Below are positions 1-64,000 of a stretch of 64,000 bases of DNA, piece after piece (positions within the stretch are counted from its first letter, which is position 1; every line of letters begins with the position of its first letter). The stretch is from Parvicella tangerina (GTDB lineage Bacteria > Bacteroidota > Bacteroidia > Flavobacteriales_D > Parvicellaceae): contig NZ_OU015584.1 of assembly GCF_907165195.1 (NCBI RefSeq), positions 1,240,001-1,304,000 on the forward strand. Direction: 5' to 3'. A model generated the notes under the pieces. That model was given only the letters and a program-made list of their open reading frames with translations, had not been told where the DNA came from and searched no databases. The position numbers and the translations under genes are program-made.

Positions 1-237
1 AAATTAATATCAGTTTTGGTAGTTTTATCACTGCTTTTTGTGGTGAGTTGCTCCAAGTTTGAACCTCTCAATGAGAAAAAAGTAGAGAGTGTGAAGGCAG
101 TTGGTGATGTTGATAATGATAACTTACAAGATAAGGCATTAGGAGGGGAAGATGAGTCAGGTTCATCTACGATTACTGATCCTGATCACGATGAAGATCA
201 CGACAAGGATGATAGTGCCGAATCAAAACAAGGCTAA
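1..237 (+). CDS. lipoprotein, 5'-truncated by the window edge
   Basis: Open from base 1 in the frame KLISVLVVLSLLFVVSC; the real start codon is probably just upstream of the window. The hydrophobic stretch ending in VVSC is a signal-peptidase-II lipobox, so the mature protein would be a lipid-anchored envelope protein of about 60 residues. The mature part is very acidic, ending in a run of D, E, H and K residues (DPDHDEDHDKDDS), and looks disordered; the His/Asp-rich tail could bind metal, but that is only a guess. A rho-independent terminator follows 24 bases after the stop. No family was recognised. Confidence 0.6.
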   Translation, partial: KLISVLVVLSLLFVVSCSKFEPLNEKKVESVKAVGDVDNDNLQDKALGGEDESGSSTITDPDHDEDHDKDDSAESKQG

Positions 238-260
238 GAAAAAGCTTAAAATATATTGAT

Positions 261-292
261 AGACCATTCGTTTGCGAATGGTCTTTTTTTTT
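261..292 (+). terminator. rho-independent terminator of the lipoprotein gene
   Basis: Nine-base-pair stem GACCATTCG / CGAATGGTC with loop TTTG, followed by nine T residues. It ends only two bases before the ATG at 295 of the next gene. Confidence 0.85.
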
Positions 293-294
293 GT

Positions 295-912
295 ATGAAT
301 TCTGATCAGTTAAGAATAATTTTACTTGGAGCACTCACTTTGTTCCTATTTCCCTTGCTTGGCTTCTTGTTGTATTGGCTTATAGAAGGTGAATATATAT
401 CCATACTGACCATCTTTAAAAGTGAATTTAATTTTGGCATCCAGCTCCTTATAGGGTCATTATATGGATTGGGAGCTGGGGTTGTTGCGTGGGAGTTAAT
501 TCGATCAAAATTCATGAACCCGGTATTAGAAAAGTACGGGCAGGTTGTTAAATCACTAAACTTAAGTTGGGTGGTAATCGTATTTCTTAGCTTCAGCGCA
601 GGGGTAGGTGAGGAGTTCTTTTTTAGAGGTGTTTTGCAGGATTACTTAGGAATCGTTATTACGGCTATAATATTTGTGCTAATACATGGCTATTTAAATC
701 CTTTTGACAAAATTATTTTCGTCTATGGACTAATGATGACAGTGATTATTATTGGCGTAGGTTTCATAGACAAATACATTGGTCTTACATCAGCAATGGT
801 TGCTCACATGGTAATTGATGTAATTTTATTCTATAAGTTGTCAAATACTGACCTGCTTCAAGACCCTTTTTTTATCAAACAGGATGCTGACTTCTCTGAA
901 AATAATCAATAA
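295..912 (+). CDS. CPBP-family intramembrane metalloprotease
   Basis: A 205-residue polytopic membrane protein of the CPBP (CAAX protease / bacteriocin-processing, formerly Abi) family. Motif 1 is GEEFFFRGVLQ (EExxxR) near residue 110; a later H in VLIHGYLNP and an H in MVAHMVIDVI supply the expected His ligands. The family contains glutamic-type or metal-dependent membrane proteases of mostly unknown substrate. ATG 295 was chosen because the longer reading from TTG 256 would translate straight through the terminator hairpin at 261-292. Its 3' end overlaps the convergent gene by 38 bp. There is no room for a leader between the terminator and the ATG, so it is expressed either by read-through or from a promoter inside the terminator region. 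Confidence 0.85.
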   Translation: MNSDQLRIILLGALTLFLFPLLGFLLYWLIEGEYISILTIFKSEFNFGIQLLIGSLYGLGAGVVAWELIRSKFMNPVLEKYGQVVKSLNLSWVVIVFLSFSAGVGEEFFFRGVLQDYLGIVITAIIFVLIHGYLNPFDKIIFVYGLMMTVIIIGVGFIDKYIGLTSAMVAHMVIDVILFYKLSNTDLLQDPFFIKQDADFSENNQ

Positions 913-1219
913 TAGCTTCTTTGATCAGTTCTTCTTGCTCATTTTCATTTAATGCGGGGATATCATTGATTTTTTCGAAATGTGGCCAACCATCATCATC
1001 CTTGCCAACGAATTCATAATAACCATAAGGCTCTAATAGCGTGCAAATAGCAATATGCATGACCTCTATTTTTTGGTCTTTTTTGAGTTTTTGATACCCC
1101 AGATTTAACTCCTGTAGGCCAATAATGAAAATAATAGATTGAAGGTCTAGTGTCTCTTCGAAGTTCTCAGAAACTTCTGCCACTAAGCTGCGCCATTTTT
1201 TTTCTAACTCAAAATTCAT
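875..1219 (-). CDS. conserved Bacteroidota protein of unknown function
   Basis: 114 residues, soluble, acidic and mostly helical. The block IIGLQELNLGYQKLKKDQ followed by a MHIAICTLLEPYGYYEF segment and a DGWPHFEK motif resembles a family I recall as common in Bacteroidota but without an assigned function. ATG start at 1219. It lies 20 bp downstream of porU2 on the same strand and may be co-transcribed with it. The last 38 bp overlap the CPBP protease gene on the other strand. Confidence 0.75.
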   Translation of the reverse strand: MNFELEKKWRSLVAEVSENFEETLDLQSIIFIIGLQELNLGYQKLKKDQKIEVMHIAICTLLEPYGYYEFVGKDDDGWPHFEKINDIPALNENEQEELIKEAIIDYFQRSQHPV

Positions 1220-1239
1220 GAGGTAAAGTTATTCAAGAT

Positions 1240-4200
1240 TTATCTCATCAAGTACATTTTACCAAACCCTTTGCGAAAAGATCTTTCGTCAGCTGAGGTC
1301 GATCGATGTTCAATGTCCTCTCCATCAATTTTGGCAATTACTCTATAAAGATAAATTCCGTTGGCTAGTTGGTCACCAAACTCGTCACGCCCATCCCAAG
1401 CGTAGGAGGTGATATTGTTGCCAATTCGGATGTCCCCCAAATCGTATAGATCGATCTCTTTCACAACTTTACCCGTTACTGTCATGATCTGAATTTGCAG
1501 TTCATCTGGTATTTTAGAGCCTGTAAGCGTAAAAACAAACTGAGTACTAGTAGAAAATGGATTAGGATAATTGAAAAGATGCGTTATTGACGAATGAGTT
1601 ACAACTTCAAAGTCGATCTCATAACTGTAATCTCCACTAGCGTTTTGAGATTTATCAGATCCTTGAACCTGAAGCGTATAAATTCCGTCTTCAACAAATT
1701 TAGGGTTGTATTCAATTAAGAATTTATTTTGCTCATCCTGAGCTGGCTCGAAGTGGAGTACTTCATCAGGGCCAGTCATAAAGTAAACGCGCTGAAATGA
1801 ACTCTGATCCGGATGTTTAAGGTAGATTTTAAATAAGCTGGTATCTGCAATTTCATCCATTAGCAAAAACGGATTCTCATCATCCAACGTTATCTGAATA
1901 TTGGGTTCCGCACTCACAATATCTTCGTTAATAATATGTACGCCATCAAACGTAACATCTAGAATAGGGTTAATATCATCTTCTGTTACATTAAATGAAA
2001 GTTCTGCTATATTGTTGAAGTAGAATTGCTCCGGTTGATCTTGAATGTTAGTGCTTACGTATGGGTTTGCCACAATCCAAGTGTAATTAATATCAGAAAG
2101 ACCATTTGTTGAATAAGCAACTGTGTCTCTTAAAACACCATATTTTTTGAGTGAATCCTGTCTAGGGTAGGGCATTAAAGTGCGGTTACCGTAGCTCGTA
2201 TGGTTCCAGTATTCCACTAGAAGGCTATCCATGTCAAAATCACTGACATTCTCAATGGCTACGGATATCTTCACTGAGTCACCTTCTTGATATTCTTGCG
2301 ATTTTTTATAGAAACCTTTCTTTGGATTAATAGCCAGTTCTGGAACAGGTTCATAAATAACCTGCCATCGTTTGATTTGAGCAGGTGTTAGCGCTACGGT
2401 ATCGTGGTATTCTGCCTCGAGTTGCATGAGAGGATATAAATTTGCATCAACCAATTGGTCTAGTTGTAGAATAGAGTCAAGGTCTGTCATGAGCGTGTCC
2501 ACAAGTAGTGTTTTACTCTGATTGAACGTAACACCATATATTCGGAGTCTTGTGCTATCAGCGTTTACAAGTTCAAAATCCTCCTGTTCCCAGTGAATCT
2601 GATTCCAGGAGAACGCTGGTCCTACTATTTCAGAGACTATGTAGCCAATTTCACATCCCTGGATAGTATCATAGGTTAATAAGGACTGAGAAGGGTACGA
2701 ACTTCCTGAAGATATGGTATCCGGTGTATGTATTTCGATTGTTTGAGATGGAAGTCCTTTTTGAGCCAGTAATATCCAGCCATCATCAGGTTGATTGTTG
2801 GTGATGTTAGTAGCTCCTAGGTTCTGGAAGGCCGTTATCAGGTCTGCTGGCATCGCTCCATATAGACTAGTTGGATTGCTATAGTTATCAGGAATGAATG
2901 TATAGGCTCCAATGTAATAACCATCAGGCACTTTATTGGTTAAGAAAGAAGTGAGCGAGTCCATTTCAGCTTGATTTCCATACCTGAAAGCAAAGAAGCC
3001 ATGTACTCTATCTCGGTTAAACAAAGTGGTTCCTGGACAGATATCTGGATCTCCATTGTATTGACCGTAACAATGCTCCACGTTATGATATACAGTATCG
3101 GTAAATGCATTGTAGGTAATTTCTTCTCTCCAAGGAGTGCCCCAACTCTCAAGAGAGCAAGGATCAATAACAACGACTAGAATTGCGGGGTATGGGTGCG
3201 GCCCCCCGTAGTCTAACAGAACCCCATTAAGGGTAGCGGATGTGCTTTGAAATGAACTTGTAGACCAATTTCCCACATTAGTATTCATCGCTATTCTGAG
3301 TGTTGAGAAGTTGTCTCCAAAATTAAAAGATCGATTAAGGGTGTCATATTCGATCCCTTGGAAATAGTCATTTTTGAATTGTTGAAAGTGCGCTTGTCCC
3401 CATCCCCATTTACCTGGAATATATTGAAATGAACTCTCTAACCAGTCTTTAGAAGAGCTATCAATACTACACCTCCAATAATAAACGGTGCTGTCAGTAA
3501 AGACTAGCGAGTCTAGATTACCAAGAGCATTAATCCATTGGTTGGGAGGCGCTTCCAATACACCTCCAATGCTGCTAAATAGTTGATGTTTTTTAAAAGG
3601 AGAGTTGAAATTATGGTTGGTATCGATTTCAATAATGTAGTTTTTTTCAGATTCAAAAGGGTCAAGGGTTGAAGCTTTTAGTGTAATAGTGTCATAAGGA
3701 ATAATACCGTATTTATAAGGCCAAATTGGCTGAAGTCCATTTGATGAAATATAGGTGGAATACGTAATTTGATTGTTGGTCAGTTCGTCTTGTTGTTCAA
3801 TAATCTGAGAACTAGGTAAGTCAATTTGAATGTTAAAGTAATTCAAGCCACTCGTTTCTATGTGTCTAGTAGGTAGTTTAAAGCTCAGTGTATCTTTGTT
3901 GTAGCTATCTCCAAGAGCTTGAATAATTGTTGTGTCGAGTCCATTTGGCCCAATTCTCTCAATGACAAGATCATGATTACCAATAAACGCCCTTCCAATA
4001 TTACTAACTACCAAGAAAAGTTCAAATGTGTCAACAGCAAGATCAATCTGGGAAGGAACAGTCCAAACTCTATTTTCATCCAAAACTAATTCTGGTCTTT
4101 GGTGCCAATTAGCCCTCAATGCTGGGTCTCCTTGAAGAGACATGCCTGTATAGTTTGATTCATTTAACACCGACCAATAATTAGAACCTTGCAAGGCATA

Positions 4201-6501
4201 GATTGAATCGCAAGCAGATTTCATATGGAATCCAACAGACTCTCCATAGTTTTTGTTTGCAAGGCTATAGTAAAAAAGATCAGTATAATAGCCGATATTA
4301 GACAAAAAGCCTTGAGTTACAGTGGATACGAGACAAACTGCACCGACATCAGGTGTGTTTACTAAGTCAATCGCGTACACATGATCGTCATAATTATGAA
4401 CATCACCTGTATAGCAGCCAAGACCAATGGCTATTGGGTTTTTTCCAGAGTTATTCCAGTTTTCTGGGTCATCTATAGGAACAGTGAAGCCAGTTCCTGC
4501 AGATGAATGGCTGTAGAAGTTAATAATGGATACACCATTCTCCAAATGCTCTTGTACATCCAGAAAAGTTTGAATTGGGAGGTTAGTTGCAAATGGGTCC
4601 CGGTGATACCTGTAAGTAATTGCTCCAAAGGCCGTATCCTTTAGTTTAGCGTCAAAAATATCAAAGTAAGAGTCAATAACATTCATGGTCAAAGAATCGT
4701 CTCCTCCACCCATGAATAATACATTTTTTTGCCACTCCTTGTTAGGGATATCGTAAAGACTAAGCGGGTCTTGATGTGTTTCAAATGTCATTACTTTGTC
4801 TAGGTAGTTCAACACATCTTGAGAAGAGTTGGTTGAAAGTCTTCCAGTTGGTAGGGCATAGCTTTTTCCTGAGTTTCCGACTCCTTGAGTTAAATGATTA
4901 TCAGACCCTGGATAGCCCCAAGTAGGAACCAGATTCTTATGAAAGGAAGCTACACTTTCTCGACTTCCTCCATCGTTTGCATGATTACTTATGGACTTGC
5001 CAATTAGGAAAAGATGTTTTGGGGGGCTCGACCAGTAGTCGAAACCAAACTGCGCGAAATAGCGGATGGCAGTTGGGTGTTTTTCAATCCCTCCTCCAAA
5101 TTGCATATATAGCTCTCCTATATCCGCCAATACAACATCATGGGATCCACCAGAGGGAGTTGAACGATAGTTAGCGTAGTCAGCTGCAGCAGACATTAAT
5201 GATTTGTGAGTAATGATTAAATAAGCACCTTGTGGGTCTATGGAAGAAAAGTCGGTAAACTCACCAGTGCCATTTATTGGCAATAGGTCAGAAACAGAGA
5301 TGTAAATATCTGTATCGAATAATAGTAATTGTATGGAGTCGTTTGCTACATTGTTAGGTACAACGGCTTGGTATTGTCCAGAATTTAATGAAAGCGGAAT
5401 TTCTTTACAACTCAAATCATTCCTGACAAACAGTCTGAGGTTCGAACCTGTAACATTAGATATTGAAATGGACTGCTTAGAACTAGTCTGGTGATTGTTT
5501 AAGTAAAACGAAAAGCGATCCATATTCTCGAAGTCAAAGGTGTGAGGATAAGAAATAGAGGCAGAGGTGGAAAAGAGTCGCTCAGAACTTCCTTGACCTA
5601 TATCAACAGCGAGGTACTGAATTCGTGTGTTCGGTGTGTTTAGGGAAGAGCTAGGAACAGCATACTCAGTATTGATCAGTTTATACCCAGAAAAACTACT
5701 GTCCTTCAAATTGGTCCATCCAGCACTAGAGTTGTATCTCAGAGAGAAGCTATGATTGTTAGTAGAGCCTTGAACACTTGGGTCTGAAGCACTCAAAACG
5801 CCTGACTGAATTAGAGCATTTGGAGCGTTTACTCCTGTATAAGCGTTTTTAGTAGAAACATCCAGACTTGAACGATTCTGACTTGGGGTTGAACTATTTG
5901 TGAATTCCTTTGTAGCCCAACCTTCGCCCTCATCATAAGCCGGAGAGGATTGTCCAAAAAACAAAGGACCAAAAGTATAGGTGTTCTCTTGGGCAAAATA
6001 GTTTTTAACCCAACAATAATCAGCCATAGGATAGGCCGATACATTAGTGTCTGTCTCGGGGACAAATCGCTTGCCATTGGGTAATGCAGAAACTGTTAAG
6101 AAATAAACAATGGTATCGTTTACGAAGCTGTAATAGCTGTCTGCCATTTCTGTATCTGGATCTTCGAACAAAAGAGAGTCTTTCCATCCATCATTTTTTT
6201 CTGCATAGAACTCAATGTAGTCACCACTGTCAAAGGAACCATCTCCACCATCCTGAACGACAATAGGTTGCTCTCTTTCTCTTCCAAAGACCTGAAACTG
6301 GTCAGGGTTCAATGTTGATACATCAATTCCAACTGAGGACATCGCAGGTTGAACAGTACTATAATCCAGCCGATACCATCCTGTTTCGTAGATTTTAAAC
6401 CCAAGATACTTCTGGGAATAATCTATCCACTCATTGCCATGCTGAGCAAATGAGATAAAGGAGGTCATTACGATTATTCCAAAAAGTATAACTCTATTCA
6501 T
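1240..6501 (-). CDS. porU2: PorU2-type T9SS sortase, C25 (gingipain-fold) cysteine peptidase
   Basis: 1753 residues, exported (N-terminal signal ending FISFAQ). The first ~400 residues are a beta-rich propeptide-like region. A peptidase C25 domain spans about residues 415-800, with catalytic His665 (FYSHSSAG) and Cys696 (AIGLGCYTGD) 31 residues apart, as in gingipains. After it come long Ig-like segments and a C-terminal T9SS type-A/FlgD-like sorting region (NYPNPFSTST ... LANGIYLYRV). It is longer than classical PorU (about 1100-1300) and fits the PorU2 group. In T9SS, PorU removes the C-terminal signal of cargo and attaches it to A-LPS at the cell surface; PorU2 function is inferred by analogy. 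Starts 8 bp inside the end of porV2, so the two are translationally coupled. Confidence 0.85.
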   Translation of the reverse strand: MNRVILFGIIVMTSFISFAQHGNEWIDYSQKYLGFKIYETGWYRLDYSTVQPAMSSVGIDVSTLNPDQFQVFGREREQPIVVQDGGDGSFDSGDYIEFYAEKNDGWKDSLLFEDPDTEMADSYYSFVNDTIVYFLTVSALPNGKRFVPETDTNVSAYPMADYCWVKNYFAQENTYTFGPLFFGQSSPAYDEGEGWATKEFTNSSTPSQNRSSLDVSTKNAYTGVNAPNALIQSGVLSASDPSVQGSTNNHSFSLRYNSSAGWTNLKDSSFSGYKLINTEYAVPSSSLNTPNTRIQYLAVDIGQGSSERLFSTSASISYPHTFDFENMDRFSFYLNNHQTSSKQSISISNVTGSNLRLFVRNDLSCKEIPLSLNSGQYQAVVPNNVANDSIQLLLFDTDIYISVSDLLPINGTGEFTDFSSIDPQGAYLIITHKSLMSAAADYANYRSTPSGGSHDVVLADIGELYMQFGGGIEKHPTAIRYFAQFGFDYWSSPPKHLFLIGKSISNHANDGGSRESVASFHKNLVPTWGYPGSDNHLTQGVGNSGKSYALPTGRLSTNSSQDVLNYLDKVMTFETHQDPLSLYDIPNKEWQKNVLFMGGGDDSLTMNVIDSYFDIFDAKLKDTAFGAITYRYHRDPFATNLPIQTFLDVQEHLENGVSIINFYSHSSAGTGFTVPIDDPENWNNSGKNPIAIGLGCYTGDVHNYDDHVYAIDLVNTPDVGAVCLVSTVTQGFLSNIGYYTDLFYYSLANKNYGESVGFHMKSACDSIYALQGSNYWSVLNESNYTGMSLQGDPALRANWHQRPELVLDENRVWTVPSQIDLAVDTFELFLVVSNIGRAFIGNHDLVIERIGPNGLDTTIIQALGDSYNKDTLSFKLPTRHIETSGLNYFNIQIDLPSSQIIEQQDELTNNQITYSTYISSNGLQPIWPYKYGIIPYDTITLKASTLDPFESEKNYIIEIDTNHNFNSPFKKHQLFSSIGGVLEAPPNQWINALGNLDSLVFTDSTVYYWRCSIDSSSKDWLESSFQYIPGKWGWGQAHFQQFKNDYFQGIEYDTLNRSFNFGDNFSTLRIAMNTNVGNWSTSSFQSTSATLNGVLLDYGGPHPYPAILVVVIDPCSLESWGTPWREEITYNAFTDTVYHNVEHCYGQYNGDPDICPGTTLFNRDRVHGFFAFRYGNQAEMDSLTSFLTNKVPDGYYIGAYTFIPDNYSNPTSLYGAMPADLITAFQNLGATNITNNQPDDGWILLAQKGLPSQTIEIHTPDTISSGSSYPSQSLLTYDTIQGCEIGYIVSEIVGPAFSWNQIHWEQEDFELVNADSTRLRIYGVTFNQSKTLLVDTLMTDLDSILQLDQLVDANLYPLMQLEAEYHDTVALTPAQIKRWQVIYEPVPELAINPKKGFYKKSQEYQEGDSVKISVAIENVSDFDMDSLLVEYWNHTSYGNRTLMPYPRQDSLKKYGVLRDTVAYSTNGLSDINYTWIVANPYVSTNIQDQPEQFYFNNIAELSFNVTEDDINPILDVTFDGVHIINEDIVSAEPNIQITLDDENPFLLMDEIADTSLFKIYLKHPDQSSFQRVYFMTGPDEVLHFEPAQDEQNKFLIEYNPKFVEDGIYTLQVQGSDKSQNASGDYSYEIDFEVVTHSSITHLFNYPNPFSTSTQFVFTLTGSKIPDELQIQIMTVTGKVVKEIDLYDLGDIRIGNNITSYAWDGRDEFGDQLANGIYLYRVIAKIDGEDIEHRSTSADERSFRKGFGKMYLMR

Positions 6502-7582
6502 TAGAGGCTTTTTTAGGGTTTAAGTTAAATCTAAGTGAAAACACATTGCTATACAGCGCTACAGAGGCATCTCCAATATCAGTCAAAGCATAGTCTATAG
6601 AAATTCCTTTGAATTGTATACCTATTCCAATGTTGGGCTGCAAGGTCATCGTCTCTTTTCCGTTTAGCTGAGTAATTCGTTGAAAGTTTCCAATTCCAGT
6701 TCTTAAAAAGATCATGTCTTTAAAGTCAAGTTCTAGTCCTAAATGAGGGTCTAGTGAGAAAGGGTTCCCAACGATCAGCGTATTTCTTTTTCCATCAGTA
6801 GTAACGTCAGCGTCTACCTCTGCCAGTAAGCCAAACTTGTCTGAAATAGCCCAACTTCTTGCCGCTCCTAATATGATACGGGGCATGGTGATTTCTAACC
6901 CATTTTGAGGGATCTCATTTCCAGTTTGTGTAAACACTTCAATGGTTCGCTCACTTAGGGTATAAGACCAGGCATTGAAAGTGGACGTAATATCTCTTCC
7001 CATGACCGCGAAGGTCCAATCGTTCAGTTGGTATTTGGCGGCAAAGTCAATTCCAAACCCCCATGATTTAGCAAAACTACCTACTTTACGATTGATAATT
7101 TTGGCGCTCCCTCCTAAACTTAGATGGTCATTAATGTTTCGCCCGTAAGAAAACACTAGCCCAAGGTCAGCAGCAGTGAAGTAAGTGATTCGATTATAGT
7201 CTACATTCCCTTCATTATCGATCAATTCGGTGGTGTTAGGAATATTATCAACTCCAAATCGAATTACAGAAAATGCCATTGCACTCTTGTCATCAATACG
7301 TTTAGCCACACCCCCATAATCGTATTTGGCAATTCCAGCGAAGTACTCCGCATGCATCAAGCCAAACTGCAGATCACTATCAATGTTTGTCAATCCAACT
7401 GGATTCCAATATCCTGCGGTAACATCATCTGTGCTTGCCACAATAGAGTTAGACATCGCCAACGCACGAGCTCCCACACCAATGTTCAAGAATTCATTAC
7501 TGTATTTTGGGGTCTTATCCTGCCCTAAAACGTGAACAGAAATTATCAGTGCCAGAAGCGATAATAAGGTTAGTTTTTTCAT
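6494..7582 (-). CDS. porV2: PorV2-type outer-membrane beta-barrel of T9SS
   Basis: 362 residues with a signal peptide (MKKLTLLSLLALIISVHVLG) and the PorV/PorQ signature region NIGVGARALAMSNSIVAS ... GYWNPVGL, followed by alternating beta-strands typical of FadL-like barrels. PorV proteins carry folded T9SS cargo to the PorU sortase. The gene directly precedes porU2 with an 8-bp overlap, which supports the paired PorV2/PorU2 reading. ATG start at 7582. It is separate from the main T9SS core genes, which are not in this window. Confidence 0.85.
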   Translation of the reverse strand: MKKLTLLSLLALIISVHVLGQDKTPKYSNEFLNIGVGARALAMSNSIVASTDDVTAGYWNPVGLTNIDSDLQFGLMHAEYFAGIAKYDYGGVAKRIDDKSAMAFSVIRFGVDNIPNTTELIDNEGNVDYNRITYFTAADLGLVFSYGRNINDHLSLGGSAKIINRKVGSFAKSWGFGIDFAAKYQLNDWTFAVMGRDITSTFNAWSYTLSERTIEVFTQTGNEIPQNGLEITMPRIILGAARSWAISDKFGLLAEVDADVTTDGKRNTLIVGNPFSLDPHLGLELDFKDMIFLRTGIGNFQRITQLNGKETMTLQPNIGIGIQFKGISIDYALTDIGDASVALYSNVFSLRFNLNPKKASNE

Positions 7583-7747
7583 GCAATTTATGAATACGTA
7601 AAGTTAGCAAATCCAAAGGACCTATGACAAATTTGTGATAATAACTGTATTTTCATCAATAAATTGTGATAATATCTCCTATTTTTGAGGCTTTAACGGA
7701 AGACTTAGACTACAAAAGAGCAAGTAAGAAAGTAGTTTAAATTATTT

Positions 7748-7836
7748 GTCATTTCGACCAGCGCGGAGAAATCTGCATACTAAGAATGAGATTTCTCGAC
7801 TTCGCCTGCCTGCCGTCAGGTACGGCTCGAAATGAC
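7748..7836. repeat. dispersed palindromic repeat, copy A
   Basis: Outer inverted repeat GTCATTTCGA / TCGAAATGAC encloses a second pair GAGAAATCT / AGATTTCTC and a C/G-rich CCTGCCTGCCGTCAGG block. This resembles the REP-like repeats scattered between Bacteroidota genes. A related copy lies at 56235-56346. It is untranslated and sits in the intergenic space between the porV2 and pssA promoters. Confidence 0.75.
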
Positions 7837-7866
7837 AGAAAGTTTGAGAATTCCAAATAAGTTCAA

Positions 7867-8643
7867 ATGAAAAAACATATTCCAAATATTATTACGCTGG
7901 GGAATCTGACTTGTGGGTTGTTATCGATTATGTATGCTTTTTCGGATACCCCTTGGGTAGGAGCTTATTTCATATTTGGTGGCTTGTTCTTAGACTTCTT
8001 TGATGGTTTTTTTGCGAGAATATTGAAGGTTGATGGTGAGCTTGGTAAACAGTTGGACTCTCTGGCTGACTTGGTCACTTTCGGAGTGGCTCCAGGGATG
8101 TTGATGTACCATTTGATCAATTATGTCATTGCATTTAAATTTTCCTTCAAAGATCTTAACTTGGGGTTTGAGTATCAAATTATTCCATACATAGCATTAC
8201 TTATACCAATTCTCTCTGCTGTTCGATTAGCTAAGTTTAATATTGCTACAAATCAGTCTGATGAATTTATAGGTCTGCCAACTCCCGCTAACGCTATATA
8301 TTTTGCTTCACTTGCTTTGATTGTAAAGTATGATGAGGCTACTTTTGATTTTCCTGGGGTGGAGTACTTGGTGTATCTTCCGATTTTATTATCATCCATA
8401 ATTATTTTTTCCCTCCTCCTTAACGCCAACCTCCCTCTCATCGCCCTCAAATTCAAAACCTTCGGCTGGAAAGGCAATGAAGTGCGGTTTATTTTTCTGG
8501 GATTGTGTGTCGTGACAATCTTAGTGGCTTTGTTGATAAGTAATGTATTTGTAGCTGTCCCAATTATTATACTTTTGTACCTGATCATTTCAATCATTAA
8601 TAACATTACAAAGCGTAAAGATGAAGTTCAAAGCAAACATTGA
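7867..8643 (+). CDS. pssA: CDP-diacylglycerol-serine O-phosphatidyltransferase
   Basis: 258-residue membrane enzyme making phosphatidylserine from CDP-diacylglycerol and serine, the first step to phosphatidylethanolamine. The CDP-alcohol phosphotransferase motif DG-x2-AR-x8-G-x3-D-x3-D is complete at about residues 42-64 (DGFFAR ... GKQLDSLAD). N-terminal KKHIPNIITLGNLTCG is typical of the family, and several hydrophobic segments follow. ATG start. The last 23 bp overlap the start of purS in another frame. Confidence 0.93.
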   Translation: MKKHIPNIITLGNLTCGLLSIMYAFSDTPWVGAYFIFGGLFLDFFDGFFARILKVDGELGKQLDSLADLVTFGVAPGMLMYHLINYVIAFKFSFKDLNLGFEYQIIPYIALLIPILSAVRLAKFNIATNQSDEFIGLPTPANAIYFASLALIVKYDEATFDFPGVEYLVYLPILLSSIIIFSLLLNANLPLIALKFKTFGWKGNEVRFIFLGLCVVTILVALLISNVFVAVPIIILLYLIISIINNITKRKDEVQSKH

Positions 8644-8872
8644 TATCATGCCACTGGAGGCATTGTTGGATCCACAAGGAAAAGCTGTTTCTCAGTCTAT
8701 GGGAAATGTTGGTCTAAGCGAGATCACTAACGTTAGAATCGGAAAGCACATCACGCTATTCGTAGAAGCGGACTCAAAAGATGTTGCATCAATAAAAGTT
8801 GACGAAGCTTGTAAGAAGTTATTAGCGAACCAGATCATGGAGAGCTATTCTTTCGAATTGGAGGAAGCTTAA
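8621..8872 (+). CDS. purS: phosphoribosylformylglycinamidine synthase subunit PurS
   Basis: 83 residues, the normal length of PurS. The pattern LDPQGKAVSQSMGNVG ... VRIGKHITLFVEA matches the small dimeric subunit that bridges PurL and PurQ in step four of purine synthesis. It starts inside the 3' end of pssA (23-bp overlap), so it is probably translated from the same mRNA. purQ and purL are not adjacent. The stop codon overlaps the convergent glycosyltransferase gene by 4 bp. Confidence 0.88.
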   Translation: MKFKANIDIMPLEALLDPQGKAVSQSMGNVGLSEITNVRIGKHITLFVEADSKDVASIKVDEACKKLLANQIMESYSFELEEA

Positions 8873-9912
8873 TCGAGCAAGAGATTTACTTTTTCTAGTA
8901 CTTTTTCGGGAGGAATCATTTTTCTGATCTCTTCCACCTTGGTCATCTCATTTTCGGAATTAAGTTTCCCGTAAATAGACAGAGGAATATGCTTATACTC
9001 TTGTGGTGAGCGCACGATACAATTTGCTTTATTATTCCAAGCAAAGAAACCAAAGTAGGGATGTGTGGCAATCCAGATTGAGATGACCTTACAGCCTACT
9101 AGATCCGCTAAATGCATGTTTGAACTGTCCATTGCCAGAAATACATCGCAGGATTGCATGATCGCTAGTTCTTCTTCTAATGAGTATTGACCAGCCACAG
9201 AACGGCAACAAGAAAAGTCAAAAGTTAATGCTTTCAGCTTCTTTTCCTCCGTTTTTCCACCACCAAACAGAAGAACTTCATACGATTCTTCCTTTTCGAT
9301 TAGATTCAAAAATGCCTTTACATTTTCATCTCCCCATTCTTTGCTATCATGAGCGGCAAATGGAGCAAAGCCAATGGTTTTCTTTTTTGACCCTGTTTTA
9401 AACTCATGGGATGAGGTGGTTAGAATAAACTGAAAATCATCTGAGGTTTTTAACCCCGCTAACTTTATTGCTGCATTATATCGATCAATAGAATGAGTAA
9501 GTTGTTTGAACTCAGTTTGTCCCATGAGCATAGCGCTCTTTTCATTTCTGCCTTTATTAAAGACAACAGTTTTTACTCCTGATAATTTTAAGCTTGACCG
9601 GACTATTTTACTTCTTAAAACGTCATGCTCATCAATGAAGATAGCTGGCTTTAACGCTTTGATGTCATTTGCCAATTTCAGCAACCCCGTGAATCCTTTG
9701 TGGCGTCCGTTGAGGTCTAATGGGAAAAAGTTTAACCGATCATGCTCTCCAAAAAAAGGATGAAACAAAGGACGGGTTACCAGTGTTATTCGAATATCAG
9801 GATTCGATTCAATGGCATTCCTAACAGCCTGCGCTAACATGGCTACATCTCCCATAGCCGAGAGACGGTAAATGACGATATGTTTTTCATTAGTGATCCT
9901 CAAAAATAGCAA
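8869..9912 (-). CDS. glycosyltransferase family 9 (heptosyltransferase-like)
   Basis: About 345 residues of the GT9 fold. N-terminal IVIYRLSAMGDVAM is the usual GT9 start; TIGFAPFAAHDSKEW and the later DVFLAMDSSNMHLADLVG (nucleotide-sugar site) are characteristic. Family members add heptose or related sugars to the LPS core; the sugar used here is unknown. No ATG exists in frame: the start is taken at TTG 9912, with TTG 9903 possible. An out-of-frame ATG at 9889 sits where homologues usually begin (M-K-x-IVIYRL), so an unusual start or a small indel near the AAAAA run is possible. Confidence 0.82.
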   Translation of the reverse strand: MLFLRITNEKHIVIYRLSAMGDVAMLAQAVRNAIESNPDIRITLVTRPLFHPFFGEHDRLNFFPLDLNGRHKGFTGLLKLANDIKALKPAIFIDEHDVLRSKIVRSSLKLSGVKTVVFNKGRNEKSAMLMGQTEFKQLTHSIDRYNAAIKLAGLKTSDDFQFILTTSSHEFKTGSKKKTIGFAPFAAHDSKEWGDENVKAFLNLIEKEESYEVLLFGGGKTEEKKLKALTFDFSCCRSVAGQYSLEEELAIMQSCDVFLAMDSSNMHLADLVGCKVISIWIATHPYFGFFAWNNKANCIVRSPQEYKHIPLSIYGKLNSENEMTKVEEIRKMIPPEKVLEKVNLLLD

Positions 9913-9988
9913 AACGATTAATAGGCAAAGTTTATTGAATAATAATAAAGGGAATAATTATTGTGCCCTTTTATATAATTTGCATTCT

Positions 9989-10615
9989 ATGATAGAATCA
10001 ATAAATCAGCGGCTTATGCAGTTTACATTTGGAATCCTTGTGACCCTCTTGAGTTTAGCATGTTCTGACCATAGAGACATGCAAACAGAATCAGCTTTTC
10101 TAGATAATATGGCCCGTGATACATATGATGAAACTCCTTTGGCAGATATTCTTGAGTCGAATGCTATTCAAACAGAAGAAATTGAGGTGCTCATTGATAA
10201 GTCTGATTACAAATTATCGATTATTCATGCAGATACAGTGGTGAAGTGGTATCCCGTTGTGCTGGGATACAATGCCGTAGGAGATAAAATGCAAGAGGGA
10301 GATTACAAAACCCCGGAGGGAGTATTTGGTATTCGAGACAAGTACCCGCATAAACATTGGAAGTTTTTTATTTGGATCGATTATCCAAATGAAGAGTCGT
10401 GGAAACGATTTAACCAGAGGAAAGCAGACGGAACGATTTCCAAAGATGCTAAAATAGGAGGTGAGATTGGTATTCATGGAACTCCAGAAGGGGGAGATTA
10501 CCTCATTGAAGAGGGTCAGAACTGGACATTTGGGTGTATTTCTTTAAAGAGGGATCATGTCGCAGAAATCTATCCTTTCATGCACAAGGAGGTTCAGATC
10601 ACTATTCAGAAATAG
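9989..10615 (+). CDS. lipoprotein L,D-transpeptidase (YkuD domain)
   Basis: 208 residues. The N-terminal hydrophobic segment ends LLSLACSD, a lipobox, placing it in the envelope. The YkuD catalytic core is visible: GEIGIHGTPE supplies the His and NWTFGCISLKRDH the nucleophilic Cys of the S/T-x-G-C-I pattern. Such enzymes form 3-3 cross-links in peptidoglycan or attach proteins to it. ATG 9989 was chosen; the open frame upstream runs through the divergent promoter region. ATG 10016 is an alternative that still leaves a lipobox. The 3' end overlaps the convergent epimerase gene by 10 bp. Confidence 0.85.
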   Translation: MIESINQRLMQFTFGILVTLLSLACSDHRDMQTESAFLDNMARDTYDETPLADILESNAIQTEEIEVLIDKSDYKLSIIHADTVVKWYPVVLGYNAVGDKMQEGDYKTPEGVFGIRDKYPHKHWKFFIWIDYPNEESWKRFNQRKADGTISKDAKIGGEIGIHGTPEGGDYLIEEGQNWTFGCISLKRDHVAEIYPFMHKEVQITIQK

Positions 10616-11619
10616 TATTGCTTAAAAAATGGCACACTGTCTTCAATCGATTGAGTAATTGGAGTAAACTCAAAACCTCTACTCGTTATCTTAGCGTTGT
10701 CATATTCAAAAATTCCGTTGGCATTTCGTGCGGTTTCTTCTGTAAGCGTTGGAGGGACTCCTTTTAATTTTGATTTTACTTTGTCTAGTCGCCAACCTAG
10801 TTCGGTCAACCATTTTGGTGAATAAATGCGTGGAGGTTTTTTGCCAAATTGAACACATAGATCGCTAAAAATCTTTCTGTAAGGGACGCTCTCTCCAACG
10901 AGTATATGTCGTTCACCTGAACTACCATTTTTCATGACATCCAGCATACCGCGCGATACATCTCTAACGTCCACAAAACCGTTTTGTCCTTTGGTGTAGA
11001 AAGCAATTCCTTTTGCACCAGTTCTAAAGAAAGTACCACTGCTTTTATTCCAATCGCAAGGACCTAGAATAACTCCCGGATTGACAATGTAGGTATTTAC
11101 ACCATTATTATTTGCCGCAATCACGGCTTTTTCGGCTTCATATTTTGTTTTGCTGTAGTAGGAATTGCTATCGTTTTCAACCCATTCTGAATTTTCGGTG
11201 TATCTGCCTGAAGCATCCATTCTCCCAAGAGCAGCGATTGAACTGATGAATCCAAATTTGGAAACACCACTTTTTGAGGCATAATTCAATAAAGTCTTCG
11301 TTGCATTGATGTTAACTTTATTCATCACTTCATAGTCATCAGGATTAAAAGAAACGACAGCAGCGGTATGAATAATCTCGTCAATTTCTGTGGGAAGTAC
11401 TTCAGAAACGGTGTTGGAACTAAGGTCACCATTGATCCAATTAATGTTTTCTAAAAGGGGGTAGCAATCGTACCACTCAAAAAGGTTCTTTAATGCAGAT
11501 AAGTCACTCTTTTCTCTTTTGAGAGCATAAACTAAAGTTGCATTCTGCTTGAGCAGGTCTAGTAGAATATGACTGCCTACTAAGCCTGTAGCACCAGTGA
11601 GTAAAATTTTTCTTTTCAA
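10606..11619 (-). CDS. extended SDR NAD(P)-dependent epimerase/dehydratase
   Basis: About 337 residues. N-terminal nucleotide-binding motif TGATGLVGSH and catalytic YxxxK as YSKTK near residue 155; FISSIAALG before it carries the catalytic Ser. Closest in style to dihydroflavonol-4-reductase-like proteins of Bacteroidota; substrate unknown. TTG 11619 gives MKRKILLTGATG, the family's usual short lead-in; GTG 11649 would add ten residues but lies only 2 bp from the divergent aroA ATG and over the likely aroA promoter. Confidence 0.8.
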   Translation of the reverse strand: MKRKILLTGATGLVGSHILLDLLKQNATLVYALKREKSDLSALKNLFEWYDCYPLLENINWINGDLSSNTVSEVLPTEIDEIIHTAAVVSFNPDDYEVMNKVNINATKTLLNYASKSGVSKFGFISSIAALGRMDASGRYTENSEWVENDSNSYYSKTKYEAEKAVIAANNNGVNTYIVNPGVILGPCDWNKSSGTFFRTGAKGIAFYTKGQNGFVDVRDVSRGMLDVMKNGSSGERHILVGESVPYRKIFSDLCVQFGKKPPRIYSPKWLTELGWRLDKVKSKLKGVPPTLTEETARNANGIFEYDNAKITSRGFEFTPITQSIEDSVPFFKQYYF

Positions 11620-11636
11620 AGCCTCGTCAAATTTTG

Positions 11637-11644
11637 CATCTTTG
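11637..11644 (+). promoter_or_regulatory. likely -7 element of aroA
   Basis: CATCTTTG matches the Bacteroidota -7 consensus TAnnTTTG except for the first base and ends seven bases before the aroA ATG. This would make the aroA mRNA leaderless or nearly so. No clear -33 TTG at ideal spacing. Confidence 0.35.
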
Positions 11645-11651
11645 AACACGC

Positions 11652-12890
11652 ATGATTCATTTATCAGATAAAAATAGCAAAATTGATGCGGTCATCGAAT
11701 TGACGCGCTCCAAAAGTGAAAGTAATAGAGCTTTGATATTAAAGACATTGCTTAAGGATTCAATTCATATAAATAATTTGTCTGATTCTGATGATACAAA
11801 AGCGCTTATGGAAGCATTAAATGAATATCAAGATTCGGACGAAATAAATGTTGGTCATGCAGGGACTACTTTTCGCTTTCTGACTGCATTTCTTGCTATT
11901 CAACCAGCTGGTTCGTGGATCCTTACAGGTTCAGAGCGGATGAAAGAGAGACCAATCAAAGTAATGGTAGATGCCTTAAGGATAATGGGGGCTAAAATTG
12001 AGTATCTCGGGAAGGATGGTTTTCCCCCACTGAAGATCCAAGGAACTAGTTTTATATCTAACGAAGTATCCATTGACGCAGGAGTGAGCAGCCAGTATAT
12101 CTCGGCATTGATGATGGTCGGTACGAATATTCAGGGAGGTCTGAAAATTAGGTTGGATGGGAAGATCACTTCTTTACCTTATTTAATGATGACCTTTTCG
12201 ATGATGGAGGAGCTAGGAGTTGGAGTTAGTATTGATCTCGAAGAACAACTGATAACGATTGAGGAAAAGAGGAAGGTGGCAAACCAAGTCGTTAATATCG
12301 AAGGCGATTGGAGCGCAGCTTCTTATTGGTACAGTTTAGTAGCACTTGGTGAGATAGGTTCACAAATTAAGTTGCTAGGACTAAATCAAACGAGTAGACA
12401 AGGAGACGCTAGAATCAAAAGTTACTTTGAGCAATTGGGTGTTGAGTCTAGTTTTGATGTTGGTACTTGGACTTTGACTAAAATCAGTGAGCCTGAACTC
12501 AAACTTCTCCAATTGGATTTGTCCGATACGCCAGACGTTGCTCAAACGTTGGTATGTGCTTGCGCTGGTCTTGGAGTTGGAGTTGATTTTACGGGGTTGC
12601 ATACCCTCCGGATTAAGGAAACGGATCGGTTGATGGCTCTTCAGAATGAGTTAGAGAAGTTTAATATTCGCATTGAGGTTCCATCTAACCATCAGTTATT
12701 CATGAAAGCTGAGCAAGTGTTGAGCGAGCCTAAAGAAGCTATAGCTACATACAAGGATCATCGAATGGCTATGGCATTTGCTCCACTAGCCATGAAAGCG
12801 AAAGTTGCTATCGAGCATGAAGAGGTCGTTTCTAAGTCTTACCCAAGTTTTTGGAATGATCTCAAAAAAGTGCTTAATGTAGGATCTTAA
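11652..12890 (+). CDS. aroA: 3-phosphoshikimate 1-carboxyvinyltransferase (EPSP synthase)
   Basis: 412 residues. Shikimate pathway step joining PEP to shikimate-3-phosphate. Visible motifs: SKSESNRAL (substrate binding), GHAGTTFRFLTA (the NAGT-x-R PEP motif, with G-H instead of G-N), RMKERPI, SSQYISALMM, DTPDVAQTL and LRIKETDRL with YKDHRMAMAFAP near the C terminus. Slightly shorter than the usual ~430. ATG start, 2 bp from the longest reading of the divergent SDR gene. Its last 17 bp overlap holA on the other strand. Confidence 0.93.
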   Translation: MIHLSDKNSKIDAVIELTRSKSESNRALILKTLLKDSIHINNLSDSDDTKALMEALNEYQDSDEINVGHAGTTFRFLTAFLAIQPAGSWILTGSERMKERPIKVMVDALRIMGAKIEYLGKDGFPPLKIQGTSFISNEVSIDAGVSSQYISALMMVGTNIQGGLKIRLDGKITSLPYLMMTFSMMEELGVGVSIDLEEQLITIEEKRKVANQVVNIEGDWSAASYWYSLVALGEIGSQIKLLGLNQTSRQGDARIKSYFEQLGVESSFDVGTWTLTKISEPELKLLQLDLSDTPDVAQTLVCACAGLGVGVDFTGLHTLRIKETDRLMALQNELEKFNIRIEVPSNHQLFMKAEQVLSEPKEAIATYKDHRMAMAFAPLAMKAKVAIEHEEVVSKSYPSFWNDLKKVLNVGS

Positions 12891-13878
12891 AGATGAGTTC
12901 TTTCAATATTTCAGCATCTGAGGTGGAGGCGTTTCCAACACCTTTTGACTTAAGATCTGCTTCTCGCAAATACCCAATGATCTTGGCCAGTTTTCCCATG
13001 GAGTACTTCTGAGATGCCGCAGCATATTCTTTTACAAAAAAAGGATTCACACCAAGCGCTCTAGGAAGCTCTGCTTGAGGAACTTTTGCCTTGAGCACAT
13101 GATATTTTAAGAGTTTGCTAAAAAAGCCATAAAGAACACTTACGGTCACTACAATAGGGTGGTTTTTCGGGTTGTTTCCGTAATGTGTACAGATCAAATT
13201 GGCTTTTAAAACATCCTTCTTAGCCAAAGCTTTTTGTAGCTCAAAATCATTAAAATCTCTGGAGATACCAACGTGTTTATACACTGTTTTTTCATCCACC
13301 ACATTTTCTCCTTCCAGAACAATTTGAAGTTTTTTAAAGGTCTTAACAATTTTGTTGAGGTCTGTTCCTAGATTCTCTGCCATTAGCATCGCGGCATTTG
13401 GCGCAACGATAAGCCCATTTTTCTTACCTTCTGCAATGATCCATTCAGGCATTTTATAATCACGTATGGCTTCAGAAGTATGAAGATGACCAGCTTTTTT
13501 TAAGTCTTTGGCCATTTTCGTTTTCCCATCTAACTTCTTGTACTTGTAACAGATCACCAAAATGGTAGTTTCTGTCGGGGCCATCAGGTAATCGTGGAGT
13601 TGTGTAATTGTTCTTGAAAGTTCTTGTGCTTCTTTCACAATAACTACACGGTAACTTGCCATCATCGGATATTGACGAGCTTCATTTAAAATGTCTTGAA
13701 CCACAACATCTTTTCCGTATAAAATGCTTTGGTTGAAATCTCTTTCACCCTCATCCAGAACGTTTTTCGCAATATAATCACTGACTAGATCGATATAATA
13801 AGGTTCTTCCCCCTGTAAAAAGTACACGGGTTTAAACTGACCGTTCTTTAAGTCCTTTAATATCGCGTCAAAGCTCAT
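12874..13878 (-). CDS. holA: DNA polymerase III delta subunit
   Basis: 334 residues, usual for HolA. N-terminal FKPVYFLQGEEPYYIDLVSDYI is the characteristic clamp-loader lead-in, followed by the AAA+-like region and the C-terminal collar domain with ALGVNPFFVKEYAAASQKYS. It opens the beta clamp in the DnaX complex. Overlaps aroA by 17 bp at the 3' end; lies 3 bp downstream of the AMP nucleosidase gene on the same strand. Confidence 0.92.
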   Translation of the reverse strand: MSFDAILKDLKNGQFKPVYFLQGEEPYYIDLVSDYIAKNVLDEGERDFNQSILYGKDVVVQDILNEARQYPMMASYRVVIVKEAQELSRTITQLHDYLMAPTETTILVICYKYKKLDGKTKMAKDLKKAGHLHTSEAIRDYKMPEWIIAEGKKNGLIVAPNAAMLMAENLGTDLNKIVKTFKKLQIVLEGENVVDEKTVYKHVGISRDFNDFELQKALAKKDVLKANLICTHYGNNPKNHPIVVTVSVLYGFFSKLLKYHVLKAKVPQAELPRALGVNPFFVKEYAAASQKYSMGKLAKIIGYLREADLKSKGVGNASTSDAEILKELIFKILH

Positions 13879-13881
13879 TCC

Positions 13882-14652
13882 TTAGAATCTTAAGTGTCTA
13901 ACAGATTTTCCTTCATTAATGATTTCGTTCAACGAATCGATTCCAATTTGAATGTGTTTCTCTACAAAGCCAGAAGTAACTTTAGTATCACTTTTTGATG
14001 TCTTTACCCCCTGAGGAACCATTGGTTGATCAGAAACGAGCAACAAAGCACCCGTTGGAATTTTGTTTGAAAATCCTCCTATAAAGATGGCCGAAGTTTC
14101 CATATCAATAGCCATTGCTCTGATGGATCTCAAATACTTCTTGAAATCTTCATCATGTTCCCAAACTCTCCTCGAGGTAGTGAAAACCGTTCCTGTCCAA
14201 TAATCTAGTTCGTGTTCTCTTACGGAGTGAGAAACCGCTCTTTGAAGGTTAAAAGCCGGTAGGGCAGGTACTTCTGCGGGAAGGTAGTTGGTTGAGGCTC
14301 CTTCCCCTCTAATAGCCGCAATAGGCAAAATCATGTCGCCAATTTTGTTTTTCTTTTTCAAACCTCCGCACTTTCCTAAGAATAGACATGCTTTAGGTTT
14401 TATAGCCGATAAAAGGTCCATGATCGTAGCAGCATTTGCAGAACCCATTCCGAAATTGATCATGGTAATCTTTCCTGCAGTAGCGCTGCGCATCGCTTTA
14501 TCTTTGCCTTCAACTTCTACCCCGAATTTCTTCGCGAATATCTCCACGTAATTATCAAAGTTGGTGAGTAGGATGTATTTACCAAACTTTTCTAAGGGTA
14601 CACCAGTATATCTTGGGAGCCAATCGGCTACAATTTCTTCTTTTGTTTTCAT
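13882..14652 (-). CDS. amn: AMP nucleosidase
   Basis: 256 residues of the nucleoside phosphorylase fold, the short Bacteroidota type. GKITMINFGMGSANAATIMD, FLGKCGGLKKKNKIGD and MAIDMETSAIF (Asp/Glu of the ribose site) are clear. The enzyme splits AMP to adenine and ribose 5-phosphate. ATG 14652 (MKTKEEIVADWL) was chosen; the longer frame from 14739 would run through the divergent intergenic region. Operon with holA. Confidence 0.88.
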   Translation of the reverse strand: MKTKEEIVADWLPRYTGVPLEKFGKYILLTNFDNYVEIFAKKFGVEVEGKDKAMRSATAGKITMINFGMGSANAATIMDLLSAIKPKACLFLGKCGGLKKKNKIGDMILPIAAIRGEGASTNYLPAEVPALPAFNLQRAVSHSVREHELDYWTGTVFTTSRRVWEHDEDFKKYLRSIRAMAIDMETSAIFIGGFSNKIPTGALLLVSDQPMVPQGVKTSKSDTKVTSGFVEKHIQIGIDSLNEIINEGKSVRHLRF

Positions 14653-14755
14653 AGTTGTTTCTTGATACAGAAGGAAAACAGATCTGACCTCCTTCTTGTT
14701 AAAGTTGCACAAATGTACGAAATCCATACCTTTATACAATCTAAACGAATATTCT

Positions 14756-15211
14756 TTGCAAAAACTTAATTTCCCCCAATATCAGTTCGATGTCAAGCGT
14801 GATGACGACAGATTATTCATTCTGGACCAAGTCAGAAAAAAGTGGGTGTCGTTGACCCCTGAAGAGTGGGTTAGGCAGCATACGATTGCTTTCTTGGTGA
14901 TGGAGAGAAAGTTTCCAGCGGGATTAATAGGGATTGAGAAGGCGGTAAAGATTAATCAAATGAATAAACGGTTTGATGTGGTTTGCTACAATCAAGACAC
15001 AAATCCAGTCCTTTTGGTTGAGTGTAAAGCTCCTGAAGTAGAGATCACTCAAACGGTCTTAGATCAAGCGTTAAGGTATAACTCTCAACTTCAAGTCAAT
15101 TATTTATTACTTACCAATGGCATCACTCATGTAATTGCTTTTGTTGATTATAAGAACAAGAAATTAGAGTATTTGGATAATATACCGAGTTTTGATACGA
15201 TTAAGGGATGA
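14756..15211 (+). CDS. stand-alone type I restriction HsdR N-terminal (PD-(D/E)xK) domain protein
   Basis: About 151 residues. LTPEEWVRQH near the start and RFDVVCYN ... LLVECKAPEV (catalytic D, then E-x-K) with a following Q-x3-Y helix form an intact PD-(D/E)xK nuclease core like the N terminus of HsdR. It lacks helicase, methylase or specificity partners, so it is not a restriction system. I recall it as a conserved single-domain protein near holA in Bacteroidota; role unknown, possibly DNA repair. No ATG in frame: TTG 14756 gives MQKLNFPQYQF, the best homologue-like start. The stop overlaps the next start as ATGA. Confidence 0.82.
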   Translation: MQKLNFPQYQFDVKRDDDRLFILDQVRKKWVSLTPEEWVRQHTIAFLVMERKFPAGLIGIEKAVKINQMNKRFDVVCYNQDTNPVLLVECKAPEVEITQTVLDQALRYNSQLQVNYLLLTNGITHVIAFVDYKNKKLEYLDNIPSFDTIKG

Positions 15212-16005
15212 ACAATATTTGGGAGAAAATACTATTTCCCCCAGTCTATTTGAATACAAAAAAGGTTGGGGAAGGGGTGAAGGGAAAAACGATCCTGATA
15301 ACTGGTGCAAGTAGAGGTATTGGCAGAGCTACAGCTGAATTGCTATCATCCTTTGATGTGAAACTGATTTTGGTTGCTAGGTCATTAGAAAAATTGATTG
15401 AGGTTAAAGAATTTGTTCATAAAGCAGGGGCTTTTGCTCAAATAATCCAAGCGGATATTAGGAAAGAAGAAGAAGTCCAAATGATTATTGAAAGTATTAC
15501 TGAGGTTGATATCATTATCAGTAATGCAGGAAAATCGATTCGAAGGAGCCTATGGGAATCATTAGATAGGTTCACGGATGTGCAACGGACAATCCATGTG
15601 AATTATTTGGGGCCTACTCAATTGATTCTTGGGCTCTTACCCAAACTCTGTGAAGGAGGAGTAGTGATTAACGTATCTGCCTTGAATGTTCTTCTACATC
15701 CCGCTAAGAAATGGGCTGTCTATCAAGCCTCTAAGGCAGCTTTTGACCAGTGGTTTAGATCCATCATTTCCGAGTTGGGAGAAAAGAAAATAAAAGGAAA
15801 GTCGGTTTATTTACCTTTAGTCCGAACAGATATGATTGCGCCAACAGCACATTATGAAAAGTATCCTGCTATGTCTGCTGAAGAGGTAGCTAGAATTATT
15901 GTTAGATTATTAGTGAGTCGTAGAACAAGATATAGACCATATTGGCTTCCTTTCGTCCAGTTATTAGATTTCTTTTTAGGTCAATTTTGGTGGAAAAGAC
16001 AATAG
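15208..16005 (+). CDS. short-chain dehydrogenase/reductase
   Basis: 265 residues, classical SDR. TGASRGIGRA (cofactor site), NAGKS, catalytic Ser in VINVSALN and YxxxK as YQASK. The long C-terminal tail with hydrophobic WLPFVQLLDFFLGQF may bind the membrane, as in SDRs acting on lipids. Start ATG overlaps the previous stop (ATGA), and an acyl-CoA ligase follows three bases after its stop, suggesting a lipid or fatty-acyl substrate. Confidence 0.87.
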   Translation: MNNIWEKILFPPVYLNTKKVGEGVKGKTILITGASRGIGRATAELLSSFDVKLILVARSLEKLIEVKEFVHKAGAFAQIIQADIRKEEEVQMIIESITEVDIIISNAGKSIRRSLWESLDRFTDVQRTIHVNYLGPTQLILGLLPKLCEGGVVINVSALNVLLHPAKKWAVYQASKAAFDQWFRSIISELGEKKIKGKSVYLPLVRTDMIAPTAHYEKYPAMSAEEVARIIVRLLVSRRTRYRPYWLPFVQLLDFFLGQFWWKRQ

Positions 16006-16008
16006 TCA

Positions 16009-17382
16009 TTGAGGGCAATTTTCAAAATATTCAAAGTACTTGAGCTTTACCATCCTAAGCGATTGTTTTGGTTTGCTATATGTTTGATAAGATATAGGTT
16101 CAACCTTTATGCTGTTCTGGCATTCCATGCTAAAATGAGTTCTCATGCAGAAGCACTGGAGGTTGATCATAGAATTGTAACCTACTCTGAACTGATTAAA
16201 AAAGTTCGTGTTTACAGGGCACATTTCGAAAATGACCTTAAGGGGATATCCAGAGTTGGAGTGATGCTCCCTAATTCCATGGAGTTGATAATTTCATTAT
16301 TGGCATTATCTCTTTTAAACAAGCAATTTTTTTTACTCTCACCCAAATTGACTGAAGTACAAGTAACTCAGTTGGTAAAGTCTAATGGAATTGAAAAGCT
16401 TATAGATGAAGGTTATAATTTAGAAGTGAATGAAACTAAAGACCAACCGATAAATAGAAGAATTCAGCTAGGAAGTGTACATATTCTTACTAGCGGAACC
16501 ACTGGTATTCATAAATCTATTGGGAGGAGGTTTAAACCTCTCGGGTTTGTGAGAGTTTTTGTTGATTTAGTGGATAAACTCTCCTTAGAAGAGGTGGCAA
16601 AATGTTACATCGGAGTTCCTGTTTACCACGGTTATGGATTGGCCACGATGATGACGGGATTTGCATTAGGAAAGAAAATTGTTACTAGCGATGGAGATGT
16701 TGTTCGAGAATTACAGAAGCAGTCAGGGGATCAAAGCTTTTTGATAGCTTTGGTGCCTACTCAACTTTGTAAATTGCTGGATGCAAAATATTTGTTTAAT
16801 AACAATGAAAAGGTGATTGTCGGGGGAGCACCATTAAGTCAAAAGATATTGGATGATTTTAGAAAGACTAAACCAAATTGTTCTTTTTATAATTTATATG
16901 GAACTTCAGAAAGTGGTGTGAGTTTTCTTTCGCAGATATCTCTTGATAGCAAAGTCTCCGTGAATATTGGAAAACCTTTAAAGGGAGTTGATTGGAAGTT
17001 GGAGAATGAAGAATTAATTCTCAATACACCATGGAGTTACAAGGAAGGTTGGATACACACAGGTGATTGTGTTGAACGCATGGAAAATGGAAATTTTAAG
17101 TGGATGGGTAGGGTAGACGATATGATTATTTCTGGAGGAATAAATGCTTTTCCTATTGAGTTGGAAGATGTTGCAAGATGTTCTGCGCATGTCGTAGATG
17201 TTAAGGCAGAAGCAGTAAGTGACGAAAAGTTTCATCAGAGGTTTCGTTTAAAAGTACAGGCACCAGCGGATTTTCAGCTTGCTGCCTTTCAGCAAACGCT
17301 TAGTCAGCGGTTGCCCCCGCATTTGATCCCAAAAGAAATCGTTCTTGTGAGTAAAATAGATAGAAATGAAATGGGGAAGTGA
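16009..17382 (+). CDS. AMP-forming acyl-CoA synthetase / ligase
   Basis: 457 residues of the ANL superfamily. Adenylation motif ILTSGTTGIHKSI near residue 160, YGTSESG near 300, HTGDCV and the hinge GRVDDMIISGG near 370, and a C-terminal DRNEMGK with the catalytic Lys at the very end. Activates a carboxylic acid to an acyl-AMP and then acyl-CoA; substrate unknown. It starts with TTG three bases after the SDR stop. The HK in place of the usual PK of the P-loop is a minor deviation. Ends one base before the convergent TonB-C gene. Confidence 0.87.
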   Translation: MRAIFKIFKVLELYHPKRLFWFAICLIRYRFNLYAVLAFHAKMSSHAEALEVDHRIVTYSELIKKVRVYRAHFENDLKGISRVGVMLPNSMELIISLLALSLLNKQFFLLSPKLTEVQVTQLVKSNGIEKLIDEGYNLEVNETKDQPINRRIQLGSVHILTSGTTGIHKSIGRRFKPLGFVRVFVDLVDKLSLEEVAKCYIGVPVYHGYGLATMMTGFALGKKIVTSDGDVVRELQKQSGDQSFLIALVPTQLCKLLDAKYLFNNNEKVIVGGAPLSQKILDDFRKTKPNCSFYNLYGTSESGVSFLSQISLDSKVSVNIGKPLKGVDWKLENEELILNTPWSYKEGWIHTGDCVERMENGNFKWMGRVDDMIISGGINAFPIELEDVARCSAHVVDVKAEAVSDEKFHQRFRLKVQAPADFQLAAFQQTLSQRLPPHLIPKEIVLVSKIDRNEMGK

Positions 17383-17383
17383 A

Positions 17384-17776
17384 TTAGTCCATATAGCATA
17401 TTGTCAAAGGGATAACATACTTTACGTTGACTTTATGCCCCTGATGCTTCCCAGGAGTCCATTTAGGCATACGCTTGAGATAATTTAAAGCAGCAATTGT
17501 GATTGGATGATCATGATTCTTTAACGGTTTTAACTCCGTAATCGAACCATCACACCGTATAATAAACTCAAAATAAAATTTGCTCTGAATGTTGGAGTCT
17601 TCAACTTTTGGAATAGTAAAACCAGCCATGTATTCATATAATCTCTCCATTCCTCCAGGAAACTCTGGCATTTCTTCTACAACCTCATAAACGGTAGTGT
17701 CGCAGTCTTGAGCATCAATGCTCAGATGAAAAAGGAAAAGTAACTGAAATCCTAGAAGTTTAGTTATCAGGCGCAT
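17384..17776 (-). CDS. exported TonB C-terminal-domain protein
   Basis: 130 residues: signal peptide (KLLGFQLLFLFHLSIDAQ), then the Bacteroidota lead-in EEMPEFPGGMERLYEYM and a TonB-C fold (YFEFIIRCDGSITELKPLKN ... MPKWTPGKHQGHKVNVKYVIPL). It has no inner-membrane anchor or proline linker, so it is not a canonical TonB. ATG 17776 starts 17 bp inside the upstream gene's 3' end; the two are coupled. Confidence 0.85.
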   Translation of the reverse strand: MRLITKLLGFQLLFLFHLSIDAQDCDTTVYEVVEEMPEFPGGMERLYEYMAGFTIPKVEDSNIQSKFYFEFIIRCDGSITELKPLKNHDHPITIAALNYLKRMPKWTPGKHQGHKVNVKYVIPLTICYMD

Positions 17777-18641
17777 TGTATTTTGAGTTGAACTTTTTGC
17801 GGGTACGTGCATCAACGTCTTTGATGTAGTTCCATTTTCCGTTTTCAAGAATATACGCATCAAAACTGAGGTCTGGCCCCATCCAAATGTCAATTTCTTC
17901 AGCTCCAGGTACAATAGAGCTCAAGTGATCAAAAATGATCATTTCTTCTTTCTTCGTTTTTTGATGCTTCAACGACATTACAGCATCTTCTGTGTATGTA
18001 AAGATGACTCTTCGCTTGGTTTTTTCTCCATCTTCTCTAAACATTGCCTCTCCAAACTTCAAGTTATCCTTTTTATGGAACCTCATGGTCTCAATGATCT
18101 TCTTGTTGCTCACCATGTCATTTCCATCCCAACCTAACAAGGTATACTGTGTTCTCCATCCTTTATCCACTGGAATTATCTTGTAATACAAACAGCCGTA
18201 CCACTTCTTATCGGTTAGCGCCTTGAATTCTGCATCGTACTTGTAGTCATCTGAATGGTCAAATAATTCGATAATAATAAAATCTCCTGATTTGGGGTCT
18301 TTTTTCATGACCAGACAATAATATTTATGTTCTTTATAGTCTCCATACTCCATATTCCAGTTGAAAATTCTAAAAGAACCATCAGGAGATTTGATCGTAC
18401 TGATCAGGGTGGCTAGTGTATCAAAATCATGCGTAAAGGTTTCATCATACGCCATCATTTTTCTCAAGGTCTCCTCAAATGCTTGATTGTATTCGTGCTG
18501 CTCCTTAATTGTTTTGAATTGACGAGCTTCGTGCAATTGAGTAACAGCCTCTAGCTCAAGTTCTTTGATTTTATCTAAGTTACTTTGAGCAAAAGGGCTG
18601 AGCGTGAAGAATAATGTTACTATGAATAATGCTAATTTCAT
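17760..18641 (-). CDS. secreted protein of unknown function
   Basis: 293 residues with an N-terminal signal (MKLALFIVTLFFTLSPFAQS), then a helical segment rich in E and Q and a beta-rich body with regularly spaced W/Y (FRIFNWNMEYG, KWYGCLYYKIIP, YTLLGWDGND, IDIWMGPDL). Conserved-looking in Bacteroidota; I do not recognise a named family. First gene of a two-gene unit with the TonB-C protein. Confidence 0.72.
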   Translation of the reverse strand: MKLALFIVTLFFTLSPFAQSNLDKIKELELEAVTQLHEARQFKTIKEQHEYNQAFEETLRKMMAYDETFTHDFDTLATLISTIKSPDGSFRIFNWNMEYGDYKEHKYYCLVMKKDPKSGDFIIIELFDHSDDYKYDAEFKALTDKKWYGCLYYKIIPVDKGWRTQYTLLGWDGNDMVSNKKIIETMRFHKKDNLKFGEAMFREDGEKTKRRVIFTYTEDAVMSLKHQKTKKEEMIIFDHLSSIVPGAEEIDIWMGPDLSFDAYILENGKWNYIKDVDARTRKKFNSKYNAPDN

Positions 18642-18670
18642 CTTACTTAATTATACGAAAATCGAGCCAC

Positions 18671-18700
18671 AAAAAAACCATCAGTTTTTTGCTGATGGTT
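18671..18700 (-). terminator. rho-independent terminator after the ferredoxin gene
   Basis: Stem AACCATCAG / CTGATGGTT with a seven-base loop; read on the minus strand it is followed by a run of seven T. It lies 36 bp beyond the ferredoxin stop. Confidence 0.85.
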
Positions 18701-18735
18701 ATATAACGTAAGTTCTGTGATACAGTTACAAGAAT

Positions 18736-19089
18736 TTAGGCGAGATGAAGACTGTCTTTCTTGGCTAATAATTCTTCGTCTGACTCTCTAATGTCTTCAT
18801 CATCAACACAACAATCCACTGGACAAACTGCTGCACACTGAGGTTCGTCATGAAACCCCTTACACTCTGTACATTTATCTGGAACGATATAGTAAACATC
18901 CATGTCAACTGGTTCGTTCTCTTCATCCGCATCTACTGTGATTCCCGAGTTTTTTCCTGTGAAGGAACCTTTCAAAGATGTCCCTTCGCTAAACTTCCAC
19001 ATCGCTCCTCCCTCGTAAATAGCATTGTTGGGACATTCTGGCTCACACGCCCCACAGTTGATGCATTCATCTGTTATTTTGATTGCCAT
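18736..19089 (-). CDS. 2[4Fe-4S] ferredoxin
   Basis: 117 residues. Two cluster-binding sets: [12 protein letters not shown] at the N terminus and [18 protein letters not shown] in the second half, separated by an acidic insert of about 45 residues. The second motif has a long gap between Cys 2 and 3, as in Alvin/YfhL-type ferredoxins. It carries electrons for unknown partners. Transcribed divergently from an acyl-CoA reductase with overlapping promoters, a pairing often seen in Flavobacteriales. Confidence 0.9.
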
Positions 19090-19112
19090 AGCTATTAATC
19101 TTTGTAATTTTG
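19083..19112 (+). promoter_or_regulatory. Bacteroidota primary-sigma promoter of the acyl-CoA reductase gene
   Basis: -33 TTG at 19083-19085, a 19-bp spacer, then a perfect -7 TAATTTTG at 19105-19112, with the ATG at 19139. The -33 overlaps the ferredoxin start codon region on the other strand. Confidence 0.75.
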
Positions 19113-19114
19113 GA

Positions 19115-19122
19115 CAAAGTTA
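19115..19122 (-). promoter_or_regulatory. -7 element of the ferredoxin promoter
   Basis: On the minus strand TAACTTTG matches TAnnTTTG perfectly, 25 bp upstream of the ferredoxin ATG. It lies three bases from the oppositely directed -7 box of the reductase, so the two promoters likely exclude each other. No clear -33 seen. Confidence 0.55.
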
Positions 19123-19138
19123 CAATACAAATTATTAG

Positions 19139-20203
19139 ATGGTACCAGAATCAAAAATAAATGCTTTGGTGAACTTAGGTAAAGTCATGGGAGCGCTGGG
19201 TAAGGATATAGAGTGGGAAGGCTTTGATTTGGGGATTACAGAAGAGGAGTTTAATTCCTTGAAGCGTACTGTTAATCAGGCTAAAATATATAATGGATGG
19301 TTTGAATCATCTGAAGTAAAACGTGCTTTTAGGGCGTGGGGAGAAGTCTTAAATGAAGAGAACATCAAGAAATGGCTGGGTCAATACGAATTAATTTATA
19401 CCCATTCTAAACGTGTGGCGATCATTATGGCAGGCAATATTCCTCTAGTTGGACTTCATGATCTTGTATGTGTTTATTTATCAGGACATCAGGCAAAAGT
19501 AAAGATGAGCAGTGATGATGATAAATTGCTGCCAGCACTTATTGAGGTTTGGAGTTTATTTGACGATGAGCTTTCAAAAAGTGTACAACTTGCTGGACCA
19601 AAAATCGGAGAGTTTGATGCAGTTATTGCCACTGGCAGTAATAATACTGCTCGTCACTTTGAGCAATACTTTGGAGGGTACCCCAACATTATCAGGAAGA
19701 ATAGAACAAGCGTAGCAGTGCTTTCTGGCAGTGAATCTGACGAAGAACTTAAAAGTTTGGCTGATGATATATTTGCCTATTTCGGTTTGGGTTGCCGAAA
19801 CGTGACGAAACTTTATCTTCCTAAAGGTTTCGATCTGGATAAAGTATTTGGAGGTTTATTTCATTGGCAGGATGTTGTAAACAACAAAAAATATGGTAAC
19901 AACTATGATTATCACAAGGCAATCTTTTTGTTAGAGGGGTATGATGTGCTTGAAAATGGCTTTGTTTTGATGAAAGAAGATGAGGCACTGAGTTCACCCA
20001 TCGGAACACTTTATTATGAGTTTTATGAGGATGAATCAGCTCTTCGTGATCAATTGAAGTCAAAAGAACATGAAATACAATGTATAGTGAGTCAAAGAGA
20101 TATCCCTTTTGGAGATGCTCAACGCCCCTGTTTATGGGACTACGCTGATGGGGTAGATACCATGGAGTTTCTTAAGAGGCTTTCATCTTCGCCATCTGCT
20201 TAG
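19139..20203 (+). CDS. LuxC-family acyl-CoA reductase
   Basis: 354 residues. Aldehyde-dehydrogenase-like fold with AGNIPLVGLHDL (cofactor region), FDAVIATGSNNTARHFEQYF and the nucleophile in FGLGCRNVTKLYLP near residue 222. The family reduces long-chain acyl-CoA or acyl thioesters to aldehydes. Shorter than LuxC of luminous bacteria (~480) but usual for the Bacteroidota form. Last 32 bp overlap the convergent SDR gene. Confidence 0.87.
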   Translation: MVPESKINALVNLGKVMGALGKDIEWEGFDLGITEEEFNSLKRTVNQAKIYNGWFESSEVKRAFRAWGEVLNEENIKKWLGQYELIYTHSKRVAIIMAGNIPLVGLHDLVCVYLSGHQAKVKMSSDDDKLLPALIEVWSLFDDELSKSVQLAGPKIGEFDAVIATGSNNTARHFEQYFGGYPNIIRKNRTSVAVLSGSESDEELKSLADDIFAYFGLGCRNVTKLYLPKGFDLDKVFGGLFHWQDVVNNKKYGNNYDYHKAIFLLEGYDVLENGFVLMKEDEALSSPIGTLYYEFYEDESALRDQLKSKEHEIQCIVSQRDIPFGDAQRPCLWDYADGVDTMEFLKRLSSSPSA

Positions 20204-20978
20204 TGATCATATTTATAGCTCTTCGCGGGGCTAGACGGTAAAGAAAGTTCATCATTTTAGCATCTTTACCGATCAATACATGAAGTTTGTTTTTTTCGAT
20301 TGCTTTGATCATTTGAGCTGCAGCTTTGTCTGCGGGTAAAGCATTAAACTTGGCTTCACGCTTTGATTTAGCTTCCTCCTCCTTGGTAGCCAGCCCGGAG
20401 TTTGACATAATGTTCGTATCAATAGCTCCAGGAAAAGCAAGAGTAACTCCCACTTTTGTGTTCAATAGTTCAGCATAAAGTGCTTCAGTGAGCAATTTGA
20501 CAGCAGCTTTGGAAGCTCCATAAATAGCTTGTCCAGGAAAGGGAATGAATCCCCCCATGCTAGAGACATTTAAAATATGCGCCTCAGGTCTTTTTAATAA
20601 TCTTGGAAGTAATGCTTTAGTAAGGTAAAGAGGTCCATAAAAATTCACATTCATCACCTTTTCAATTTGTTGAAAATCAAGATCCTTTACGTCAATAAAG
20701 GGTTGGATAATTCCTGCATTATTAACGACCCCGTCTATATTTGGATGTTTAGTGCCGACATCCTGAACAAATTGGTCTATCGCAGTTTTGTCGGAAATGT
20801 CAATACGGTAGCTTGAGACACTATTTTGTCCAGCCATATTAGCCGTTTCATTCATGTCATCTTCATGAAGATCTATAATAATAACGTGAGCTCCTTTTTG
20901 GACGAGTTGTAATGTAAGTTCCCTTCCCATTCCACTTCCCCCTCCAGTCACAATAAAGGTTTTGTTAGCAATTTTCAT
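20172..20978 (-). CDS. short-chain dehydrogenase/reductase
   Basis: 268 residues, classical SDR: TGGGSGMGRE, NNAGI, ILNVSSMGG and YGASK as YxxxK. C-terminal YRLAPRRAINMITKQMAKM resembles SDRs acting on fatty or steroid-like alcohols. Its 3' end overlaps the acyl-CoA reductase by 32 bp on the opposite strand; a shared fatty aldehyde/alcohol role is possible but is only inference. Confidence 0.87.
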   Translation of the reverse strand: MKIANKTFIVTGGGSGMGRELTLQLVQKGAHVIIIDLHEDDMNETANMAGQNSVSSYRIDISDKTAIDQFVQDVGTKHPNIDGVVNNAGIIQPFIDVKDLDFQQIEKVMNVNFYGPLYLTKALLPRLLKRPEAHILNVSSMGGFIPFPGQAIYGASKAAVKLLTEALYAELLNTKVGVTLAFPGAIDTNIMSNSGLATKEEEAKSKREAKFNALPADKAAAQMIKAIEKNKLHVLIGKDAKMMNFLYRLAPRRAINMITKQMAKMKAS

Positions 20979-21060
20979 AATAAGAATTTTAGTAAGTTAC
21001 GCTGTGCTAAAGTATTAACTGTCAGCTTAATAAAAAATGATATTCAGCAGACTTAAAACA

Positions 21061-21093
21061 AACAAAAAGCCCGATTCGATAAGAACCGGGCTT
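21061..21093 (-). terminator. rho-independent terminator of dnaN
   Basis: Stem AAGCCCG / CGGGCTT with a partly paired interior (TTC/GAA); on the minus strand it runs into TTTTTGTTTG. Sits 23 bp after the dnaN stop. Confidence 0.85.
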
Positions 21094-21115
21094 AATAGTA
21101 GTATCTTTATTGGTA

Positions 21116-22234
21116 TTAGCTATTCAACATGACTGGCATAACTAACATTAGAATATCTTCTCCTTCATCCTCTGAATTTTCAGGCAAGAGTATTCCGGCT
21201 CTATTTGGTGCGCTTAACTCAAGGACCAATGATTCAGAATCCACATTATTAACCATTTCCATTAGAAATCGAGAGTTGAAGCCAATCTCAATATCTTCAC
21301 CTTCATAAGCACAGGTTAATTCCTCTTTTGCAGCATTAGCAAAATCAAGATCCTCTGCACTAATAATCAACTGACTACCAGAAATCTTTAGCCTTACCTG
21401 GTGCGTTGTTTTATTAGCAAAGATAGAAACACGTTTAAGTGAGCTCGAAAATTGCGATTTGCCAATTGTCATTCTGTTTGGGTTGTCAGAAGGAATAACC
21501 GCTTCATAGTTAGGATATTTTCCGTCAATTAAACGACAAATTAAGGTGAAGTTTCCGAACTTAAACTGAGCGTTTGATTCGTTGTACTCAAGATTAACAT
21601 CTCCTTCAATATTCCCTAGAAGTCCCTTCAACAAATTCATTGGCTTTCTTGGAATAATAAAGGATGCAGCACTGTCCGTTTTGAGATCAACTCTTCTGTA
21701 TCGAACTAACTTGTGGGCATCTGTAGCAACAAACGTAATGTTACTGCTATCCATCTGACAGAATACGCCACTCATTACGGGTCTTAAGTCGTCATTACCC
21801 GCAGCAAACAATGTCTTTTCAATAGCTTTCTGCAATGTGTTCGTTGGAACTGTAACTGAAGAAGGCTTCTCAAGTACAGGAACCTTAGGGAATTCTTCGG
21901 CATTATATCCAGACAATGAATATTTACCATAATCTGAAGAAATCTCAATTCCTAACTTATCATTGATACTGAATGTCAACGGATGATCAGGAAAGGTTTT
22001 CAAAATGTCCAACAATAATTTTGCGGGTACGGCAACACTACCTTCATCTTTGGATTGAACTTCAATTTGAGTACTCATAGTGGACTCTAGATCTGAAGCC
22101 GCAATGCTCAAGGTGTTTTTGCCAATCTCAAACAAAAAATTATCTAAAATTGGTAAAGTGTTAGACGAGTTCAATACGCCTCCAACGGCTTGCAAAGCCT
22201 TTAATAAACTTGTACTTGATACAATAAAATTCAT
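21116..22234 (-). CDS. dnaN: DNA polymerase III beta sliding clamp
   Basis: 372 residues, normal length, three repeated clamp domains. Starts MNFIVSSTSLLKALQAVGGVL; LPILDNFLFEI, FVATDAHKLVRYR and IPRKPMNLLKGLL and the C-terminal VMPVMLNS are typical. It tethers polymerase to DNA and docks HolA encoded at 12.9 kb. dnaA is not adjacent, so there is no sign of the origin here. Confidence 0.95.
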   Translation of the reverse strand: MNFIVSSTSLLKALQAVGGVLNSSNTLPILDNFLFEIGKNTLSIAASDLESTMSTQIEVQSKDEGSVAVPAKLLLDILKTFPDHPLTFSINDKLGIEISSDYGKYSLSGYNAEEFPKVPVLEKPSSVTVPTNTLQKAIEKTLFAAGNDDLRPVMSGVFCQMDSSNITFVATDAHKLVRYRRVDLKTDSAASFIIPRKPMNLLKGLLGNIEGDVNLEYNESNAQFKFGNFTLICRLIDGKYPNYEAVIPSDNPNRMTIGKSQFSSSLKRVSIFANKTTHQVRLKISGSQLIISAEDLDFANAAKEELTCAYEGEDIEIGFNSRFLMEMVNNVDSESLVLELSAPNRAGILLPENSEDEGEDILMLVMPVMLNS

Positions 22235-22335
22235 CTCTGATTCTCGTTTTAATAGCCAACAAATATAAATTTTCTGACCTATAAAATTTGAATGTGAAAC
22301 GCTTAAATGTTAATAGTTTTCAACAATGATTCGAA

Positions 22336-22842
22336 TTAATCATTGTTTGCTAAACGCCCGCCAGAATAGTAATACTTCTTGTAGTATTTTTCAGATAAAT
22401 TATTGACCATGACCCCTCGCGATACAGAGGCATGGACGAAAAAACCATTCTGTAAATAAATCCCGATGTGAGAAATTCGAGACTTATTGATTTTAAAAAA
22501 CACTAAATCCCCTTCCTGCAAATCCTCTTGGTCAATTGGTGTGCAATTGGAATAAATATGACTAGCGCTTCCCTTTAATTGAATATTATAAACTTCTTTA
22601 AAGACAGCTTTCACAAAACCACTGCAATCAACCCCTTTCTTAGAAGTGCCTGCATAATGATAGGGGACACCCAGCCAATCATAAGACGATTTGTATAACG
22701 GAAGATAAGAGCAAGAATCCAAGTCCAGTCCTGATTCGCAAAACGTATCTGCTTTATTCACGCTGATACAACTATCTGGCGTCATCATACTAAAAGAAAA
22801 GTAAGACGATAAAAGCAATGTTATTACAATAGAAAGACGCAT
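22336..22842 (-). CDS. NlpC/P60 (C40) peptidoglycan peptidase
   Basis: 168 residues, exported (signal peptide MRLSIVITLLLSSYFSFS). Catalytic Cys in GVDCSGFVKAVF, His in SRISHIGIYLQN, and a third polar residue in FFVHASVSRGV. Such enzymes cut the gamma-D-Glu to diamino-acid bond of peptidoglycan stems. Located 6 bp after ilvE on the same strand. Confidence 0.9.
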   Translation of the reverse strand: MRLSIVITLLLSSYFSFSMMTPDSCISVNKADTFCESGLDLDSCSYLPLYKSSYDWLGVPYHYAGTSKKGVDCSGFVKAVFKEVYNIQLKGSASHIYSNCTPIDQEDLQEGDLVFFKINKSRISHIGIYLQNGFFVHASVSRGVMVNNLSEKYYKKYYYSGGRLANND

Positions 22843-22848
22843 TGGTTC

Positions 22849-23916
22849 CTAAGCTTTCAAAATCCAATTGAACTTGTCTTCTACTTTTCCGTGCTTGTAA
22901 TCAGTGAGATAGGTTAGAACTTTATTTGAAAATTCTCTTCCTTCGACAGCAGGAAGTTCATAGGTTGTTCCTTCGAAACTAATTGCGCTTATTTGAGCAA
23001 TTGTTGCAGCCGTTCCTGCCCCAAATGCTTCGGTAAGTCTGTTCTCTTTTATCGCAGTAATTACTTCTTCAACACTTACTTTTCGTTCTTCCACCTCATA
23101 ACCCCAATCACGAGCAATATCAACAACACTTCTTCGCGTAATACCTGATAGAATGGTGTCACTTGATGCAGGTGTAATGATCTTACCATCAATCACAAAC
23201 AAGACATTCATCGTACCCGCCTCCTCAATATATTTATGCTCTTTAGCATCAGTCCAGATCAACTGTCTGAAGCCTTCTTTTTGACCTTTCATCGCAGGAT
23301 ACAGTGATCCAGCATAGTTACCACCTGCTTTTGCATATCCAGTACCACCCTCTACTGCTCTGCTGTATTTGGTTTCAATCTTAACAGGAACAGGTTCTGA
23401 GTAATAAGCACCAACAGGACAAGTGAAAATGATAAATTTATAGGTGTCAGATGGACGGATACCTACGTAAGGGTCCATGGCAATCATAAAAGGTCTTATG
23501 TAAAGGGAAAATCCTTCTTTAGCAGGAACCCAATCTTTATCAACGTTTAGTAGGGTTCTTAATGCCTCAATAAACATTTCAACAGGAACCTCCGGCATAC
23601 ACATTCGCTCAGCCGAAAGATTAAAACGCTTGGCATTCTCCTCTGGTCTGAACAACAGTATGTCACCATTCTCCGACTTTGTAGCTTTCATTCCTTCAAA
23701 AAAAGTTTGACCATAGTGAAGGATAGAAGTAGCTGGAGACATTGTAAGATCCGCAAAAGGAGTTATTGTAGGGTTTTCCCATTGTCCGTCTTTATAATCC
23801 ATCACAAACATGTGATCAGAAAATACCCGACCAAAAGGCAGGTTATCCCAGTCTAACTCATTGATCTTACTACTCTTTGTTTTTTCTATTGATATATTCA
23901 GTAATTCTGTGCTCAT
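22849..23916 (-). CDS. ilvE: branched-chain amino acid aminotransferase
   Basis: 355 residues, fold-type IV PLP enzyme of the longer (eukaryote-like) BCAT class. SILHYGQTFFEGMKA, VGGTGYAKAGGNYAGSLYP with the PLP Lys just upstream in IETKYSRAVEG..., EAGTMNVLFV, and TRRSVVDIARDWGYEVEE are typical. ATG 23916 (MSTELLN) was chosen; the frame upstream to 24012 would run into the divergent recQ start. Confidence 0.9.
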   Translation of the reverse strand: MSTELLNISIEKTKSSKINELDWDNLPFGRVFSDHMFVMDYKDGQWENPTITPFADLTMSPATSILHYGQTFFEGMKATKSENGDILLFRPEENAKRFNLSAERMCMPEVPVEMFIEALRTLLNVDKDWVPAKEGFSLYIRPFMIAMDPYVGIRPSDTYKFIIFTCPVGAYYSEPVPVKIETKYSRAVEGGTGYAKAGGNYAGSLYPAMKGQKEGFRQLIWTDAKEHKYIEEAGTMNVLFVIDGKIITPASSDTILSGITRRSVVDIARDWGYEVEERKVSVEEVITAIKENRLTEAFGAGTAATIAQISAISFEGTTYELPAVEGREFSNKVLTYLTDYKHGKVEDKFNWILKA

Positions 23917-24006
23917 CTTTCTCGTGTATGTATATTTGCTTACTTTTAAGAAAGGGCAGAGGGCCCCAAAAAGCAGTGCAAAATTAACATTAATTTCGCA
24001 GTATAG

Positions 24007-25929
24007 GTGCAAAAAGAACCAAAAAAAATATTGTCAGAATTTTGGGGTTATGATTCCTTTAGAGATAAGCAAGAGGAAATCATTTCTTCAATAATGGCTG
24101 GTAAGGATACGCTTGCTCTGCTTCCTACTGGCGGTGGAAAGTCGCTTTGCTTTCAAGTTCCTGCTTTATGTATGCACGGAGTGTGCATTGTGGTTACTCC
24201 GCTGGTAGCATTGATGAACGATCAGGTACAGAACTTGAAAAAAAGGGGAGTTAAAGCACTGGCAATTCATTCAGGAATGTCTAAAAGACAGATCGATTAT
24301 GCTTTTGATAATGTGGTTTATGGTGGCTATCGATTTCTGTACTTGTCTCCAGAACGATTAAAAACACATCTATTTAAGGAGCGGCTAAAAAAAATGGTGG
24401 TCAGTTTCATTGCTGTGGATGAAGCACACTGCATCAGTCAATGGGGGTATGATTTTAGACCTTCGTATCTTGATATTCCCGAATTAAGAGAACTGCTACC
24501 AGAAGTTCCTGTTTTGGCGCTCACAGCAACTGCAACACCAAGAGTAGTAGAAGATATTCAGGATAAATTAAATTTCAGGGAAAGAAACGTTCTCAGAAAA
24601 AGTTTTTACCGTTCCAACCTAAGGTATTTTGTCAACATTACTGAGAATAAAGTGCCTACTTTACTTTCGATTATTAAAAAGCAAGGAGGATCGGGAATTG
24701 TGTATTTGAGAAGTCGAAAGTTAACGGTTGAGTATGCGCATATTCTCAAGAGAAATCATGTAGCCGCTGATTACTACCATGCTGGTTTGACGCATGAAGA
24801 GCGAGAACGAAAACAACAAGATTGGCAAAATAATAGAATTCAGGTAATTGTTTGTACAAATGCTTTTGGAATGGGGATCGATAAGCCCGATGTGAGATTT
24901 GTAGTAAACCTTGATCTGCCGGAATCAATTGAAGCATATTTTCAGGAAGCTGGAAGGGCTGGTCGGGATCAAAAAAAAGCATTTGCGGTATTATTGGCAA
25001 CAAAAGCAGATGAATTAGTGCTCAGGGACAAGGTAGATAAACGTTTTCCCGACATGGAAGTTGTCAAGCGAGTTTATGCCCTGATTATGAACCATTTTCG
25101 TTTGGCTATTGGAGCAGGGGAAATGGAGTCATACGAAATGAAGTGGCAGGAATTAGTTGATAAGTCTACGTTTACGTATGGAGAGCTTTATCATTCAGCT
25201 AAATTCATAGAACGTGCTGGATATTGGCAGTTGTCTGAAGGTTTGAGCAGTTCTTCTGAGGTCATGATTACTTCCACGCCTTCTGCGATTTATCAGTTGC
25301 AAGTGAAGAATGAGAAGATCAATCGGTTAATGCAGGTGTTGTTGAGGAGTTATGGGGGATTATTCGATGGTTATGTATCCATCAGGGAAGGCACGTTAGC
25401 TTCAAGAGCAAAAATCTCTAGAAAAGAAGTGATACAAATCTTAAGGCAACTGCATGCGCTTGAAGCAATAGACTATAAAGAAGTGAGAAATGGCCATTAC
25501 ATTACCTTGTTACAGCCAAGAGTAGATGTGAAGTACTTAAGATTACCCATGGCCTTCTATCATGACCTTAAAAAAGTGGTGGAATCTAATGCGGAGGCGA
25601 TGATCAAGTATGTTTTTGATGAGCACACCTGCCGATCGAAAATGCTACTCAACTACTTTGGTGAAAGGAAAGCAGAGAATTGTGGTGTCTGTGACTATTG
25701 TTTGAAGATGGAGCGAAAAAGAGAGATTGTCTCCACTGAAAATACGGCAGTAGTTGAAGAAATAAGAGAGGTGTTAAATTCAATTGATGGTGTTACCCCT
25801 AATGAATTAATTAGTTTCGGAGCATCAGAAGATAGTCAGACAGCAATTCGTTTTGCTATCCAATGGATGTTGGATAATGGCATTATTTTGGCTGATTCAA
25901 ATCAGCACCTAATTCTAAAAGAGGCTTGA
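24007..25929 (+). CDS. recQ: RecQ-family ATP-dependent DNA helicase
   Basis: 640 residues. Walker A LLPTGGGKSLCFQVPAL, DEAH box VDEAHCISQWGYDFRP, motif V/VI with GMGIDKPDVRFV and QEAGRAGRDQ, then an RQC-type zinc site with Cys in HTCRSKML and ENCGVCDYC. Unwinds recombination and fork intermediates. No ATG near the conserved start; GTG 24007 gives MQKEPKKILSEFWGYDSFR, the normal RecQ beginning. The HRDC domain appears absent, with a short C-terminal helical region instead. Confidence 0.9.
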   Translation: MQKEPKKILSEFWGYDSFRDKQEEIISSIMAGKDTLALLPTGGGKSLCFQVPALCMHGVCIVVTPLVALMNDQVQNLKKRGVKALAIHSGMSKRQIDYAFDNVVYGGYRFLYLSPERLKTHLFKERLKKMVVSFIAVDEAHCISQWGYDFRPSYLDIPELRELLPEVPVLALTATATPRVVEDIQDKLNFRERNVLRKSFYRSNLRYFVNITENKVPTLLSIIKKQGGSGIVYLRSRKLTVEYAHILKRNHVAADYYHAGLTHEERERKQQDWQNNRIQVIVCTNAFGMGIDKPDVRFVVNLDLPESIEAYFQEAGRAGRDQKKAFAVLLATKADELVLRDKVDKRFPDMEVVKRVYALIMNHFRLAIGAGEMESYEMKWQELVDKSTFTYGELYHSAKFIERAGYWQLSEGLSSSSEVMITSTPSAIYQLQVKNEKINRLMQVLLRSYGGLFDGYVSIREGTLASRAKISRKEVIQILRQLHALEAIDYKEVRNGHYITLLQPRVDVKYLRLPMAFYHDLKKVVESNAEAMIKYVFDEHTCRSKMLLNYFGERKAENCGVCDYCLKMERKREIVSTENTAVVEEIREVLNSIDGVTPNELISFGASEDSQTAIRFAIQWMLDNGIILADSNQHLILKEA

Positions 25930-25937
25930 AAGGAGTA

Positions 25938-27047
25938 ATGATGCTCATATTGTTGGTTAGTTTAGTGGTTACGGTTCAATCGCAGTCTACCCCAAGACTG
26001 TATTTGTTTCAAAAGGCCGACTCATTAAAGTTTGAAGGCGATTTCAAGCAGTCCAGATATTATTATAAGCTTTCTCTTCGCCAAGGCGGAGAAGTTCCTT
26101 CTGATGAAATGATTAAAAAGCAAGTTATCTCCTTGGATTCAACCTTAGCCTACCAAAGTGATAACCGAGCATTTTTGGAGCTAGTGGCAAAGGCAGATAG
26201 CTTATTTGCACATGAAAAATACATTGAAGCGATGAAGTTTTTTGATGATGCTTCAAGCTTAGACCCTGGCATGCAATATCCGTATGCTCGAATAGATCAG
26301 ATTTTGGAAGAGTCGGATGAGATAAAAAAGAAATTGCTGATTTACAACGCCAAGCAAAATCAATTGAACTATCAAAAGCTATTATTGGATATTGAGAAGT
26401 TGGAGTCAGAAGGGTATTATCTGGAGGCTTACTACAGAAGTGTTGAATTTGCGAAAGTTTTTCATTCAGATAGTTTAGCTTCTCATAGAGCTGAGACGCT
26501 ATATGAAGCGTATGCTGATAGTATAAACGCTTTCGAAAAGCAGATTAAAGAAGGGGAGGAGTTATATAGTGAAGGAAACTATCAAAAAGCTAAAGCTTCT
26601 TATGAAAGTGCGTTAAAGTTGAACCCGATTTGTCAGGTTTGTGATTATCGTCTTGAACAAATAGACTTTTGTATTCAGCAAGATGTTAATCAATCTAAGA
26701 GTTTTGAGACTAATCTGACCAGTGCGAAATCAGATTTTAAGAAGGGCAATTATGAGAAGGCGTATTATCAATTTTCCTGGCTACAAAAGCAAAGGCCCGA
26801 TCATGTGGAGGTGGGAACTTATGTGAAAAAAATAGAAGAATTATTAGCAGCAGAAACTGATGAAAGAATGCGCAAGTTTAATGCAGATCTAACCTTGGAA
26901 AAAGCAAATGAACTATTCTTGAAAGGTATGTTTTCAGAGGCCTTGGATGGCTATCTGAAACTGAAGAATGCCTATGCAAACGACATCGATTATTTACAGT
27001 TTGTAGAGTTAAGAATAGCAGAATGCGTAAGTGAGCTCGAAGAATAA
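25938..27047 (+). CDS. exported TPR-repeat protein
   Basis: 369 residues: signal peptide (MMLILLVSLVVTVQSQS) and repeated TPR-like helices, clearest in EELYSEGNYQKAKASYESALKLNP and LFAHEKYIEAMKFFDDASSLDP. Probably a periplasmic scaffold; partner unknown. ATG 25938 was chosen because AGGAG sits upstream; the TTG overlapping the recQ stop is less likely. Coupled to recQ by position only. Ends 4 bp before the convergent cysteine desulfurase. Confidence 0.8.
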   Translation: MMLILLVSLVVTVQSQSTPRLYLFQKADSLKFEGDFKQSRYYYKLSLRQGGEVPSDEMIKKQVISLDSTLAYQSDNRAFLELVAKADSLFAHEKYIEAMKFFDDASSLDPGMQYPYARIDQILEESDEIKKKLLIYNAKQNQLNYQKLLLDIEKLESEGYYLEAYYRSVEFAKVFHSDSLASHRAETLYEAYADSINAFEKQIKEGEELYSEGNYQKAKASYESALKLNPICQVCDYRLEQIDFCIQQDVNQSKSFETNLTSAKSDFKKGNYEKAYYQFSWLQKQRPDHVEVGTYVKKIEELLAAETDERMRKFNADLTLEKANELFLKGMFSEALDGYLKLKNAYANDIDYLQFVELRIAECVSELEE

Positions 27048-27051
27048 TAGA

Positions 27052-28185
27052 CTAGTTAGAGACGATTGATCTGATCTGTGAGAGCGCGTAATCAATCTCT
27101 TCAAGGGTATTGAACTTACTAAATGAAAATCGAATGGCTCTGCAGTCTGAAATACCTTTAATCAGAGGGATAACGTGTGAACCCTGATTGCTGCCTGAAG
27201 AACAAGCGCTTCCGCCTGAGGCTGCAACACCTTTAAGGTCAAGGTTGAAAAGGAAAAGATCGTCAATCAGTTTTTCAGGGAAGCAGAGGTTTAGAATTTT
27301 AGGAGAAGCAAGATTTTCTTCAATATTTCCAACAACTTGAACCTTGTTACTGATTTGCTCGATTCCTTTCAGAAAATGACTTTTCAACTTGATCAGGTGC
27401 GCTAGGTTTTGATCCATAGCTTCGACAGCTTTTTCTAGAGCTTTACTCATGCCGATGATACTGGCCACATTTTCTGTGCCAGCTCGGTGACCTCTTTCTT
27501 GACCACCTCCATGAATGAACGAGGATAGCCTCGAGATGTCACTGACGTAAATAAAACCCACGCCTTTCGGTCCGTGGAACTTATGTGCTGAACAAGTAGC
27601 AAAATCTACAAGAGAATCACTTAGGTTGATGGGCAAAGTACCTATGGATTGAACCGTATCGCTGTGAAATAAAACACCGTATCTTTTACAGATGCCTCCC
27701 ACTTTTTCAAGCGGCAAGATCGTTCCGATTTCATTATTGACATGCATTAAGGAGACAAGTGTGTTCTTTCCAGAGTACTTATTTAATAATAACTCTAGAT
27801 GTTCGAGTTCTACGTTGCCGTTGATATCTAAATTAACGTAGCTTATCTCGATCTCTTCAGTTATTTCAAGAGCTTCTAAAGTGTGAAGTACAGCGTGATG
27901 TTCAATTGGACTTGTGATAATATGCTTAACCCCTTTTCTAACAGCGCTATGTAATATGGTGTTATTAGCTTCAGTGCCACTTCCTGTAAAGATGATTTGA
28001 CCAGGTTGCACGTTCAGTACTTTTGCAATACTTCTCCTTGCAGATTCTACTCCGTTTTTTGCTGTTCTACCAAACGAATGCGTAGACGAAGGATTTCCGA
28101 AATGCTCCTTCAAAAAAGGCTCCATCGATTTCCAAACATCTTCATCTATTGGGGTGGTCGCAGCGTTATCTAGATATACTTTCAT
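27052..28185 (-). CDS. cysteine desulfurase (NifS/IscS-like)
   Basis: 377 residues, PLP enzyme. YLDNAATTPID start, CSAHKFHGPKGVGFIYV with the PLP Lys near residue 197, and active-site Cys in GGSACSSGSNQGSHVI near residue 320. Supplies sulfur for Fe-S clusters or tRNA thiolation. Stands 11 bp after glpK on the same strand and is probably co-transcribed with it; no isc/suf partners nearby. Confidence 0.9.
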   Translation of the reverse strand: MKVYLDNAATTPIDEDVWKSMEPFLKEHFGNPSSTHSFGRTAKNGVESARRSIAKVLNVQPGQIIFTGSGTEANNTILHSAVRKGVKHIITSPIEHHAVLHTLEALEITEEIEISYVNLDINGNVELEHLELLLNKYSGKNTLVSLMHVNNEIGTILPLEKVGGICKRYGVLFHSDTVQSIGTLPINLSDSLVDFATCSAHKFHGPKGVGFIYVSDISRLSSFIHGGGQERGHRAGTENVASIIGMSKALEKAVEAMDQNLAHLIKLKSHFLKGIEQISNKVQVVGNIEENLASPKILNLCFPEKLIDDLFLFNLDLKGVAASGGSACSSGSNQGSHVIPLIKGISDCRAIRFSFSKFNTLEEIDYALSQIRSIVSN

Positions 28186-28196
28186 GGTTTTATCAT

Positions 28197-29672
28197 TTAA
28201 TCAACCCAATTCTTCACACGTTCAATGGCTTTATTCCATTTCTGAACTTTTTGTTCTACCACATTGTTTTCCATTTGAGGATTAAAAACTCGCTCAGATT
28301 TACGAATGTTTACCAGATCGTTTAAGGTCCACAGACCAACTTCAATTCCAGCCAGAAATGCAGCTCCTAAGGCTGTTGATTCCTTGCAAACGGGCCTGTC
28401 AATTGGTTTGTTCAAGACATCAGATTGAAATTGCATAAGGAAATTGTTGCTACTTGCGCCACCATCTACGTTCAAAGATGCAAGGTCGATCTTTGAGTCC
28501 TTAGTCATTGCTAAAAGTACATCTCTCACTTGTAGTGCAAGTGATTCGAGGGTTGCTTTAGTGATCTCAGCTCTTCCGGTATCGCGGGTTATCCCCAGTA
28601 TAGCTCCTCTTGCGAACATATCCCAGTATGGGGCTCCTAAACCAGCAAATGCGGGTACTACAATTAATTCAGAAGTATCACCAGCGGAAAGAGCAAGAGC
28701 TTCTGATTCAGAAGCATCGTTTAAGATCTTTAATCCATCTCTAAGCCACTGAATTGCAGCTCCTGCAACAAAAACACTTCCTTCGAGAGCGTAGGTAGTT
28801 TCTTTCCCGATTCTCCAGCCTACGGTGCTTAATAGTCCACTATTACTGGCTACAGGCTTTTTGCCAGTATTAAGGAGCATAAAGCAACCTGTACCATACG
28901 TGTTTTTTGCTTGTCCCTCTGTAAAACAACACTGACCAAATAAAGCGGCTTGCTGGTCCCCAATGGCACTGCAAATAGGAATCGCTAAGCCTTCAACAAG
29001 AGTTGAACCATATTGGTCTGAAGAGTTCATGACTTTTGGTAGGGTATGAGCAGGTATTCCAAAAATATCCAGAAGTTCTTGCTTCCAGGAAAGTTCGTGA
29101 ATATCAAAAAGCATCGTTCGAGAAGCATTGCTCACATCAGTAGCATGCGTCATACCGTCAGTAAGGTTCCAGATTAACCAAGAGTCGATGGTGCCAAAAG
29201 CAAGATCTTGTGCTTCTGCGAGTTGACTTGCTTCTTCCACATTGTCAAGAATCCATTTTGCTTTACTCCCAGAGAAATAGGAGTCCACGATTAGACCTGT
29301 ACTTTTTTTGATGAGATCACCATAACTTTCTTTAATAGTTCTGCAAAAGTCAGATGTTCTGGTGTCTTGCCACACAATCGCGTTATAGATGGCTTTTCCT
29401 GTAGACTTTTGCCAAGCAACGATGGTTTCCCGTTGATTGGTGATTCCCAAAGCGATCACTTCCCCGTCTAGTTTCTTTGAATGGTGAATCACCTCTCTTA
29501 GCGTCTCCATTTGTGTCGAAATGATTTCGTTAGGGTCATGTTCAACCCATCCAGACTTGGGAAAAAACTGCTTGAATTCTTTTTGAGCCACATAGACTTC
29601 CTCTCCTTTAGAATTAAAAAGAATGCTCCTTGAGCTTGTTGTTCCCTGATCTAAGCTGATGATAAACTTCAT
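28197..29672 (-). CDS. glpK: glycerol kinase
   Basis: 491 residues, full length. MKFIISLDQGTTSSRSILF, the AYNAIVWQDTRT block, FAGLGAPYWDMFARGAILG and VDGGASSNNFLMQFQSD are diagnostic of the FGGY kinase GlpK, which makes sn-glycerol 3-phosphate. The coding sequence is intact, but a transposon is inserted with its target duplication beginning four bases upstream of the ATG, so the native 5' region (now at 33592 onward) has been separated from the gene. Confidence 0.95.
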   Translation of the reverse strand: MKFIISLDQGTTSSRSILFNSKGEEVYVAQKEFKQFFPKSGWVEHDPNEIISTQMETLREVIHHSKKLDGEVIALGITNQRETIVAWQKSTGKAIYNAIVWQDTRTSDFCRTIKESYGDLIKKSTGLIVDSYFSGSKAKWILDNVEEASQLAEAQDLAFGTIDSWLIWNLTDGMTHATDVSNASRTMLFDIHELSWKQELLDIFGIPAHTLPKVMNSSDQYGSTLVEGLAIPICSAIGDQQAALFGQCCFTEGQAKNTYGTGCFMLLNTGKKPVASNSGLLSTVGWRIGKETTYALEGSVFVAGAAIQWLRDGLKILNDASESEALALSAGDTSELIVVPAFAGLGAPYWDMFARGAILGITRDTGRAEITKATLESLALQVRDVLLAMTKDSKIDLASLNVDGGASSNNFLMQFQSDVLNKPIDRPVCKESTALGAAFLAGIEVGLWTLNDLVNIRKSERVFNPQMENNVVEQKVQKWNKAIERVKNWVD

Positions 29673-29675
29673 TTT

Positions 29676-29683
29676 TTATTTTA
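29676..29683. repeat. 8-bp target-site duplication, left copy
   Basis: TTATTTTA immediately outside the left inverted repeat, repeated exactly at 33584-33591. Eight bp is the length expected for IS1595-family insertions; the A/T-only sequence makes chance agreement more likely than usual. Confidence 0.8.
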
Positions 29684-29710
29684 AGCACTGTTCTAAAATA
29701 GTGGTGATTT
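29684..29710 (+). repeat. left terminal inverted repeat
   Basis: 27 bp, outer end AGCACTGTTC, inner end GTGGTGATTT; identical to the reverse complement of 33557-33583. On the minus strand it contains TATTTTAG, one mismatch from the -7 consensus, pointing outward at glpK. Confidence 0.92.
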
Positions 29711-30251
29711 AAAAAAAATATTCAAAAAAAATAAACTTTTAGTTTGAATGGAATATAAAAAAGTGTTCCTCCCCATTCAACTCCAAAATGGTTTATGATT
29801 GTACTATCAATCAATGGAGGAAGACCGTCAGAACAAATGTTTTACTAGTGTTCATTTGTTCAGATAGTCAACTCAAACTATCTTATCGTTTAGAGTCAAG
29901 GTATCTAATAATGTAATACACTATTAAATTACCTAAAACGATAGATATAATTTGAATCACGAAAGTAATCCATATCATTTGTTTTAGATTATTTTTATGG
30001 GAGTTTCACCCTACTGACATCTTAGGAACAACAGAGTTGAAGGTCTTACGACCTAAATGACCTAAGATGTTCAGTCTATGGGTTCAAGATAGTTAAATAA
30101 TTTGGATAATATCAATAACAGATAATATAAAATAGGTAACGAAATAGATGGAAGTAGTTGTAAGAAAGGAGACACCGTAGAGAGAGAGAGGAGATAAAGA
30201 AAACTAAACGGGGAACGTTCACGTCATTGATAAACAATCTATTTCTAAGGA
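29711..30251. other. non-coding left end of the transposon with nested inverted repeats
   Basis: Apart from one 31-codon ORF this 541-bp stretch holds no gene I can support. It contains three strong inverted repeats: TTCCTCC..ATT / AATGGAGGAA (29766-29822, two-base bulge), GAACAAATG / CATTTGTTC (29831-29861), and CTGACATCTTAGG / CCTAAGATGTTCAG (30013-30073, one bulge) with an inner AGGTC-TTAC-GACCT hairpin. The third would form a long two-way stem in RNA. No promoter pattern is clear. It may encode a structured RNA or a 5' leader for the small ORF. Confidence 0.5.
29883..29978 (-). CDS. 31-residue single-span membrane peptide
   Basis: Starts MIWITFVIQI and ends VYYIIRYLDSKR: one hydrophobic helix with a short basic tail. 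This plan (one span, then YY-x3-W/Y-LD and a basic end) recalls small membrane peptides and holin-like or type I toxins, but no family is certain. It lies 35 bp downstream of the large hairpin at 30013-30073 when read on the minus strand. Too short for statistical gene calling. Confidence 0.4.
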   Translation of the reverse strand: MIWITFVIQIISIVLGNLIVYYIIRYLDSKR

Positions 30252-30473
30252 TTACTCATCAATTTGTTTCAAAACTTCACTCATCTTAACGTTTTGAGTA
30301 TCACAAATCTGTTTGAACTTTTGGAGTGATAAGTTATATTTTTCTTGTTGGATCAAACGGATTGTTTTTTCATCTATCCCACATGAAATTGCAAAGTCTC
30401 TATTTGACTTGTATTTAGGTCGAAAATTCTTATAAATGTATCGACATAATTTGATTGTAAATTCATTCTCCAC
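30252..30473 (-). CDS. small XRE-like helix-turn-helix regulator
   Basis: 73 residues. Helix-turn-helix pattern in SNRDFAISCGIDEKTIRLIQQEKYNLSLQKFKQICDT, typical of Cro/C1-type DNA-binding proteins. GTG start at 30473; no in-frame ATG. Divergent from the 30569 gene, and the shared 95-bp intergenic region holds two GGAA..ATATTCC palindromes that are plausible operators. Probably controls the transposon cargo genes. Confidence 0.72.
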   Translation of the reverse strand: MENEFTIKLCRYIYKNFRPKYKSNRDFAISCGIDEKTIRLIQQEKYNLSLQKFKQICDTQNVKMSEVLKQIDE

Positions 30474-30508
30474 ATATCAAAAATGATGAAGTGGTTGATT
30501 TTAACTGC

Positions 30509-30539
30509 GGAATATATTCCGTTATTCGGAAAATATTCC
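30509..30539. promoter_or_regulatory. two tandem operator-like palindromes
   Basis: GGAATATATTCC (perfect 12-bp palindrome, 30509-30520) and GGAAAATATTCC (30528-30539), centres 19 bp apart, roughly two helical turns. They lie between the divergent HTH gene and the 30569 gene. Confidence 0.6.
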
Positions 30540-30568
30540 TAATTTTGGGTCGAATAAAAACAATAACT

Positions 30569-30712
30569 ATGAAAACTTACACAATCAAAATTAAAGTACC
30601 AGGAACGTATTACACCGTTAATGTTAAGTCCGGTTCAGAATCAGGTGCAATTGAAGAAGTAAAGAAGAAATACCCCAAAATGATTTCTGTTGAATCCATT
30701 AAATCAAAATAA
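30569..30712 (+). CDS. small transposon-borne protein of unknown function
   Basis: 47 residues (MKTYTIKIKVPGTYYTVNVK ...), basic, predicted beta-beta-alpha. The end EEVKKKYPKMISVESIKSK resembles short phage or plasmid proteins of the form beta-strand pair plus helix. ATG 30569 was chosen because the upstream GTG reading would cross the operator palindromes. Followed 4 bp later by the lipoprotein gene. Confidence 0.55.
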   Translation: MKTYTIKIKVPGTYYTVNVKSGSESGAIEEVKKKYPKMISVESIKSK

Positions 30713-30716
30713 AAAT

Positions 30717-31112
30717 ATGAAAAAACTAATTTACATTACTTTATTAGGGATTACAATAGGATCATGTAGTTCTGATGTAGAATTAAATGGTGTCTGGGAA
30801 AACTCTGACTATGATCAACTGAATCTGACAATTAAAGAAGTAGCGGACAACAAACTTCATGTATCGGGTAGATATTACAATGATGTAGTAACTAAATTGA
30901 ATAAACCGACTGAAAACAAGATTTTTGAAATTGAAGGTGAATTTACTGTTGTTGATAAAGAGGAAAAAACGTATGAGTACATAAAAAAGGGAACGTGTGA
31001 TATTTGTCCAGACAAACACTACTTCATAGATATAGAAGATGACTATTTATTGTTATACAAAGTCAATAAAAAAGGAGAGAAAGGATTTGAAAACACTTAC
31101 CAAAAAAAGTGA
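30717..31112 (+). CDS. small lipoprotein on the transposon
   Basis: 131 residues. Signal MKKLIYITLLGITIGSCSS with a lipobox Cys at 17; mature part starts ELNGVWENSDYDQLNLTI and continues with alternating beta-strands, a lipocalin-like style, and a late TCDICP Cys pair. Function unknown. It stands behind the 47-residue gene, so the two are probably co-transcribed. Confidence 0.65.
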   Translation: MKKLIYITLLGITIGSCSSDVELNGVWENSDYDQLNLTIKEVADNKLHVSGRYYNDVVTKLNKPTENKIFEIEGEFTVVDKEEKTYEYIKKGTCDICPDKHYFIDIEDDYLLLYKVNKKGEKGFENTYQKK

Positions 31113-31138
31113 TATACACACTAAAATAATTTGTGTAT

Positions 31139-31402
31139 ATGTCAAAACTATTTAATTTTCTGAGATCAATTTTCAGTAAAAAGAAACCCATGTTATCAGA
31201 TAACGAAATTAGAAGTATCAAAGGAAAACTAACTTCAATTCAAACCCTTTTAGAAGGGAAAATAGACGATTTAGATAATGAACTATTAGGGACAAAATAT
31301 AATATGTTAAAAGACCTTTTAGATCTACCTGTTAAAACTTTGGAAGATATTAAATTAACCCAGGATAACATCAATCGGAGAATAAGACGGTTTGGGGAAT
31401 AG
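31139..31402 (+). CDS. small helical transposon protein, intact paralogue of the broken gene at 33264
   Basis: 87 residues: MSKLFNFLRSIFSKKK, a basic amphipathic lead, then helices (LSDNEIRSIKGKLTSIQTLL ... LEDIKLTQDNINRRIRRF). It aligns along its full length with the frameshifted gene at 33264-33537 (FLRSIF-KK/IRTIFKK, LSDNEI/FSDQEI, NELLGTKYNML/RELLTGYKNL). Function unknown. Its stop directly abuts that of the convergent 56-residue gene. Confidence 0.6.
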   Translation: MSKLFNFLRSIFSKKKPMLSDNEIRSIKGKLTSIQTLLEGKIDDLDNELLGTKYNMLKDLLDLPVKTLEDIKLTQDNINRRIRRFGE

Positions 31403-31573
31403 TTACTTCTTGTAAGTCTTTCTAAATCGTTCTTTTCGAATTTGTATTTTTTTGATCTGGAGTTTTAGTTTTTCGATTTCTATATCAAATATCGTTAATG
31501 TCCGACTGTAAATATCATTATCAGTCGATAGTTTTTCTCTTAACTTATTAATTCGATTTTGAATGTCTTTCAT
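31403..31573 (-). CDS. 56-residue coiled-coil protein on the transposon
   Basis: ATG at 31573 immediately after the stop of the 62-residue gene; 56 residues starting MKDIQNRINKLREKLSTDND and ending RFRKTYKK. Almost wholly helical and strongly basic with heptad-like spacing. No family recognised. Its stop codon abuts that of the convergent gene at 31402. Confidence 0.5.
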   Translation of the reverse strand: MKDIQNRINKLREKLSTDNDIYSRTLTIFDIEIEKLKLQIKKIQIRKERFRKTYKK

Positions 31574-31762
31574 CTAAATTTTAGGTGACTCTCTATTTTC
31601 ATCATATTCTCGTTTAGTTTCATCCTCATACGTTGATTTTAAGATTTCTTTTTCGTGTTTCGGAATATGTTCCCACTCCTTTGACATCTGTAATTCTTGA
31701 TAGGTTAAATACAGATTAGAAGAATCATTTTCAAATAATTTATATGGTATTAAATACTTCAT
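31574..31762 (-). CDS. small phage-like protein with MKYLIPYKLFE start
   Basis: 62 residues, very polar and acidic after the first 11. The N terminus MKYLIPYKLFEND is shared in pattern with the 97-residue gene at 32910 (MKYIKEYRLFEKM) and resembles the start of many short phage-encoded proteins. Function unknown. Adjacent, without a gap, to the coiled-coil gene. Confidence 0.5.
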   Translation of the reverse strand: MKYLIPYKLFENDSSNLYLTYQELQMSKEWEHIPKHEKEILKSTYEDETKREYDENRESPKI

Positions 31763-31795
31763 ACCCTATATATTATCTCTGAGAATCAAACATTT

Positions 31796-32869
31796 CTAAA
31801 TACTGAAAGAATTTACAAAATTCCAGTATGAGTTTTCTATTTTGGAGAATCGTACTTGTGTAGAGTCGTCTTTAAGACTTTTCTTTATAAAATCTTCCAC
31901 TTTATTATCTGAATCAAGTATAAACTTCAATACTTTGAAATAATTCAAATAGTTGTTCAAATACTTAGTTGAAACTGAACTGAAACTACTCTTAATCCAT
32001 GATTTAAAACGACCATCCGTATTATTCAATGTGTTAAGATGGAATGTTCCTCTTGACCATTCCTTTCTTCTTATATTTAAGGATTCATGATCAAATCCGT
32101 ACATTTGAAGTAAATTGTAAGATTTACATTCGTCAGTAACAAAAATATTATCAGTATTAAATCGACTAACAAACTTATCGTTTAGACAATACCCAAGACT
32201 CTTAATTGAAATCTTACCTATTTTTAGAAGTCCTGTTTCAATAGTTCCATAACGATCAATACAGAGTAAAAAAGATACCTGATCATTACTAATACCTCGT
32301 TTTCTTTTCTTCTTTAGTCTAAATGATTGACGATTACCATGTCTATTAATTCCTATAATAGTTCGTCTTTTTTCTTCAATAAACCCTGTTTTACGTCCTT
32401 TTTGATTAAATCTCATTTGAACATCGTCCATTTCAACGATACCCTTAAATTCTTTAGAATCTATATTTTCTATACTTGAAAGTAATTTATGTCTCCAATC
32501 AAATACAGTTTGAATACTTAAACCTAACTTCTTTGATATATCTCGAATTGAAAAAGATTGTAGGGTCATATCAATAAAACTACCCCACAACTCCTTCTTA
32601 TGAATTCTATGAACACAAGTACCAGTTAATAGACCAAACCCCTTTCCACAAGACTTACAAACGTATTTTTGTTTATCCTTATACTTTCCGTTTTTATATA
32701 TATCTTCAGATTTACAATGTGGACAGTTTGGTCTACCATCAATATGACCAGAACGATGAAACATCAAATCTTCTCCAAGAACTTTCCTTCTTATTTCCTC
32801 AACATATTGAAGACGTTCTTCAATGGTCATGTATTTGGTGTCTTGTTGTATGTTTTTTAATATTCTCAT
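31796..32869 (-). CDS. IS1595-family (ISXO2-like) transposase
   Basis: 357 residues, intact. N-terminal zinc ribbon with Cys49-x2-Cys52 and Cys71-x2-Cys74 (CPHC ... CKSC), an HTH-like segment (LGLSIQTVFDWRHKLL), then the DDE-type core: Asp in VEMDDVQ near 148, Asp246 in VTDECKSY, and the FHLNTLNNTDGRFKSW block with H277 and following Asn residues that replaces the third acidic residue in this family. C-terminal VSTKYLNNYLNYF is typical. Moves the element using the 27-bp ends. Confidence 0.9.
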   Translation of the reverse strand: MRILKNIQQDTKYMTIEERLQYVEEIRRKVLGEDLMFHRSGHIDGRPNCPHCKSEDIYKNGKYKDKQKYVCKSCGKGFGLLTGTCVHRIHKKELWGSFIDMTLQSFSIRDISKKLGLSIQTVFDWRHKLLSSIENIDSKEFKGIVEMDDVQMRFNQKGRKTGFIEEKRRTIIGINRHGNRQSFRLKKKRKRGISNDQVSFLLCIDRYGTIETGLLKIGKISIKSLGYCLNDKFVSRFNTDNIFVTDECKSYNLLQMYGFDHESLNIRRKEWSRGTFHLNTLNNTDGRFKSWIKSSFSSVSTKYLNNYLNYFKVLKFILDSDNKVEDFIKKSLKDDSTQVRFSKIENSYWNFVNSFSI

Positions 32870-32909
32870 ACAACTAAGTAACGGATTTACTACGTAAAAT
32901 AGTTACGTT

Positions 32910-33203
32910 CTACTCAGATTTAGGATCAATGTTATACTTATCATTCATATTCTTTCTGAATTGATATAATTCATCATCTTTTATGTCATTTCCTTCAAAA
33001 TCTTCTCCCCAAATATATATCCATCGTTCTTCTTCAGTAAGACCCTTTTCTTGTAATTTCTTATCAAGATCATCACAAACAAAACCTATAACATCTATCA
33101 TTTCGTCTTCACTTAGTTTAGATGTCATTTTCATAAGATTCTTTAACCTATCCTTACTAATTCCCATTTTCTCAAATAATCTATACTCTTTAATATATTT
33201 CAT
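32910..33203 (-). CDS. small phage-like protein with MKYIKEYRLFE start
   Basis: 97 residues, acidic and helical: MKYIKEYRLFEKMGISKDRL ... EERWIYIWGEDFEGND. The first 11 residues share their pattern with the 62-residue gene on the other side of the transposase; the rest does not obviously align. ATG start; divergent from the frameshifted gene at 33264. Function unknown. Confidence 0.5.
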   Translation of the reverse strand: MKYIKEYRLFEKMGISKDRLKNLMKMTSKLSEDEMIDVIGFVCDDLDKKLQEKGLTEEERWIYIWGEDFEGNDIKDDELYQFRKNMNDKYNIDPKSE

Positions 33204-33263
33204 AAACTATATATTAAACAAATCAGTTCAGAAATGATATATACTCTAAAATCAGGTATTGAG

Positions 33264-33537
33264 ATGTTAGATTATATAAGAACCATATTTAAGAAGTTAT
33301 TTCTAAAGAATAGAATTATGTTTTCGGATCAAGAAATTATCAACTTTAAAAATCAGTTCAATCATATACAAACAAGACTCAATGTTGTTAGTGGACAAGT
33401 TAATAAATAGAGAATTATTGACAGGATATAAGAACTTGGAAAGAACGATACAACATTCATCCGAAATATTAGATGAAATACAACAAGTCCAAAATGACTT
33501 AAACGAAACTAACATTCAACGTTTTGATGAATTTTAG
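33264..33537 (+). pseudogene. frameshifted paralogue of the 31139 gene
   Basis: Reading from ATG 33264 gives 48 codons (MLDYIRTIFKKLFLKN ... SGQVNK) and then TAG at 33408. Dropping one A from the AAA at 33405-33407 continues the frame as NRELLTGYKNLERTI ... IQRFDEF to TAG 33535-33537, which aligns with the second half of the 31139 gene product. A one-base insertion in an A run therefore broke it, or a sequencing error or programmed slip is involved. Confidence 0.65.
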
Positions 33538-33556
33538 GATAATTTGGTAGTTAATA

Positions 33557-33583
33557 AAATCACCACTATTTTAGAACAGTGCT
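33557..33583 (-). repeat. right terminal inverted repeat
   Basis: Exact reverse complement of the left repeat over 27 bp. Outward on the plus strand TATTTTAG is preceded by TTTG with 20 bp between, close to a Bacteroidota promoter. Confidence 0.92.
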
Positions 33584-33591
33584 TTATTTTA
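33584..33591. repeat. 8-bp target-site duplication, right copy
   Basis: TTATTTTA, identical to 29676-29683. Beyond it lies the displaced native region that formerly preceded glpK. Confidence 0.8.
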
Positions 33592-33678
33592 TAAAAGGCA
33601 ACCTTGGTTTTACGTGTTCGTCAAAGATGTAAAGAATACAATAATTAAGTGTCGTTTGTTGGAATAAAGTTATGTTTT

Positions 33679-33711
33679 TTGACCGTTTAGGTTAAGTCTC
33701 TGTTAATTTTG
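33679..33711 (+). promoter_or_regulatory. promoter of the type-B surface protein gene
   Basis: TTG at 33679-33681, 22-bp spacer, perfect -7 TAATTTTG at 33704-33711; ATG follows at 33744. It lies outside the transposon, so this gene kept its own promoter. Confidence 0.6.
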
Positions 33712-33743
33712 CATAGCAATTAGAAACTTACTAATTAAAGATA

Positions 33744-36700
33744 ATGAAGAAGATTTTAAGCTTATTAACTGTTCTTAGCGTTTCGCTTTCAATGTGGGCG
33801 TCTCACGTACCTGGAGGGAATATTACTTATGAATGTCTGGGTAATAATCAATACCTAATTACCTTAACCTTATTCGAGGATTGCGGAACTGCTTTTGAAA
33901 CAAGTGCCGATGAACCGATTAGCATATCCAATGATTGTGGTATAGCAGGGTTGACAACATTAAGTTTAACGAATACTGTTTTTCAACAAGAAGTTTCTCA
34001 GTTATGTTCTAGTCAGCTTCCACTATCTGAATGTGCAGGGGGGAATATGCCTGGTGTTTACATGCATCAATGGCAAGGCGTGGTTACACTACCAGCTGAT
34101 TGTGATTCTTGGGTGTTTTCTTACAGCTCTTGCTGCCGAAATACAAGTACCAATGCATCAAGTTCTTCGGCTAATTATTATTGGGAATCTGTTTTGAACA
34201 GTCAGACAGCACCCTGTAATAATTCTCCAGTGATTACGGGTCAGCCAATACCGTATAATTGTGTGAATCAGCCGGTTGTCTATAATTTTGGGGTTTATGA
34301 ACCAGACGGAGATAATTTAGTTTATTCTTTGGTGCCAGCTGCTACGTCTGCTACAGGTACAATTACTTACAGTGGTGGTTACTCAGGAGCTTCTCCAATT
34401 CCGGGGATTACAATTGATCCTGCCACAGGGGAAATCAATTTTACTCCAACGACAGTAGGAAACTACATTGTCGCTGTTCTAATAGAAGAGTATGATGCAA
34501 ACGGCAATCTTGTGGGAAGCATCATTCAAGATTTTCAGTTTGAGGTGATTAGTTGTGCAGGTAATAACAATCCCGTTCCGCCTGCCGGTGGAGTCTCAAA
34601 TGTTACAGGTACTGGTTTCTCAACAGGACCTAATGATGTTCAGCTTTGCGAAGGAGATGATATTTGTTTTGACGTGGTATTTACTGACGCCACTACCGAC
34701 TCGATCTACTTGACATCGAATCTTGCAAACGTTTTTCCGAACGGTACTTTTACTCAAACTTCATGGATAGGTGGTTCAGCTACGGCTACTATTTGTTTTA
34801 CAGTGCCAGGTGGTGCTAACCCTTTCTCGGTTATTTCGATTAATGCAAATGATAATGCATGTCCAGTAGTTGGTGTTAGTTCGATGTCTGTGGGAGTCAC
34901 AGTTGTTTCGAGTACCACAGCTGGAGCTGATGAAACCATTTGTTTAGGAACAGGAGTTCAGCTGCAAGCAACGGGAGGATCAAATTTTCAGTGGTCATTG
35001 GTATCGGGAGACCCCATAACTCCTGCAAATTTCAGTTGTACGAATTGTCCAGACCCTATTGCTAACCCATCGGTTACGTCTGTTTATGAAGTGACCAGTA
35101 ATTTATCTGGTGGATGTACGAATACAGATCAAATTACAGTAAACGTGGTTCCTGACTTTCAGTACTCATTGACTCAAAGTGCTACAACTTCTTGTTTGAA
35201 TAGTGAAATTCAATTGGAAGTTGCTCCCACACCCGCAGGTAACTATAGCTATACTTGGTCTCCAGCAGCGGACCTGAGTTCGACAACTATTGCTAACCCA
35301 ACGCTTACCCCTACTTCTCCAGGGAACTACCAATATGCTGTTGAAGTGGTTAGTCAGGATGGATGTGTGAAAAATGATACGATTGATATCAATGTGGCCG
35401 CAGCTTATGCGCCCGATGTTACGGTTACAGCAAATCAAACCAACATCATGTGTGGTGATACAGTTCAGTTTACCACTGATTTGGGTGGTGGCGTTCCAGC
35501 TACATGCGGACCAAGCCCGAATACGACTTGTTCTGCTGCTGCCTCTCAAATGACGATTGGTACCGGAACAACTAATATTTCATCCGCACCATCTCCTTTT
35601 TATGGCTTTTATGAAGATAACAGGGTGCAGATGATTTACTTGGCTTCTGAATTACAAGCCGCAGGTTTTGTTGGTGGAAAGATTACTGAGGTAGGATTTT
35701 TCATCACCTCTTTAAACAGTTCTCAAGGGTACTCAAATTTTAATATTAAAATGGCATGTACTGGCTTAAGCGATATGTCTGGGAATACATCTTTTGAAAC
35801 AGGACTTACGCCTGTATATTCGAATACGCTTTACAACCCAATGACTGGTTGGAATGATTTTACCTTAACTACTGCTTATGAATGGGATGGAATTTCAAAC
35901 CTGATTGTTGAAGTTTGTTTTGATAACAACTCATGGACAAGTACGGATCAGGTAGCGCAAACTGCAACAGCGAATGCTCTAACCTTATACGAATATACAG
36001 ACGGCTCAACAGGTTGTTCGCTTTCAGGAACGAACTTTAGCTTCGGACCTTCAAACAATAGACCTAATTTGAGATTTACATCTTGTCCAACGATTCCTGA
36101 CCCTAATAATTACTCTTTTGATTGGACCTCAACGGTTGTTGGAACACAGATTACTAATCCAACGGATCAGGATCCGTTTGCGTTACCAATGGAAACACAG
36201 GATATTCAGCTGGTTGTAACGGATTTGAACGGAGGATGCACGGATACCGTTGTAACACACATCGATGTACTATGTGATACATGTCAGGCACCTGTTCCTA
36301 CACTTACTGATGTTACTTGCTTTGGTGGAGCGGATGGAGAGATACTTGCAACACCTTATGGGTTGAATGGACCTCCTTTTGATCTTGAGTTAAGAGACCC
36401 TGCTACATTAGCTATATTGGAATCCGCACCAGGAGTTGCCACTAATTATACGTTTGATGATTTAGCTGCCGGAAGTTATATGGTGAGGTCGTATGATACT
36501 ACTGGTTGTTGGGCGGATACTGTTGTTACTATTGAAGAACCGCCTCAAATGACATTGAATACCTCTCAGGATACTATAGTGTGTATTGGTGGTACGGCTA
36601 CAATGACGGCTAGTGCAACAGGAGGTAACTCATCAAGTTACTCTTATGTTTGGAGTGGGCTAGCGGGTACCACTAGTTCTCAAAACGCATCTCCTACTGC

Positions 36701-37835
36701 AGTAACGACTTATGATGTTTATGCGTTGGACCCTCTTGGGTGTTCTTCTGATACTTTAGGAATTACGGTTAACATGTATCCTCCTATTCTTACCACACCA
36801 AGTGATCCAGATACGGTTTGTCCTGGCTTCAGTGGTACGGTTGGTGTAACACCTAATGGCGGTTTTGGTGGTTTCTATAGCTACTTATGGACAGATAGTG
36901 ATGGTAATTCTGTTGGAATGTTGAATGCTGTTTCGGTTACACCAGACGAATCTCCTGAGACTTATTATGTTGAGGTTACGGATGGTTGTGAAACTCCTGC
37001 TGCGTATGATTCTGTTACGGTTTACTGGTATGATGTGCCTCAACCTTATCTTTCTGCAGATGTTACAGAAGGGTGTTACCCAGTAGAGGTCAACTTTACA
37101 AATGATACGGATCCAAACATGCTAGCAAGTTGTTATTGGGAGTTTGGTGATGGATCTACCTCTAATGATTGTGGAGATCAGTTCCATAGTTATGGTGATG
37201 TAGGAGTCTATGATGTCTCATTGACGGTAACGAGTCCAGATGGATGTGTTGGTGACACTACGTATGCAGCTTTAATCGAAGCATTTGACTACCCGGTTGC
37301 TGATTTTGGAATATTCCCTAATCCAGTTACGATTCTTGAACCAACAACCACGATGTATGACTCTTCTTCGTCTGATGTTACATCATTTGAGTGGAATTTT
37401 GGAGAAAATGGTATTCTTGGGTCTTCATCAACTCAAAACCCAGAATTCACATTCCCTGATGATAGTGCAACTAATTTTACAGTTGAGCTTATTGTAACAA
37501 ACGCTAATGGGTGTACGGATACCACTGAGAACATAGTTGTAATGAATGGAGTGTACAGTTTTTATGTTCCTTCAGCCTTTACACCCAATGCTGATGGTAT
37601 AAATGATAAGTTTTATCCACAGGGTGAAGGGGTGGACCCGTTAGAATACGAAATGTATATTTTTGATAGATGGGGTAACAAAATATTTGAATCAAGCGAA
37701 GCCTATTCTGAATGGGACGGAACAATTAATTCTCAACCAGCTCCTGAAGGTGTATATGTTTGGAAAATCATAACTAATGATGTCTATCTCGATACGAAGC
37801 ATGAGAATATTGGTCACGTCACATTGATTAGATAA
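33744..37835 (+). CDS. giant T9SS type-B (gliding-motility C-terminal domain) surface protein
   Basis: 1363 residues with a signal peptide (MKKILSLLTVLSVSLSMWA). The N-terminal half begins HVPGGNITYECLGNNQYLITLTL, a lead often seen in such Bacteroidota adhesin-like proteins; the middle holds Cys-rich Ig-like repeats with DT-x-C patterns. PKD-like domains lie near residues 1129 (YWEFGDGSTSND) and 1213 (FEWNFGENG). The last ~95 residues are the type-B sorting domain (VPSAFTPNADGINDKF ... MYIFDRWGNKIFES ... PEGVYVWKI). It would be exported by T9SS and displayed or released as an adhesin; ligand unknown. A strong terminator follows. Confidence 0.9.
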   Translation: MKKILSLLTVLSVSLSMWASHVPGGNITYECLGNNQYLITLTLFEDCGTAFETSADEPISISNDCGIAGLTTLSLTNTVFQQEVSQLCSSQLPLSECAGGNMPGVYMHQWQGVVTLPADCDSWVFSYSSCCRNTSTNASSSSANYYWESVLNSQTAPCNNSPVITGQPIPYNCVNQPVVYNFGVYEPDGDNLVYSLVPAATSATGTITYSGGYSGASPIPGITIDPATGEINFTPTTVGNYIVAVLIEEYDANGNLVGSIIQDFQFEVISCAGNNNPVPPAGGVSNVTGTGFSTGPNDVQLCEGDDICFDVVFTDATTDSIYLTSNLANVFPNGTFTQTSWIGGSATATICFTVPGGANPFSVISINANDNACPVVGVSSMSVGVTVVSSTTAGADETICLGTGVQLQATGGSNFQWSLVSGDPITPANFSCTNCPDPIANPSVTSVYEVTSNLSGGCTNTDQITVNVVPDFQYSLTQSATTSCLNSEIQLEVAPTPAGNYSYTWSPAADLSSTTIANPTLTPTSPGNYQYAVEVVSQDGCVKNDTIDINVAAAYAPDVTVTANQTNIMCGDTVQFTTDLGGGVPATCGPSPNTTCSAAASQMTIGTGTTNISSAPSPFYGFYEDNRVQMIYLASELQAAGFVGGKITEVGFFITSLNSSQGYSNFNIKMACTGLSDMSGNTSFETGLTPVYSNTLYNPMTGWNDFTLTTAYEWDGISNLIVEVCFDNNSWTSTDQVAQTATANALTLYEYTDGSTGCSLSGTNFSFGPSNNRPNLRFTSCPTIPDPNNYSFDWTSTVVGTQITNPTDQDPFALPMETQDIQLVVTDLNGGCTDTVVTHIDVLCDTCQAPVPTLTDVTCFGGADGEILATPYGLNGPPFDLELRDPATLAILESAPGVATNYTFDDLAAGSYMVRSYDTTGCWADTVVTIEEPPQMTLNTSQDTIVCIGGTATMTASATGGNSSSYSYVWSGLAGTTSSQNASPTAVTTYDVYALDPLGCSSDTLGITVNMYPPILTTPSDPDTVCPGFSGTVGVTPNGGFGGFYSYLWTDSDGNSVGMLNAVSVTPDESPETYYVEVTDGCETPAAYDSVTVYWYDVPQPYLSADVTEGCYPVEVNFTNDTDPNMLASCYWEFGDGSTSNDCGDQFHSYGDVGVYDVSLTVTSPDGCVGDTTYAALIEAFDYPVADFGIFPNPVTILEPTTTMYDSSSSDVTSFEWNFGENGILGSSSTQNPEFTFPDDSATNFTVELIVTNANGCTDTTENIVVMNGVYSFYVPSAFTPNADGINDKFYPQGEGVDPLEYEMYIFDRWGNKIFESSEAYSEWDGTINSQPAPEGVYVWKIITNDVYLDTKHENIGHVTLIR

Positions 37836-37856
37836 TCACCTTACAGAAATAACCAA

Positions 37857-37890
37857 AAAGCGAAGTGGAATCCACTTCGCTTTTTTTTTG
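37857..37890 (+). terminator. strong rho-independent terminator
   Basis: Almost perfect palindrome GCGAAGTGGA / TCCACTTCGC (about nine to ten pairs) followed by nine T; the preceding A run makes it likely to work from both directions. Confidence 0.9.
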
Positions 37891-37943
37891 GAATGGTTTC
37901 TGTAACCTTAATGTGGAATTCAAGACAGGTATAAAAAAAGTGT

Positions 37944-37951
37944 TAACTTTG
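37944..37951 (+). promoter_or_regulatory. -7 element for the OmpA-like gene pair
   Basis: TAACTTTG, perfect TAnnTTTG, placed between the terminator and the ATG at 37985. No clear -33 TTG. Confidence 0.5.
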
Positions 37952-37984
37952 TGACTGTCACATTAAATGACAAAAAAATATATT

Positions 37985-39172
37985 ATGAAGAAAATTTTTC
38001 TTTTAGGAACATTAGCATTTTTAGGAACAGTTGGAGTAGCTCAGGATGGGGATGATAAGAACTTGGTCCAAAACCCTAGCTTTGAATCAGTAGATGGTAA
38101 ACTGAAAAAGTTAAAGTCTATTAATAAAGCAGCGCAATGGGAGAGTCCAACAGCTTTGCGAGCTGATCTTTATTCTACTGAAAAGGATGGACTGCCATGT
38201 TCAGCCCCCGACAATATGTATGGAAAGGAATCTCCGTATGATGGTAGTAACTACGCAGGTATTGTGATGTATAGTTATAACAATAAGGAGCCAAGAACGT
38301 ACTTGCAAGCGCAGTTGATAGCTCCTTTAAGGAAAGATGTTACCTATTGCATCAAGTATTATGTTTCCTTGTCTGATCTCAGTAAATATGCTGTGAATAA
38401 TTTCGGGATGTACTTTTCAAAAGAAGGTCTTATCCTTGAAGAGAAAGGTGATATTATCATTGATAAGGAGAAGGATAAGAAATATATAGCCGTAAATACG
38501 GATAACAGGATCTACAACGAACGTTATAACTGGATTCCTGTATGTGCAACTTATACAGCTTCTGGAAAAGAGAACTTTATTACGATAGGGAATTTCTTTA
38601 ACAACAAAGAAACTGAATACGAGAAGTTAAAGAAAATGGAAGGCTTTAGAACTTCTCAGGTTCCGATGGCTTATTATTACCTGGATCAAGTAGAAGTATT
38701 TATCATGGAAGATCCAGCAGAATGTGCTTGTAACCAAGCTCAGAACGAAGTGCTGACATCAGTAGTGTATAATAAAAATACAGCAAGTGGTGACGGGTTT
38801 TCGATCGAGGAACAAGTTAAACTTGCTACCGTCTACTTTGATATCAAAAAGAGTAAACTGGAGTCTAATATGAAAGGTGATCTTGATATTCTTGCAGGTT
38901 CATTAAAGGCAAACCCTGAGTACAAGATCAAACTTCATGCTCACCTGGATGCGGAAGAAGGTGCGATTGTGAGAAAAAATCCCGATGACATCGTTTGTAA
39001 GGATCTTGATCTTAAGAGAGCGCAAGCAGTGAAGGAATACTTGGTTAGTAAAGGTGTCGATGAAACAAGAATTTCAATTGAAGGTCACCGAGATAAAGAG
39101 CAAGTTGCTTTTGGAACGACTTCTCTAGATCACGCCAAGAATAGACGAGTTGAATTCGAATTGGTTGAATAA
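37985..39172 (+). CDS. OmpA-family protein with N-terminal jelly-roll-like domain
   Basis: 395 residues. Signal peptide MKKIFLLGTLAFLGTVGVAQ; NLVQNPSFESVDG opens a carbohydrate-binding-like jelly-roll domain (about residues 25-245) with paired Cys. After a linker the OmpA/Pal domain (about 285-395) includes FDIKKSKLE, HAHLDAEEG (Asp of the diaminopimelate site), DLKRAQAVKEYLVSKG (Arg) and NRRVEFE. It likely sits in the outer membrane or periplasm bound to peptidoglycan. ATG 37985 was chosen over 37967 because it starts the clean signal peptide. Its paralogue follows with a coupled start. Confidence 0.83.
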   Translation: MKKIFLLGTLAFLGTVGVAQDGDDKNLVQNPSFESVDGKLKKLKSINKAAQWESPTALRADLYSTEKDGLPCSAPDNMYGKESPYDGSNYAGIVMYSYNNKEPRTYLQAQLIAPLRKDVTYCIKYYVSLSDLSKYAVNNFGMYFSKEGLILEEKGDIIIDKEKDKKYIAVNTDNRIYNERYNWIPVCATYTASGKENFITIGNFFNNKETEYEKLKKMEGFRTSQVPMAYYYLDQVEVFIMEDPAECACNQAQNEVLTSVVYNKNTASGDGFSIEEQVKLATVYFDIKKSKLESNMKGDLDILAGSLKANPEYKIKLHAHLDAEEGAIVRKNPDDIVCKDLDLKRAQAVKEYLVSKGVDETRISIEGHRDKEQVAFGTTSLDHAKNRRVEFELVE

Positions 39173-40355
39173 GTTAACCATTTACATATTAATTTTGACA
39201 GGAGCCTTTTCATTTGAAAAGGCTTTTTGTCAATCTTACCTGCAGAACGGAAGTTTTGAAGCTAAAACTGATTGTCCTCAATTCTGGAGTGAAAAGGGTA
39301 AGGACTTTAAAGGTCAGTTTTGGTATTCTCCTACCAAAGCAACTCCAGATCTGTATGCAAGCTGTAGTGAGCAATGTAATAATCGAGAAAACTGGATAGA
39401 TGCTCATGTTGAGACTAATGATGATTGCTATGCTGGGCTCATCTTGAAACAAAAAAATCGTGATTATACTGAGTACTTGCAGACGAAATTAACAGAGTCG
39501 TTGGAGAGGGGAGAGTTTTATAAAGTGAGAATGAAGGTTTATTGGGCTGAAAAATCAAGGTTTGGTCCTGTGGTTCCAGGTGTTTTGCTAACGTCCATAC
39601 CGATCGAGTCAAAAAAAGAGACATTCATTACTGCTTCTAATGTTAAACAAGCCGCGGTCGATTTGGATACTTTTCCAAAAAATAGGTGGGTAGAACTGGA
39701 GTTTACTTATAAGGCTGCTGGTGGAGAAAAGTATTTGACAATAGGGTGTTTTGATGCAACTACTGGGTTGCCTGAAGCCAGTTTTGGCACCTTTGATTTT
39801 TGCTATTATTTCTTTGATGATATTTCGGTAGAACCATACGAAATTAATTATGCTAAAAGCAGCTCTAATACAGGGCCAAACGTAATTAGCAGTTTTGAAT
39901 ATTTGGATGATGTTACAGCTAACCACCAGCCTGAGAACTGTACTTGCTGGAATTGTATGATTCTTTCTGGAAAAGTCGATGAGCAGGTTACTACTTTGGA
40001 GGAGATTACTGACTTTACACTTAATGAAGGACAACGAGTAGACTTGAATAGAATCGTTTTTGACTATGAATCTGGAGCGATGTTAGCATCTTCAAATGCG
40101 GAACTGAATCGATTGATATTCATCTTGATGGAGCAGCCTAAGGCAGAATTGCGTTTTGTGATTTATACCTATCCGAATAATCCAGATGGAGGCGAAATAG
40201 CAAAAGAATCGGCCTTAAGCATCTATAAATACCTTAAATCAAAGGGGTTGAAGAATAGTTTTTCTTACATTCATGCGGAAAAAACAAATTTGAGTCAAAA
40301 AGATGGTATTCCACGTGATCGAAATGTGGAACTATATGTAGTTAACAACTCATGA
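39165..40355 (+). CDS. OmpA-like paralogue with degenerate peptidoglycan-binding domain
   Basis: 396 residues, same plan as the preceding gene: signal peptide (MNKLTIYILILTGAFSF ... AFCQ), YLQNGSFEAKTDCPQFW and W/Y-rich jelly-roll, then a C-terminal OmpA-like fold (LNRIVFDYESGAML ... AKESALSIYKYLKSKG ... RDRNVELYVV). The Asp and Arg that hold diaminopimelate in the first protein are missing here, so peptidoglycan binding is doubtful. No ATG; TTG 39165 overlaps the previous stop by 8 bp (TTG 39150 also possible). A terminator-shaped hairpin lies inside its signal-peptide codons. Confidence 0.75.
   Translation: MNKLTIYILILTGAFSFEKAFCQSYLQNGSFEAKTDCPQFWSEKGKDFKGQFWYSPTKATPDLYASCSEQCNNRENWIDAHVETNDDCYAGLILKQKNRDYTEYLQTKLTESLERGEFYKVRMKVYWAEKSRFGPVVPGVLLTSIPIESKKETFITASNVKQAAVDLDTFPKNRWVELEFTYKAAGGEKYLTIGCFDATTGLPEASFGTFDFCYYFFDDISVEPYEINYAKSSSNTGPNVISSFEYLDDVTANHQPENCTCWNCMILSGKVDEQVTTLEEITDFTLNEGQRVDLNRIVFDYESGAMLASSNAELNRLIFILMEQPKAELRFVIYTYPNNPDGGEIAKESALSIYKYLKSKGLKNSFSYIHAEKTNLSQKDGIPRDRNVELYVVNNS
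39203..39228 (+). terminator. terminator-like hairpin inside the signal-peptide codons
   Basis: AGCCTTTTC / GAAAAGGCT with a four-base loop (ATTT) followed by TTTTT. It lies 31 bp after the stop of the first OmpA gene and within codons 13-22 of the second. It may lower transcription of the second gene. Confidence 0.55.
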
Positions 40356-41710
40356 AAGATATTCTGGATGATAAGACGCAGCAAGAGGACGGATCTTCTA
40401 CTGTAAAAGGAAACAAAAAAGTCATGAATGCTTGGGCGTTCTACGATTGGGCTAACTCTGTTTACCCGTTGGTGATTACTACGGCAATTTTTCCAATTTT
40501 TTATGAAGGCATAACAAGTACCGAAAACTCTGATGTAGTTTCTTTTTTTGGCGTTGAAATGATCAATACGGCATTAATTACTATCGTAAGTGCTTGCTAC
40601 TTTTTGTTGATTGTCTTCATGATGCCTGTATTGACAGGTATAGCAGATGCATCGGGTAATAAAAAGGCATTTATGAGATTCTTTGCTTATCTAGGGTCTT
40701 TTAGCTGTATGTCGCTTGCTTTCTTTGATGAAACCTACCTTGAATTGAGTTTGGTTTCTTATGTCTTGGCGGGGATTGGATTTTGGAGTAGCCTGGTTTT
40801 TTATAATTCCTATCTACCGGATATTGCTGAAGAAAAAGATCATGATAGTCTATCTGCCAAGGGGTTCTCAATGGGGTATATTGGAAGTGCTATTTTGCTC
40901 ATAATCTGTTTAGCAATGGTTATGCTTGTTCCAGATGAACACAAAGAGCTTATGTCTCGCTTGAGCTTTGTGCTGACTGGCGTTTGGTGGTTTGGGTTTA
41001 GTCACGTGACCTTTGCCAGATTACCGCATCGAAAATCACAATTGCAATTTAATAAATCTGTTTTTTCTAATGGGTTCAAAGAGATTAGGAAGGTTTTTCA
41101 TGCGGTACGAAAGATTGATGGTCTAAAAAAGTTTCTTTCATCATTTTTCGTTTATAGTATGGCTGTTCAAACCATAATGATCGTGGCTACGTATTTCGGT
41201 ACCAAGGAAATAAATTGGCCAGATAAGGCAACGGCTCAAATGGGATTGATTATAAGTGTGTTGTTGATCCAGTTGATCGCAATTCCTGGAGCTATTGGTT
41301 TGTCCAAAATTTCAGAGCGAAAGGGAAATAGGTCTGCATTAGCTTTAGTTCTTATACTTTGGGTTGTTATATGTCTGAGCGCATTTGTAGTTACAGAACC
41401 AATGCATTTTTATATCATAGCCGGATTTGTAGGTTTAGTAATGGGAGGGATACAGTCGTTGTCCCGAAGTACCTACTCAAAGTTGATTCCGCAAGGAACT
41501 AAAGATACTTCATCATTCTTTTCATTTTATGATATCTCGGAAAAGTTAGGAATAGTCATAGGTATGCTATCTTATGGGTTAATTGAACAATTAACGGGTA
41601 GTATGCGAAACTCAATCATGGCTTTAGTAGTGTTCTTTATTATTGGCTTACTGCTGTTATTTAGAGTGCCCAAAAATGCCACAGAGGTGGATGATTCATT
41701 AAATTTGTAG
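40352..41710 (+). CDS. MFS transporter of the UMF1 / Atg22-like family
   Basis: 452 residues with about 12 membrane spans. AFYDWANSVYPLVITTAIFPIFY near residue 30 is the UMF1/Atg22 hallmark; MPVLTGIADASGNKK and GGIQSLSRSTYSKLIP are also typical. Substrate unknown, probably efflux or amino-acid export by analogy. Its ATG overlaps the previous stop as ATGA, so it is translated with the OmpA pair. Confidence 0.87.
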   Translation: MKDILDDKTQQEDGSSTVKGNKKVMNAWAFYDWANSVYPLVITTAIFPIFYEGITSTENSDVVSFFGVEMINTALITIVSACYFLLIVFMMPVLTGIADASGNKKAFMRFFAYLGSFSCMSLAFFDETYLELSLVSYVLAGIGFWSSLVFYNSYLPDIAEEKDHDSLSAKGFSMGYIGSAILLIICLAMVMLVPDEHKELMSRLSFVLTGVWWFGFSHVTFARLPHRKSQLQFNKSVFSNGFKEIRKVFHAVRKIDGLKKFLSSFFVYSMAVQTIMIVATYFGTKEINWPDKATAQMGLIISVLLIQLIAIPGAIGLSKISERKGNRSALALVLILWVVICLSAFVVTEPMHFYIIAGFVGLVMGGIQSLSRSTYSKLIPQGTKDTSSFFSFYDISEKLGIVIGMLSYGLIEQLTGSMRNSIMALVVFFIIGLLLLFRVPKNATEVDDSLNL

Positions 41711-41725
41711 TTACAAGAATTTAGT

Positions 41726-42943
41726 ATGGATAAATTATATGATTTAGCAATAGTTGGAGGAGGAATAGTAGGAGCGGCTACTTTTTATAAACTGCAAACG
41801 GCTTACCCTGATTTAAAAATCGTTGTATTTGAAAAAGAAAAAGCCTGGGCAGATCATCAAACTGGAAATAACTCTGGTGTCATCCACTCAGGACTTTACT
41901 ATACACCAGGCTCATTAAAAGCAGAGAATTGTGTGAAGGGTAGAAGGGAATTGGTGTCATTCGCCAAAGCATATAATGTGCCCCATGATGTATGCGGTAA
42001 AGTTGTTGTGGCTACAAAAGAAAGCGAATTGCCATTCATGAATAAAATCTTTGATAATGGAATTGCTAATGACACTGAAGGTATTGAGAAAATATCTGGA
42101 GAACAAATCAAAGATATAGAGCCTTATGTTGAAGGGATAGCTGGAATTTGGGTGCCTTGCACGGGAATTATTGATTACCGGAGAGCCACCGAAGTCATGG
42201 TAGAAGTAGGCGAAGCTAAAAATCCTGATAGCTCTACGCATTTGAATACAGAAGTTTTAGGAATTGAACATAATGGAGATCATCGGTTAATTAACACCTC
42301 TAAAGGTGATTTTAAAGCCAAGAAGATCATCTTCTGTGGTGGACTGCAAGCGGATCGGTTAGCTAAGAAAGATGGGGTAAAGATCAAAGAAAAAGTTGTA
42401 GGATTCAGAGGTGATTATTACGAATTGACAGATCAGGCCAAGCATAAGGTGAAAAATTTGATCTATCCAGTTCCCAACCCAGAATTTCCATTTTTAGGGG
42501 TGCATTTTACAAGAATGACTAATGGGGAGATTGAATGTGGTCCAAATGCTGTATTTACATTCAAGCGTGAGGGATATAATAAAACGGATTTTTCATTGAA
42601 AGATACCATGAGTGCGTTAAGTTATGGTGGAACCTGGAAGCTATTCTTCAATAATATGAAGTTTGGTGTGGATGAGTATCGAAGAGCTTTTTCTAAGAGG
42701 TTATTTCTCAGAACCCTTCAAGGGTTAATTCCTTCGCTAACCATGCAAGATATTAAACCGGGTAGGGCAGGAGTTAGAGCTCTTTTACTAGGAGAGGATG
42801 GTGATACCAGAGATGACTTTAGAATAGAATATTCTGATCACAGCATTCATGTGCTAAATGCTCCGAGTCCGGCTGCTACAGCTTCCTTGGCGATCGGTGA
42901 TTATATCAAAGAATTAGCAGAAGAACACTTTAAACTAAAGTAG
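41726..42943 (+). CDS. lhgO: L-2-hydroxyglutarate oxidase
   Basis: 405 residues of the DAO flavoprotein fold. FAD motif DLAIVGGGIVGAATFYKL, substrate region NNSGVIHSGLYYTPGS, and C-terminal APSPAATASLAIGDYI are diagnostic. Oxidises L-2-hydroxyglutarate to 2-oxoglutarate, a metabolite-repair step. Starts 15 bp after the MFS gene; probably the same operon. Confidence 0.92.
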   Translation: MDKLYDLAIVGGGIVGAATFYKLQTAYPDLKIVVFEKEKAWADHQTGNNSGVIHSGLYYTPGSLKAENCVKGRRELVSFAKAYNVPHDVCGKVVVATKESELPFMNKIFDNGIANDTEGIEKISGEQIKDIEPYVEGIAGIWVPCTGIIDYRRATEVMVEVGEAKNPDSSTHLNTEVLGIEHNGDHRLINTSKGDFKAKKIIFCGGLQADRLAKKDGVKIKEKVVGFRGDYYELTDQAKHKVKNLIYPVPNPEFPFLGVHFTRMTNGEIECGPNAVFTFKREGYNKTDFSLKDTMSALSYGGTWKLFFNNMKFGVDEYRRAFSKRLFLRTLQGLIPSLTMQDIKPGRAGVRALLLGEDGDTRDDFRIEYSDHSIHVLNAPSPAATASLAIGDYIKELAEEHFKLK

Positions 42944-42945
42944 AG

Positions 42946-43197
42946 ATGAACGTAACGATCGAAATCAGTAAGTATCCGCTGAATGAAGAATACATAAAGC
43001 CCATTAAGAACTTTATAGACAGAATCAATACAACGGAAGGTATAATTGTGAAGACGAATGCAACGAGTACTCAAATTGCAGGAGAATACGACTTTGTAAT
43101 GAATTTGATGTCTCAGGAGATTAAATGCTCTTTCGAACAATTCGGTAAGTCCATCTTCGTAATGAAGGTTTTGTTAGGCAACTTGATCGAGGATTGA
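42946..43197 (+). CDS. YkoF/MTH1187-like thiamine-binding protein
   Basis: 83 residues. VTIEISKYPLNEEYIKPIKNFIDRI ... ATSTQIAGEYDFVMNLM matches the ferredoxin-like fold of the DUF77/YkoF thiamine-binding family. Two bases after the lhgO stop, so co-translated. Its TGA stop abuts the convergent transporter's stop without a spacer. Confidence 0.75.
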   Translation: MNVTIEISKYPLNEEYIKPIKNFIDRINTTEGIIVKTNATSTQIAGEYDFVMNLMSQEIKCSFEQFGKSIFVMKVLLGNLIED

Positions 43198-46100
43198 TCA
43201 GTCTTTTTTCTTCTTACCTCCTTTCTTCGCCAATTTCGGAAACTTCACATTAGAGAACATTCCAGAGAACGACCCTAATAGATCAAGGAAGCGTTTAAGT
43301 GCATCTGTAAATAAGGTGATCGTAAGCAATAGCGTCATCAACCAGATCACAATCACATTCGCCCAGAATGTCCCAATGTATGTACCAAATATTTTCTTTT
43401 CTGGAGCATAGAAATGAGACCTTAACCAGTCATTATCGTAAGGTAATAAGTAGATCGGGTCTTTTTTCTGAATGATATTATCATGATCCTCATCCGCGAA
43501 CTGCAGGGAATTAGCAGCTGTTACGAAATCCTCAAGGGCCTTATTTTTATGCTCATTTCTGAAATTTGTAAAGGCCAGATCTAATAACTTGCTACCTAGC
43601 TTTCGAACTTTCTTGTGATTCTTTGCAGAAAGTACCCCAGCTTCTTTTTGCTGGTCAATTACGGCCATGAAAGCATCATTAGGCTTCGTATACAACTTTT
43701 GGATACTATCCTTCTGGTGTTCAACCGCCAGGTAGGTGTTCATATAACCTTCTTTGGACTTCATTAAGAAATTGGTCATCACCTCCTCAGTATGTTCATT
43801 GAACTTATCCAAGGTAAGGTTTTCTACCTCAGGACAAAGGTCAGCGTAATCAGGGTAATCACACAATACTCCTTCCATACCTGTTTGAGCGATCAATTCA
43901 TTCTGATATCGAATTTCTTTTTCGATTTCATTTTTAAAGATATGAAGGTGACTGATGATCTCCTCTTTGTCTTCTGCTAATTTCACAGAATCCGTCTCCT
44001 CCTGGTATCTCACAACATCTTTCAGTTTCCCTTCCATGTTGCTTACCCACTGATCCTTTTTCCAATTCGCAAAAGACATTTGCTGATCGTAATCAAAGAA
44101 GATGGTTTCGTAATCATTATCCTTGAACTGCTTTACCGCCATTGCTTCATACGCCCATCTCGATGCCATCACATTTCCAATAGCAGGAACATGTGACTTA
44201 GAAGAGAACCAAGGGTGTAACTTGTCAAAAGAAACGATAATTCCAGAGAATAATAGCTGCGGAATGATCAATATTGGAATGAGAATGTAAATAACCTTTA
44301 CGCTATTAAAACTAGCCGATATGTTCAGTCCAAGTAAGTTTGCAAAACAAGAAGTTGAGAATAAGATAATCCAATACCATAAGTCCATACCGTGGATTTC
44401 AAGCACCCAGTTTCCTACTACAGTATAAAACAGCATTTGAATCGCAGAGATCATGAACATAATCCCAATCTTACTGAAGAGGTAGCTTCCTTTGCTCAAA
44501 TTCAGGAACTTTTCTCTTTTCAGTATTTTTAAGTTCCCAATGATCTCCTCCGCACTGGTTGTAAGTCCAACAAACAAGGCAACGATCACAGAGATGAACA
44601 AGTACTGAGGTAAGTTATCACTTCCGTAAAAAGTGTATTTCGTTTCTCCCAAAGCATCTTCAGTCATGAACTTCATAAAGAAAGCTAGGATCAAAGCCAG
44701 TAGGGGAGCCTCAAATAATGTGATCATCATGTATTGAACATTCGTCATTTTGCTCAACACATCTCGTTTAAAGAAGATGAGTAACTGCTTTAACTTATTC
44801 GGGATTTTGAATATGCTATCCGGAATCTCCGTATAGTCAATGTCTTTTACCTTTTGCCTTCCTTTATCCTCCAGATAATATTTGTTCCACTGTTTTGGAG
44901 ATACTTTTCGATTAGGTGTTAGGTTTCCATATTCATCAACAACCTTACTTTCTATAATGTTGAAGATCTGTTCAGGGTTTACGTTACCACAGGTGATACA
45001 TTCACTCTCTTCTGCATTAACGTGGTTAACCAGCTTTTTAAAGTAGATGACTGCATCAACAGGATTTCCATTATAAATTGGATATCCGCCAACGTCAAGA
45101 ATCATCAGTTTATCAAACATTTTAAAGATGTCTGAAGAGGGCTGGTGAATCACAACAAAGATTAACTTACCTTTCAACGCCAACTCTTTCAGGAGATCCA
45201 TAATGTTTTCAGAATCCCTTGAAGACAAACCAGAAGTAGGTTCATCCACAAACATCACGGCAGGCTCTCTGATGAGCTCTAATGCGATGTTCAAACGCTT
45301 ACGCTGTCCACCTGAAATTGTTTTTTCTAGAGGTGAGCCAACTTTGAGGTCTTTAGCTTCATAAAGACCAATTGCGTGAAGTGTCTTAGAGACCAATTTT
45401 GTGATCTGCTTATCAGAATAGTTTCCAAAGCACAGCTTGGCATTGTAAAATAGGTTTTCAAATACCGTCAGCTCTTCAATCAAAAGGTCATCCTGAGGAA
45501 CAAAACCAATTACACCTTCTAACTTCTTCTTCTCATGATGGAGGTCAAGACCATTGATAGTCACTCTACCTTCAGAAGGGGTGTAGTTTCCGTTCAATAC
45601 ATTCATCAACGTAGACTTACCAGCACCAGAACCACCCATGATCCCAATTAGCTTGCCAGATTCTTCTACTGAATCAAAAGGCTGTATACCTACCTTTCCT
45701 CCTTTAAAACGATAAACAATATTATCGATGTGGAAGATGATCTTCTTAGTAGATTCATCACTCAGGTATTGACTGATGACATCACTGTAGTAAATTGGTT
45801 GAACTTTTGGTGATCGAATAGAAGATCCCTGACTAAGAATATGAACCCTATCCTGTGTGAGTACCTGTCCATTCAGATATAACTGGTGATCACCGTAGTA
45901 TTTTACGAAGTAGGTATTAACCGAACTTACCTGAACTACTCTCAAGAACCCAATTAACGATTCATGGTAAATGTGTTCAGATTGTTCAAATGTATTTTCT
46001 TCTTTCGTATCTGCAACTAAGTAGTGCGGAGAGTCGATCTTATCATCAGCTTCAGCCTTAACAAAATCCAGACAGAGTGTAAACTCTTCTCTAGAAATGT

Positions 46101-46503
46101 TAAAGGTATCCGCCACTGTTTCCGCAAACTCATACTCTTGGTCAGATATATCTTCGTTCGCAAAGATAAATTCGAGGATACGAATCAACACAATGACTTT
46201 CTGACGTTGCGTCAGCTCTTCATTGATTTGCGTACAGATCTTAAGTACCTTTACCGAGTTAACGGAAGTTCGCTTACGCTTACTGTTCTTTTTCTTGAGT
46301 TTTCCCTGGTGAGTTTCCAGGTGATCATCGAATAAAGCAAGATACTCCTCAACTAATTCCTGGTTAAGTTCCTGACGCAAGAACATATCAACGATTGTTC
46401 TACCTCCTGCATCTGATTTAAACTCTCCGGTTTCTTCATTTACCTCAACCTTTGCGATAATCGCAAATAGTTGCATAAGGGCTTTGAGTATCCGTTCGCT
46501 CAT
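43198..46503 (-). CDS. large ABCG/White-type ABC transporter with N-terminal TerB- and FHA-like regions
   Basis: 1101 residues. Residues 1-150 look like a TerB-type helical domain (AIIAKVEVNEETGEF, EYEFAETVADTFNISREEF); 185-250 resembles an FHA-type beta domain; the ATPase has Walker A GGSGAGKST (~290), signature ISGGQRKR (~398) and Walker B MFVDEPTSG (~418). About five membrane spans (600-770) follow, then a helical region of about 280 residues outside the membrane and a last span near 1065. The large insert between spans is unusual for ABC2-type exporters. It closes an operon with a lipoprotein and an exported protein. Confidence 0.85.
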   Translation of the reverse strand: MSERILKALMQLFAIIAKVEVNEETGEFKSDAGGRTIVDMFLRQELNQELVEEYLALFDDHLETHQGKLKKKNSKRKRTSVNSVKVLKICTQINEELTQRQKVIVLIRILEFIFANEDISDQEYEFAETVADTFNISREEFTLCLDFVKAEADDKIDSPHYLVADTKEENTFEQSEHIYHESLIGFLRVVQVSSVNTYFVKYYGDHQLYLNGQVLTQDRVHILSQGSSIRSPKVQPIYYSDVISQYLSDESTKKIIFHIDNIVYRFKGGKVGIQPFDSVEESGKLIGIMGGSGAGKSTLMNVLNGNYTPSEGRVTINGLDLHHEKKKLEGVIGFVPQDDLLIEELTVFENLFYNAKLCFGNYSDKQITKLVSKTLHAIGLYEAKDLKVGSPLEKTISGGQRKRLNIALELIREPAVMFVDEPTSGLSSRDSENIMDLLKELALKGKLIFVVIHQPSSDIFKMFDKLMILDVGGYPIYNGNPVDAVIYFKKLVNHVNAEESECITCGNVNPEQIFNIIESKVVDEYGNLTPNRKVSPKQWNKYYLEDKGRQKVKDIDYTEIPDSIFKIPNKLKQLLIFFKRDVLSKMTNVQYMMITLFEAPLLALILAFFMKFMTEDALGETKYTFYGSDNLPQYLFISVIVALFVGLTTSAEEIIGNLKILKREKFLNLSKGSYLFSKIGIMFMISAIQMLFYTVVGNWVLEIHGMDLWYWIILFSTSCFANLLGLNISASFNSVKVIYILIPILIIPQLLFSGIIVSFDKLHPWFSSKSHVPAIGNVMASRWAYEAMAVKQFKDNDYETIFFDYDQQMSFANWKKDQWVSNMEGKLKDVVRYQEETDSVKLAEDKEEIISHLHIFKNEIEKEIRYQNELIAQTGMEGVLCDYPDYADLCPEVENLTLDKFNEHTEEVMTNFLMKSKEGYMNTYLAVEHQKDSIQKLYTKPNDAFMAVIDQQKEAGVLSAKNHKKVRKLGSKLLDLAFTNFRNEHKNKALEDFVTAANSLQFADEDHDNIIQKKDPIYLLPYDNDWLRSHFYAPEKKIFGTYIGTFWANVIVIWLMTLLLTITLFTDALKRFLDLLGSFSGMFSNVKFPKLAKKGGKKKKD

Positions 46504-46555
46504 TTTATTCTTTCAGCGTTAGTTAGTCGTAGTAATATACGGTGATGAAACTCTA

Positions 46556-47014
46556 TTATTGAGCCATCATTTTTTGAAATCCGATCATCATTCTTACACA
46601 ACCAGATAATTTCTTGTTCATGTCCAATTTCACCTCAATGGTACAGTCGATGGTATTCTCGATCTCAAAATCCCAATAAGGAGCGTTGGCGTAGTCATAG
46701 TTGCTAAAGAGTAAGTTTCTATCCTGATCATAGATCTCAAAGATTACAAACTCATCGGCAACTCCAGCGCTTGTAGCAATTCTGTAGGTGCTGTTCCCAT
46801 AAAAGGTCACTTCAAATTCGGCTACCTGATCCTGATCTAGAAATGCACGGTAAACCTGTCCGTCACTAATGAACACTCTGTTCATCATTTTGTCATTCTC
46901 TGTATGGAGATATGAATTGGCAACAGAGGCAATAGAATCACACGTGATCTGGCTATATGATGCGCTAGCAAAACTAACGGCTAATACGAGTCCTAATAAC
47001 TTAACAATTTTCAT
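46556..47014 (-). CDS. exported protein of unknown function
   Basis: 152 residues with a signal peptide (MKIVKLLGLVLAVSFASASYS). The mature part is beta-rich (FEVTFYGNSTYRIATSAG ... FVIFEIYDQDRNLLFSN) and contains two or three Cys; C-terminal KKLSGCVRMMIGFQKMM. No family recognised. Second gene of a three-gene operon ending with the ABC transporter. ATG 47014 comes directly after the lipoprotein stop; ATG 47023 overlaps it by 8 bp. Confidence 0.68.
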   Translation of the reverse strand: MKIVKLLGLVLAVSFASASYSQITCDSIASVANSYLHTENDKMMNRVFISDGQVYRAFLDQDQVAEFEVTFYGNSTYRIATSAGVADEFVIFEIYDQDRNLLFSNYDYANAPYWDFEIENTIDCTIEVKLDMNKKLSGCVRMMIGFQKMMAQ

Positions 47015-47015
47015 C

Positions 47016-47921
47016 TTACTCAATTATGTCGTTTCTGATTGATTTAACTAAAGCGCTGATCTCAGCAACTTGTTCTTTGGTGATGCTCACATCGTGCTTA
47101 CAAGAAATTGTTGTTTTCTTTTCCCCCTCATTCGTCACAGGTTCAACAAATTCGTAAGTGTATGTGATGCCGTCAAAAAGACTTTGCAAGTCTTCCAACT
47201 CAACAGCTAAATCATCGTAGTCTTCGTTGTCTCGGTATTGCTTTAACATCGCCAAAATGGTCTTCAATACATTCTTTTGATCTGCAATACGTTCTATAAT
47301 TTCCTGGTTGCCTGTAGCTTCTGCTGCACCGCATGCAAAGTTCAGTGATTCTAGCCACCCTCCAACGATAACAAGAGAAGCAACGTCATCTTTCTTATTT
47401 TCCTTTAGGTAGTCATCAGCCGTTTTGTAAGCTTCAGAAACAAGCTCCAACATCTTTCCTTCATCACCAAGGCTTTCAGATATCTTTTTAGCAAGCTCAT
47501 CGTTGAAAGCGTTTCCTAATCCGATGTCGTCCGCCAGTCCTCTAACAGCTTTCAAGTAAGCAGTGGTTTTGTCTGTCATGTTATAAACAGCAAGGTAACC
47601 CAAGTCGGCTCCGTAGATTCCCATGTTAAGCGCTTTCTTGAAATAGTCTGAATAACCAGAAGCATTTTCCGTAGGATTCAATAGGTCTGAATCAAAAGGT
47701 GCATTGGTCTTGGAAATCAAGTCAGCCGTCTGAATAGGAGACGGGATCACAAAAACCTGCCCACCAATGTTAATTATTCCGGTATTGTTGGAATCAATCG
47801 TTACCACCGGCTTAGGTCCTACTTTGTCAGGATCGTTTGTTTCTGAGTCTCCACAGCTAACTGCCGCAAGTGATAGGGCAGTAATTGTCAGAGCACTTAA
47901 AAATCTAAAGTTTCTTTTCAT
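47016..47921 (-). CDS. lipoprotein of unknown function
   Basis: 301 residues, signal ending LAAVSCGD. A short beta segment (IINIGGQVFVIPSPIQTADLI) precedes an all-helical body. First gene of the operon leading to the 1101-residue ABC transporter; could be its periplasmic partner, by position only. No named family. Confidence 0.72.
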   Translation of the reverse strand: MKRNFRFLSALTITALSLAAVSCGDSETNDPDKVGPKPVVTIDSNNTGIINIGGQVFVIPSPIQTADLISKTNAPFDSDLLNPTENASGYSDYFKKALNMGIYGADLGYLAVYNMTDKTTAYLKAVRGLADDIGLGNAFNDELAKKISESLGDEGKMLELVSEAYKTADDYLKENKKDDVASLVIVGGWLESLNFACGAAEATGNQEIIERIADQKNVLKTILAMLKQYRDNEDYDDLAVELEDLQSLFDGITYTYEFVEPVTNEGEKKTTISCKHDVSITKEQVAEISALVKSIRNDIIE

Positions 47922-48046
47922 AATTTTCTCTCTACTATAATGAATCGCACATTATGTGAAGTCAAAGAAAACAATTTACCTAGAAACCACCAAAAAGTTT
48001 TGCGCAGAAGTTGAAAACATTTTTAGTTTGATGAAAAGATTGTGTG

Positions 48047-48054
48047 TAAGTTTG
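48047..48054 (+). promoter_or_regulatory. candidate -7 element for pfkA
   Basis: TAAGTTTG, perfect TAnnTTTG, with TTTG at 48027-48030 only 16 bp upstream. ATG is 108 bp downstream. Confidence 0.4.
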
Positions 48055-48161
48055 GGATGCTTTACTGAAAAAAGTTCACTCTCTAGAGGTGGGGCTTTGG
48101 TGTAAATAAAAGTGTTAGGTAATAAGGTTTAAAAATCTGAATAATAATTGTTTATAACAAA

Positions 48162-49127
48162 ATGAAAATAGGGTTAATCACATCTGGAGGGGATGCTCCA
48201 GGGATGAATGCTTGCGTGCGAGCCGTGGTGAGAAGTGCTGCTCAAAATGGTCTTGAGGTAATTGGGTTTATTCGAGGTTATGAAGGAATTCTCGATAAGG
48301 ATTACACAGTGCTCAAAAATGAGAATGTCGCGCAGATCATCCAGCGGGGTGGTACTATTTTGAAAACAGCAAGGAGTAAGCGTTTTTACGAGAGGGAGCA
48401 ACGTAGTTTGGCTGCTGAAAACTTACGGTCTTTGGGGGTGGATTCGTTGATTGCGATAGGGGGCGATGGTACGTTTACGGGTGCCGACCTATTGCAGAAA
48501 GAACATGGTTTTAAAGTGGTTGGGGTGCCTGGAACCATCGATAATGACTTGTTTGGAACGGACTATACGATTGGGTATGACACGGCTATCAACACTGTGG
48601 TAGAAGCTGTTGATAAGATAAGAGATACGGCTTTGAGTCATGATCGCATTTTTGTGGTGGAAGTAATGGGGAGAGATGCTGGTTTTATCGCCTTGAGAAG
48701 TGGTCTGGCTGTAGGGGCTGAGGCTATTTTAGTTCCTGAAACAAAGACGGATATGGGGCGTGTTCTAAAGCGTTTAGAAGGTCGGAGGAAAAGTAAGCAA
48801 AGCGCAATTGTTGTTGTTGCGGAAGGTGATGAATTTGGTGGGGCTGAGGATGTAGCAAAGGCAATTCGTGAAAAGTATACGGATAGAGAGGTGAAGGTGA
48901 CGAAGTTGGGGCACATTCAGCGTGGGGGTAATCCTTCTGCAATGGATCGTGTTTTGGCGGGTTTTTTAGGTGTGGGTGCTGTTGAGGCGGTAGTGAAAGG
49001 AGTGAGTGGTGTAATGGTTGGGATGCAGCATAAAAATATCGTTCATGTGCCTTTGAAAAATGCGATAAAACACCATCAGGATGTTGATGATAATTTATTA
49101 AGAATCACAGAGATGTTGTCTGTGTAG
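48162..49127 (+). CDS. pfkA: ATP-dependent 6-phosphofructokinase
   Basis: 321 residues. TSGGDAPGMNACVRAVV, the GGDGTFTGA motif (Gly after GGD indicating ATP rather than pyrophosphate use), PGTIDNDLFGTDYTIG and MGRDAGFIAL are all diagnostic. Commits fructose 6-phosphate to glycolysis. ATG start. priA follows 7 bp later. Confidence 0.95.
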   Translation: MKIGLITSGGDAPGMNACVRAVVRSAAQNGLEVIGFIRGYEGILDKDYTVLKNENVAQIIQRGGTILKTARSKRFYEREQRSLAAENLRSLGVDSLIAIGGDGTFTGADLLQKEHGFKVVGVPGTIDNDLFGTDYTIGYDTAINTVVEAVDKIRDTALSHDRIFVVEVMGRDAGFIALRSGLAVGAEAILVPETKTDMGRVLKRLEGRRKSKQSAIVVVAEGDEFGGAEDVAKAIREKYTDREVKVTKLGHIQRGGNPSAMDRVLAGFLGVGAVEAVVKGVSGVMVGMQHKNIVHVPLKNAIKHHQDVDDNLLRITEMLSV

Positions 49128-49134
49128 TGAAGTT

Positions 49135-51612
49135 TTGATTGAAGAAAGAAAAACATTGTTTGTAGACGTTGTTTTGCCTTTGGCTTTGCCGAAGACGTAC
49201 ACGTTTAGGGTGCCTTTTGAATTGAATGATTTTATCCGAAAAGGGCAGCGGGTAATCGTGCCGTTTGGTAAGTCGAAATTATTGACTGCAATTGTGAAAA
49301 GAGTGCATGAAGAGATTCCTTCTTACACCACAAAGTATGTTGATTTTATTTTGGATGAAAGACCTGTTGTAACGGAAAGGCAGTTAGCATTGTGGGATTG
49401 GATCTCAAGTTATTACATGGCAAATATCGGTGATGTAATGACTGCTGCACTTCCCAGTAGGTTAAAGTTGGAGAGTGAGACTAAGATCTTGCTGAATGAA
49501 TCGCTGGATTATCAACAGATCAAGTTGACGGAACAAGAGGTGTTTATCATTGATGCGCTAGAGGTTCGAGGGGTGCTAGATTTGAAAGAGGTAGGGAAGA
49601 TACTGGATCGAAAAACGGTTTATCCGGTGGTTAAGCGAATGCTCGACAAGGATCTAGTCTATGTAGAGGAGGAGTTAAAGGAAATGTACAAGCCCAAGAT
49701 TGAGAAATACATCACACTTGAAGATGGCCTTGATTCGGAAGAGGAGTTGAAGATGGCTTTTGAGAAATTAGGACGTTCACACAAGCAGGAGGAGGTGCTG
49801 ATGACCTTTCTGAAGTTAAGTGGGTATGGGGAGTCGTTTGAACCAGTCCTTAAAAAGACACTGCTAGAAGAGACGGGAGCAAGTCATTCAGTGCTGAACG
49901 GTTTATTTGAGAAATCTATTTTAAAGGAAGTTCACGAAGAGGTAGGGCGTTTTAAGATCAAGGATACCGACACACAAGAGGAGCGTGATCTCTCACCGGC
50001 ACAACAAAAGGCTTTTGATGAGGTGAAAACTTCCTTTGAAGAAAAAGATGTTTGTCTACTTCATGGGGTGACGGGAAGTGGAAAAACGGAGCTGTTCGTG
50101 AAGCTAATTAAGGAGCAGATCGCTCAAGGTAAGAAGGTTTTATATTTACTTCCGGAGATTGCGCTTACAACACAGATTATCAATCGGTTAAAAAAGTTTT
50201 TTGGAGATAAGATTGCGGTCTATCATTCACGCTTTTCTCCTAATGAAAGAGTAGAGATCTGGAACGACATCCTGAACGAGAAATACAACAAATACGATGT
50301 GATTTTAGGAGCTCGAAGTGCCGTGTTTTTACCTTTTAAGCAGTTGGGATTGATCATCGTGGATGAGGAACATGAAACGTCTTACAAGCAGCACGATCCT
50401 TCACCAAGGTATCATGCGCGCGACACAGCTTTGGTACTTGCTAAACAGTTTGGTGCCAAGGTGTTAATGGGAACAGCTACTCCTGCTATTGAGACTATGC
50501 ATCATGCAGAGCAAGGTCATTATGGTTATGTTTCACTGTCTGAGCGGTTTGGTGGATTACAGCTACCTGAGATTCAATGCGCTGACCTGAAGGAGGCAAC
50601 AGCAAAAAACAAGATGCATGGAATCTTTTCCAAGTACTTGTTGGACACCATGAAAGAAGTGCTGGAGGATGGGAAGCAGATCATTCTTTTTCAAAATAGG
50701 AGAGGGTATGCGCCACGATGGGTTTGCGAGATGTGTAATCACACCCCTCAATGTACGCGATGCGATGTGAGTCTGCATTATCATAAGTTTCAGCATTTGC
50801 TTACTTGTCATTATTGTGGTTTTACCATGAAGCCGCCAACGCGTTGTGCAGCTTGCGGAAGCACCGATTTGAAAATGGTAGGGATAGGTACGGAGAAGAT
50901 CGAGGAGGAAATTGAGATTCACTTAGGAAGCAAGATTAAGGTGCAGCGAATGGATCTGGATACCACACGGAGTAAATATGCCTATCAGAATATTATCGAT
51001 GATTTTGAGAATAAGCAGATCGACATTTTGGTAGGAACACAGATGATTACCAAAGGGCTGGATTTTGATAACGTTGCGCTTGTTGGTATTCTCAATGCAG
51101 ATGATTTGCTTTTCTATCCCGACTTCAGAGCGTTTGAACGTGCGTACCAATTGATGTCACAGGTGAGCGGACGTGCAGGGCGTAAAGGAAAGAGAGGAAG
51201 GGTGATTATCCAGACTTACGATCCGAATCATTGGATCATTCAGAAGGTGATGTATCACGATTATGAGGGGATGTACAAGCAGGAACTGTACGAGCGTAAA
51301 AACTATCAATATCCACCTTTCTTTAGAATGATTCGTTTAACGGTCCGTCACAAGGACGAATCTCGTGTTGACAAAGCTAGTCTTAAGTTAACGCTAAAAT
51401 TGCAGGAGAAGCTCGGAAATCGTGTTTTAGGACCAGAATACGGTTCGATCAAGCGAATAAGAAATCTGTACAATAAGATGATCACGGTGAAGTTTGAGCG
51501 TAAAGCGAGTCCAAGTAAGGTCAAAGAGTATATTTCAGACTGTATCGCTCACTTCTCCATGGATGACGACTTTAAGTCGGTTAGGATCAAGGTGGATGTG
51601 GATCCGAATTAG
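49135..51612 (+). CDS. priA: primosomal replication-restart helicase PriA
   Basis: 825 residues. N-terminal 3'-end binding domain (FVDVVLPLALPKTYTFRVP), Walker A GVTGSGKTE, DEEH box, and the zinc insertion with eight Cys (CEMCNHTPQCTRCDVS ... CHYCGF ... CAACGS). It restarts stalled forks. No ATG; TTG 49135 is the only sensible start before the conserved segment. Its last 99 bp are duplicated at 52281-52379. The stop codon overlaps that of the convergent lipoprotein gene by 4 bp. Confidence 0.94.
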   Translation: MIEERKTLFVDVVLPLALPKTYTFRVPFELNDFIRKGQRVIVPFGKSKLLTAIVKRVHEEIPSYTTKYVDFILDERPVVTERQLALWDWISSYYMANIGDVMTAALPSRLKLESETKILLNESLDYQQIKLTEQEVFIIDALEVRGVLDLKEVGKILDRKTVYPVVKRMLDKDLVYVEEELKEMYKPKIEKYITLEDGLDSEEELKMAFEKLGRSHKQEEVLMTFLKLSGYGESFEPVLKKTLLEETGASHSVLNGLFEKSILKEVHEEVGRFKIKDTDTQEERDLSPAQQKAFDEVKTSFEEKDVCLLHGVTGSGKTELFVKLIKEQIAQGKKVLYLLPEIALTTQIINRLKKFFGDKIAVYHSRFSPNERVEIWNDILNEKYNKYDVILGARSAVFLPFKQLGLIIVDEEHETSYKQHDPSPRYHARDTALVLAKQFGAKVLMGTATPAIETMHHAEQGHYGYVSLSERFGGLQLPEIQCADLKEATAKNKMHGIFSKYLLDTMKEVLEDGKQIILFQNRRGYAPRWVCEMCNHTPQCTRCDVSLHYHKFQHLLTCHYCGFTMKPPTRCAACGSTDLKMVGIGTEKIEEEIEIHLGSKIKVQRMDLDTTRSKYAYQNIIDDFENKQIDILVGTQMITKGLDFDNVALVGILNADDLLFYPDFRAFERAYQLMSQVSGRAGRKGKRGRVIIQTYDPNHWIIQKVMYHDYEGMYKQELYERKNYQYPPFFRMIRLTVRHKDESRVDKASLKLTLKLQEKLGNRVLGPEYGSIKRIRNLYNKMITVKFERKASPSKVKEYISDCIAHFSMDDDFKSVRIKVDVDPN
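51514..51612 (+). repeat. priA 3'-end repeat, copy 1 (within priA)
   Basis: 99 bp from AGTAAGG to the TAG stop, repeated at 52281-52379 with six differences: GTC/GTA, GCT/GCA, CAC/CAT, TCC/TCA, ATC/ATT and stop TAG/TAA. All are synonymous. Confidence 0.95.
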
Positions 51613-52163
51613 TCAGCAATAAGTTGATCAATCTTTTGTAAAAGATCCTTCGCTGAAGTTGTTAAATCTTGATAAGTAGCTTGTGCCATGAATGTATTTT
51701 CTATGTCTGAATAGCTTGCGTAATCAGTAAGTATAGAACAGATGTTTATCACATAGCTTTCAGATAGCGAGCCGTATTGTTCGCTTATTTGGGTTACTAA
51801 ATCAAGTTTGGAAGCATCTGCTAATTTTTCCGCAGATGAGTGGACGAGTTGAAGCTGGTTTTTGATGATTTCGTCAAGTAGTTTTTGAGCCTCAACTTTC
51901 TCAAAAGAGGATTCATTAGAAGGGTTGTAAACCCAGATCCCCATTAAGGAGTGTAACGATAAGAGCTGGTATTTTAGTACTGTTACTTCATCGTTAAAAT
52001 TGTTGTTTTCAAGAGTACTAACTTTAGACGACTCTGTATTCTTTTCTTCAGAAACTTCATTACTAGAAGTTGCAGTTTTCTCTTCGCTTGTAGCAGTGTC
52101 ACAAGAATAGTATAGAGTAGTGCTAGCGAACAGAAAAATTGTTAATAGGATAGGTTTTTTCAT
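51609..52163 (-). CDS. lipoprotein of unknown function
   Basis: 184 residues. ATG 52163 (MKKPILLTIFLFASTTLYYSC) gives a clean lipobox; the longer frame upstream crosses A/T-rich non-coding sequence. A Ser/Glu/Thr-rich linker precedes an all-helical domain. Single gene of the first cassette between priA and its duplicated tail; its stop codon lies within the priA stop. No family recognised. Confidence 0.72.
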   Translation of the reverse strand: MKKPILLTIFLFASTTLYYSCDTATSEEKTATSSNEVSEEKNTESSKVSTLENNNFNDEVTVLKYQLLSLHSLMGIWVYNPSNESSFEKVEAQKLLDEIIKNQLQLVHSSAEKLADASKLDLVTQISEQYGSLSESYVINICSILTDYASYSDIENTFMAQATYQDLTTSAKDLLQKIDQLIAD

Positions 52164-52280
52164 TAGATAAAAATAGAAGGTTTGTTCGAATCGGCAAAAT
52201 TTTTTTAACCGATAGGACTGGAGGAGTTTTTTTTTTCGGGAGGTTGAAGAGATTGTCAATAGTTTGCATGAAGAAGATTG

Positions 52281-52379
52281 AGTAAGGTAAAAGAGTATAT
52301 TTCAGACTGTATCGCACATTTCTCAATGGATGACGACTTTAAGTCGGTTAGGATTAAGGTGGATGTGGATCCGAATTAA
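52281..52379 (+). repeat. priA 3'-end repeat, copy 2 (orphan)
   Basis: 93 of 99 bases match the end of priA, with an abrupt upstream boundary at AGTAAGG. The reading frame, with its own stop TAA, is kept but has no start, so it is a displaced gene tail. The convergent gene at 52380 begins its stop codon at the next base. Confidence 0.93.
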
Positions 52380-53291
52380 TTACTTTCCCCACTTTTTAAA
52401 TGTACAAACATTTCTAAATCCGGTATAGGCATTTGATTCAGAAGTGTCGTATCGCAAAAGGCCTCTACTTTGATTACAGGAGTCCAGATAGGATAGACCA
52501 AAGTATAGGTAAGGTTTACTTGTGAATTCCATAACGTTGCCGTTTAAGTGACTTATTGGCCTGTATTTACCTTTTTTTGATTGAATTACTGGAGCAGTAG
52601 GTTCTTCGAACCAAGGTGTTTCATTTTGACGTTGAATCCTAACCTCCCTACATCTTATCGGAGTCCATTGATTATCCTTTTTCAAACAGTATTGGTCAAA
52701 TTTATAATTAATTGAGTCTTGAAGTGCATCAAGGATGATATAGTCTTTCATCGATGGGATAGAGTAAGAAGGGTAATGAATGAAGCGTTCATCTGGCTCA
52801 TAATCAAGGTAGTTTCCAGTAAAATACTTTTCAATGGTAAAGAATGTATCCCGATTGAAGTTTGGATTAAATTCGATAACTTCTTCTCTGATCAACAAAT
52901 ACTCAAAGACACGATCTGAACGCCATTGGGCAAAATTATTAACCTGTTGAAAACTAAGGCCTACAGCAGGGTAATCTCTATAGGATGGATGTCTAAGATA
53001 GAACGTATCAAGATAAGCATAAGAAGAGTCAAGTTCTATCCAAGCCGTGGATTTAGGTAGGGCATCAAGGTACTCCTTGGAAGATTCTCCGTAAACTTGT
53101 TGTGTCCAGTAAAGATACTCACACCAGTGATGGTTGGTAATCTCAGTCTGATCGAAATAGAAATTATCACCAATCTTCATCGTTCCTGGAGGTAGTTCAG
53201 CCTCAGGGTAACTTGATGCATCAAATCTAAATAATGAACATCCTATCAGAATTATGGGAATCGACAAGGTTATTAAATAACTCAATTTCAT
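52380..53291 (-). CDS. SUMF1/formylglycine-enzyme-fold lipoprotein (GldJ/GldK-like)
   Basis: 303 residues, signal MKLSYLITLSIPIILIGCSLF with lipobox. The FGE-sulfatase fold is visible: GDNFYFDQTEITNHHWCEYLYW, YRDYPAVGLSFQQVNNFAQWRS, HLNGNVMEFTS and a final YTGFRNVC. The family includes GldJ/GldK/PorK lipoproteins of T9SS and gliding as well as sulfatase activators; catalytic Cys pairs of true activators are not evident, so a structural role is more likely. Possibly the last gene transcribed in the second cassette. Confidence 0.78.
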   Translation of the reverse strand: MKLSYLITLSIPIILIGCSLFRFDASSYPEAELPPGTMKIGDNFYFDQTEITNHHWCEYLYWTQQVYGESSKEYLDALPKSTAWIELDSSYAYLDTFYLRHPSYRDYPAVGLSFQQVNNFAQWRSDRVFEYLLIREEVIEFNPNFNRDTFFTIEKYFTGNYLDYEPDERFIHYPSYSIPSMKDYIILDALQDSINYKFDQYCLKKDNQWTPIRCREVRIQRQNETPWFEEPTAPVIQSKKGKYRPISHLNGNVMEFTSKPYLYFGLSYLDSCNQSRGLLRYDTSESNAYTGFRNVCTFKKWGK

Positions 53292-53331
53292 CGTTTATGA
53301 CTTGACTGAATAACGAAATCAGGGATTAAAG

Positions 53332-53673
53332 TTACAGTTTGTTTAGGGTTATTTTCATTGACTCTGAATATACCCCATTAAAATATGAAATGGAGTGAGG
53401 GGTAATAACAGCCTTATTTCCTGCTTTTGGAATAATACTATGGTAGGAGAATGTTATCGTGTCATTTATGATCGTATAGGTTCCAAAAAATCTATCAGTT
53501 TGTCGCAATCCTCGTGATTCTAATTCAAAAGTTTGATCATCGTATAGTTTGAGGCTCATCTCGCCTAAGGAAGCTTCTCTAGAGGCTTCAATTATTGCCC
53601 TTTTGTTGCTGTTATTACAACTCAGCAAAATAATGTTCAACAACATGAGTATTTGAATCTTAGTATTAATCAT
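53332..53673 (-). CDS. small lipoprotein of unknown function
   Basis: 113 residues with signal ending NIILLSCNN. The mature part has short beta-strands (LGEMSLKLYDDQTFELESRG, GTYTIINDTITFSY), the pattern of small lipocalin-like Bacteroidota lipoproteins. Unknown function; middle of the second cassette. Confidence 0.65.
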   Translation of the reverse strand: MINTKIQILMLLNIILLSCNNSNKRAIIEASREASLGEMSLKLYDDQTFELESRGLRQTDRFFGTYTIINDTITFSYHSIIPKAGNKAVITPHSISYFNGVYSESMKITLNKL

Positions 53674-53699
53674 TGATAGTCAAATTTATACAGTCTATA

Positions 53700-54416
53700 C
53701 TAAAATCTTCCTTTTGTCATGTTTTCTGTCCCATGATCTTTATCTATAATAGGTAGTTTCTTTTTTCCCATGGCAAATGCGATATCTAAATAAACCCCAA
53801 TTACATTGCCCGAAGGTGTTAAATCGACTGCATAGTCGCTTCCCAATAAATGAACAGTACCAAGGGGAATGAAGTTGTACCTGAAAAAGGTGCCAAAACC
53901 CAATTCCAAAAATGCTTTTCGCTGAATTCGAACAGGTTTTGATTGAATGCCAGTTTTCAATCGTAAGTACGGGATGAGAGGGTTACCCTTTATGGAGACA
54001 GCATAAGTTTGAAAGTTCTCATCGATAACACCCTTATATCCCAATTGACAGCCTAAGTGAGCGTGTATAACCGGTGTCCAATTTCTGAGAGAACGATCTC
54101 CGCGAAATTTTATGCCGCTGAAGATATGAGGAGCAGCAAAATCGAGGGTGTATCGGTCTTGTGGTCCTCGATTGACCAAAGCATATGCAGCTATCCCAAT
54201 ACCATTTTCTAAGCTCAATTGTCGATTCAGTCGATGTTCAAAATTAACGAGCAACTCACCCGTTGGATAGAATGAGCCTTTCCATGGATGATTATCATGA
54301 GAGAAGTTTGGAGCGCTATGACCTGCAAGTATTCCAATGCTCCAGTAGTTCTTGTGATTGGATTGTCCGCTGATGGAAAGCGTTCCAAGTAAAAATAAGA
54401 AGGAGATCATTCGCAT
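53700..54416 (-). CDS. outer-membrane beta-barrel-like protein
   Basis: 238 residues with a signal peptide (MRMISFLFLLGTLSISG) and alternating strands, e.g. YWSIGILAGHSAP, LSLENGIGIAAYALV, FLELGFGTFFRYNFIP, VIGVYLDIAFAMG, as expected for an 8-10-strand barrel. Ends with a polar tail. No named family. Same strand as its neighbours in the second cassette. Confidence 0.68.
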   Translation of the reverse strand: MRMISFLFLLGTLSISGQSNHKNYWSIGILAGHSAPNFSHDNHPWKGSFYPTGELLVNFEHRLNRQLSLENGIGIAAYALVNRGPQDRYTLDFAAPHIFSGIKFRGDRSLRNWTPVIHAHLGCQLGYKGVIDENFQTYAVSIKGNPLIPYLRLKTGIQSKPVRIQRKAFLELGFGTFFRYNFIPLGTVHLLGSDYAVDLTPSGNVIGVYLDIAFAMGKKKLPIIDKDHGTENMTKGRF

Positions 54417-54468
54417 AGGTTCAAAAACGGTTATAAATGGAGTTTATTTCGCAAGCCTCAAGTTAACG

Positions 54469-54966
54469 CTACTCTTGAATATGTAGCAAGTCAATTGCAT
54501 AATATGTATCCAGAATAGTGTCTTCCTTTAAGTGTAGTACTCCTGTAATTGTTATGTTTTTACTACAATAGTCATTTGTTGAAAGGTTGTTACTGTCTAT
54601 AATGTCAATGAAATGCCCTTTGTAAGTGTTGAAAAATTCAAGCTCTTCACCAGAAGTGCATGCTGTTCCTTTGGAGATTTGATCTGTAATCACATTGTAG
54701 TTTTTTGAACAATAAAGGATGCCTGAAATGCGAATTGTATCTAGATTCAGTTGTATTTGAGCTTCAGAAAATTTGTTTTTTAAGTAAAATGCAGCATGTT
54801 CCTCAGACCACACTTCTTCGGTTTCTAAACCTAGATCCTCCCAAGTGATTGTAGTTACATTTTTCCAATCATTATCAGTCGTTGTCTTGATGGATTTAGA
54901 TTCTTCTTTATCATAAGAACAACTCAAGAAGAAAGCAACCAATATAAGGATCAAATATCTATGCAC
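54469..54966 (-). CDS. lipoprotein with OB-fold-like domain
   Basis: 165 residues. Signal MHRYLILILVAFFLSC with lipobox. Mature part contains AQIQLNLDTIRISGILYCS ... NDYCSKNITITGVLHLKED, suggesting the OB-fold (tRNA-anti-like) seen in small Bacteroidota lipoproteins. First gene of the second cassette. Function unknown. Confidence 0.62.
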   Translation of the reverse strand: MHRYLILILVAFFLSCSYDKEESKSIKTTTDNDWKNVTTITWEDLGLETEEVWSEEHAAFYLKNKFSEAQIQLNLDTIRISGILYCSKNYNVITDQISKGTACTSGEELEFFNTYKGHFIDIIDSNNLSTNDYCSKNITITGVLHLKEDTILDTYYAIDLLHIQE

Positions 54967-55017
54967 GGATTAAATATAGAGAATATGTGGGATTTACCTG
55001 ATGTGAATTAGGATACG

Positions 55018-55050
55018 GTAAGAGGCAAGATTGGTGTGGATCCGAATTAG
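55018..55050 (+). repeat. decayed third priA tail
   Basis: 33 bp that translate VRGKIGVDPN-stop against the priA end VRIKVDVDPN-stop; the last 16 bases TGTGGATCCGAATTAG are identical. Upstream, 55000-55011 GATGTGAATTAG could be a fourth remnant with a six-base deletion, but this is weak. Confidence 0.6.
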
Positions 55051-55075
55051 GTTTATTGGAGAGAGTGTATTTTGG

Positions 55076-55507
55076 TTACTTTCTTCCGAAATTATCCCAA
55101 TAGTTTCTGCTCATTGTTTCTAGCTGATTGATCGATAATTCTGCTTTTTTATGGTTTTTCAAGGAGACTAGATTTGCTTTAATCCAAAGAAGGCCACCCG
55201 TTCTTTTATTCTCCGTGTCGATATTGCAAACCACCTTTATGGTTTCTTTTTCGATTTCTGCGGTCATTATCTCTGGCCAAAAGTTAACCATAGTTGGTAT
55301 ATCAGTAAATATCTCGTCATCCCAAGTGTGAAATTCAAAAGTTGTCACGTTTTCTAGGGATAAGTAGAAGTTCTTATATTCTTCATTCTCCATCTGAGCA
55401 AGATAAGCGCATCCAATTGTGATTTCCATGCTGTTGCCATCAACATTTATTTCGTCAATGCCGCCATCGTGGAAAATTGAGAATATTTCAGCTAGTTTAT
55501 TTGTCAT
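55076..55507 (-). CDS. small acidic protein coupled to a HEPN-like gene
   Basis: 143 residues, no signal peptide, acidic. MTNKLAEIFSIFHDGGIDEINVDGNSMEITIGCAYL ... TFEFHTWDDEIF suggests an alpha/beta cytoplasmic fold of the kind found in immunity or antitoxin-like proteins; no family recognised. ATG 55507 starts 11 bp inside the upstream gene's end (ATGACAAATAA), so its translation depends on that gene. Confidence 0.6.
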   Translation of the reverse strand: MTNKLAEIFSIFHDGGIDEINVDGNSMEITIGCAYLAQMENEEYKNFYLSLENVTTFEFHTWDDEIFTDIPTMVNFWPEIMTAEIEKETIKVVCNIDTENKRTGGLLWIKANLVSLKNHKKAELSINQLETMSRNYWDNFGRK

Positions 55508-56066
55508 TACTTCCTTTCCAATCAGTTTGAACAGCATTATTCACTTTGTAGATTATTTTTCTTTCAAATTTGTCATTTGAGTTGTACCAATTAAAGGCTT
55601 CTGTTTTGAATTTTGTGTTGAAATTACCGCATAAACCATGTTCACCAGTCATTATAATGTTGAGTTCTTGAGTTAGATTACGAATATCCTTTACAGTGTA
55701 TTCCTCACTCTCAACTCTTTTTTTGATTTTTATTCTGGTTTTAATAGGACTACGAAGTAAGTAAGAAATTGCAGTTCCATGAATTAGATGTCTGCGGTGG
55801 TGATTTACTCTTCCAATCGACATGTTTATGTTATTCCATTCATCTTTAAGAATGGGAAGCTCAGACTTGATAAATTTCTTAACCAAGTCTCGTTTTGAAT
55901 TAAGGTCTAGCCCAAGATTTCCAAAATACTCCACTTGCCAATAAGCAATGTCATCACAAGTAAATGATGATAATTCTGTGATGCAGTCTTCTAATTTTGA
56001 AAATTGTACAGAAAACTCTCCTATAGCATTCAGAAAATCATTTCTAATACTCCAATCATTTTTCAT
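55497..56066 (-). CDS. HEPN-like helical protein of unknown function
   Basis: 189 residues, cytoplasmic, mostly helical. It begins with a helix EFSVQFSKLEDCITELSSF, and NHHRRHLIHGTA contains R-x4-H, the metal-independent RNase motif of HEPN domains at about the right place relative to the preceding helices. HEPN proteins often act as toxins or defence nucleases. This assignment is by motif only. First gene of a coupled pair in the third cassette behind priA. Confidence 0.55.
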   Translation of the reverse strand: MKNDWSIRNDFLNAIGEFSVQFSKLEDCITELSSFTCDDIAYWQVEYFGNLGLDLNSKRDLVKKFIKSELPILKDEWNNINMSIGRVNHHRRHLIHGTAISYLLRSPIKTRIKIKKRVESEEYTVKDIRNLTQELNIIMTGEHGLCGNFNTKFKTEAFNWYNSNDKFERKIIYKVNNAVQTDWKGSNDK

Positions 56067-56080
56067 TCTCCGAAATTAAC

Positions 56081-56121
56081 AAAAAAACCTCCCACCCATC
56101 CTTTCGGATGAGCAGGAGGTT
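56081..56121 (-). terminator. terminator downstream of clpB
   Basis: Nested stems AACCTCC / GGAGGTT and CATCC-TTTC-GGATG; on the minus strand it runs into seven T. It separates the clpB transcript from the HEPN-like pair. Confidence 0.75.
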
Positions 56122-56133
56122 CTAACCTAACTA

Positions 56134-56185
56134 TGTCCTCCGAAGCTCGTTGATCACCGAAACTGGTGAAGGTGAGGAGCGGAGG
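56134..56185. repeat. imperfect palindrome between the hot spot and clpB
   Basis: CCTCCG / CGGAGG surrounds a TCACC-GAAAC-TGGTGA hairpin. It is untranslated; whether it is part of the adjacent dispersed repeat or a separate structured RNA is unclear. Confidence 0.4.
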
Positions 56186-56234
56186 AACGAACTATGAAAA
56201 AACTACTCTCGTAGTGCGTTTATTCTTTTATGTT

Positions 56235-56346
56235 GTCATTCTGGCTCCGATTCCGAAAATTCGGAACGGAGGAAGAATCTCCTGAAGTTTATCTCACTTT
56301 TCATTCGGGAGATATTTCGACTTCGCTACGCTTCGCTCAATATGAC
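56235..56346. repeat. dispersed palindromic repeat, copy B
   Basis: Begins GTCATTCTGG and ends with GACTTCGCTACG ... AATATGAC, with inner TTCCGAA-AA-TTCGGAA and AGAATCTCC / GGGAGATATTTCG elements. Same REP-like class as 7748-7836. Situated between clpB and its terminator. Confidence 0.65.
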
Positions 56347-56355
56347 AATTTATGT

Positions 56356-59034
56356 TTATGCCTTGTCATCGTCTTCAGAGTCATCAACGATTTCTGCTTC
56401 TTCCACATCTTCAACAATTTCATCTGTAGATCTCACGGGTTCATCTTTCTTTCTAAAGACCATCTTATTGTTGAATTCATCAATGATGATCTTGTCTTCC
56501 ACCGATACATCTCCAGCTAGAATTGCTTTAGATAACTCGTTGAGCAATGACTTTTGAATCACTCTTTTTACCGGTCTCGCCCCAAACTGTGGGTCGTAAC
56601 CTGAGTTGGTCAGAAAGTCGATCGCGTAATCTGTGGCTTCGATCTCGATGTGTTTCTCTTTCAACTTCTTCGCTAATTGATTCAGTTGAATACCAACAAT
56701 GTCTCTTACATCAGCTTTAGACAATGGTCTGAACATGATCGTTTCGTCAATTCTGTTTAAGAACTCAGGTCTCAGCGAGTGCTTCAATAATTCAAACACC
56801 TGGAATTTGGTCTTTTCAGCTACTTCATCTAATGTTTCTTCGGTAGCGTTGTCAAAGTTTTGCATGATCACATCACTTCCTAAGTTCGAGGTCATGATGA
56901 TGATCGTGTTCTTGAAGTTGACCATACGTCCTTTACCATCTGTCATCCTTCCATCATCCAACACTTGTAATAAGATATTGAATACATCAGGATGCGCTTT
57001 CTCAATCTCGTCTAGCAAGATCACCGAGTAAGGTCTTCTTCTTACAGCCTCTGTCAACTGCCCGCCTTCATCATACCCAACGTATCCTGGAGGCGCTCCC
57101 ACTAATCGAGACACGGCATGTCTTTCCTGATATTCACTCATGTCGATTCTCGTCATCGCATTCTCATCGTCAAACAAGAATTCACTCAGGGCTTTCGCTA
57201 ACTCCGTTTTACCAACTCCGGTGGTTCCCAAGAAGATGAACGATCCAATGGGACGCTTCTCGTCTTGTAAACCAGCTCTGTTTCTTCTCACCGCATCACT
57301 TACGGCTATGATCGCTTCTTTCTGACCTACCACGCGTTTTGCTAACTCGTCCTCTAGTCTTAAGAGCTTTTCTCGCTCACTTTCCAGCATTTTCGTTACA
57401 GGAATTCCAGTCCATTTGCTGACTACTTCTGCAACTTCGTCCGCATCTACCTCTTCTTTGATCATTTTAGAGTTCGCTTGTAACTCGGCAAGATCTGCTT
57501 TGTACTTCTCGATATCTTTATTGACTTCTTGAAGTCTTCCGTATCTGATCTCCGCTACTTTTCCAAAGTCCCCAGCTCGCTCAGCTTGTTCAGCGGCTAA
57601 CTTTAGGTCTTCAATTTCCTGTTTAGCGTTCTGGATATTCTCTACTACCTCTTTCTCAGAAGACCATTTCGCCATGAAAGAATCTCTTCGTTCTTGAAGG
57701 TTGGCTAATTCTTCCTGAATCACTTCCAGTTTCTTGAAGTCATTCTCACGTTTGATCGCCTCTCTTTCAATTTCTAGTTGCATGATCTTTCTTTCAATCT
57801 CGTCCAGTTCCTCTGGTTTAGAGTTGATCTCCATTCTCAGTTTTGAAGCGGCCTCATCGATCAAGTCAATTGCTTTATCCGGTAAGAATCGATCACTAAT
57901 ATATCTCGTTGAAAGTTCTACCGCAGCAATGATAGCAGCATCTTTGATTTGTACCTTGTGGTGCGTTTCGTACTTTTCTTTAATACCTCTTAAGATGGAG
58001 ATTGCATCTTCTTGAGAGGGTTCATCAATCGTTACTTTTTGGAACCTTCTTTCCAGTGCTTTGTCTTTCTCGAAGTATTTCTGATACTCGTCTAAGGTTG
58101 TAGCACCGATCGCTCTTAACTCACCACGCGCTAAAGCCGGTTTTAAGATGTTCGCTGCATCCATCGCTCCTTGTCCACCTCCAGCACCAACTAAGGTGTG
58201 GATCTCATCAATAAACAATACGATCTGCCCATCCGCACTCGTCACCTCTTTAATAACCGCTTTGAGTCTTTCTTCAAACTCACCTTTGTATTTCGCACCT
58301 GCAATTAGGGCTCCCATATCCAATGAGTAGATAATCTTATCTTTTAAGTTTTCTGGAACATCTCCACCGATGATACGGTGCGCTAACCCTTCAGCTATAG
58401 CTGTTTTACCAACACCGGGTTCACCAATCAGAATGGGGTTGTTCTTACTTCTTCTGGTTAAGATCTGTAATACGCGTCTAATCTCTTCATCTCTACCAAT
58501 CACGGGATCAAGTTTCCCGTCTCTGGCTAATTGGTTAAAGTTGAGTGCGTATTTATCTAAAGAGTTGTAGGTGTCTTCTTGACTTTGTGAGGTAACACGC
58601 TGTCCGTTTCTCAAATCTTCGATCACTTTGGTTAATCCTTTTTCGGTTATTCCCTGATCTTTCATTAATTGAGAAGTCTGGTCATTTCCTTTGATCAAGG
58701 CCAGTAATAAGTGTTCGATACTCACGAATTCATCTTTCATTTTTCGTGAAATATCAGTTGCTTTCACTAAAGTTTGGGATGCGTTTCTTGAAAGCTGAAC
58801 GTCTCCACCACTTACTTTAGGATAGGATTCAACGATGCTTTCAAGCGTTTGTTCAAACACTTTCTGGTTAACTCCAAACTTGCTCAAGATATGCTGGGTT
58901 AGGTTTTCATCCGCTTTGAGGATACCTGTCAGTAAATGCGCATTTTCAATATGCTGCTGGCCATTAGATACGGCAGCTAAGTTGGCTTCTGAAATTGCCT
59001 CTTGCGCTTTGATTGTAAAATTATTTAAGTTCAT
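56356..59034 (-). CDS. clpB: ATP-dependent disaggregase ClpB
   Basis: 892 residues. N-terminal Clp repeat domain ([16 protein letters not shown]), first AAA+ with GEPGVGKTA, a coiled middle domain ([21 protein letters not shown]) typical of ClpB rather than ClpA/C, second AAA+ with [14 protein letters not shown] and sensor GARPVKR. The tail is unusually long and acidic ([19 protein letters not shown]). ATG 59034 ([13 protein letters not shown]) was chosen; the upstream extension has no homologue-like character. Works with DnaK to rescue aggregated proteins. Confidence 0.94.
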
Positions 59035-59292
59035 TTTGCTTATTCTTTTAAGGGTAAATTGGTTATTAATTTTTTGCTTGCCTGCCGCAATATTATAGCG
59101 GTCGGCTGCTAGGCATTTGTCAAAAATTACTCCAACAAGTTTATACGGAAATATTGACATAAAAAATGATGAAAATCACACTTTATGCTGACTAAATGTC
59201 TTAATTAACAGTAGGTTAGCGACATTTTGTCTAATTCTGTAACCTTAAAAAACTATGTTCATTTTAATATTCCCTTTTTCACCAAGAAACAA

Positions 59293-59300
59293 TACCTTTG
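59293..59300 (+). promoter_or_regulatory. -7 element of the ABC exporter gene
   Basis: TACCTTTG, perfect TAnnTTTG, six bases before the ATG at 59307, implying a leaderless or nearly leaderless mRNA. No clear -33. Confidence 0.5.
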
Positions 59301-59306
59301 CTTTTC

Positions 59307-61079
59307 ATGAGTAAGGAGCAAGGAAGAACGTGGGACACAAGTCTCTTCAAACGGGTGTTTAGTTTTACTAAACCTTATGGCGGTCTGCTAGCTATTATTC
59401 TTACAATTATAACGGTTTTAGCGATTCTAGGTCCGTTGAGAATTGCGCTCATCGATCACATGGTTCACCACTTCATTGAGGCAAAAGATCTTGCAGGTTT
59501 GAGAACTTTTGCATTGATCATAGTCGGGATCTTGTTGGGAGAAACATTTCTGAACTTTGCAACAACCTATCTTTCTCAAAAGTTGGGGCAGAGCATTGTA
59601 AAGGACCTCAGAAATCAATTGTTTAGTCACATCACAAAGTTGCGTTTGAAGTTTTTTGATAAAAACCCAATTGGTATGTTGGTGACTCGGGCAGTGAGTG
59701 ATATGGAGACTGTAGCACAAATTTTCTCTCAGGGATTTTTGTCGATCATCGGTGATATTTTGGTGCTTGTCTTTGCTTTAACGATGATGTTTGTGATCAA
59801 TTGGCAATTGGCGTTTATTGTTTTGATTCCAATTCCATTGCTGATCATTGCAACCAATATTTTCAAAAAGGCCATCAAAAAGTCTTTTCAGGATGTTAGA
59901 AAAGAAGTTTCTGCGTTGAACACATTTGTTCAAGAACGGATTACTGGGATGGCATTGGTTAAGGTTTTTGGTCGGTCTAAGAGAGAAGCAAAAACATTTT
60001 CAGAGATTAATAATCGGCACAAAAAAGCAAATATCAGAAGTATTTGGGCTTATTCGATCTTTTTTCCCGTGGTGGAAATTTTAAGTGGATTGTCGTTGGG
60101 GCTACTCATTCTTTACACCTTGTCTCGTGTGGATGATCCAGGGGTCAACTTCGGAGAATTAGCTGGTCAGTTAACGGCTTTCATTATGTTTATCAACATG
60201 ATCTACCGTCCGATCAGAATGTTGGCCGATAAATTCAATACCTTACAAATGGGATTGGTGGGTGCTGAAAGAGTATTTAAAATACTGGACACCGATGAGT
60301 TGATTCCAAACACCGGAAAAGTAATTAAGCATGATTTTAAAGGGGGGTTGTCCTTTAAGAATGTTTGGTTCGCCTATAATAACGAAGATTACGTCTTGAA
60401 GAACCTTAATTTTGAAGTTGAGGCAGGAGAAACGGTTGCCTTTGTCGGTGCAACTGGAGCAGGGAAGACATCGATTATTAATTTGTTGGGTAGGTTTTAT
60501 GAATTCCAGAAAGGAAGCATTGAGATTGATGGAGAGGATATCCGTGACATTGAACTAAACCTGCTGAGGGATAATATTTCAGTGGTTTTACAAGATGTTT
60601 TCCTCTACAGCGGTTCGATCTACGACAACGTTACATTGGGAAATCCTGAAATATCGAAGGAGCAGGTCGTTGAAGCCGCTAAATTGGTTGGCGCTCATGA
60701 GTTTATTGATCGATTACCAGATGGATATGATTTCAATGTAAAAGAACGAGGAGGATTGCTTTCAGTAGGACAACGTCAGCTCATCGCTTTCATCAGGGCG
60801 TATGTCTATCAACCCAAGATTTTGATTTTAGATGAGGCAACTTCCTCAATCGATTCTGAGAGTGAAATGTTGATACAAAATGCCATCGATAAATTAACCA
60901 AAGGAAGAACCTCCATCGTGATTGCACATAGATTGTCTACGATTAAGAATGCGAATAAGATCATCGTACTCGAAAAAGGAGAGATCATTGAAATGGGAAG
61001 TCACGCAGAGTTACTTCAACAGGAAGATGGTGCTTATCGCAAATTGTATGAAACGCAATTTGACGGTCATGAAGTTTAA
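59307..61079 (+). CDS. MsbA-type ABC exporter (fused permease and ATPase)
   Basis: 590 residues: six membrane spans in the first ~320, then the ATPase with Walker A GATGAGKTS, signature LSVGQRQ, Walker B ILILDEATSS and H-loop IAHRLST. Half-transporter working as a homodimer; lipid or peptide export likely by family, substrate unknown. ATG 59307 was chosen over TTG 59298 because the -7 box ends at 59300. Its last 11 bp overlap the next gene. Confidence 0.9.
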   Translation: MSKEQGRTWDTSLFKRVFSFTKPYGGLLAIILTIITVLAILGPLRIALIDHMVHHFIEAKDLAGLRTFALIIVGILLGETFLNFATTYLSQKLGQSIVKDLRNQLFSHITKLRLKFFDKNPIGMLVTRAVSDMETVAQIFSQGFLSIIGDILVLVFALTMMFVINWQLAFIVLIPIPLLIIATNIFKKAIKKSFQDVRKEVSALNTFVQERITGMALVKVFGRSKREAKTFSEINNRHKKANIRSIWAYSIFFPVVEILSGLSLGLLILYTLSRVDDPGVNFGELAGQLTAFIMFINMIYRPIRMLADKFNTLQMGLVGAERVFKILDTDELIPNTGKVIKHDFKGGLSFKNVWFAYNNEDYVLKNLNFEVEAGETVAFVGATGAGKTSIINLLGRFYEFQKGSIEIDGEDIRDIELNLLRDNISVVLQDVFLYSGSIYDNVTLGNPEISKEQVVEAAKLVGAHEFIDRLPDGYDFNVKERGGLLSVGQRQLIAFIRAYVYQPKILILDEATSSIDSESEMLIQNAIDKLTKGRTSIVIAHRLSTIKNANKIIVLEKGEIIEMGSHAELLQQEDGAYRKLYETQFDGHEV

Positions 61080-62007
61080 TGCTTATTTTGGTATAGTGAT
61101 CCTGGTTTTGCTGGTAAGTTGTGCTTCTTTGCCAGAAGTGGTGGAGGGTGTCGAGATAGCCCAATATCATAAGGTAAATGTGGGCTGGGGACCCGAAGAT
61201 TTTGAGTTGGATCAATCTAATGCAGTTGATTACCCTCGATTGTTAGTCGCTTGTGATGAACGGAGAGAAGGTAAAATGCAGGGAGAGATTTGGGAAGTTG
61301 ATCTAACTGACTTCCAGAGTAGAAAGTTAGAAGTTGTGTTCAAAGATTCCACTAATTTTCATCCACATGGTGTAAGTGCTTATCAAGATTATTTGTTTGT
61401 GATTAGCCATAACGACAAACAGGAAGAGTTTTATCGTTTTCGGATCGAAGGAGATCGTTTGTATGAGGATACTGTTTTTACGGAAGGCATCATTGGGCAT
61501 GGTAATGATATTTTTGCGGTTGGAGAGCAGGAGTTTTACTATTCAGACTTTAAGTTTTTTGGAGGGAGTGTGGTCAGGTATTTTGAAGGAGAATGGGAAA
61601 AGGTGATTCGTCACATGAAATATCCGAACGGAGTTTACATTTTGGGAGATGCACTCTATGTAACGACAACGCTTCAAAACAAGGTTTTTGCTTATGATCA
61701 TGAAGTGGAAACCAAAGAAAAAATTGCCAAGGTTAAGGGTGGAGATAATTTGTCGTATGATGGGACTTATCTATACACGACTTCTCATCCAAGGTTTGGA
61801 AAGTTTATTAAACACTACAAGGATGCAGACAAGATATCGCCTTCTGTGGTCTACCGAATCGGGATCAACGGCAATGAGGTGATTTACAGCAATTCGGGAG
61901 AGGAGATCTCTGCAGCCAGTGTTGCCTGGAGGTATGAAGATTACCTTATAATTGGACAAGTCTTTGATGATTTTCTGTGGGTGGGGAAGATCGAGTCTGA
62001 CAATTAA
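61069..62007 (+). CDS. paraoxonase/SMP-30-like beta-propeller lipoprotein
   Basis: 312 residues. Signal MKFNAYFGIVILVLLVSC with lipobox. Propeller motifs of the arylesterase/lactonase group: NFHPHGVSAYQDYLFVISH, GHGNDIFAV, KYPNGVYILGDALYV, GDNLSYDGTYLYTTSHP; the H, N and D residues in these are the usual calcium and catalytic positions. Probably a periplasmic lactonase or esterase. ATG 61069 lies within the exporter's last 11 bp, so the two are coupled. Confidence 0.82.
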   Translation: MKFNAYFGIVILVLLVSCASLPEVVEGVEIAQYHKVNVGWGPEDFELDQSNAVDYPRLLVACDERREGKMQGEIWEVDLTDFQSRKLEVVFKDSTNFHPHGVSAYQDYLFVISHNDKQEEFYRFRIEGDRLYEDTVFTEGIIGHGNDIFAVGEQEFYYSDFKFFGGSVVRYFEGEWEKVIRHMKYPNGVYILGDALYVTTTLQNKVFAYDHEVETKEKIAKVKGGDNLSYDGTYLYTTSHPRFGKFIKHYKDADKISPSVVYRIGINGNEVIYSNSGEEISAASVAWRYEDYLIIGQVFDDFLWVGKIESDN

Positions 62008-62024
62008 TTCCTAACTTTCAAGTT

Positions 62025-62567
62025 ATGAAAGTGTTCTTATTCATCTTGACGCTGATATTTGCTTTCCAAGGTTATGCTCAGTCCAAGAATCAGGATTACG
62101 CGTTTAGCTATAAAATTTTGGAGTTTGATAGGTCAAAAGAAAAGAAGGTCTTTGGTACAGCTTTTGTCGAGTTCAAGTTGATCAATAATACCAAAGATAC
62201 ATTGTTCTATTTTTCACATACATGTGATGGTGACGCTTATTTGATTACAACAGATCGAGACGTTAAGAACATAATAGTTGAACCATGGTTCTTATGTAAT
62301 GCCAGTTATCCTTGCGTAAATCATGTTTTGCCAGATTCTTCAGAGGTATTTTCTTTTGGTGTGTTATTTAGAAAAAAAGTTAAGTCATTGCGATTTGAGT
62401 TTATTCTTGAACAAGTAATTTCTGATTATTACAGATACGGTGGCAAGTACTCTGGAAATCACTATATATTTAATACGCACGAAAACTTCAATAAACTTCC
62501 TTTTAAGAAAGAAAATGTTATTCAACGAGAGTTGAAACTATCAGGATCTCAATTGGAAGTTCAATAG
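62025..62567 (+). CDS. secreted protein of unknown function
   Basis: 180 residues with signal MKVFLFILTLIFAFQGYAQS. Beta-rich mature part with Cys in HTCDGDAY and WFLCNASYPCVNHV; the block FVEFKLINNTKDTLFYFSHTCDG recalls Ig-like domains in small Bacteroidota proteins. 17 bp after the propeller gene, so possibly the same operon. Confidence 0.65.
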   Translation: MKVFLFILTLIFAFQGYAQSKNQDYAFSYKILEFDRSKEKKVFGTAFVEFKLINNTKDTLFYFSHTCDGDAYLITTDRDVKNIIVEPWFLCNASYPCVNHVLPDSSEVFSFGVLFRKKVKSLRFEFILEQVISDYYRYGGKYSGNHYIFNTHENFNKLPFKKENVIQRELKLSGSQLEVQ

Positions 62568-62668
62568 AGGATGGACTTTTTAGTGAAATGAAAAATCAAA
62601 TAGTTGGTAAGGTTTCATATTCCCAACCTCTGATTTCATATTTCAAATTTCTGCTTTCGTACCCTCCT

Positions 62669-64000
62669 CTAGCTCAATCCAGAAATCTTTCCGCTATCGT
62701 CAATGTTCATTCCCTCACTTGCTGGTGTAGCCGGTAGTCCAGGCATACGCATCATTTTCCCTAAAATAGGAATCAAAAATCCAGCTCCAGCAGCAAATTC
62801 AAACTCTCTTACGTTGACCACAAAGTTGCTTGGTCTTCCAATTAAAGCATCATTGTCAGAGAAGGACTTCTGCGTTTTGGCCATACAAACGGGAAGTTTG
62901 TTCAGTTTCAGACTTTCAATAGTTCTGAGATCCGTAATGGCTTTTTTGCTGAATTCCACTCCATCAGCTCCATAGATTTCTTTAGCGATGATTTCGATCT
63001 TTGTTTTAACGGATAGGTTCCACTCGTAAAGCGGTTTAAAATGACCTTTGCCAGACTCCACTTCTTCCACAACAGCTTCCGCAAGATCAGTCATTCCTTC
63101 TCCTCCTTGTGCCCACCCACGAGCCACCACCGCTTTAACGCCAAGTTCTGCACATCGCTTCTGAACAAACTCAACTTCTTCGTCAGAGTCAGTAGGGAAT
63201 GCATTGATAGCCACAACTGGGTTTAATCCAAATTTATGAATGTTCTCAATGTGCTTTTCTAAATTCGCAAAACCGTCTTTCACTCGCTTTAGACTAGCGG
63301 TGTTGTATTCCTCTTTTTGAGCTCCACCATGATGTCTTAAAGCTCTGATGGTAGCTACGAGAACAACCGCTTTTGGTTTTAACCCACTCGAAACACATTT
63401 GATGTCTAAGAATTTCTCAGCACCTAAGTCAGCCCCGAATCCAGCTTCTGTTACCACATAGTCAGAAAGAGACATTCCCATTTTAGTGGCAATGATCGTA
63501 TTGGTTCCTTGCGCAATATTTGCAAACGGACCACCATGAATGATCGCTGAATTTCCTTCAAGTGTTTGCACTAAGTTTGGTTTTATGGCATCCTTCAACA
63601 GAATAGCCATAGCATTCTCAGCTTTCAGGTCTTTGGCATAAACAGGCTGCTTATCGAAAGTAAAGCCGATGAAAATATTACCCAATCTTTCTTTCAGGTC
63701 AGAAAAATTCTCTGCCATACAAAGAATAGCCATCACTTCAGAAGCAGGTGTAATATTAAAACCGTCTTCTCTTGGGATTCCATTAGCGGTGCCTCCAAGA
63801 CCGATCACGATTTGTCTTAGCGCTCGATCGTTCATGTCCATTACACGTTTCCAAACCACAGTTCTTGGGTCAATTCCCAATGATCGTGTTTTACTTTGGA
63901 TGTTGTTGTCGATCAACGCACTTAACAAGTTGTTGGCTTTTTCAATCGCTGCAAAGTCACCTGTGAAGTGCAGGTTGATATCTTCCATGGGCACAACCTG
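62669..64000 (-). CDS. fhs: formate-tetrahydrofolate ligase, 5' part outside the window
   Basis: The C-terminal 443 residues of an enzyme of about 556. The frame is open to base 64000 (QVVPMEDINLHFTGD). GGTANGIPREDGFNITPASEVMA, IHGGPFANIAQGTN and the FGADLGAEKF block are diagnostic. Links formate to the one-carbon folate pool as 10-formyl-THF. The N-terminal P-loop part lies beyond the window. No terminator was recognised in the 101 bp after the stop. Confidence 0.93.
   Translation of the reverse strand, partial: QVVPMEDINLHFTGDFAAIEKANNLLSALIDNNIQSKTRSLGIDPRTVVWKRVMDMNDRALRQIVIGLGGTANGIPREDGFNITPASEVMAILCMAENFSDLKERLGNIFIGFTFDKQPVYAKDLKAENAMAILLKDAIKPNLVQTLEGNSAIIHGGPFANIAQGTNTIIATKMGMSLSDYVVTEAGFGADLGAEKFLDIKCVSSGLKPKAVVLVATIRALRHHGGAQKEEYNTASLKRVKDGFANLEKHIENIHKFGLNPVVAINAFPTDSDEEVEFVQKRCAELGVKAVVARGWAQGGEGMTDLAEAVVEEVESGKGHFKPLYEWNLSVKTKIEIIAKEIYGADGVEFSKKAITDLRTIESLKLNKLPVCMAKTQKSFSDNDALIGRPSNFVVNVREFEFAAGAGFLIPILGKMMRMPGLPATPASEGMNIDDSGKISGLS

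Follow-up and report, generated by a model that had tools for sequence, protein, structure and literature searches.

The question raised by this locus is whether an A+T-rich block in the genome of the Bacteroidota species Parvicella tangerina is a complete mobile element and, if so, what its unfamiliar cargo consists of. We analysed a stretch of 64,000 nucleotides, referred to below as the window, in which the element proper spans positions 29684-33583 (3900 bp); the limits given by the original prediction, 29676-33591, take in both target duplications. An independent scan around the transposase for 8-bp repeats combined with inverted ends returned a single result, the TTATTTTA/inverted-end pair, and the inverted ends (AGCACTGTTCTAAAATAGTGGTGATTT) were identical at 27 of 27 bp, just as predicted. 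The boundaries are as follows.

29676-29683, no strand: left copy of the target duplication TTATTTTA (repeat and inverted-end search)
29684-29710, plus strand: left terminal inverted repeat, 27 bp (sequence comparison of the ends)
33557-33583, minus strand: right terminal inverted repeat, 27 bp (sequence comparison of the ends)
33584-33591, no strand: right copy of the target duplication TTATTTTA (repeat and inverted-end search)

On the left lies a glycerol-kinase-like gene (start 29672, minus strand) and on the right a large secreted-type gene (start 33744, plus strand); the two names come from reading the translations by eye. The G+C content of the element, which is about 70% A+T overall, is approximately 0.28-0.31 as compared with 0.36-0.43 in its neighbours, confirming that its A/T-rich genes are unlike those around them. 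As the ends and the duplication are perfect and the three congeners searched contained no counterpart of the element, the recent movement that had been proposed is plausible. The prediction of a complete transposon stood for the ends, the duplication and the transposase, all of which are intact, but not for all of the cargo; one passenger copy, at 33264-33540, is frameshifted, and the cargo is therefore only partly intact.

The single intact IS1595-type transposase that had been predicted passed the curated cut-offs of both NCBIfam and Pfam.

31796-32869, minus strand: IS1595-family transposase, 357 aa (NCBIfam and Pfam profiles, tree)

It scored 122.4 bits against NCBIfam NF033547 for IS1595 (cut-off 75), 53 bits against the ISXO2-like family PF12762 of Pfam (cut-off 27) and 47 bits against NF050000 (cut-off 28), and it contains both the IS1/IS1595 zinc ribbon and the ISXO2-like catalytic domain. 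With terminal inverted repeats, an 8-bp target duplication and about 2.8 kb of non-transposase DNA in its 3.9 kb, the element belongs securely to the passenger transposons (tIS) of the IS1595 family.

The passengers other than two genes taken up further below, together with a structured region at the left end, are listed here.

29715-30105, minus strand: structured non-coding region, candidate RNA of about 390 nt (RNA fold z -5.5 on the minus and -4.0 on the plus strand)
30252-30473, minus strand: small HTH (Cro/C1-like) regulator, 73 aa (Pfam HTH_26)
30509-30539, no strand: two palindromes, GGAATATATTCC and CGGAAAATATTCC, between divergent genes (palindrome search)
30569-30712, plus strand: 47-aa protein (weak PHROG match, E 0.003)
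30717-31112, plus strand: 131-aa protein with a lipoprotein-type signal, ITIGSCSS (ORF translation)
31139-31402, plus strand: 87-aa coiled-coil-like protein with a hydrophobic start (ORF translation)
31403-31573, minus strand: 56-aa protein (ORF list)
33264-33540, plus strand: second copy of the 87-aa gene, disrupted by a frameshift (a pair of overlapping ORFs that both match the 87-aa protein)

The regulator matched HTH_26 with an E value of 2.5e-4 and 21.6 bits, slightly below the cut-off of 22. It faces a small lipoprotein operon across the two palindromes, which are likely to be its operator, and we presume that it would act there as a repressor. The 131-aa lipoprotein had no family match among Pfam and NCBIfam profiles, and the 87-aa protein had no convincing one in Pfam, PHROGs or NCBIfam. 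A defence role for the cargo found no family support with PADLOC, nor did a toxin-antitoxin reading with Pfam and NCBIfam. The candidate RNA is the sole structured block in the element in a 150-nt scan, and its minus strand has a U-rich run at the end, beside the left end of the element. It belongs to no Rfam family and gave no homologues in the searches made. The original prediction was borne out in its further elements as well: the assignment to the IS1595 family, a passenger set without earlier description, small proteins of phage-like character and a non-coding, structured end.

The prediction had also proposed a search for the same ends with other cargo, and such a case was present in the same genome. 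This second element (contig position 3373-6465; L005, G000:C1) is 3093 bp long, has ends AGCACTGTCCTAAATTAGCGGTGCT that match those of the window element at 20 of the first 23 bp, is flanked by its own 8-bp duplication TTGTTATA, and encodes a transposase 54% identical to that in the window together with unrelated cargo. That cargo comprises an XRE regulator and proteins of 218, 123, 71 and 70 aa, and near-perfect palindromes (GTCATAATTAGTTATGAC) lie between its divergent genes. A third element, of 2800 bp with 25-bp perfect ends and the 8-bp duplication TAAAAAAT, was found in Flavobacteriales bacterium UBA7666, which belongs to another bacterial family; it also carries, on the minus strand at 2577-3206 of locus L019, a secreted protein with a type IX secretion sorting domain (TIGR04183). 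In a tree the three transposases formed one clade with support of 98/97, and named IS1595 elements have transposases only about 30% identical to those of the clade. Residues D148/D149 and D246 were invariant in a comparison of just these three sequences, and the putative third catalytic site falls in the N-rich stretch HLNTLNN, the family pattern being D-D-E or D-D-N. All three elements have a small HTH gene facing away from the passenger operon, with palindromes between the two in the window element and the second element, and in each of the three an ACGTAA/TTACGT-type motif lies about 20-40 bp before the transposase start, represented in the window by the following feature.

32892-32911, no strand: palindrome ACGTAA-N5-TTACGT upstream of the transposase (similar motif in a similar place in both sister elements)

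To judge from their ORF layout, both sister elements lack a similar non-coding block at the ends, and a comparison of the 87-aa protein with the cargo of the other elements was not convincing. Clade members are rare: about 1100 Bacteroidota genomes (399, 395 and 396 genomes from the order, class and phylum) yielded the three elements and one decayed relative (G599), and two scans of genome contigs returned only UBA7666 and one spurious match. No copy of the transposase clade was found in phages when IMG/VR was searched with transposase patterns and element ends; such collections were searched by exact degenerate patterns, which miss diverged copies. Two passenger-carrying IS1595 elements of another subgroup also occur in Bacteroidia, at L031 6405-8651 (2.2 kb) and L035 5393-8114 (2.7 kb), both with 8-bp duplications.

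The remaining two passengers flank the transposase, one on each side, and share a sequence at their N-termini that the original prediction had not described.

31574-31762, minus strand: 62-aa tagged protein, start MKYLIPYKLFE (tag pattern searches)
32910-33203, minus strand: 97-aa tagged protein, start MKYIKEYRLFE (tag pattern searches)

The gene for the 97-aa protein is situated upstream of the transposase gene at a distance of 40 bp, and the two have the same orientation. In UBA7666 the protein adjoining the transposase starts MRYIKVFE, giving a consensus at protein starts of MKY(I/L)xxYxLFE or MRYIKVFE, and beyond it the bodies of the three tagged transposon proteins showed no mutual resemblance by eye. 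A 33-base pattern for the window tag occurred at 79 loci in IMG/VR and a 24-base short form at more than 118 loci among the matches listed; the contigs concerned were in many cases 100-436 kb long. When 172 of these matches were found again, 165 lay at the beginning of ORFs with a minimum length of 35 aa, whose proteins look mutually unrelated. One N-terminal tag of the form MKYLKxYxLFE(S/N/K) is thus common to many unrelated proteins of large T4-like phages (IMG/VR loci L038-L194), some of these proteins having kinase-like or repeat-like bodies, and it has the appearance of a general code by which this phage group addresses proteins to the head. Tenacibaculum phage PTm1 and Prevotella phage Lak-B5 were considered as carriers, and the parts of them that were read contained no tag. 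The T4-type prohead protease family scored in 8 of 24 tag-bearing contigs, three times above the cut-off; in the contigs read the protease adjoins a gp23-like capsid protein, and PHROGs names in such contigs include head protease, major head protein and portal. The tag is therefore, as in T4-type capsid targeting, an N-terminal sequence common to unrelated proteins in phages with T4-type head genes, and its end resembles a prohead-protease site at which cleavage is predicted.

The distribution in bacteria was quite different. Only the two window genes matched the 33-base tag in 100 relatives and in 345 genomes of the class, samples that both include the genome itself, and the tag was absent elsewhere from about 430 other Bacteroidota genomes; the short form, searched in UBA7666 and 57 relatives, matched only the UBA7666 transposon gene. 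Since the patterns were built from these genes, their own matches carry no weight; what is informative is that the tag is missing from the other bacterial sequences searched and abundant among phages. No tag appeared in 2000 shuffles of the element, and no phage homologue of the tagged proteins was found beyond the tag itself.

A second sign, likewise absent from the original prediction, precedes the tagged genes.

31766-31772, minus strand: TATATAG box, starting 10 bases before the ATG of the 62-aa gene (box position count)
33207-33213, minus strand: TATATAG box, starting 10 bases before the ATG of the 97-aa gene (box position count)
33238-33244, plus strand: TATATAC box, 26 bases before the ATG at 33264 of the frameshifted copy (box position count)

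In every one of the three tagged genes of the two elements, TATATA(G/C) starts exactly 10 bases ahead of the ATG. In ORFs of the phage loci that were fetched, box positions peaked at -10 and -11, with a smaller peak near -27, and the box preceded 12% of tagged ORFs as compared with 4% of other phage ORFs and 0.6% after shuffling. Boxes of this type also precede several capsid and protease genes in tag-bearing phages, and megaphage LR756502 has both tag and box. None of 66 host ORFs was preceded by the box, a small control beside the large, genome-wide one for the tag. In dinucleotide shuffles of the element the mean number of box-then-ATG pairs at this distance was 0.07 as compared with the 2 observed, a number reached in 4 of 2000 shuffles. 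Because tag and box were chosen after the genes had been seen, these figures describe a contrast and were not pre-registered. They bear on the explanation that nothing more than an ordinary passenger transposon is present, with small A/T-rich genes that mimic phage tags and boxes by chance. Such mimicry would suit the A+T-rich composition and the number of TATATA(G/C) boxes in the element, which is not above chance (3 seen, 2.0 expected) and leaves position alone telling, but two tags in 3.9 kb, the fixed position of the box in every tagged gene and the recurrence of both signs in UBA7666 argue so strongly against it that we consider coincidence, already disfavoured, very improbable.

The presence of phage-type signals in the element is thus well supported. 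Two separate sequence signs and their recurrence in two bacterial families point to tagged genes that either came from phages or are adapted to them, and suggest that the element spends part of its existence alongside giant T4-like phages or by means of them. We give slightly better than even chances to the reading that this complete passenger transposon of the IS1595 family has become adapted to large phages of the T4 type. It is favoured by the recurrence of tag and box on an unrelated protein body in UBA7666, and against it count the lack of a phage-borne clade copy in IMG/VR and of tagged genes in the second element. The transposase, by analogy with its family, would act on the 27-bp ends and produce the 8-bp duplication that are seen at this site. 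The tagged genes on either side of it, with boxes placed as in phages, would be read by the late transcription machinery of an infecting phage, and their products may be taken into new phage heads and, at the next infection, be injected into the cell; a further possibility is that the element itself inserts into phage DNA and is carried along. Given the position of the 97-aa gene, a late start at 33213 could also raise expression of the transposase, and this possible read-through leads us to suspect phage-coupled transposition. The fullest version, in which late transcription switches on both the tagged genes and the transposase, phage DNA receives the element while it is being replicated, and tagged proteins and element travel by phage head to the next bacterium, strikes us as rather unlikely.

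One tag-bearing phage contig of 111 kb (G1151) does contain an IS1595-family insertion, at about 9116-10163 of locus L263. It is an ordinary IS of about 1 kb and not a member of the clade, and a TnpB-like gene, named by eye, lies just upstream of it. Elements of the IS1595 family can therefore enter such phages, which is consistent also with a passive relic, that is, a passenger transposon that was once in a large phage or exchanged DNA with one, acquired a few of its tagged genes in this way, and retains them as inert chromosomal baggage. The frameshifted passenger copy and the untagged second element fit such a history; tag and box, however, are intact in all three tagged genes, in elements from different bacterial families, and these genes have unrelated bodies and each adjoin the transposase. 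We regard the relic as possible, if on the whole unlikely. A different use of the same signals would be anti-phage cargo, in which the tagged proteins are made only late in infection by a tag-type phage, enter proheads and spoil assembly or the next infection, thereby protecting the host. Transposons often carry fitness genes, and tag and box would provide exactly such timing and address, but the proteins match no known defence family in PADLOC and are small, with no domain recognised by Pfam or PHROGs, so that we think this quite improbable. If the signals work in the phage-adapted transposon that we propose, it exploits the phage's own late switch and head-addressing code; our literature searches turned up no such link between insertion sequences and giant phages.

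Among known systems, the phage satellites P4, PICI and PLE are likewise chromosomal elements with genes apparently tuned to a helper phage. The present element, in contrast, moves by an IS1595-type transposase, and its ORFs included no packaging, capsid-remodelling or replication gene in searches with Pfam, PHROGs, NCBIfam and PADLOC. The capsid targeting sequence of T4 is a 10-residue tag, common to unrelated internal proteins, in which residues 4 and 7 target and residues 8 and 10 direct cleavage (PMC9026906, PMC3012670). The tag described here resembles it in the initial M-K, a hydrophobic or aromatic residue at 4, an aromatic residue at 7, a closing (L/I)xE and its occurrence on otherwise unrelated small proteins, and differs in being one residue longer and in belonging to genes of a chromosomal transposon, whose products would be packaged. 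Late promoters of T4 have TATAAATA at -13 to -6 from the start site (PMC1524935). The TATATA(G/C) box is likewise a short A/T box in a fixed place, found also near head genes of the tag-bearing phages, but its core is a variant of that consensus, and since it lies at -10 from the ATG a start at the T4 spacing would give leaderless transcripts; it thus resembles a leaderless T4-type late promoter, in putative use. Passenger transposons are already a known kind in the IS1595 family, to which the present clade adds a small group: tISSag10 (= MTnSag1) and tISCpe8 carry lnu(C) resistance (PMC5704250, citing Siguier et al. 2009). They share with our element an IS1595-family transposase, inverted ends of about 25 bp, a short target duplication and passengers within the ends, whereas here the transposase is only about 30% identical to named members and, in place of lnu(C), the interior contains a lipoprotein operon under HTH control, genes that bear phage tags and, at one end, the structured non-coding region.
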